From positions 1-30,955 of IMG/VR virus record IMGVR_UViG_3300010354_000361: DNA of 30,955 bases; one strand, given 5' to 3'. Under the pieces are notes generated by a model. That model did not search any database. It saw only the letters and a program-made list of their open reading frames with translations, and was not told the DNA's origin. A program made the position numbers and the translations under genes. How positions within the stretch are numbered: position 1 is the first letter of the stretch; every line of letters begins with the position of its first letter. Below are positions 1 to 30,955 of this stretch, piece after piece. The DNA comes from a virus.

Positions 1-62
1 GCTTGGACAATTTTAGTTTCAATGTCCAGTGCTTGTTCAATCTCTTCATACTTGTCTTTCAT
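1..62 (-). CDS. 16: Probable terminase small subunit gp16, N-terminus only (partial)
   Basis: An ATG on the minus strand opens a frame that runs off the window and reads MKDKYEEIEQALDIETKIVQ. It starts two bases after the stop of the gp15 gene (TGA-CT-ATG), so it belongs to the same transcription unit. In T4-like phages the gene after 15 is 16, the small terminase subunit that helps load genomic DNA into the prohead. The charged N-terminus fits, but 20 residues cannot prove the family. The assignment rests mainly on gene order. Confidence 0.5.
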   Translation of the reverse strand, partial: MKDKYEEIEQALDIETKIVQ

Positions 63-64
63 AG

Positions 65-919
65 TCAAATGTCCACATCAGTTCCTTGAGAATCACTATA
101 TGTCTTGAAATCTACAAATTCTTCTATAGTATCATTAAATCCAAAGTCATCCCCAAACTCAATGAGTTGATCATCAGTGCTATCAATAATACCATCATTA
201 TTATAATCTTGTAATGCCTCTGGAGTTACTGTATATCTTACTTCCCTCTTAGCACTTCTTATGGCATTAGTAGCATAATCAACCTGAACTTTTTTGATAA
301 GACCTTGATCATCTTGTGGAATTGAACCAAATAGATATGTCTTTGCAGTAAAGTTTAAAGTGTAGATGATAAGTCTTCTAGTGCTATAGTCCCCTTCATA
401 GTCATCCCTAAATCCAATTCTATTAAGAACTATTGGTATATCTTTCTTTTCTCCAATCTCGGGAATCATATTTACAGTAACATTAAATGATGGTTGGAAG
501 TATGGTAGGATTTGTTCTACAATTTGAAGAACATCATCCTGAACCTTTGCCATAATATTAAGTTCAAACCCAAGATTATATGGAACTGGCATATAAACTC
601 TTCTGGATTCATTACCAGAAGAGACTGGTGCAGATTTGAAGGTTTGAATTGCAGATGCTTTTCTAGTTGGATCATAATCAATTGAGTTCATCTCAAATGA
701 CATTCTTGGCAAGGTTAAAGCAATCTTTCTGTCTCCAGAAGGATTTTGCTCTAGTCTTGCCAAAAACTTTTGAGTAGGACCATATGCCAAAGGAACCTTC
801 AACACAGACACTGGTTGATCATTATCATCAAAATGTCTAATTTGAATATTGTTGAAAAGCGTTCCAAAGGCAATTACAGTCTTACTAATTGCTTTATTAT
901 AAAAGTAACTTCCAAGCAT
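65..919 (-). CDS. 15: gp15-like tail terminator / proximal sheath stabiliser
   Basis: This 284-residue protein is close in length to T4 gp15 (about 272). It shares the opening pattern (MLGSYFYNKAISK, as in T4 MFGYFYN...) and the near-identical core VEQILPYFQPSFNVT at about residues 133-147. In T4, gp15 forms a hexameric ring capping the tail tube and sheath and docks the tail to the neck proteins. The start is supported by AAGGA eight bases before the ATG. The C-terminal tail differs from T4: residues 238-249 read DYNNDGIIDSTD, a canonical EF-hand/dockerin-type calcium loop, followed by an acidic end rich in Asp and Glu. The family call is firm. Calcium binding is inference from the motif. 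Confidence 0.93.
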   Translation of the reverse strand: MLGSYFYNKAISKTVIAFGTLFNNIQIRHFDDNDQPVSVLKVPLAYGPTQKFLARLEQNPSGDRKIALTLPRMSFEMNSIDYDPTRKASAIQTFKSAPVSSGNESRRVYMPVPYNLGFELNIMAKVQDDVLQIVEQILPYFQPSFNVTVNMIPEIGEKKDIPIVLNRIGFRDDYEGDYSTRRLIIYTLNFTAKTYLFGSIPQDDQGLIKKVQVDYATNAIRSAKREVRYTVTPEALQDYNNDGIIDSTDDQLIEFGDDFGFNDTIEEFVDFKTYSDSQGTDVDI

Positions 920-935
920 TTCTAAAATCCTTTAT

Positions 936-1166
936 TTAATATTTAACCACTCTTGGATATACTTGTCCAATTTGAGGTCTTTTTGCTCTTAAATAATCTG
1001 CAGTTTGTCTATTAGAACTTAGGTCTATGTTGCCAACACTGACTGTTCCAACACTAGTTTCTACAGTAAAAGATGCTGTTGATTGGGGCAAAAAAGAAGT
1101 TGTTGCCCCAACAGAAACTAAAGTTGTAGTTGTTATCCCTAATTGAGTTGTAGTGTAATTTGCCAT
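936..1166 (-). CDS. Small Thr/Val-rich hypothetical protein between gp15 and a virion protein
   Basis: This 76-residue protein has no signal peptide or membrane segment. The first half is a Thr/Ser/Val-rich low-complexity stretch (ANYTTTQLGITTTTLVSVG). The second half turns basic and ends RAKRPQIGQVYPRVVKY. The start ATG overlaps the stop of the upstream 467-residue gene by one base (TAATG), so the two are probably translationally coupled. Its place among neck genes and its beta-prone composition, similar to the neighbouring virion proteins, suggest a small structural or assembly component. I do not recognise a family and the function is unknown. Confidence 0.75.
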   Translation of the reverse strand: MANYTTTQLGITTTTLVSVGATTSFLPQSTASFTVETSVGTVSVGNIDLSSNRQTADYLRAKRPQIGQVYPRVVKY

Positions 1167-2569
1167 TAGGTTGTTCTAGCACAGAACAGAATTCCACGAG
1201 TTCTGGTATCTTGTCTATATGATCCTTGAATCACAGTATAAACTTCAGATCCACTAATTGTAATTGTGTCACCTTGTTGAATGTTTGCACTTGGGGAACT
1301 TAATTCAAATTGAATTAAAACAAAATCATCTGGAATGTAATATGGAACTGGAATTAAATTTAAGTTAAGGGGGATTCCCTTAATGACTGCATTGTAAGAT
1401 CCTCCTCTGTCGGAGTCTCTATAATAAAGTGTAGGTTCAGTGGATCCACTAGTATTATCGCCAGCGGGTGAATAGTATTTAACTTCTTTATAAGGTTCTG
1501 TTTGTGATGAAGCATCATATGCAATATATCCATATTCAGCCATTCTCTTAGTTTGATAATATTGTCCAATGAATTGAGCTCCACAAAGTTCACTTCTGAA
1601 TGCTAAGAATGGGTTTGTATCACTAGTGTTTGGATATACCTCAGTAACTCCTCCTAGAAAAACTGAATCATAATCCCACAATGTAGATGTGAAATTGTGA
1701 AGTATGAAAGTTGCAAAAGTATTATCTCTCAACTTTGTTGATGATAGTGTGGGTTGTTTATATGAAATAACAGCAAATTTGGGATCTATACTAGACCTAA
1801 AAATATTTAAGTCTAATGCATAAGAATTGGAAGAAGCAATTGTGTATTGTGCTTGATATCTGTTGTTGCTACCAAATCTATTGGTAGATCTATCAAAATA
1901 AATATTACTTTGTATGTTATAACCTGGAAGATCAAAATCAACTTCTCCACAAAATCTATTTGGATAGTAAATCCCATTTCCATTAAACCAAGTAGATTCT
2001 CCTGGATGAAATCCAGATCCATGAACTACTGTTATTTGAGTATCACTATCTACTTGGAATCCTCTATAAGTATCACCAAATTTTTTGTTTGCTTGAATTG
2101 TATGTCTTACAACTCCCCAAGGAAAAGATGCTCCAGCAGTTACATCTTTATCATAAAAAGTTGTAGTTGATCCATAACTAGTAGTTGTAGTTGCAATAGA
2201 AACAGTGATATTGCTTGCTCCAGCAGCAGCAGTTCCAATGTCTTCTGAGGATAAAGTTACTAACTCTCCAGTAGTATATCCATATCCAGGTCTATTAATA
2301 TGAATTCTACTTATTGATCCACTTTGCCTATCTACATAAAAACTAGCACCAGTTCCAATTCCAGAAGATGTTGATGTAAAAACATCTTCATAATCAGTAT
2401 TGACTATTCCAACAGTTCCTCCACCAGAATATGATGTAATAGTATGAGCAATTCCAGTTCTGGTGGACCCATGCCAACCTAACCAGGAAAAAGCCTCTTC
2501 CAACTGGTAAATCAGATCAGTCCTAGCCCATCCTGCTGCTTTTGTAATGGTAGTTGTTGTGATTGCCAT
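1166..2569 (-). CDS. Virion structural protein (neck region, unknown role)
   Basis: This 467-residue protein starts MAITTTTITKAAGWARTDL. It has a Trp-rich N-terminal stretch (WARTDL..., AFSWLGWHG) and then a glycine-rich beta region with one repeat-like unit (INRPGYGYTTGELVTL, about residues 92-107) of the GxGY type seen in other virion proteins here. The Thr-rich SIATTTTSYGSTTTFYDKD follows at about residues 123-141. The rest is polar and Tyr/Asn/Ser-rich, as in an exposed beta-structured virion protein. No catalytic motif is visible. It lies between the collagen-like fibre gene (7 bases upstream) and the 76-residue gene (one-base overlap), within the gp14-gp15 interval. T4 has no obvious counterpart here. 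A structural role is inferred from context and composition. Confidence 0.8.
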   Translation of the reverse strand: MAITTTTITKAAGWARTDLIYQLEEAFSWLGWHGSTRTGIAHTITSYSGGGTVGIVNTDYEDVFTSTSSGIGTGASFYVDRQSGSISRIHINRPGYGYTTGELVTLSSEDIGTAAAGASNITVSIATTTTSYGSTTTFYDKDVTAGASFPWGVVRHTIQANKKFGDTYRGFQVDSDTQITVVHGSGFHPGESTWFNGNGIYYPNRFCGEVDFDLPGYNIQSNIYFDRSTNRFGSNNRYQAQYTIASSNSYALDLNIFRSSIDPKFAVISYKQPTLSSTKLRDNTFATFILHNFTSTLWDYDSVFLGGVTEVYPNTSDTNPFLAFRSELCGAQFIGQYYQTKRMAEYGYIAYDASSQTEPYKEVKYYSPAGDNTSGSTEPTLYYRDSDRGGSYNAVIKGIPLNLNLIPVPYYIPDDFVLIQFELSSPSANIQQGDTITISGSEVYTVIQGSYRQDTRTRGILFCARTT

Positions 2570-2576
2570 TTGGAAA

Positions 2577-4397
2577 TTAAGCCTCCAGTTTTAAAATTGT
2601 TAACTCTGCTGTAATTGCTGTTGTGATGCCAGACTGATTTGTAATTGTGACATATAATGTTGTATTCTCTGGATTTTCCAAATTACCACCAATCACAAAT
2701 GGAGTAATTTTTTGTGATGTAGATATTCCAGTTGTAATAACTTCAGCAACAACTCCACTTCCTGGAGTTGGATCTTCACCTACTGATCTATTTAAATCGT
2801 TAGTTCTGGATGTACTATCAGTATATAGTCTAAACCAACCTGCAGTAGAAAGACCAACTTTCATTAAAGCATAAGATTTAAATCCAGTAATATTTGCTGT
2901 TCCTATGCCATTATTAGATATTGAAGTTGTAGTTCCAGAAACTACTGATCTTTGTTTGAGTGTATTTGATCCATCAAAAGATGTTGCAGTTACAACTCCA
3001 ACAAAAGATGCTCCTCTTGTTCCTACAATCTCTCCTGTTACTGAAAGACTACTAGTTGGATTTGTTGTTCCAATTCCAACTGAAGATAAAGTATGTATTC
3101 CTGAAGTAGAAGGTCTCCAAGGAGTTTGTGGGACTAGAATTGAGTTTTTAAACAGATTTCCACTAAAATTAATATTTCCATTTACATCTAAGTTTGTTAC
3201 CGGGTCATCAGTATTAATTCCAACCAAAACATTAGTTGAAATTCCTGGCAGTACACCATTTGTTAAATTCCAATAAGAAGGTCCTTGTGGTCCAATTGCA
3301 CCTACTGGTCCTTGAGGTCCTCCTGCTGGACCTGGAGATCCATCTGCACCTTGAACTCCTTGAAACCCTTGAAATCCTAGGGATCCTTGAGGTCCTTGAA
3401 ATCCTTGAACTCCTTGTGGACCTTGTACTCCTTGTGGACCCTCTATTCCTTGAGGTCCAATAGTACCCTGTGGTCCTAAAATTCCTTGTGGACCTTGTAT
3501 TCCTTGTGGTCCTACAGAACCCTGTGGTCCAATAGAACCTTGAGGTCCCTGTACTCCTTGAGGTCCTTGTACTCCTTGAGGTCCTCTAAAACCCTGAGAT
3601 CCCTGAACCCCTTGTGCTCCTTGGAATCCTATAATTCCTTGAGGACCTCTATTTCCTTGTGGTCCAGGAGGTCCTTGTGGTCCAAAATTTCCTTGAGCTC
3701 CTTGTGGTCCTTGTGGACCTTGAATACCTTGAGGTCCACTTATTCCTTGTGGTCCTGTAGAACCTTGTGGTCCTATAAAACCAACTTCAGTTATATTAAT
3801 TGTCCCTTGCATTAAGGAATGGTTTTGGCAAACATAATATAAAGTTTGTGGAGCATCATTTGGAACCGTAAATGTCAGAGTTCCAGTTTGAACTCCATTA
3901 TTTTCAATTCCTGTGTTATATGATGTAGTTGTTATTCCAGGTTCTGCAACTGTTTTAATCCAAAATGGATGTCCTGATGCATTTACATTAAAATAATATG
4001 TAAATCCTCTTGCTAATGTTAGTGTTGGGTTAGTAGAAATTCCTAGAATTGATGGATTAAAAACATATGAACTGGATCCACTGTTAGTGATTGAAAATGA
4101 TATTCCTCCAGCAGGACCTTGAGGACCTTGAGGACCTCTACTTCCATTTTCTCCCTGAAATCCTTGAGGTCCTAGTTCTCCTTGTACGCCAACATCTCCT
4201 TGAGATCCTTGAAATCCCTGCACCCCTTGAGGACCTTGAGCTCCTGTAGCTCCTTGAAATCCTGTAAGATTTATCCCATCTCCAAAGGTATTATAAATTT
4301 CAGTAAAATTGGAATTAATTTTCGCAGCACCAGCAGAAAGGGTATCTCCAGTACCATCATTAGGTGTTATTCCAGTAGATATTATTTGCTTTGACAT
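2577..4397 (-). CDS. Collagen-like tail/neck fibre with embedded cupredoxin-like domain
   Basis: A 606-residue fibre protein with visible domain order. Residues 1-45 hold a NDGTGDTL...INSNFTEIYN motif common at the base of marine phage fibres. Residues 46-98 are a first collagen-like Gly-X-Y block. Residues about 99-205 form a beta domain resembling cupredoxins, with His143, Cys190, His193 and Met196. Residues 208-373 are a second Gly-X-Y block dominated by GPQ and GVQ triplets, with a one-residue phase break near 359-360. Residues 380-480 hold VGINTDDP/VGIGTTNP motifs typical of phage fibre shafts, and a globular C-terminus follows. Collagen repeats imply a homotrimer. The gene sits just after gp14, near where T4 keeps its neck-whisker gene (wac). 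It is probably a host-contact or whisker-like fibre. Copper binding is inference. Confidence 0.88.
   Translation of the reverse strand: MSKQIISTGITPNDGTGDTLSAGAAKINSNFTEIYNTFGDGINLTGFQGATGAQGPQGVQGFQGSQGDVGVQGELGPQGFQGENGSRGPQGPQGPAGGISFSITNSGSSSYVFNPSILGISTNPTLTLARGFTYYFNVNASGHPFWIKTVAEPGITTTSYNTGIENNGVQTGTLTFTVPNDAPQTLYYVCQNHSLMQGTINITEVGFIGPQGSTGPQGISGPQGIQGPQGPQGAQGNFGPQGPPGPQGNRGPQGIIGFQGAQGVQGSQGFRGPQGVQGPQGVQGPQGSIGPQGSVGPQGIQGPQGILGPQGTIGPQGIEGPQGVQGPQGVQGFQGPQGSLGFQGFQGVQGADGSPGPAGGPQGPVGAIGPQGPSYWNLTNGVLPGISTNVLVGINTDDPVTNLDVNGNINFSGNLFKNSILVPQTPWRPSTSGIHTLSSVGIGTTNPTSSLSVTGEIVGTRGASFVGVVTATSFDGSNTLKQRSVVSGTTTSISNNGIGTANITGFKSYALMKVGLSTAGWFRLYTDSTSRTNDLNRSVGEDPTPGSGVVAEVITTGISTSQKITPFVIGGNLENPENTTLYVTITNQSGITTAITAELTILKLEA
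3280..3774 (-). repeat. Long collagen-like Gly-X-Y coding repeat block
   Basis: A tandem 9-base periodicity encodes residues 208-373 of the fibre. The + strand shows repeated CCTTGAGGT/CCTTGTGGT words, i.e. Gly-Pro-Gln and Gly-X-Gln triplets. Gln fills the third position in most triplets, and Pro, Val, Ile or Phe the second. The phase slips once near residue 359 (PAGGPQ). Such degenerate repeats are prone to length change by recombination or slippage. Confidence 0.9.
4102..4263 (-). repeat. Short N-terminal collagen-like Gly-X-Y coding block
   Basis: This block encodes about residues 46-98 of the same fibre (GFQGATGAQGPQ... to GPQGPAGG). It is separated from the long block by the cupredoxin-like domain, so the trimeric rod is interrupted by three globular copies of that domain. 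The codon words match the long block, which suggests a common repeat source. Confidence 0.85.
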
Positions 4398-4416
4398 TAT
4401 AAGTCGCAGTTTATTT

Positions 4417-4423
4417 TATTTAG
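4417..4423 (-). promoter_or_regulatory. Possible late promoter upstream of the collagen-like fibre gene
   Basis: The minus strand reads CTAAATA (continuing AAATAAACTGCG) directly after the gp14 stop and 19 bases before the fibre ATG. T4-type late promoters have a single TATAAATA-like element about 10 bases before the transcript start. The same core and spacing recur before other genes in this window. In such AT-rich DNA the match alone is weak. Confidence 0.35.
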
Positions 4424-5803
4424 TTAAACTTCACCAAAGGGATTTATTTCAGTAAAATCTACTATATCATCTGCTTCTTCTTCTATCTCTTGATTATAAT
4501 CATATGATGGTTCTTGTAACTCATAAGTTTGATAACCACCAATTATATATTGGGCACTGCTTGCTGCTCCAACTACAACATCTCCTAAAACAAAATCAGT
4601 TCCCATTCCAGAAACTTTTAATTTTCTTGTTGAAGACTCCCAATCTTTAACAATTCCAATAGCACCCGATATTGATCCAGTAACTTGTTCTCCAAAAATA
4701 TAATTTCCAGATGCAATAGTAGACCCTGCTGAAATGGTTATTGTTGGCGCAGATGTGTACCCATATCCAGCATCTATAATTCTAATTGTAGATATTCCTC
4801 CACTTGCATTCAGAAATGCCTGAGCTATAGCAGTTGATCCTCCAGAAACAGGAGATGAAAATGTTACAGTTGGAGCAGATACATATCCAGTTCCAGCATA
4901 AGTCAGAGTGACTATTCCAACACTACCTGATGTAGATATTGCAACTTTAACCTGAGTTCCATATCCATTTCCACCAAAGAATTCTACATTTGGAGAAGAT
5001 GAATAACTATATCCTGCTCCTGGATTATTTAAATAAATTTTATCAACACTCTTAGATGATGCTAATCCTCTAACATCAGTCATTACTCCAACAGCTATTG
5101 CTCTTATTCCAGAAATTGGTGCAGAGACAACTAAAGATGGGGCAGAAGAATATCTATATCCTCCACTAACAACATCAATTTTTTGTATACCTCCAGTAAC
5201 TATTCCTGTATAAGCTGTTGCGGTTATTCCCAATCCAGATAGTGATAATATTGCACCATATCCCAAATCTTTTAAATCTTGATCTATTTGAGGCACCCCA
5301 GTGTTAATTTCTTCATCTTCATATTCAAATAATTCACATCTTAATTCATAAACATAATTTTTTTGAAGTTGGTAGAAAGGTTTTCTGTTTTCTACATACT
5401 TAATTTCCATCAAGCTGTTTGACAGAGGAATATAAATTAAATCTCCTTCATTTGGTCTGGATAAATTGTCTAGACCTTCTGCCAACTCCATTATTTCTCC
5501 AATATAAGTGTCAAATCTTTCTTTAGAAATGATCAAAGTCATTTCATCTGTAATTCTGACTCCAAATTTTGACATTAATACGCTATTATTATCAAATCCT
5601 TCATAATTTACCAAGTAAGCTTCTATTGGAAATGCATTTTTAAATTTAGAAAAAATAGCATCTTTAATTACTTTTCCTTTGTTTATAATCCTTCTAGGCA
5701 TATAATATACTTCAATTCCATACATTTTGATTTGCTCATTAATAAGGTCTTGTAAGAGACCTTGCTCAGTATTAGTGCCTTGAATGAAAAATGGATTAAG
5801 CAT
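4424..5803 (-). CDS. 14: gp14-like neck protein with C-terminal repeat extension
   Basis: This 459-residue protein is much longer than T4 gp14 (about 256). Residues 1 to about 175 match the gp14 neck protein: INEQIKMYGIEVYYMPR, LMSKFGVRITDEM, NEGDLIYIPLSNSLMEI and ENRKPFYQL correspond to recognisable T4 segments. In T4, gp14 completes the head with gp13 and forms the tail docking site. Residues about 200-362 are an added array of four roughly 40-residue repeats with the core GxGYxSAPxVTxS. A module follows at about 370-430 (FGEQVTGSISGAIGIV...). The acidic C-terminus ends DIVDFTEINPFGEV. The start lies one base after the gp13 stop, with AGGA five bases before the ATG. The gp14 core is firm. 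The role of the extension, perhaps surface display at the neck, is inference. Confidence 0.92.
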   Translation of the reverse strand: MLNPFFIQGTNTEQGLLQDLINEQIKMYGIEVYYMPRRIINKGKVIKDAIFSKFKNAFPIEAYLVNYEGFDNNSVLMSKFGVRITDEMTLIISKERFDTYIGEIMELAEGLDNLSRPNEGDLIYIPLSNSLMEIKYVENRKPFYQLQKNYVYELRCELFEYEDEEINTGVPQIDQDLKDLGYGAILSLSGLGITATAYTGIVTGGIQKIDVVSGGYRYSSAPSLVVSAPISGIRAIAVGVMTDVRGLASSKSVDKIYLNNPGAGYSYSSSPNVEFFGGNGYGTQVKVAISTSGSVGIVTLTYAGTGYVSAPTVTFSSPVSGGSTAIAQAFLNASGGISTIRIIDAGYGYTSAPTITISAGSTIASGNYIFGEQVTGSISGAIGIVKDWESSTRKLKVSGMGTDFVLGDVVVGAASSAQYIIGGYQTYELQEPSYDYNQEIEEEADDIVDFTEINPFGEV

Positions 5804-5804
5804 A

Positions 5805-6635
5805 TTATCCTATTAGATCTAATGGAGGTAATTCATACTTGATCATCATATCATCTTCAATTTGTTGTATTTCTTTTACAGCATCATCATATATTTGTCT
5901 TCCATTTAATTCAATTCCTCCAGGAAGTTTTACTCCTTGGAATTTAATTAAATTTTGTCCCCATTGCTTTTTAATTAATGCTGTAGCATATTTTTTAAGA
6001 AAAGAATCATTCCAAACATTTGTAGATTCTGTTGGATCTAAGATTCTATAACACTCTATCATTAAGTAATCATCTACATTTAGAGTATCCCAACTAGTGT
6101 CTATATAAAGTCTATTTTGCCTTTTATTGAATCTTAGTTGTCTATCTGGGTTTACAATCCAATCAATATCTTCTAAGTATCTTTTTGTTACATAATAATT
6201 CAACATTTCAGTTGAACTAAACCAATAAATATCATTCAAAAATAATTGATAATTTATATTGAATAAATTTGAAGCAATGGTTCTATTGCTTAATTTAAAA
6301 ACTCTTTCTATCCCAATAATTGAATCTGGAACTGGAATATAATTGCTGTTTTCTTCCCAACTGAATGTTCCAATTCCAGTTGTTGTAGTTGTAGTTACAA
6401 TTCCAACACTTTTATCATCTGCTCTTGCTCTTCCTCTATCTTTATCTGTTTGAGTAATTTTATATTTCATAAACATTTTTTGGACACCATCAAAGTGTCT
6501 TTCATGAAAATATTGCAATGCTTCATCTACTCTATCATCTAGTTGCTCTTCTGCAACATTAATTTCCAATACAGGAGCACCAAGTTGCCTCAAGCAATAG
6601 TTAATTAGTTCTTGTCTTGATGCTGGTTTTGCCAT
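5805..6635 (-). CDS. 13: gp13-like neck protein (head completion)
   Basis: This 276-residue protein is close to T4 gp13 (309). Family hallmarks include the helical N-terminus SRQELINYCLRQLGAPV with DDRVDEALQYFHERHFDG, then NYIPVPDSIIGIERVF, LNDIYWF, and the C-terminal helix WNDSFLKKYATALIKKQWGQN. In T4, gp13 and gp14 seal the filled head below the portal and create the tail-binding surface. A Thr tract (GIVTTTTTTGIGTF, about residues 77-90) is a low-complexity insertion in a loop. The product is followed one base later by gp14, so stoichiometric coupled expression is likely. Confidence 0.94.
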   Translation of the reverse strand: MAKPASRQELINYCLRQLGAPVLEINVAEEQLDDRVDEALQYFHERHFDGVQKMFMKYKITQTDKDRGRARADDKSVGIVTTTTTTGIGTFSWEENSNYIPVPDSIIGIERVFKLSNRTIASNLFNINYQLFLNDIYWFSSTEMLNYYVTKRYLEDIDWIVNPDRQLRFNKRQNRLYIDTSWDTLNVDDYLMIECYRILDPTESTNVWNDSFLKKYATALIKKQWGQNLIKFQGVKLPGGIELNGRQIYDDAVKEIQQIEDDMMIKYELPPLDLIG

Positions 6636-6651
6636 TATTTTTACTTTCTAA

Positions 6652-6837
6652 TTATTTAGAACCAAAAGTATTCTCTAGTGTTATTAAAGTTTCTTGCTGC
6701 TTCATATAAAGTTTAACATAACATTTACAAATATTTCTTAACAAATCTATATTAGTGCAAGAATCTAATTCTCTAGAAATTTTTTCATACTCAAACATTT
6801 TTGAAACTGTTTCCAGTTTCATATTTTCAGGATTCAT
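6652..6837 (-). CDS. Small helical hypothetical protein
   Basis: This 61-residue protein appears mostly alpha-helical (KLETVSKMFEYEKISRELD..., LLRNICKCYVKLYMKQQETL) with three cysteines and no membrane segment. The first ATG is chosen because GAGGA lies six bases before it, inside the end of the previous gene. The in-frame ATG six codons later has no such site. The start overlaps the upstream 76-residue coiled-coil gene by 11 bases, so translation is probably coupled. Position just before gp13 suggests a virion or assembly factor, but I recognise no function. Confidence 0.72.
   Translation of the reverse strand: MNPENMKLETVSKMFEYEKISRELDSCTNIDLLRNICKCYVKLYMKQQETLITLENTFGSK
6653..6660 (-). 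promoter_or_regulatory. Possible late promoter upstream of gp13
   Basis: The minus strand reads TCTAAATA overlapping the stop of the 61-residue gene, 17 bases before the gp13 ATG. It shares the TAAATA core and spacing with other putative late promoters here. It would let the neck genes be transcribed independently of the long upstream baseplate message. Confidence 0.3.
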
Positions 6838-7057
6838 ACAATTTCCTCAATAAATGTTTAATTTCATTAATAGAAGATTTTAATTCTTCTATGTCGGACT
6901 CTATATTATCAATCTTTTTTTGCTCCTCCCTTTTCCTTTCCCTTGTTTTAATATATTGTTCAGATGCTTTTTTGTCTGTATTAATGATTGCATTAGTAGA
7001 AAGATCCCTCAATAAATGAGGATATCCTTCTACCTTTGCATATTTTGGAGTTTCCAT
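6827..7057 (-). CDS. Small coiled-coil hypothetical protein
   Basis: This 76-residue protein has an N-terminal segment KYAKVEGYPHLLRDLSTNAI, then a highly charged helix. It ends in a heptad-like stretch (KKIDNIESDIEELKSSINEIKHLLRKL, about residues 47-73) with I/L spacing of a short coiled coil. The start overlaps the stop of the 2149-residue gene by one base (TAATG), implying coupling. Small proteins with this pattern are, to my recollection, widespread next to neck genes in marine T4-like phages. Function unknown. An oligomerising structural or assembly role is plausible. Confidence 0.75.
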   Translation of the reverse strand: METPKYAKVEGYPHLLRDLSTNAIINTDKKASEQYIKTRERKREEQKKIDNIESDIEELKSSINEIKHLLRKLYES

Positions 7058-10000
7058 TATGCTAATGCTATTGCTCTTAATTGTCTGATGATAGGAGGAA
7101 CTGCTTGATTGGTTGTAGATGCAACTATTTTAATTGCAAATCCTGTAAATGTTGGAAGATCATCAACTGTAAAAGTATATTCTTTAAATTCTCCTTCTAA
7201 ACTACTTAAAACATTAGTGTCAGATCTTCCATCATTATTGTCTGAATTAACAACATTCCCATTTACATCAAGATTATTATATCCTGGGAATAATTCCCAT
7301 ACTTGATCTTCATCTGGGACATCTGTTCTATAAAGTTTGTAAAGCATTCTAATATCTGATGCAGCATCTCTAAAGCATGTAATATATGCTTTAATTGAAG
7401 TTGCACTTTCTGATAGGGTTATTTTTTTGCTTGTATATGAGAATGCATGAGGATCTTCTAAATTACTATTGACTCTACTATCTGATGCATAAGAACTTAA
7501 CCCAACTGGTTGATTAATTCTATAATTTTCAACATCAAGATATATTTGATCAATATCAATTATTGGAGAAACTTTTGAATCTGTTGTTCCTAGAACTAAT
7601 TCAAGTGATAGTGATTTTTGTCCTTCAAATGTAGTTGAGTTTAAAAATTCAACTTCATTTGTCTTAGATGCCACTGTTCTAAGAGTTTTAAATGTATTTT
7701 TCTTAAAAGGATCAATTGGAACATATCCTTGATCTACAAAAGAAGATTCTGATCCAGAAATACTTTGTGTTGAGATAGTTCTAAGATTTGCAGTTACAGA
7801 AGTTTTATTTGGTGAAATTATAAAGTTTTCTCCCAAAGTTAATGCACTGAAATTAATGTCTTTGCCAATATAAACATTTTTTCCACCACCAAATTTAGTT
7901 GTAGTAAATGTATATCCAGCTCCAACTTGAATATAATATGAATCTATTTCTGGTTTTGGTGTAGTTAGTATTGTATGAGTTTTATTAATTTGAGTTAAAG
8001 GAACTCCATTAAATTCATACTTATACACTAAAGATCCAATTGGATGTGGAAGAGAAGGTGTTCCCTCTTGTGCTCTTGTTATGTTTGCCAATTCCCCTGG
8101 AAGGCAAGTTGTATATTTAACCACTTCATTATCAATAAGAGCATATCCTGGATTTCCTGCTCCAACTACAGATCCATTATAATGAGTAAACCCTGCAGTA
8201 CTTGCTACACTAATAGATCCTGTTTCAGTAGCTCCATAAGAGACTGTAATTTGAGTTGGAATAGAATCTGGTTGAGCCCCAACTATTTGAATTTTTTCTG
8301 AAGGAGAATACATTCCATGATTTTCATGTTGAATTCTAATGTATCTTCCGTTATTATATGCAGATGCACTGGTTGAAATTGAATAGATTGGATTTTCATT
8401 TAGTTGATTTTGAGGTCTAACTACAGTTTGTGGAGAATTAAATAATCTAACAGTCCCTCCAGTTGTTGAAAAATCTGCTCTTCTTATGGTAAATTTAATA
8501 TCATCTTCTTGGCTAGCTGTCCAAGTACTTCCATTTTGAGCCTTAAACATGACTCCCATAGAAGGTTGCTTATTAATAATAACCTTTCCAATTTCTTTAT
8601 TTTGAGCAGTTGAAATTTCAACTTCTCCCATTCTAGAATGCCATAAGAAATAACTTGGAGAATCAGAAACTATAACCAATGCATATTCTCTTCCTCCCTC
8701 CAATTTAACCATTTTATCAAACCTAAATGTAGTTGGAACTGAAGCATTAGAACTGACATTTACTTGAGATGGGAGCAAAACTTTTTGTAATCCAGGAACC
8801 ACTTTATCTGGACCACCAGGATATCCATTAACAACTTCTCTAATTTGCAACTCAACTGGAATTGATGTATCTTTGCCTGAGAAGAACAAATCCACAGATG
8901 TTGGAACAATTCCAGACTCATCATCAACTAAAAATGTTTGTGCAAGTGGATCGTAATATACAACATAATATGGTTGAATAATAGTTCCTTTTGATGTAAA
9001 TATATTATTTGCTTCGCTAGTAAATTCTCCAGGAACACCTAAGGGAGACTGTTGAGTTGTAATTTGTGCAGTTGTTGTTCCAGTTCTAAATTGATCCTTT
9101 CCTGTCCAAACACTCCCAACTACAGTTCCATTTTCATCCGTGATTAATCTATTGTCTGATATTTTTGCACTAGCTTTACTAGTTTCTCCATAAACTCTAT
9201 ATCCAGTATTAACATTACCCCAAAAATCGCCTAGATCTGGAGCTTGTAAAGCTTCAGTATCAATATTTAAAATAGTTGATTGTGGTCCATACAATGAAGA
9301 AATACCAACTGTTGGGATATATGGATTGATGTTATATTTAAATGTTGGATTTGTAATGGGACCATCTTTATGGTTTGGCACACAAATTCTAAATTGTGCT
9401 GCTAATTGTCCAGCAGAATCAAAAGCTCTTACTGTTTCTCCTGGTTGGAAAGTGCCTGTTACATCAGTAATTTCAAGTAATTTGGGGAATACAAATGATC
9501 CTGGAGATACTGCATCTGCTCCACTAACAACTTTAGAATCAAAAAGATATTTAAATCTTGTATTTGGTTTTAGTCTAGTGGCTACAAATTGAATATTTCT
9601 GGGTCTAATGTAATTTTCATATCCAGCAATATATTCTCCCCATACTGTTCTATTTCCACCTCCCCTATGTCTTCCTGCAAATACTGCAGGTCTTCTAACA
9701 GTCCAAGTATCTATTTTTGGAGTTAATTCTAAATTTCCAACCCAAGTAACAATATCAAATGGATTAACACTTACTATTCTACTTGCAAACCCTTGTTTAA
9801 TATATTCTACTTCAGTGTATTTTAATGTTACTGTTCCTCCAGTTCTAACTACATTTGTAGAAGTAGTATCATTTAAATTGATTGAATTTTTTGATAGAGA
9901 AGAATCTGTGCTAAACAGACTTAAATTTACTCTTTCATTATCAACAACTGGAGTTAAATTTTGAGCCTCTATTGTGCAATTTACTGCACTTTCTGGATCA

Positions 10001-13000
10001 ATTGAAGAGGTGTCTACAAAATTGTCCACAAAAAATCCAGATTTAAATCTATTCAGTCCATTACTATCCTCAACATTTAAAGATTCTGTTGATAGTTCTA
10101 ATAGTGATAATGAAGTATAATATTCTAAAAATCCTACTCTATCTTCAAGATCTCTAAGATCTGACATTGTATATCTCTTATTATCAGTAATGATAATTTT
10201 TACTTGTTCAGAATCTTGAATATTATAAACATATGGAGAAGATATAATAGTAGCAATCTCTAAAACTTCAGGAGAAACTTCTGGTTCTATAGGAGACTCA
10301 CTAGGTTCTCCAAAAATAATAGTGAATTTTCCTTCTTTATCTAAAGTTAATTTATCTTTTCTTGGCAAATAGAAATCATAATCAAATACAACGCTTTCAT
10401 CAGATGCAAGAACTTGAGTAGCATTTCCTCCAGATGTATTAAATGATCTAGATCCAAATTCAAATGGGCTCAATGAAGACGCATCACTGTATGCTCCAAC
10501 TCTAGGTCTAACATCAATAATGTCAGTATTTCTAATTCCATCATAAGATGGAATTTTTGTTCCATATAAAGAATTTAAGTAACTATTGACAGTAATTAAG
10601 TCTCCATTATCTGCAGTATCAAAAGTAAATTTGTCAAAATAAATCTTTAGTCTTCCTGCTGGTTCTTGAGCTCCAGGTTTTCTAATTAATCTTCCATAAT
10701 CATAATAATTTTTCCTTTGTCCATTATCAAGAGTATAATTATTAATTATATTTCTATCCCCTGGATTCACAGTATCAATAGTTGCAGTATACTTGCTTTC
10801 TAAAAATGTAATTTTTTCTGATATTGAAAAAATTTGAGAAGTTTTATATGCTAAGTATATTTGACTTGAAGTTTTCTGTTCTATGTAAACAGCAACAGCT
10901 CCACTTTCTTCTCCAATTAAATATTCACCTAAAATTAGTTCAGAAGTATTTGCAGTTGGGGTAGTTAAATCTGCCAAAGAAATCCAAGGAACAGAGGGAG
11001 ATCCACTTCCAGATGATTCATAAATTGCATGAACTTCTACAATGTCTGGAGAATCCAAACTAAATTGATCATCATCTACTCTAGTACCATAAACTTCACT
11101 ATAACTCAATCCTGCAGATCTTGATGGGTTATATTTTGTTCTGACTAAATTTATAGAGTTGCATCTGCTATATTGTTTCTTTTTAGCATTTACATTTGAT
11201 TTAATTTGAGTTGAGATTACTGTACAAGGACCTGCTGTTGCACTTAATCCAGTGAATTGTGCACTTTTTCCTCCACTAGATAAAGTTAATGTGGCAGTTG
11301 ATAAATTTTCTATAGATCCATTATTATTAATTACAACATATCTTTCCTCATCAAATGCAGCATAAACATAATCAGTTCCAGACAAACTAGGTAATGTTAA
11401 GGTTGTTCCAGATTTTACTAAAGCAGAATCACGTCTCTTTACATAAGCATTTGAATTTTCTAAGTTTACATTAGATACATTTGAATTTGCTAACTTATTG
11501 TATAATGTAGAATTTTCTGGTCTTGAAACAGTTGGTTTCAAGATATCCATAGTTTGTAAAGTATATGTTCCTACACCAACATTTCCATTACAAACATTAG
11601 TTACAGTTGATACTCCAGTTAAGCATACTTTATCTCTTGATGGTGTAAATGCCACAACTCTAGCAAATACTTCTTGAGTAAATCCATTTGGTTGGAAAGC
11701 AAGAACATCATCTATTTTTACTTGAGGTGGCCATGCTGCTCCATTTGCCCTACCTACAGTAACTATTCCTACTGTTGCGACTCCAACAAGAGCATTGAAT
11801 GGTCCATTTAATGTAATTCTGTTTGATAAAACAGAATCTGCTACAAATCCTAAGCCATCTGCTACAGATTTAACATCTCCAATAGAATAATCTGTAACAG
11901 TACCAATAACTCCAGTTGTGCTGCTAATACCATTGATCACTAAATTTTCGTTATTAACAAATTTTCCAGATACTTGATATAAAGATAAGTTAGTATTGCC
12001 AGAAGTAATTGCTCTTAAATATCCAGAAGCTCCACTGCTAGATCCTTGAACATAAGCCCCAACAAAAATATTGGTTAAAGGAACTTTTGTTTGTAAATTT
12101 GTAAAAGTTTGAACATCAAATAATTTTAAATTAAATTGACTTGCTGGACTTTCATATGAAGTGTTATGATGTTCAAAATCATAAACTCTAGCATACCCAA
12201 TAACTGAAGTAGTAACTGCTACATTATCTTCTAATCTTCTTGAATATAAAGATACAGTTCCTGTAGTAGTTAATCCTATCTTAGGAGATGATTTAACATT
12301 GTTTAATCTTAATAAATCTCCACCATAAAAACTAACAGAAGAAGATTTTATTAATTTAGTAGTTCTTGGTTTTGGCCAATCCACAACAGTATCATAATTA
12401 ACTACTTCATATCCCTTAACATAAGATTTTCCTGGGGATACTTGTATTAATCCTAGATCATCTGATGGGATAGATCCATCATAAGTTTTTTGATTTTCTT
12501 TGTAAATTCCTTTATTGTTAATTCCAGTATTTAAAGAATCTACTGCTTTTACCTCATACGGTTTTAAACTATAGTTTCCAGATTCATCAAAAGTCCTTCT
12601 TGCTAAAACATCAGTTATAAAAGACCCTGTTGTATCTTGTTTAATTTTTCTAATTACACCATTTTCTACCCTAAAAAGTTCAATAAATCCATCATCATTT
12701 AAATCATCTAATGCCTTTTTAGCTAAATTTAAAGTGATAGTAAATCTATCTGCACCAGGAGCTGCATAATTTGAAAATCCTTGAGCATTATCATTTAAAG
12801 AAGTGTCTTCATCTGAAGTAATTATTTCTTCAATGATTTCAAGACCAACTCTATATGATGGATCTTTTTTATATTGCTCAAGGATTAATTCTTGAGATTG
12901 GACACTTACGAAATATCCTCTAACAAAATATACCCCCTCTTCAATTTTAGCGGCAGTCCCCACAGAAAATGGAGATCTTCCTACAGGATTGGCAATTTGG

Positions 13001-13506
13001 ATAATTGGTTCTCCTGTAAATATAAAACCTTGTCCCAAAGGAAGATCAAAGTCTGCTGTTAACTCTTCTCCAGGAGTAAATTCTTCAGTCTCAAAATCAT
13101 TAGCTGAAGAAAGATATTTTACATAAATTGTGGTTTTTGTTTTTTCTGATTGCTCTGCAGTAATATAATTAACTACTTTAGCTTTTATTCCACTTTCAAC
13201 TCCAGTTAAAATTTTTCCTACTAATGAACTCAAATAATCTTCTACATTAATTCCCTTATAAATTGTCTCAATCTCAACACCATTATAGACTGGAATATAG
13301 GCACAGTTGCCGGGGATAACAACTCCCCCATTATTGAAAAACTTGCTTCCAAATTTTTCAATTTGATTTTGGAGAATTGACTGTAAAGTTGTTAATTCCC
13401 TTGTCTGTACAGTTACTCCTGGTTTAAATAAAACCTTATAATAATTTTTTGCACTATCAAAGTCGTCATAGTATGGAGTTTTGTTGAGATTTGTACTTTG
13501 GGGCAT
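7057..13506 (-). CDS. Giant DUF4815-type virion structural protein (baseplate/tail)
   Basis: This is a 2149-residue protein. The N-terminus (YYDDFDSAKNYYKVLFKPG, QTRELTTLQSILQNQIEKFG, then NGGVVIPG) matches the DUF4815 family of phage structural proteins as I recall it. Further segments: an SGA-type module near residues 485-550; YYDPLAQTFLVDDESG near 1516-1531, a segment I associate with marine T4-like virion proteins; a VxSTxGF...DNEVVKYT...RAQEGT module near 1762-1845; and a C-terminal domain (about 2030-2149) ending FAIKIVASTTNQAVPPIIRQ. It lies four bases after gp8, where T4 has genes 9-12 (baseplate pins, fibre connector). A baseplate-peripheral or fibre-base role is inferred. There is no signal peptide or catalytic motif that I can see. 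Confidence 0.85.
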   Translation of the reverse strand: MPQSTNLNKTPYYDDFDSAKNYYKVLFKPGVTVQTRELTTLQSILQNQIEKFGSKFFNNGGVVIPGNCAYIPVYNGVEIETIYKGINVEDYLSSLVGKILTGVESGIKAKVVNYITAEQSEKTKTTIYVKYLSSANDFETEEFTPGEELTADFDLPLGQGFIFTGEPIIQIANPVGRSPFSVGTAAKIEEGVYFVRGYFVSVQSQELILEQYKKDPSYRVGLEIIEEIITSDEDTSLNDNAQGFSNYAAPGADRFTITLNLAKKALDDLNDDGFIELFRVENGVIRKIKQDTTGSFITDVLARRTFDESGNYSLKPYEVKAVDSLNTGINNKGIYKENQKTYDGSIPSDDLGLIQVSPGKSYVKGYEVVNYDTVVDWPKPRTTKLIKSSSVSFYGGDLLRLNNVKSSPKIGLTTTGTVSLYSRRLEDNVAVTTSVIGYARVYDFEHHNTSYESPASQFNLKLFDVQTFTNLQTKVPLTNIFVGAYVQGSSSGASGYLRAITSGNTNLSLYQVSGKFVNNENLVINGISSTTGVIGTVTDYSIGDVKSVADGLGFVADSVLSNRITLNGPFNALVGVATVGIVTVGRANGAAWPPQVKIDDVLAFQPNGFTQEVFARVVAFTPSRDKVCLTGVSTVTNVCNGNVGVGTYTLQTMDILKPTVSRPENSTLYNKLANSNVSNVNLENSNAYVKRRDSALVKSGTTLTLPSLSGTDYVYAAFDEERYVVINNNGSIENLSTATLTLSSGGKSAQFTGLSATAGPCTVISTQIKSNVNAKKKQYSRCNSINLVRTKYNPSRSAGLSYSEVYGTRVDDDQFSLDSPDIVEVHAIYESSGSGSPSVPWISLADLTTPTANTSELILGEYLIGEESGAVAVYIEQKTSSQIYLAYKTSQIFSISEKITFLESKYTATIDTVNPGDRNIINNYTLDNGQRKNYYDYGRLIRKPGAQEPAGRLKIYFDKFTFDTADNGDLITVNSYLNSLYGTKIPSYDGIRNTDIIDVRPRVGAYSDASSLSPFEFGSRSFNTSGGNATQVLASDESVVFDYDFYLPRKDKLTLDKEGKFTIIFGEPSESPIEPEVSPEVLEIATIISSPYVYNIQDSEQVKIIITDNKRYTMSDLRDLEDRVGFLEYYTSLSLLELSTESLNVEDSNGLNRFKSGFFVDNFVDTSSIDPESAVNCTIEAQNLTPVVDNERVNLSLFSTDSSLSKNSINLNDTTSTNVVRTGGTVTLKYTEVEYIKQGFASRIVSVNPFDIVTWVGNLELTPKIDTWTVRRPAVFAGRHRGGGNRTVWGEYIAGYENYIRPRNIQFVATRLKPNTRFKYLFDSKVVSGADAVSPGSFVFPKLLEITDVTGTFQPGETVRAFDSAGQLAAQFRICVPNHKDGPITNPTFKYNINPYIPTVGISSLYGPQSTILNIDTEALQAPDLGDFWGNVNTGYRVYGETSKASAKISDNRLITDENGTVVGSVWTGKDQFRTGTTTAQITTQQSPLGVPGEFTSEANNIFTSKGTIIQPYYVVYYDPLAQTFLVDDESGIVPTSVDLFFSGKDTSIPVELQIREVVNGYPGGPDKVVPGLQKVLLPSQVNVSSNASVPTTFRFDKMVKLEGGREYALVIVSDSPSYFLWHSRMGEVEISTAQNKEIGKVIINKQPSMGVMFKAQNGSTWTASQEDDIKFTIRRADFSTTGGTVRLFNSPQTVVRPQNQLNENPIYSISTSASAYNNGRYIRIQHENHGMYSPSEKIQIVGAQPDSIPTQITVSYGATETGSISVASTAGFTHYNGSVVGAGNPGYALIDNEVVKYTTCLPGELANITRAQEGTPSLPHPIGSLVYKYEFNGVPLTQINKTHTILTTPKPEIDSYYIQVGAGYTFTTTKFGGGKNVYIGKDINFSALTLGENFIISPNKTSVTANLRTISTQSISGSESSFVDQGYVPIDPFKKNTFKTLRTVASKTNEVEFLNSTTFEGQKSLSLELVLGTTDSKVSPIIDIDQIYLDVENYRINQPVGLSSYASDSRVNSNLEDPHAFSYTSKKITLSESATSIKAYITCFRDAASDIRMLYKLYRTDVPDEDQVWELFPGYNNLDVNGNVVNSDNNDGRSDTNVLSSLEGEFKEYTFTVDDLPTFTGFAIKIVASTTNQAVPPIIRQLRAIALA

Positions 13507-13510
13507 TTTC

Positions 13511-15052
13511 TTAGAATTCTAAAATGATTTTTATATCTTCTCTTTGTTCGGACGATCTTGTTACAGATGACCTATTATCAACATAAATTATGTCACCACT
13601 CTTGTTATTTATATCTGGAAATGCCACTCCTGAAGAGAATTCTTGTCCCAAATAATAATCAACTGTTCCTAGTGTGATAGTTGCCCCACTAAATGAAGTG
13701 TCTATTGGATATGAGTTTGACCCAATTATAACATTTGTCCCATTATTAAATTCATTTTGATCATAATAAGTTGCAGTTTGTATTCCACTAGAACTATCTG
13801 CATAAGTATAATCTATAGTTAGAACATCTCCAACTTGATAGGTATCAACATAATTTGTTCTAGGTTGGATATATCTTAAAACTTGGGTTGTAGAATCAAA
13901 GCTTACTAAAGTTCCTCTTCCATTTGTTGATGATTGTGTCATTAAAGAATCTAAAGGTTCAGTTATAGAATTTGTATTCATTCTTATACCAAATACTCCA
14001 GTTCCACTACTTTGAGTAAATGTAGAGTTTGTGGCATATGTTTGGATATTTTTCACTATTCCAATTCTAGAAAACTGGTTTCCTACAATAAAGTCTGGAT
14101 TAGTAGCATCATTTTCAATTCTACTATAAATTAAAACTCTAGTTGCACCAAGTTCATTATAAACATCTTTGCCATGTCCACCTGGAGGAGGAATAATCAC
14201 ATTAAAGATTGCTTTTTCTCCACCAATAGAAGGAAGAATTGAATCTAAATCTAAAGTTGCATATGTATATTCAAGACCTCCAGAAGTTACAGTAACTGAG
14301 ACTGGCTTTGATTCTTCATCAAAGGTTACACTAGCCTCTCCTCCAATTCCATCACCTTTAATTGGCACTCCAGAAAGTGTTCCAACATAATTATATTGTG
14401 CTTGTTTTTCTACAAGAATAGTTTGAATTTGTCCATTAAAAGCATTATCTCTAATTCTAGCAATTTCTGCATTAGTTGTAGTTGTCCAATTATTTGGAAC
14501 TGCAACATAATTTGTTGCATCAAATTTCAAAACATCAGATGGGTTTAATGTATACAAGTATTTCCAAACATATCCATCACTTTCTTTTCTTGGAGATATG
14601 TCAGTGTGAATAGGTTCTTGTGTTGACACTACCCCTTGATTTTGATTTGATGGGGCAGATCCATTATTCAAACAAATATAAACTCTATAGTCTTTATTAA
14701 TAATGTAATATTGTGCATCATATAGTCTTGTTGCAGAGGCAACTGCAGATACATTGTACACACTATAATCATGCCTATACATGTCATACTTTCTTCCAGT
14801 AACCCATTGTAGTTTTGGAATTACTCTAATGACATCAGAGGAATTGATTTTTTTGACACCTAAGATTGTATCTTTATAAGAATTTAAATATAAATCATTA
14901 TCAATTGGAGATGGTTGACTAGCATCCCATCCACTATCAAATGTTGTTGCATTTGGAAGACCTACAAAAACATAATAGTTTCCAATAGCAATGTCATTAA
15001 TAAAATTATTACAATTTAATAATCTGAATTTATCAGTAACTATTGCTGGCAT
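13511..15052 (-). CDS. 8: gp8-like baseplate wedge subunit, enlarged
   Basis: This 513-residue protein is longer than T4 gp8 (334). The family is supported at both ends. The N-terminus has PAIVTDKFRLLNCNNFIND and TILGVKKINSSDVIRVIPK. The middle has ESDGYVWKYLYTLNPSD, matching T4 GDGYVWEYLFEIPPD. The C-terminus GDIIYVDNRSSVTRSSEQRE with IKIILEF parallels T4 GEMIYMENRPPIIMAMDQTE with INILFTF. In T4, gp8 dimers bind gp7 and gp6 on the outer wedge. The extra length lies between about residues 200 and 480 and is glycine/serine-rich beta sequence with VTSGGLEYTYATLDLDS, a GxGY-like unit. The gene follows the 1031-residue structural gene and precedes the 2149-residue gene by four bases. Confidence 0.9.
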   Translation of the reverse strand: MPAIVTDKFRLLNCNNFINDIAIGNYYVFVGLPNATTFDSGWDASQPSPIDNDLYLNSYKDTILGVKKINSSDVIRVIPKLQWVTGRKYDMYRHDYSVYNVSAVASATRLYDAQYYIINKDYRVYICLNNGSAPSNQNQGVVSTQEPIHTDISPRKESDGYVWKYLYTLNPSDVLKFDATNYVAVPNNWTTTTNAEIARIRDNAFNGQIQTILVEKQAQYNYVGTLSGVPIKGDGIGGEASVTFDEESKPVSVTVTSGGLEYTYATLDLDSILPSIGGEKAIFNVIIPPPGGHGKDVYNELGATRVLIYSRIENDATNPDFIVGNQFSRIGIVKNIQTYATNSTFTQSSGTGVFGIRMNTNSITEPLDSLMTQSSTNGRGTLVSFDSTTQVLRYIQPRTNYVDTYQVGDVLTIDYTYADSSSGIQTATYYDQNEFNNGTNVIIGSNSYPIDTSFSGATITLGTVDYYLGQEFSSGVAFPDINNKSGDIIYVDNRSSVTRSSEQREDIKIILEF

Positions 15053-15073
15053 TTGTTTGTGCTATTTTATTGT

Positions 15074-15081
15074 TATTTATG
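15074..15081 (-). promoter_or_regulatory. Possible late promoter upstream of gp8
   Basis: The minus strand reads CATAAATA, one mismatch from the T4 late consensus TATAAATA, overlapping the stop of the 1031-residue gene and 21 bases before the gp8 ATG. Of the promoter-like elements in this window this is among the closest to consensus. No clear Shine-Dalgarno sequence lies between it and the ATG. Confidence 0.42.
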
Positions 15082-18000
15082 GGTTCTTTCTATAGAAAGT
15101 CAAAGGTCTTACATTTGTGCCAGATGGAGAGGATGAAAATGCTACTGGTCCAATAAAAACATTTGCTCCAGTAGAAATGCCAACATCAGGAATACCTATA
15201 TCAATAAAACTTGCTCCTATTGCAACTACAGTAGTTCCAACAGAAACATAAAGAGATTCAACATAGTCTCCAATTTGCACTAAAGATCCTATTCCAGCAT
15301 TAGTATTAAGTCCTATTATATTAGTATTAACTCCAATAAAAGTTCCTGAAGTTGTTGTAATTCTTGCTGTTTGAACTCCAACTCCAGGATCTGCATCATA
15401 AGTTAAAGACAGAATAGACATGCTAGTTATCCCTGCCTGATAAGAATCTCTAGTTTTAAATATGTACTCCCCATTAACTATTAGATCTGATTTTTGTCGA
15501 GTCCAAGAAACAGATCTTCTTTGTGAAGATGAGTTTGACAATCCTCTATCAGAATAAACTTCTGTTCTTACAGTATCTGAGCTAACTACTCTTTGTGCTG
15601 TTCTTGTTTTCTGTTCTAGTGGAAATTGACTAAAAATATTTCTTTGTATTTTTAATTTATCTCCTTCTTTTACATCAGTCTGTGGTTGAGTGAATTGAGC
15701 ATCTCCAGTAAATCCTTCATAAAAATAAACTTTAATTGAACTTCCTAAAGTTGGTGGTTCTGTAAATTCTAGTTGTGATCCTCCAAGAAATCTGTATGAT
15801 TGTCCTGGAATTTGAAGAACATCATTTACAAATATCAATAAATTTTGTTCCAAATCTATTTCTGAAGCTGGGTTTGATTCAAAACTAGTTCTTTTTATTA
15901 CTACCCCTGCTCCAGTATCAACCTTTTCAAATAAAGTAAATATTGTTCTTTGACCATTTACTTTGCTAGTCAAATCTTCAAGTTTTCTGATGAATCCAAC
16001 ATTCCAAGCTGAAAATTCATCTTTAGATACTTCATTAATTGTTATATGCAATTTATCATTAGTGGTTTGTGTTGAAACTCCTAATACACCACTTGGCACT
16101 AAAACTTCTCCAACTTTGTATCCATATCCAAAATTTGTAAATAATAAATCGCTTATTTCTCCAAATTCATTAACTTTGAGAGATATAGATGCTCCAATAC
16201 CAGAAACAGATCCTGTTAAAGGAATATTATCATATCTAATGGGATCATCTACTTTAACAATGTAATCATATTCATACTTAACCACTGGAACTCCTGCAGT
16301 ATGAGAAGTTCCTATCGTTCCAAGTTTCCCTCTGGAAGTTCCTGTTAGTGCAGTAGATCCTATGCCAGTATATTTTAATATTTCATTTCCTATAGAAACT
16401 AAACCTGGATTATTTACAGTTACAGGATTTCCTCTAAATGTTATAAATGCTGCAGTTGATGCAACTGCTATTGGAGTTCCATTAGGATCTAATGTTGCAA
16501 TAGAATTGGTTAGTGTTGATGAAGTTCCATTATATAAGTATCCAGATCCTCCTGTTATTATCCCAACTCCAGTTACAATTCCCACTGCATTTGGATATGC
16601 TATACCTAAAGCTCCAGATCCAGGTATTTCTTGATTATCTATTTTAATATAGTATGTGGTTATTCCAGTTCTGTATCCAGATCCTTCATCTCCAATAATT
16701 ATATTAGAAATTGTTCCTGCTGCTGATACAACAGCAATTCCTTTTGCTGGATATTGAGGAGCATAAAGACTTCCACTAGTGGTTCCATAAGAAACTATAA
16801 TTCCTCCTCTGGGAAGATTTTTAACATTTACATCATAAGATTTGGATGCTCCATATCCTACAAAATCTATATAAGTTTTGGCATTGGTTCCTATACCAGT
16901 CTCCCTATACTCAAAAGCTTCTTCTGATTCTGGATATTGAAATACGTTATTAAGCAAAACTATTCCATTATCTGAAGATATTCCTACAGTGCTTACTCCA
17001 CTTACTTTTAATTCAAATGAACTTGCAATACCAGTAAACTGTTCTGATATATCATCAAATACATAATTTCCTGCATAATTTGATCTTAAAAATACTCTTC
17101 CATGGAAAGAACTATTTTCATTGGGGAGAACTAAAAATAGTTGAAAACTTGCCACAGGGAAAGCATTACCAGAATTAGTAGAAAAATCTAACGGAATATT
17201 ATTATATGCATTGAATAAAGTAGCAGCAAACTTAAATGTATTGTTAGCACTTTTGATTAAAAAGTAAGCTCTTCCATTTTCTAATTCTACTGGAGGATTT
17301 TCAGAATAAAATACTGCTTGAGTTCCAGTAATAATATTATCATTTCCAGTAAAATAATTAAAAGATTTATCTGCAAAATCTACACTACTAATTGGAATGG
17401 TTAAATTTATTCTTTTCCCTTCTAATGGAGCTTCTGTAAAATATATTTTATCTCTTATAATATTATATTGACCTGACAATATTTCTGCGGGGGTATTGGT
17501 TATTATTCCAGTGAAATTTATAGTAGGAGTTCCTAATATCTTATCTCCTCTAGAAATATTAATTTCTTTAGTTGTATAATTTATAGAAGAAACTTTTGCA
17601 ATTTCTTTGCTAGATCCTGAGGTAAGTCTAATTAAAGTTCCTATCTTTATATTTTTTAAATTTTCTAAAGTTAAAGAAGTACTTGTATATGTGAGTATTC
17701 CTACTGTAGATGCAGCTGCTATTGGAGCCTGAATGATGTTATCAATAGATATTAAACACTTTGAATTTTGTTTTTCTGCGGTAAGAGTATGAACTGATCC
17801 TAATCCTGTTGTGGTTATTCCAATATATTCCCCAGCATATGCAAGAGTGGATGCTAAAGCAACTCTTATATTATCTTTATCTATGACTATTGGATAAACT
17901 GTGTTTGGCAAATAACTGCTAAATCCAACATTTCCTGGACCATTAGTTTGAATTCCAATAGAAGTTCCACTGCCAGCACTATAGGTTAATTTCTCACCAG

Positions 18001-18172
18001 TTTTAAAAAAATGATCTTTAATATAAATTTTATCAGAGACAATTCCTACAATCCTTTCGCTTGAAGCATTAAACTCTTTATGAAAAATTGGCTCTCCATT
18101 ATGTTTTAATGGAAAAGATGTTCTTCCATAAATTGAAGGAGTATAAATTGCACCTAAATCTGAAATGGGCAT
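15077..18172 (-). CDS. Large virion structural protein (1031 residues)
   Basis: The protein starts MPISDLGAIYTPSIYGRTSF. Visible modules: GDEGSGYRTGITTYYIKI (about 495-512) and VGIITGGSGYLYNGT (about 536-550), GxGY-type units; PGLVSIGNEILKYTGIGSTA...GTSRGKLGTIGTSHTAGVPV near 577-640, shared with the neighbouring giants; a VNDVLQIPGQSYRFLGGSQ...VYFYEGF unit near 774-824, common in phage tail proteins; and a C-terminal Arg/Ser-rich segment (QKTRTAQRVVSSDTVRTEVY) before a beta-rich end with many VGI/GIG patches. It lies between the 2789-residue giant and gp8. T4 gp7 has similar length (1032) but I see no sequence match. A baseplate role is inferred from position. Confidence 0.82.
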   Translation of the reverse strand: MPISDLGAIYTPSIYGRTSFPLKHNGEPIFHKEFNASSERIVGIVSDKIYIKDHFFKTGEKLTYSAGSGTSIGIQTNGPGNVGFSSYLPNTVYPIVIDKDNIRVALASTLAYAGEYIGITTTGLGSVHTLTAEKQNSKCLISIDNIIQAPIAAASTVGILTYTSTSLTLENLKNIKIGTLIRLTSGSSKEIAKVSSINYTTKEINISRGDKILGTPTINFTGIITNTPAEILSGQYNIIRDKIYFTEAPLEGKRINLTIPISSVDFADKSFNYFTGNDNIITGTQAVFYSENPPVELENGRAYFLIKSANNTFKFAATLFNAYNNIPLDFSTNSGNAFPVASFQLFLVLPNENSSFHGRVFLRSNYAGNYVFDDISEQFTGIASSFELKVSGVSTVGISSDNGIVLLNNVFQYPESEEAFEYRETGIGTNAKTYIDFVGYGASKSYDVNVKNLPRGGIIVSYGTTSGSLYAPQYPAKGIAVVSAAGTISNIIIGDEGSGYRTGITTYYIKIDNQEIPGSGALGIAYPNAVGIVTGVGIITGGSGYLYNGTSSTLTNSIATLDPNGTPIAVASTAAFITFRGNPVTVNNPGLVSIGNEILKYTGIGSTALTGTSRGKLGTIGTSHTAGVPVVKYEYDYIVKVDDPIRYDNIPLTGSVSGIGASISLKVNEFGEISDLLFTNFGYGYKVGEVLVPSGVLGVSTQTTNDKLHITINEVSKDEFSAWNVGFIRKLEDLTSKVNGQRTIFTLFEKVDTGAGVVIKRTSFESNPASEIDLEQNLLIFVNDVLQIPGQSYRFLGGSQLEFTEPPTLGSSIKVYFYEGFTGDAQFTQPQTDVKEGDKLKIQRNIFSQFPLEQKTRTAQRVVSSDTVRTEVYSDRGLSNSSSQRRSVSWTRQKSDLIVNGEYIFKTRDSYQAGITSMSILSLTYDADPGVGVQTARITTTSGTFIGVNTNIIGLNTNAGIGSLVQIGDYVESLYVSVGTTVVAIGASFIDIGIPDVGISTGANVFIGPVAFSSSPSGTNVRPLTFYRKNP

Positions 18173-18187
18173 TTTTTGAAATATTTA

Positions 18188-21100
18188 TTAGATATTAGGA
18201 GTGAGAATATTCTTTTTAACTACTTTAAAGTTGTAGGTAGCTGATTGGGATGGTGTTACTGTCAATGTATATTTTCCTAGTCCTGGATTGTATACATTAT
18301 CAAATGTAAATTGTTCAACAAAACTAGAAACACCTACAAATCCATATCCCACTAAATTGTTATAATCTTGGAAATGAACTGAATTTAATTGGAATAATGC
18401 TCTTTGAGTAGTTACTCCTACTGTTTTTTCAACTTGAATAATATATTTTGATGCTGCATAGATATCTGGAACTGTTGTCAATCCAATAGGACTTCCGCCA
18501 GTGTAATTATAGTTTTCACTAGTTAATACACTTAAATTATTAGAAACAACATATGGAGACCTAGCATTTTTGTTTATTATTTGTAGGTTTGTAAATACTG
18601 TTACTCCTATTCCTAAAACTGGAGTATATGTAAATTGAACTGCTCCAGATGAGGTAGTAACCCCAATTGTTCCTAATTGCTTAGTTTGTGAGTCTGCATA
18701 ATAATTAATATCAATTATATTGTTTATATTTTTGACAAAACTAAACTCAAATGCAGTTTCTATTCTATTTTGAGCAGAAGAAATTCCAACAACTCCAGTT
18801 CCAGATTGCAAATCTGAAAGAGGATAACTATAAAGAGTATATGTTGTAATTCCAGCAGTTGCTGCATAACCAACTGTTTGTTCTATAACATCAACATATC
18901 CATAAGAAGTGCTTGTAAGACCAGGAGCACTATTTACAGTATCTCTGACAGCAGTTACTTTATAGCTATTGAATATATTTCTAGGCACAAAGTTTAAAGA
19001 TATTTCATTTATATCTGTATCACTAACTTTTGCTTTCATTTCTCCTAAAGGAGGTTGTGGAGATCCAGCAGCATTGTAAAAATCATAGTAATACCCATAA
19101 GAAGTAAGATTGATAACATCTCCTGTTCTTGTTAAAAGCATATCAAAAACTTGAGGTTTTTCAAATGCTCCAAAGAAAGATACTGTTCCAGCAATAAAGA
19201 AATAGTATTTTAATACTATATTATTGGTTGTGTCCACAGTATCAATTGGAACCTCAACAAATGGAGAAGTATCAGTATCAAATAAAGAAGCAACATCATC
19301 TACAGAAAGAACTCTATTTTTTTCAGACAGTAAAAAGTCAGACAGTTTTTTAGTTCCAAATTTTAGATACTCTGAGTATATGCCATCACTTTCATCAATA
19401 TCTTCTTCTACGACCAAATCAAAGTTTGATACAGTGTTTATATCTTGTTCAGACACAAGAGTAATATTAAGGGCAGAAGCTGAATCTGATGTTACTGTTA
19501 AAGTTTTAGCTATTCCAACTGGCAAATCTGATTCAATTGACAAATCTCCAAATCCCTTATACCCAGATACATGTGAAATATCTGATACTATGGATTTCCA
19601 ATCAGAAAGAGATTTTTTGCTCTTTAAACTATAAGAAAAGTTTTGATAATAGTCATTATCTGGAAGTTTTTGTAAAATAGTAGATAAATTTCCTCTGGAT
19701 AATTTCCATCCTATTTGTTCAGAAACACTAGAATCTAATGTTAAAGAAGCACTGAACTTTTCAACACTAAAAACTTCAGATGTTGCGTATGTAGATTTGC
19801 CACGTATAATATCTCCAGATTTTATGGATGAAGAATTATGAACTTTAACTACATCTGAAATAGGTTCATTTATTTCATTGTTTAAAATTTCAACATCATA
19901 TGGAGACAAAAGTTCATTATTTGCATATTTTGTTTTAACTAAAATTGGATTAAATTTTGCTAGTTCATTATATTTTACAACTCCAGCATTAAATGTACTA
20001 GAACTAAAAGTTCCTGGGAATTTTGGAAGTTCATATCTGATAATAGCAGCATCAGGAGAACTAAAGTTTGGATTTACATATGTGACTACAAATGGATCAT
20101 AGTCATAATCTGAACTGTTAAATCCAGATCCACCAGTACTAGATATATTTTCAACATAAATTAAATCACCAACTGATATTGGTAGTGGATTTGCTGTAGA
20201 AAATCCTGAAATAGGTGTTTCTAGCCTCAATTCAATTTCATAAGGAGCAGATCCTGAAGAAGTAGCATCTAAAATTCTGATTCCATTTGAATTTCCAATT
20301 GGAGCAATAAAGTCATCAGTAGATTTTAAATTTGTTGATGGATTGGTAATTACAACTCTTCCTACAATATTAGTATCGGAAACAATAGATGCTTTAAAAG
20401 TAGGATCTATTTGATTTGTAACTTTGTTATATAACAGAATAGAGGGAGGAAGTTGATATTTTTTACCACGATCTAGTATTTCAACACTGCCTACTTGATA
20501 ACTATTTTTTGTTCTTAATGCAACAAAAGCATTAGATACTGGTGATAAAGTTTTATCACTGGGATATACACTTTCAGTATTTAAAATCTTTAATGATTGA
20601 ATTCTTCCAATAGTTGATGTAATTGGATAAAGATCTGCTCCTTTTCCAGATTGAGTAGTTATTGATTTTACTGAGGGAATTTTTTCATAAGATGACCCCC
20701 CATAAATTAATTTTACAGAATCAATAGGACCTTTAATTCCAGAATCTAAAATTGAATAATTTAAATCAGACAATGCACTAGTATATTGTGATCTTTCTGG
20801 AAATACTGGCAAATTATAAGAGAATGATGTTGTTCCTGCACTTATTATAGAACTTTCTATACTATACAAACTTGTTTCAACTTTTATTTCATTATTTCCA
20901 TCTACAGAAACATCTGGATAAATGGCATCATTGGTTGTTAGATTTTTTAAATTATAGTACAATAGTGGTGGAGTATATTCTGAAACTTTAAGAGTTAAAG
21001 TTGTTGGTGTTTTGAAAACTTCTACTCCATTTTCATCATTTCCAAAATATGGATTTCTAAAAAACTCATCTGAATATATGTTAAAATCTTTTCCTGCAAT

Positions 21101-24100
21101 TGTGGGACTAGTTAAATCAAATACAACAGTTTCATTAGCATATACTCTGACTTTTGGATTTATTTGATTGTCTATTAAAACCCTTGTTGAAGTTGAGAAT
21201 CCAACTGAATATGTTGTAGTTACCCCTGAGATAACATTTACTCTTATATTGTTTCCAACTGACAATCCATGAGAAGATGCAGTTGATACATTAACATTTA
21301 CTTGGGTGACTGATCCAGTAACTACATCAGATCTTTGAGTTTGGAATTTATGTAAATCTCCAGTTCCTGCAGATGTATACTTTAATAGATAATCCCTATT
21401 TTTTACATTTCTTTTATCTTCTACAAGTCCTATTACATCTCTGTTTATTTTTACAACATATAATTCTGGCAAACTATCCAAATCTCCAGCATCCGTAACA
21501 ATTGTAGAGGAGTCTGTTGTATAGACAACTCTTTCACCATCTCTAAAATTATTAAATGGTAGATAAATTCCTCCATTTTCAACAAATTTTGTTTGAGAAA
21601 CACCAATTCCATATGGATAAATTGTCAGATTATTTCCTGCTCCAGCTGCTGTGCTTACTCCTACTGAAACTGATCTAGCAGATTTAAAGTAATAAGACTC
21701 ATTTAAATTAACTGCTGGATTTTTAAAGTTTATTGGAGATCTAAAAGTAAATCTTGAGGAGTTTTCAGTTACTGTTGATCCAATTGAATATCCTGGGGAT
21801 CCACTTTGCCTTAGCACATTTAATCTTCCATTTATTCTATCTAATCCTATTATTTTTAAAACTTCAGATTCTATCTTAAGTTCTTCATCAACTCTATAGT
21901 TAATAATAGAATCTTTAACTCTAATGCTAGTAACTAATCCTGTGATGTGGTATGGATTAACAGATTCTATTAAATTAGTAGATCTTTTTTCAACATTAAT
22001 TTTTACAAACCCTTCAATTCCAGAAAAATCTGTAGTTGAAATTCCACTTATATTGACATAAGTTTGAGATGCAAAGTTATGAGCAGTTGTTGCTACTCCT
22101 ACAAAACCATCTGCATTAGAGACAAATGTTACATTTGTAAATGTTGTAATTCCAGAACTAAGTACATTTACTCCAACACCAGCAACAGATTCAACCTCCC
22201 CAAATGCTCCTATTCCTCCTCCAGATTCATCCTCAAATTCAATATTATCTCCCTTTTCATATCCTAGTCCACCATCAATTACTTTTATAGAAGTAATTTT
22301 TCCTGGTTTTATTGAAGAAACAATTGCATCGGGCTTAATTGTATTAGTGTTTAATTCAAAAAATTCATAATAATTTTGTTTGTCTTCTACTCTGTATGGT
22401 TTGGTATATTTAATTATCCCTAATTCATTAAAGTTTAGGTTTTGATTAAAATCTAAATCAAAATTATCATTATTTGGAATATAATTATAAGAATTTCCAA
22501 TTACATATGGAAAGACTGGAACATTATTAGCATCAATAGTGCAATAATAAGCATAAACTCCTTTTGGATATTCTGGAGTTACTGCAAATCTTCCATTATT
22601 TTCGTCTAAGTCACCAGCATTGGTAAATTGATAATCTTCTATACATTCCAGTAATGCTGGAGGACTAATTTTATTTCTAATATAACCACTCCTCATTCTG
22701 GTTATAATTCCAGTGCCATCAGCATTTGCATAAGCATATGGACCATATATTGGACATCCATCATAAGCCCATCCAATTATGGGAGAGTGTTTGTTTGGAT
22801 TAATACCAAAGGAATTTATTAAATTTTGGTCTAAGAAAAATGTTCCAAAGGTGTTTCCAAACTTAGAATATCTAGAACCAAATAAACATCCATTACTTAG
22901 ATTAGATAATCCTAATTTTGAAACTTCATTCAATGTCCAAGTAGTTAAATTAGATTGAACTTTTAATCCAGAACCAGTATTTTGAATTCTTACTGTAGTG
23001 TCACTTGTTGCATATCCAACCCCACCATTTATAACCTTTACATCTATAATTTGACCATAACTAACTTGATTATTATAAATTTCTCCATTACTAATTTGAG
23101 CAACTAATTGTGCTCCATATCCTTGACCTTCTACAATGAATTCAAAATCATTAAAGTAATTCTGTCCAGCATTTTTGACTGCTACTTCAATTATTTTTCC
23201 AGTTTTGTCTACTATTGGTTCAAATTCTGCATCAGAACCTTCCAAAACAATTAGAGTTGGTCTTTTTTGTAAATTAACTACATTTTTGGATCCTAGAAGT
23301 TGTAAAGCTGGTTTTGACAGTCCTCTTTGAACTTTTGCTCCAGTTACTGTTCCTTGAATTACTGGAACTATTGTAGCTCCATAACCAGTAACAGCAGATT
23401 TTGTAGTCCTTATTCTACCATTAACTTTAACCCTAATGGCTGGGTATTGAACAAAATAAGTAGTTAAAGGATCTGTGTTTAAGATATTTAAAATATTTTT
23501 TTTCTCTACATCTTGATATAATGTAAATGAATTATTATCTATTTTATTAACATAATAAATTTTTTCAGGAACAGCTCCATCTAAATAAGTTCCTTCTGCT
23601 GTAATTTCAACTTCTTGTCCATCATCAAACCCATGATTGTCAAAATAAAAAATGTTATCAAATATATTGATGTGTTCTGGACCAAAAGAAAGTTTTTTGT
23701 ATTCAAATCCACTTTGAATTCCAATGAAACTTACTTCATCTATAACTTGAACTTTTTGTAAAGATTTAAATACTTGAATGCCTCCACCAGCAGTTCTAAT
23801 ATTAATTAAATTAGTTCCTCTTAATGCATCATCTCTAGTTGGTGCTAATCTAAAAGAAGTTGCTGCACCAACTTGGGATATGTAATATATCCCTTGATCT
23901 AACAAAGTTCCTTCTTCAACAGCGCTTCCAATTCCAATTGGAGATGTTCCATGAGTTTCATAAGATACAGCTTCTCCATCAATAAATGGATGAATTGAAT
24001 CAAACCTAAAGTCATTAGTTACTGTTCTTACTACAGTGGCAGAAGTAGTGGCATTAAATCGTATGAGTTTATCAATAAATTTCATTTTAACCACTGTTGG

Positions 24101-26557
24101 AACATCTTTTCTATTTCCACCAGTAATTGTAACTACAGGTTCATCTTCATAGTCATAACCTGAATTCATAATTCTCAAACCTTTTAATTCACCTTTCATT
24201 TCTGGAATGATAAAAGTTTGAGTATCTTGATCTGTTGCAGTATAGAATATATCAAATTGAGGGGGATTAATTAAACTATATCCTTCTCCTCCACTCAAAA
24301 CATCTACAGTATCAATTTGTCCATAATAAATTTTATCAAAAGATTTGTAATTTTGTATTTCTACTCCATTTGCAAAAATACCAACTGGTCCTGGTTGAGT
24401 TTCTACTTTATCTTTTTGAAATTTTGGAATTTTGGGAATTTTTTTAAATGTTTTGGTTGTAGAAAATTCATTCCCATATAAAGAAGAACTAGTTAAAACA
24501 ATATTTTCTAATTTACCAGAAATAGTATTGTTTACATCTAATTCTATAAGACTAGTAGATGTTACTCCTATGGTATCTCTGGTCTCTGACAATCTAATTA
24601 GAGATGGACCAATTCTTCTAACATAATAAGTATCTCCAGTATTAAATCCAACTCTATTTGTCCAATTTCCAGATACAGCATATCCAACTACTTTTACTGC
24701 CTCACCTTCATAAAAGTTGTGAAGTCCAATCAAAGTATTATCATTCAATTCAGAAGCAGAAAATTCAAATTCTTTGATATAAGGACTAACTTCATAATCT
24801 GGAAGTCCATTTGATGTTAAGTAGTTAAAGGATGAATCTGCATAAGAATCTTGAATATTTGATGTGTACTTATTATTAATTTGGTTGAATAATTTAGTAA
24901 AAGGAACTGCTTTTGTTTTTTTAAGTTTTCTCCTAAAAAGTATTTCTTTCCCTAGAATACTAGGATCATTTATTTGTTGAATACTAAACTCTTTAGAAAG
25001 AGTTGTTGTTACTTGTAAATTTGAAAGATATAGTTCATACTCTCCGAAATTTTTTACATATAAGTCTACAATATCACCATTAGATAAATTATGATCATAA
25101 TTTGTTATGCATAATCCATTTGATAATGCAAATGCTTCTTTAGATGCAAGTCTAATTCCTGAAGTTATAGTTTCAACTGCTTTTCCTCCATAGATTGTAA
25201 TTGGAAGATTAAATTTTAAAGATTTTATAAAAGTGTTATTGTCAGTATATCCAATATTATCTATTTTTATAGGATCTCCCTCTGAAGCATACAGACTATT
25301 TTCTGCTTTAATTGTAGATAAAACATTGTTAACTCTTAATTTTACTACTTTAGTTACATCTCCATCTTCATAAGAATAAACCAAATTAGTTGCATAAATT
25401 ACAGATTTTCTTAGTATTTCTTGATCTATTAAAGATGATGTAGAATTCTTAGTTGATACACCTAAAAACTGATTATTTGTTTTATCCTGATAACTATATT
25501 CTACCTCATTGATACTAAGAACTCCACTTTGAGGAAATCCTACAGTACTATCAACAAAAATAGAATTTGATCCAGGTATAACAGTTTCTACACAATAAGT
25601 TTTAAATGTTGGTAAAAATTTTCCAGATATTGATCCTTTGGGGTTTAAATTATTAGAGTACCCAGAAAATAGTCTTATTTTATAATAAATTTTTCCTTTG
25701 AGTAAAAATGAATCAACTGCGTAGATTGATCCGTTTGCTGGTTGAACAATAGAATTGTAAGGATCTAAATCTTGATATAATGTTTGTCCTTCTAATTTAA
25801 ATGGATCTCCACTAATTAAATCACAAATAAAAGTTTCAGTTACAATCCATTTGTCATCAGAGGGTGTAAAACAAAATTCTCTAGGTTTAACTACTGTTAC
25901 TTTTTCATTATACAAAACTTTGAATAAAATTTTATATGCTTCATCTGTACCTTTTGACTGATAAAATGCTTTAGCTTTGGATAAGAAATTTTGTGGATTT
26001 ATATTTTCATCAAAATCAACATTTTCAAAGTGTGGAAGATATAAAGACTTTTGTTTTTTAAAAAATTCAATTAAAAATAAATTACTTAAATTTGATACAA
26101 CATCTCCATCAGAGTGACTGTCTGATTCTGTTGTAGAGAATACAAGTAGTTCTGGATTATCTTGATTAGATAAAGATTCTATCCCACTAAATCCTCTTAT
26201 ACATCCAGTAAATGAGTTTGTAGTAATCCCAGTATATGTAATAATTTCATTATTAATCTTTAAAAGGCCATATCTTTCTGGCCAACCTTTTGTAGATTCA
26301 ACACCAATGACATCATCAAAAAAATCTATGTCTTGAGTTAATGTAGTAGAGGAAATTAAATTAGTGCTATTAAAGGAAGAAAAGTTTTTGTAAATAGATA
26401 AATTTTCAGCAAGATCTACAGATCCTCCTTGAAATTCTTGTGATTGATAGTAAGATTTTAAAAATTCTGCAAAATTTGGATTATCCTCTAAAATAAATTC
26501 TGGGATTTGATTCTCAACTACATCACTAATTTTTACTAACTTTTGATTTTCTATCAT
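18188..26557 (-). CDS. Giant putative baseplate wedge protein with YHYH-like domain
   Basis: This 2789-residue protein directly follows gp6, the T4 gene 7 position (T4 gp7 is 1032 residues). The N-terminus VENQIPEFILEDNPNFAEFLKSYYQ is a helical segment I associate with marine T4-like wedge/tail proteins. Modules in order: INNEIITYTGITTNSFTGCIRG (about 92-130); a second VDSTVGFPQSGVLSINEVEY (about 332-355); several GGxGY units (SGGEGYSLINPP, NGGVGYATSDT, DGGLGYEKGDN); a YHYH-like domain at about 1236-1350 (HSPIIGWAYDGCPIYGPYAY, then DLDENNGRFAVTPEYPKG); DNDYYQNFSYSLKSKKSL with ISHVSGYKGFGDL (about 2297-2336); and a C-terminal beta domain. The gp6 stop is one base before the start. A gp7-like wedge role is inference from synteny. 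Its host-contact potential comes from size and modularity. Confidence 0.85.
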   Translation of the reverse strand: MIENQKLVKISDVVENQIPEFILEDNPNFAEFLKSYYQSQEFQGGSVDLAENLSIYKNFSSFNSTNLISSTTLTQDIDFFDDVIGVESTKGWPERYGLLKINNEIITYTGITTNSFTGCIRGFSGIESLSNQDNPELLVFSTTESDSHSDGDVVSNLSNLFLIEFFKKQKSLYLPHFENVDFDENINPQNFLSKAKAFYQSKGTDEAYKILFKVLYNEKVTVVKPREFCFTPSDDKWIVTETFICDLISGDPFKLEGQTLYQDLDPYNSIVQPANGSIYAVDSFLLKGKIYYKIRLFSGYSNNLNPKGSISGKFLPTFKTYCVETVIPGSNSIFVDSTVGFPQSGVLSINEVEYSYQDKTNNQFLGVSTKNSTSSLIDQEILRKSVIYATNLVYSYEDGDVTKVVKLRVNNVLSTIKAENSLYASEGDPIKIDNIGYTDNNTFIKSLKFNLPITIYGGKAVETITSGIRLASKEAFALSNGLCITNYDHNLSNGDIVDLYVKNFGEYELYLSNLQVTTTLSKEFSIQQINDPSILGKEILFRRKLKKTKAVPFTKLFNQINNKYTSNIQDSYADSSFNYLTSNGLPDYEVSPYIKEFEFSASELNDNTLIGLHNFYEGEAVKVVGYAVSGNWTNRVGFNTGDTYYVRRIGPSLIRLSETRDTIGVTSTSLIELDVNNTISGKLENIVLTSSSLYGNEFSTTKTFKKIPKIPKFQKDKVETQPGPVGIFANGVEIQNYKSFDKIYYGQIDTVDVLSGGEGYSLINPPQFDIFYTATDQDTQTFIIPEMKGELKGLRIMNSGYDYEDEPVVTITGGNRKDVPTVVKMKFIDKLIRFNATTSATVVRTVTNDFRFDSIHPFIDGEAVSYETHGTSPIGIGSAVEEGTLLDQGIYYISQVGAATSFRLAPTRDDALRGTNLINIRTAGGGIQVFKSLQKVQVIDEVSFIGIQSGFEYKKLSFGPEHINIFDNIFYFDNHGFDDGQEVEITAEGTYLDGAVPEKIYYVNKIDNNSFTLYQDVEKKNILNILNTDPLTTYFVQYPAIRVKVNGRIRTTKSAVTGYGATIVPVIQGTVTGAKVQRGLSKPALQLLGSKNVVNLQKRPTLIVLEGSDAEFEPIVDKTGKIIEVAVKNAGQNYFNDFEFIVEGQGYGAQLVAQISNGEIYNNQVSYGQIIDVKVINGGVGYATSDTTVRIQNTGSGLKVQSNLTTWTLNEVSKLGLSNLSNGCLFGSRYSKFGNTFGTFFLDQNLINSFGINPNKHSPIIGWAYDGCPIYGPYAYANADGTGIITRMRSGYIRNKISPPALLECIEDYQFTNAGDLDENNGRFAVTPEYPKGVYAYYCTIDANNVPVFPYVIGNSYNYIPNNDNFDLDFNQNLNFNELGIIKYTKPYRVEDKQNYYEFFELNTNTIKPDAIVSSIKPGKITSIKVIDGGLGYEKGDNIEFEDESGGGIGAFGEVESVAGVGVNVLSSGITTFTNVTFVSNADGFVGVATTAHNFASQTYVNISGISTTDFSGIEGFVKINVEKRSTNLIESVNPYHITGLVTSIRVKDSIINYRVDEELKIESEVLKIIGLDRINGRLNVLRQSGSPGYSIGSTVTENSSRFTFRSPINFKNPAVNLNESYYFKSARSVSVGVSTAAGAGNNLTIYPYGIGVSQTKFVENGGIYLPFNNFRDGERVVYTTDSSTIVTDAGDLDSLPELYVVKINRDVIGLVEDKRNVKNRDYLLKYTSAGTGDLHKFQTQRSDVVTGSVTQVNVNVSTASSHGLSVGNNIRVNVISGVTTTYSVGFSTSTRVLIDNQINPKVRVYANETVVFDLTSPTIAGKDFNIYSDEFFRNPYFGNDENGVEVFKTPTTLTLKVSEYTPPLLYYNLKNLTTNDAIYPDVSVDGNNEIKVETSLYSIESSIISAGTTSFSYNLPVFPERSQYTSALSDLNYSILDSGIKGPIDSVKLIYGGSSYEKIPSVKSITTQSGKGADLYPITSTIGRIQSLKILNTESVYPSDKTLSPVSNAFVALRTKNSYQVGSVEILDRGKKYQLPPSILLYNKVTNQIDPTFKASIVSDTNIVGRVVITNPSTNLKSTDDFIAPIGNSNGIRILDATSSGSAPYEIELRLETPISGFSTANPLPISVGDLIYVENISSTGGSGFNSSDYDYDPFVVTYVNPNFSSPDAAIIRYELPKFPGTFSSSTFNAGVVKYNELAKFNPILVKTKYANNELLSPYDVEILNNEINEPISDVVKVHNSSSIKSGDIIRGKSTYATSEVFSVEKFSASLTLDSSVSEQIGWKLSRGNLSTILQKLPDNDYYQNFSYSLKSKKSLSDWKSIVSDISHVSGYKGFGDLSIESDLPVGIAKTLTVTSDSASALNITLVSEQDINTVSNFDLVVEEDIDESDGIYSEYLKFGTKKLSDFLLSEKNRVLSVDDVASLFDTDTSPFVEVPIDTVDTTNNIVLKYYFFIAGTVSFFGAFEKPQVFDMLLTRTGDVINLTSYGYYYDFYNAAGSPQPPLGEMKAKVSDTDINEISLNFVPRNIFNSYKVTAVRDTVNSAPGLTSTSYGYVDVIEQTVGYAATAGITTYTLYSYPLSDLQSGTGVVGISSAQNRIETAFEFSFVKNINNIIDINYYADSQTKQLGTIGVTTSSGAVQFTYTPVLGIGVTVFTNLQIINKNARSPYVVSNNLSVLTSENYNYTGGSPIGLTTVPDIYAASKYIIQVEKTVGVTTQRALFQLNSVHFQDYNNLVGYGFVGVSSFVEQFTFDNVYNPGLGKYTLTVTPSQSATYNFKVVKKNILTPNI
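22507..22849 (-). other. YHYH-like domain within the giant wedge protein
   Basis: Residues about 1237-1350 resemble the YHYH family. Visible landmarks are His1257 in HSPIIGWAYDGCPIYGPYAY, then RSGYIRN, GDLDENNGRFAVTPEYPKG and a terminal VFPYVIG. In the family the segment after the PEYP-like motif usually carries His residues (YHYH); here it reads VYAYYCT around residue 1335, so the name-giving histidines are missing. The recognition comes from memory of the family pattern, not from a search. Confidence 0.6.
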
Positions 26558-26558
26558 C

Positions 26559-28442
26559 TTAACTTCTTATTTTGGTTCCAGTTGAAAAGCTTGTTTCTGG
26601 TTCAAATCTGCTTCCTGAGGCATTTTCTCCAGAAGAAATTACATCTTTTAATAGATTGAACTTACTTTTACCAATATCTAATTTTAAATAAATTGATTTT
26701 CTGGCAACTACATCATTTGAATAAGGAGTTGCTTCAATTTCAATGATATTATTTGGTAAAGAAGTTCCTGTCACAGTTATATTATCTATATTAATTTCTC
26801 CTGTGATATAATCTACTGTCCCAATATCTTGCATTTCTGTTTGCTCCTTTTCTCCATCAATAGAGAAAATGTATAATTTTCCAGTCTTTAAATCTGTATT
26901 TGGAAAATCTGATAAAAATACTTCCCTTGACATATCTTTAACAAAAAATCCAGTGCTTCTTATATTGTATCCAGATAAAGAAGCAAAAAATCTATTTTCA
27001 TAACAAATTGTATATTGAGTAGGTTCATTTAAGATTACCCCAACGTTTCTTCTAATTTTAACTCTTGTTATATTGGATGTTATAGAAGAATTTGTTGCAT
27101 CTATAATTCTAACTGCTTTACTATATTTAAATCTTCCACCAAATTTGTTCAATTCAGTAGAATTAGAATAAGTTTGTAAAGATGATGTAATTTGTGTTTT
27201 TAAATCATTTACAGCACCTATGAAGTTTGAATTGTAATATACTGCAGAGTCTAATTCAACATAAAGAACATTAACATCCACAAATTTTGGTTCAATTCCA
27301 GCTATAGAATATTTTTTAAGTGAAGTTAATATGAACTCCTTTGTCTGTTCTGACAAATAATCTGAATTTTTTGGTTTTGCTGCTAAAAATACCCTTCCAT
27401 ATTGTGGTGGAGATAACTCTTCTCCACCATATGCAGTAACAGATTCTATATTAGGATAAATTGCTGGCAATAAAGATTCATAATCTGATGCAGTGACCGC
27501 TCTATATTGAGTAGAGTACATTCTTGGAGCATAATATTTAATTGATTCTATAGATTGAATATCATCCCCATTATTAGCTGCTTCAGATGTAATAATAATT
27601 CCAACATTAGGACCTAAATTAGATCCTGTTTCTGATAGGATAGTTCCAGAAAATACAAAATCAGATGCTCCATTTCCCTGTTTTCCATTAGTTGTAATAT
27701 AAGTTGCAGCAACTTGATTATTATTGCTTAGTTTTTTTCCAAAAACTCCATCTCCAAAAAATAATTCATATCTTTCATCTGAAATTTCTTGGACTAAAAA
27801 TATTTTAGAATTAGAGTCTACACTTACAATATTGTCAACTGCAACATATTCATCTGAAGTGGTAGATTCTGAAGTTTGTTTTACACTTACTCTAATTGTG
27901 GAAGTATCAATAAATGGGTTTGGTAAAATGTATTTTTGATTTGGTTGAGAAGTATCTACTATAAATGTTTTTGTTAATAAAGTTCCTTCATAAATTACAA
28001 CATCAATAAAAGATGCTTCTCCTTGACTTACTCCAACAGTAATATCTTCTGGAATTGAAAAAATGTAACTTGTGTTATCTAAGTTACCTGTACAAACAAT
28101 CCCTTTTTTTAAAGTTGCTGTTTTAACTGTTGAGTTTAGATTAGATAGACTAAAAGATATTTTTGCAGTTGCTGCTCTTCTTGACAGTGGTACATACCCA
28201 ACATTCCTTGCAAGAGATACTACATTCTCTCTGAGGGTTGCACTATCAAGGAAAGACTCATTAACCACCATGTTGGTGTTAAATGCAGTCAAATAAGTGT
28301 TGTATGCTAAGACATCAATTAAGATTGAAAAGTTAGATCCCTCAAAATCAAAATCGCTAAAGTTTGAATTTGATCTTAAGTAATCTTTAATAGATGTTCT
28401 AATCTGATCAAAGTCTAGATTAGTAAACTGTGTAAATGCCAT
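26559..28442 (-). CDS. 6: gp6-like baseplate wedge subunit
   Basis: This 627-residue protein is close to T4 gp6 (660). The N-terminus is characteristic: FTNLDFDQIRTSIKDYLRSN, then FEGSNFSILIDVLAYNTYL and NESFLDSATLRENVVSLARN, followed by VGYVPLSRRAATAKI. The middle carries FFGDGVFGKKLSNNNQV and SIESIKYYAPRMYSTQYRAV, then DYESLLPAIYPNIESVTAYGG, the pattern of the wider baseplate J/gp6 family. In T4, gp6 dimers join wedges into the inner baseplate ring and drive the hexagon-to-star change. The start overlaps the gp25 stop by one base (TAATG), so gp25 and gp6 are coupled, matching their partnership in wedge assembly. Confidence 0.95.
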   Translation of the reverse strand: MAFTQFTNLDFDQIRTSIKDYLRSNSNFSDFDFEGSNFSILIDVLAYNTYLTAFNTNMVVNESFLDSATLRENVVSLARNVGYVPLSRRAATAKISFSLSNLNSTVKTATLKKGIVCTGNLDNTSYIFSIPEDITVGVSQGEASFIDVVIYEGTLLTKTFIVDTSQPNQKYILPNPFIDTSTIRVSVKQTSESTTSDEYVAVDNIVSVDSNSKIFLVQEISDERYELFFGDGVFGKKLSNNNQVAATYITTNGKQGNGASDFVFSGTILSETGSNLGPNVGIIITSEAANNGDDIQSIESIKYYAPRMYSTQYRAVTASDYESLLPAIYPNIESVTAYGGEELSPPQYGRVFLAAKPKNSDYLSEQTKEFILTSLKKYSIAGIEPKFVDVNVLYVELDSAVYYNSNFIGAVNDLKTQITSSLQTYSNSTELNKFGGRFKYSKAVRIIDATNSSITSNITRVKIRRNVGVILNEPTQYTICYENRFFASLSGYNIRSTGFFVKDMSREVFLSDFPNTDLKTGKLYIFSIDGEKEQTEMQDIGTVDYITGEINIDNITVTGTSLPNNIIEIEATPYSNDVVARKSIYLKLDIGKSKFNLLKDVISSGENASGSRFEPETSFSTGTKIRS

Positions 28443-28846
28443 TAGTATCTGGTTGGTTGTAATACAAAGGTTATTGCCTGTTGTGGTGCACTTAGACCAA
28501 CAATATCATAAACAATACTGACTTCCATGGCATTATCTTCTGGATAAAGATCTACACCCACATCTCTCAATACTACTCTAGGTTCAAAGTTGTTAATTAC
28601 TATTTTAATTTCTTCTCTAAGTGGTTCTTCAATTCCAATATCAGCAAGTTCAAAGAAATAATTGTCAACTTTAGATCCTAAAAGAGGATTAAAGAATCTT
28701 TCTCCAACTCTAGTTCTCACTAGATTGATGACTGATCTTTTAATGGCATCCTCATTAGTCAATGAAATAATATCATTGGTAACTGGATTCCTCTTAAAAG
28801 ATAGACTGATATCTTTAAATCCTCTTGAGACAGATTCTAAAGGCAC
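28442..28846 (-). CDS. 25: gp25-like baseplate wedge subunit, GTG start
   Basis: This 134-residue protein is essentially T4 gp25 length (132) and matches the GPW/gp25 family. It has an N-terminal FKDISLSFKRNPVTNDIISL, the helix with DAIKRSVINLVRTRVGERFF followed by NPLLGSKV, and a C-terminal beta part (YDIVGLSAPQQAITFVL). In T4, gp25 sits in the inner baseplate and helps start sheath polymerisation. The first codon is GTG, not ATG. It is preferred because the family usually begins MPLE-VSR-FKDIS as I recall it, and no ATG lies nearby in frame. No clear Shine-Dalgarno sequence precedes it. gp6 follows with a one-base overlap. Confidence 0.95.
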   Translation of the reverse strand: MPLESVSRGFKDISLSFKRNPVTNDIISLTNEDAIKRSVINLVRTRVGERFFNPLLGSKVDNYFFELADIGIEEPLREEIKIVINNFEPRVVLRDVGVDLYPEDNAMEVSIVYDIVGLSAPQQAITFVLQPTRY

Positions 28847-28869
28847 TTTATAGGTCTATTATTTACTTG

Positions 28870-28877
28870 TATTTATT
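28870..28877 (-). promoter_or_regulatory. Possible late promoter upstream of gp25
   Basis: The minus strand reads AATAAATA, one mismatch from the T4 late element TATAAATA, at the end of the 81-residue gene and 23 bases before the gp25 GTG. It would sit at the head of the long baseplate gene run. The GTG start and missing Shine-Dalgarno sequence make a dedicated upstream signal more plausible. Confidence 0.42.
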
Positions 28878-29118
28878 GTGGTTTTCCATAAGTTGGTTCA
28901 GTGCCATACTCCCAATCATCATAGTCTTCATCATTTCTGATTTTTTCATGCATTTCTGTTTGTTCCTTTAAGAAATGCTTACTTTTTGGGATATCATCAT
29001 GCATAATTTCTTGAATTGTTTTGATTTTTTGCTCTGAATTGTAATCAGTAACAAGTTTTGTGGTTCCCCACATTTGATACATGTAATTTTGATCCCTATC
29101 TACAGGTAAGTTTGACAT
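28873..29118 (-). CDS. Small charged hypothetical protein upstream of gp25
   Basis: This 81-residue hydrophilic protein begins MSNLPVDRDQNYMYQMWGTT, has a central charged helix (KTIQEIMHDDIPKSKHFLKEQTEMHEKIR) and ends in an acidic aromatic stretch (DEDYDDWEYGTEPTYGKPQ). There are no membrane segments or cysteines. It lies after a 51-base spacer with two inverted repeats and 26 bases before gp25. I do not recognise the family. Small acidic proteins beside baseplate genes may be assembly factors, but that is speculation. Confidence 0.72.
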   Translation of the reverse strand: MSNLPVDRDQNYMYQMWGTTKLVTDYNSEQKIKTIQEIMHDDIPKSKHFLKEQTEMHEKIRNDEDYDDWEYGTEPTYGKPQ

Positions 29119-29125
29119 AAATTTG

Positions 29126-29145
29126 CTAATTCTAGTGTGAATTAG
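29126..29145. repeat. Perfect 7-bp inverted repeat (hairpin) in intergenic spacer
   Basis: CTAATTC-TAGTGT-GAATTAG is a perfect 7-bp stem with a 6-base loop. On the + strand it is followed by AACTTTTT, so it looks more like a weak terminator for antisense transcription than for the minus-strand genes. On the minus strand it lies directly before the 81-residue gene and could shape its leader RNA. Confidence 0.5.
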
Positions 29146-29151
29146 AACTTT

Positions 29152-29173
29152 TTAAGGGGTTCCTATCCCTTAA
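29152..29173. repeat. Perfect 7-bp inverted repeat at the end of the 199-residue gene
   Basis: TTAAGGG-GTTCCTAT-CCCTTAA is a perfect 7-bp stem with an 8-base loop, overlapping the stop codon of the 199-residue gene. On the minus strand the hairpin is followed by AAAGTTC, not a T tract, so it is not a classical intrinsic terminator. It could stabilise the 3' end of the upstream message. The 29126-29145 hairpin follows within 6 bases. Confidence 0.5.
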
Positions 29174-29769
29174 TCAATATAAAATCCTTTTCTTAGATAG
29201 TCTCCATCCTCAACATATCTATAATTTGTTGTATTTTGTTCTTTTTCTTCCTCCCAAACTGGATATGCAACACTATTGTTATACCTAAAGTCTGGGTTTT
29301 GTCTAAAGTGAACTTCTATTAACTTATTTCCAATAAATTCGCAGTTAATCCATTCATAATTTCCTTTTAAATTGTCCAAAATCTTCGGAAATTCTACTAT
29401 CCTATCAATTTTTTCCCACTTTAACCACTTGTAAAGAGGATCTGATGGATGCCTTTCTCCTCTTACAACTAGTTTACTTTCTTTATTATGGAAATCAACA
29501 CTAATGTGTTCTCCATGAAACACTTCACACCAGAACTCAGAGGGGTGGAAGTAATCAGTATAGTCATCAATCCACTCTATTCTTGCATTCCTGCCCATTC
29601 CTAGCAGGTTAAACATAGGTCTAACTACATAGAACCCTTTACGTGAAACAGGCACCCCTGTTGGTCCACAGAGATGCCTACACTTCTTAGCAAGAATTAG
29701 TTTATTATAAACCCAAAGGTCATCCTCATGAATAATTGCCCACTCATCTTTAGAGTCTAGACAATACAT
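29170..29769 (-). CDS. Conserved-looking phage protein, possible small ATP-grasp-like enzyme
   Basis: This 199-residue protein has features that resemble an ATP-grasp core in order: HEDDLWVYNKLILAKKC (about 14-30, a Lys-containing N-terminal strand/helix), GFYVVRPMFNLLGMGRNARI (about 46-65, like the nucleotide-binding VxRP...G loop), FWCEVFHGEHISVDFH (about 78-93, like the EyI-G-EysvD strand) and WINCEFIGNKLIEVHFRQNP (about 140-159, like the metal-binding E...N end). The usual N-terminal pre-ATP-grasp domain is absent. If real, it would ligate a carboxylate to an amine or thiol using ATP, substrate unknown. It follows a basic 47-residue protein and a glycosyltransferase. AGGG eight bases before the ATG supports the start. 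The gene is secure. The enzyme call is tentative. Confidence 0.78.
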   Translation of the reverse strand: MYCLDSKDEWAIIHEDDLWVYNKLILAKKCRHLCGPTGVPVSRKGFYVVRPMFNLLGMGRNARIEWIDDYTDYFHPSEFWCEVFHGEHISVDFHNKESKLVVRGERHPSDPLYKWLKWEKIDRIVEFPKILDNLKGNYEWINCEFIGNKLIEVHFRQNPDFRYNNSVAYPVWEEEKEQNTTNYRYVEDGDYLRKGFYID

Positions 29770-29789
29770 GAGAATGACCCTGCTTTGTA

Positions 29790-29796
29790 TATTTAG
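29790..29796 (-). promoter_or_regulatory. Possible late promoter upstream of the 199-residue gene
   Basis: The minus strand reads CTAAATA (then TACAAAGCAGGG) overlapping the stop of the 47-residue gene, 20 bases before the ATG of the 199-residue gene. The same seven bases and nearly the same spacing occur before the collagen-like fibre gene. Confidence 0.36.
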
Positions 29797-29936
29797 TTAC
29801 CTTGACCCCTATAACGCTTTTTTCTGCCATTACGAGAAGTTGCAGAAAGATTGGTGTGTTGTGAACGACCCTGACGAGTCTTCTTTGGTTTGTGCTCAAT
29901 AACGACTTTGTTAGTCAGTGAAGGACGCTTTGCCAT
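29793..29936 (-). CDS. Very basic 47-residue hypothetical protein
   Basis: A short frame reads MAKRPSLTNKVVIEHKPKKT and ends SATSRNGRKKRYRGQGN. About a third of the residues are Lys, Arg or His, concentrated in KPKKTRQGRSQH and RNGRKKRYRGQG. A strong ribosome site (AGGAG, eight bases before the ATG) supports expression. It starts two bases after the stop of the 54-residue gene. The composition suggests binding to DNA or RNA, perhaps packaged DNA or host nucleic acid. I recall similar short basic proteins in T4-like cyanophages but know no function. Confidence 0.75.
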   Translation of the reverse strand: MAKRPSLTNKVVIEHKPKKTRQGRSQHTNLSATSRNGRKKRYRGQGN

Positions 29937-29938
29937 AA

Positions 29939-30103
29939 TTAAATCTCCTGTGTTCTAATACATTCTACCACAACATCTGCTGGATGGGGAGCCCCTGTCT
30001 CATAAAATTGTTGAGACAGGTCATCCATTACCTCAAACATCTCTTCTTCAGAAAGATCAGTATAGATCATTCTTTCATTACAAAGGATGCGATACTTATC
30101 CAT
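29939..30103 (-). CDS. Small acidic hypothetical protein (54 residues)
   Basis: The frame begins MDKYRILCNERMIYTDLSEE and ends PADVVVECIRTQEI. It has an acidic helix (LSEEEMFEVMDDLSQQFYETG) and two cysteines. The start overlaps the stop of the glycosyltransferase-like gene by one base (TAATG) and AGGG lies seven bases upstream, so coupling is likely. The coding evidence is the operon-style junctions at both ends. No function is recognised. Acidic small phage proteins can be inhibitors or adaptors, but nothing here shows it. Confidence 0.72.
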   Translation of the reverse strand: MDKYRILCNERMIYTDLSEEEMFEVMDDLSQQFYETGAPHPADVVVECIRTQEI

Positions 30104-30855
30104 TAGATAACCCTAGTTTTTTCGTGACCAACTCTAATTGCTGGATGACACCAAATGTCAAAACCACACTTTCTCTTAGCATCAAGACAGAATGAAACAT
30201 CCTCTCCACACATGTCCTGAACCTCTCCAGAATCAAAGACTTGCATTTGTGGTGCAAACCATGGATACTTCATTTCAGGGTGCTCAAAGACTCCCTTCTT
30301 GATGATAACCCAACCAAATCCAGTATAGTCTACAGTAAATGGTTTCTTTCTGTTGACAATGGTATCAACCATTTCATGATTCATGACTCCACCATTATTC
30401 TTGAAGTCGTCTTCATCCAACCAATGTGCAACAGAAGTAGTTCTACCATCCTCAGTAGCATACCATCCACAGGCAATATCCTTATCCATATCAAAGATTG
30501 CCCAGAAGGCATCAGTGTTGAATACAATATCACTATCAATCCATAGTTGGTAATCAAAGTTTAGTTTACCTTGCCATGGTTCTTGGTCTGGTCCTGCAAG
30601 CACATTTGCTCCTAGGCATTTGCAACGTGCAAAGTTGACCATAGAACTATAGTCTTGAGAGATCTGAATACTTGCTCCTGCCTGTACTAGATCAAAGCAC
30701 AGTTGAACAAAACTCTTCAGGAATGTATAGGATACTCCTCTACCTGGTAAACAAAAAACAATTGTCTTTCCTCTAATCCTTTCTCTACACCTTTCAATAT
30801 CAAAAAGTGGTTGTTGCTCTGGTTCTTTTGCCTTTACAGTAAATCCTTTTGCCAT
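30103..30855 (-). CDS. GT-A-like glycosyltransferase
   Basis: This is a 250-residue cytosolic protein. The order of motifs fits a GT-A nucleotide-sugar transferase: IRGKTIVFCLPGRGVSYTFL at 27-46 (first beta-strand and loop), QISQDYSSMVNFARCK (64-79), LWIDSDIVF (104-112) with the metal-binding Asp107-x-Asp109, DYTGFGWVIIKKGVF (176-190) as acceptor-side loop, GEDVSFCLDAKRKCG (217-231) with a likely catalytic acidic pair Glu218/Asp219, and a late His in RVGH (241-244) that often completes the metal site. It lacks membrane segments. Possible targets are phage DNA, a virion protein or a host glycan; the sequence does not tell. It heads a coupled group with the 54- and 47-residue genes. No Shine-Dalgarno sequence is visible. 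Confidence 0.82.
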   Translation of the reverse strand: MAKGFTVKAKEPEQQPLFDIERCRERIRGKTIVFCLPGRGVSYTFLKSFVQLCFDLVQAGASIQISQDYSSMVNFARCKCLGANVLAGPDQEPWQGKLNFDYQLWIDSDIVFNTDAFWAIFDMDKDIACGWYATEDGRTTSVAHWLDEDDFKNNGGVMNHEMVDTIVNRKKPFTVDYTGFGWVIIKKGVFEHPEMKYPWFAPQMQVFDSGEVQDMCGEDVSFCLDAKRKCGFDIWCHPAIRVGHEKTRVI

Positions 30856-30872
30856 AAAATTAATTCAATTTT

Positions 30873-30903
30873 GTGATGACGTACGTATCACATCATATGA
30901 TAC
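30873..30903. repeat. Overlapping inverted repeats in the leader of the glycosyltransferase gene
   Basis: Three nested dyads occur within 31 bases: a near-palindrome GTGATGACGTACGTATCAC with one bulged base (30873-30891), the perfect palindrome ATCATATGAT (30892-30901), and GTATCA-CATCATA-TGATAC (30885-30903). The pairings exclude one another. They could form alternative leader hairpins or a protein-binding site. Confidence 0.45.
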
Positions 30904-30908
30904 TACCT

Positions 30909-30916
30909 TATTTATT
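30909..30916 (-). promoter_or_regulatory. Possible late promoter upstream of the glycosyltransferase-like gene
   Basis: The minus strand reads AATAAATA about 53 bases before the ATG, overlapping the likely end of an upstream gene. The distance leaves room for a leader that would contain the inverted repeats at 30873-30903. One mismatch from the T4 late consensus; weak in AT-rich DNA. Confidence 0.35.
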
Positions 30917-30953
30917 TTGAGTCAATCCACTTGTTTCCAAGTAAATACCAATT
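30912..30953 (-). CDS. 3' end of an upstream gene (partial, frame uncertain)
   Basis: One minus-strand frame open to the window edge ends NWYLLGNKWIDSK followed by TAA. Another frame ends LETSGLTQNK with TAA at 30908-30910. The first looks more protein-like (two Trp, Gly-Asn-Lys turn). Too little is present to name the gene, or to exclude that both are non-coding. Confidence 0.3.
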   Translation of the reverse strand, partial: NWYLLGNKWIDSK

Positions 30954-30955
30954 AA

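Follow-up and report, generated by a model that had tools for sequence, protein, structure and literature searches.

The stretch of DNA analysed here, 30,955 nt from a virus (the window), encodes a giant baseplate protein of a marine T4-like phage, and within it lies a YHYH-family domain in which the three invariant histidines of the family are absent. We consider it probable (roughly 0.65) that this domain is a YHYH derivative specific to the baseplate, which no longer has the ancestral metal site and is retained for a structural or binding role. The ORF of 2789 residues (18188..26557; all window features located here lie on the minus strand) occupies the gp7 (baseplate wedge initiator) slot according to the ORF list, synteny and PHROG 2885, and the C-terminal half of the YHYH domain maps to 22520..22819.

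The initial annotation had placed a YHYH-family domain at 22507-22849, corresponding to residues 1237-1350, of a 2789-residue baseplate-position protein and had suggested a comparison with PF14240. This search bore out the placement: PF14240 matched residues 1248-1346 with an E value of 4.6e-23 and 82.6 bits against a gathering cut-off of 25, a six-frame search agreed, and the landmark peptides that had been named are present in the ORF. The match spans about profile positions 85-187 of 193, which is the C-terminal half rather than the full length of the family. GWAxDGxPxY, DLDxxNGR and TPE[FY]P, the elements of the C-terminal core, were found in the window protein, all 46 aligned baseplate relatives matched PF14240, and an hhalign comparison between the baseplate class and the full-length family gave a probability of 99.9 (E 1.4e-37), again in the C-half only. 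By these profile comparisons the C-half of the window domain belongs to the family. Across the 46 baseplate sequences 22 columns are invariant, mostly in the C-half core, and HSPIIGWAYDGCPIYGP, NGR and TP show little or no variation, as do several Gly and Tyr residues. Class comparison identified HSPIIGWAYDGCPIYGPYAY (residues 1257-1276; 22730..22789) as the most conserved core of the window domain, containing the family-invariant Asp (D1266) and a class-specific Cys (C1268), and DLDENNGRF (residues 1316-1324; 22586..22612) as conserved across all classes.

The genes preceding the ORF encode the baseplate wedge proteins gp25 (28442..28846; PF04965, PHROG 261) and gp6 (26559..28442; PF21379, PHROG 219), and the order gp25, gp6, giant ORF is syntenic with P-HM1, P-TIM68 and Sf-CH1b. 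This position, together with likeness to cyanophage baseplate wedge proteins, assigns the ORF to the gp7 slot. PHROG 2885 ('baseplate wedge subunit') matched residues 5-1795 with an E value of about 0; PF23786 (Baseplate_wedge) scored below its cut-off, and an NCBIfam search with the ORF matched nothing. The YHYH domain is flanked by beta-repeats of the 'I..V.V.NGG.GY' type, one upstream (22949..23056), recognized from sequence, alignment and high-pLDDT strands, and one downstream (GKITSIKVIDGGLGY; 22178..22303), recognized from sequence and alignment. Beta-repeats like these also form a long C-terminal extension (GGYRYSSAPSL..., GAGYSYSSSPNV...) of a T4 neck-type protein (P0005; 4424-5803; PF11649 at residues 2-175), and beta-repeat-like sequence occurs in a 1031-aa ORF (P0009; 15077-18172) between the gp7-slot protein and gp8, for which a Pfam search gave no match at E 0.01.

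For comparison we assembled full-length YHYH domains from a Deinococcus plasmid protein, the S-BM3 phage tail protein, 79 bacterial-genome loci and 37 IMG/VR phage loci. In the cellular and free-standing phage proteins, the YHYH motif precedes the HSPIIGWAYDG / GWAxDGxPIY core and is itself preceded by a third invariant His. The initial annotation had instead sought the signature after TPEYP and had read GVYAYYCT at that place as the loss of a His motif. The family normally has G-x-Y-[H/Y/A]-Y there; of 91-92 cellular domains, 42-43% have H and 38-40% have Y as the residue in question, and phage domains in which the YHYH motif is intact have A in 96-100%. As these intact domains read GTYAYF after TPEYP, GVYAYYCT is not a loss, and we rejected this place as the signature site. 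In the window, the stretch concerned is TPEYPKGVYAYYCT (residues 1327-1340; 22538..22579), in which A1336 sits at the variable H/Y/A position and C1339 is class-typical. The statement that the signature histidines are replaced was nonetheless right for another reason, because the window domain lacks the YHYH motif at its true place upstream of HSPIIGW. D107, H112, H120 and H122 are conserved in about 100% of the cellular copies, a figure biased for YHYH by the collection of this set in part with a YHYH pattern, and in 96-100% of the free-standing phage copies; the phage set was collected with N-terminal patterns of which YHYH was no part, and all three His positions are still 96-100% His.

In the baseplate class these residues are gone. 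Ahead of its core, the window domain has neither the YHYH signature, nor the three invariant His, nor Asp107. The same four residues are missing or replaced in the baseplate copies compared, 47 distinct ones of the window type and 73 of the Kyanoviridae type, the one exception being column 122, an uncertainly aligned place at which 6% of the window-type copies have a His. Likewise, in the 120 residues that precede the core, YHYH occurs in none of 49 window-type and 73 Kyanoviridae-type copies. In these alignments the ligand residues are thus absent across the class, and the earlier idea of a lost metal site holds in so far as the window and about 120 baseplate relatives lack the three His and the Asp, with the site itself having been mislocated. 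Kyanoviridae baseplate copies have GEYGYLYNP where the family has GEYHYHGMP, and a cell-derived profile puts YGYL in register with YHYH in 82% of them. Because the upstream segment of the window is homologous to that of Kyanoviridae even with the core removed (hhalign E 1e-7), this two-step profile register places F1237-G-T-F1240 (22838..22849) at the YHYH position. The register is probable rather than proven, since the N-half alone, compared as a profile with the family N-half, was not significant for either baseplate type (E 0.31 and 0.69).

Next, we built a tree of the C-half, mid-point rooted and with a limited cellular sample partly selected by the YHYH pattern. Cellular and phage copies were split with a support of 0.994, the full-length phage copies formed one clade (0.855), and all 61 baseplate copies fell into one clade of moderate support (0.605), sharing a common clade in this tree. 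As the full-length phage copies retain the histidines, the His loss would most simply have occurred on the branch leading to the baseplate class. By tblastn, 464 phage records carry the domain, almost all of them from cyanophages and with baseplate and full-length copies counted together; it is often annotated as 'baseplate wedge initiator', 'structural protein' or 'YHYH domain-containing protein'; one record gives the name 'YHYH domain-containing' to its gp7-slot protein, and dozens of IMG/VR contigs also carry the domain. The capture of a YHYH domain is neither new nor limited to the window phage, is ordinary for its phage group and has been described in two papers (PMC7824862, PMC7029224). 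The initial annotation was correct that the domain sits in a viral tail protein, but the peculiarity that it implied is shared by hundreds of cyanophages and related marine phages, which have the domain in gp7-slot or other structural proteins, and its description of the family as usually secreted or surface proteins omits the free-standing, full-length, His-keeping YHYH proteins of the same phage group.

The comparison set yielded further arrangements. Two YHYH domains occur at neighbouring places in one locus in L079, L089, L100, L126 and L129, and further bacterial-genome loci with two neighbouring domains are L135, L136, L139, L141 and L143. On the Deinococcus plasmid (L063:1380-3456), the YHYH protein gene is directly followed by a HupE/UreJ family gene, a family usually tied to nickel or metal handling. 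Cupredoxin-like sequence was seen in two settings. In the window, a collagen-like tail fibre with a T4 gp9/10-type N terminus (P0004; 2577-4397) has a cupredoxin-like segment at residues of about 96-205, in which a His (GHPFWI) and C-x2-H-x2-M (YYVCQNHSLM) give a pattern like that of type 1 copper sites; its matches were weak (rusticyanin, E 0.057; PF00127, below cut-off). A YHYH-family protein of Actinomycetia phage DSL-LC01 (P0015; L064:1780-3150) carries a very similar cupredoxin-like insert (GHPFWIKT ... YYYICQFHSLMQG) between the core and the DLD motif.

We then turned to structure prediction. AlphaFold2 modelled the full-length phage domain with a mean pLDDT of 80.7 (pTM 0.83) and the window region with a mean pLDDT of 69.4 (pTM 0.41). 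In the latter model the upstream beta-repeats are good and the core is fair to good, and residues 101-170, including the putative YHYH equivalent, are poor, with pLDDT values of 51-65 upstream of residue 1256. The window model matched predicted viral YHYH structures, among them those of S-RIM14 (E 8.8e-9) and P-TIM40 (E 4.8e-7), its N-terminal part being of low confidence. Against the PDB, Foldseek and VIA-align found nothing credible for the YHYH family fold, and sequence searches with the whole ORF and both alignments gave zero matches. The PDB rows returned for the window model concerned only the upstream beta-repeats, were immunoglobulin-like with Z up to 4.4, and were set aside as within background. 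A survey of literature titles on cyanophage baseplate structures gave no direct lead.

A chance similarity or an assembly artefact as the source of the YHYH match deserves practically no credence; it is refuted by the E values, by the intact 2789-aa frame and by the occurrence of the same arrangement on 61 contigs. Possible, if doubtful, is that the window protein holds a true half domain, only the C-half having been captured and the upstream segment being unrelated phage sequence. In its favour, the Pfam match, the hmmsearch of the window and hhalign each reach no further than the C-half, and the N-half alone has no significant similarity to the family; against it stand the YGYL-YHYH register in most Kyanoviridae copies, the best local match of the N-half, which is insignificant but lands at the same place, and the order of strand, helix and core strand in the predicted model, which is that of the full-length model. 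Because the prediction upstream is poor, a half domain joined to a new N-terminal part would look the same here as a complete domain whose metal site has diverged. The half domain differs from our main explanation in the origin of the segment; it is a variant of it and leaves the functional consequence unchanged.

Other readings concern what the domain does. The only published functional proposal that we found for phage YHYH domains (PMC7824862) describes a zinc hydrolase associated with the tail, which would breach the cell wall, reports YHYH fusions to baseplate proteins in jumbo phages and predicts a zinc site of three His plus Asp, whose triad would correspond to H112, H120 and H122; its example, AOO14285.1, may belong to either the baseplate or the full-length class. 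That the window domain is still such a metal-dependent hydrolase is very improbable. Its association with baseplate proteins and the conservation of Asp147 and of the D-x-x-N-G-R-x-x-TPE core would suit the proposal, but the His triad is absent from the window domain and from the whole sampled baseplate class. For this His-less class the evidence contradicts the published suggestion, although some activity could remain, since Asp147, Asp209, Asn212, Arg214 and Glu220 are kept in all classes. Alternatively, a metal or disulphide site might have been rebuilt from the His of HSPIIG, Asp147, Cys/His149 and either Cys216 or Cys230, in which case the domain would still bind a metal or be cross-linked. 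The residue at 149 is Cys in 47/47 window-type copies and His in 96% of the Kyanoviridae-type baseplate copies, whereas cellular domains have F/Y at this place (100%) and free-standing phage ones mostly F. At least one of positions 216, 227 and 230 is Cys in 47/47 window-type and 72/73 Kyanoviridae-type copies (119/120) versus 11/91 cellular ones; the five window-type copies without Cys216 all have Cys230, as does the window itself; and the His preceding S is invariant across all phage classes. However, free-standing phage copies with Phe149 frequently have Cys216 as well, so this Cys is not tied to position 149, and the sequences are related, so that the counts are inflated and not independent. 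For these reasons we rate a rebuilt site as unlikely. We also hold it quite unlikely that, after loss of the ancestral three-His site, a new C-half His/Asp/Cys site serves as a metal-dependent or redox/disulphide baseplate switch, which might use His149 in Kyanoviridae and Cys149 in the lineage of the window.

Together, these comparisons lead us to favour the structural or binding module. We suggest that a YHYH domain entered a T4-like marine phage lineage and came to lie between the beta-repeats of the giant gp7-slot protein. In the baseplate class the YHYH strand would then have lost its histidines, and the N-terminal part would either have diverged too far to be recognized by sequence or have been replaced. 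The C-terminal core of this class (HSPIIGWAYDGCPIYGP ... DLDxxNGR ... TPEYP.GxYxY) is under strong constraint. Metal binding and any enzyme activity have presumably been lost in this class, and the domain, probably exposed on the baseplate, would most likely act as a non-enzymatic structural or surface-binding module at the baseplate rim. The hydrolase proposal rests on histidines that are missing from the baseplate wedge version of many marine phages, and a hydrolase annotation of the His-less copies would mislead. What is useful in the present analysis is that the proposed zinc ligands are missing throughout the class, which limits that proposal; and since one phage group has both free-standing copies with the His and baseplate copies without them, the function of each becomes testable.

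Among known systems, the cellular members of PF14240 share with the window the C-terminal core of GWAxDGxPIY, DLDxxNGR, TPE[FY]P, GxYxY and FPY; compared with them, the window is without a recognizable N-half, D107, H112 and YHYH, and has Cys in place of Phe149. Nearer are the free-standing and tail-protein YHYH domains of cyanophages (S-BM3 'peptidase S8' and IMG/VR loci L147-L183), the nearest tree group outside the baseplate class, which have HS[KP]xxGxAxDG and TPE[FY]PxGTYAYF and share the phage-specific HS and Ala227 with the window but, unlike it, retain the three His and the full N-half. The gp7-slot proteins of Kyanoviridae and relatives (P-HM1 gp7, P-TIM68 and the Sf-CH1b 'YHYH domain-containing protein') have the same gp25-gp6-giant order and, like the window, a His-less YHYH domain after beta-repeats; most of these copies have His149 and YGYL, whereas the lineage of the window has Cys149 and FGTF, and the window protein, at 2789 aa, is the shorter. 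Last, YHYH domains have been described in the structural operon of pelagimyophages (PMC7029224), whose VrlC-type substitute for T4 gp7 can, by description, be set beside the window protein as a further case in which gp7 is replaced in marine T4-like phages.
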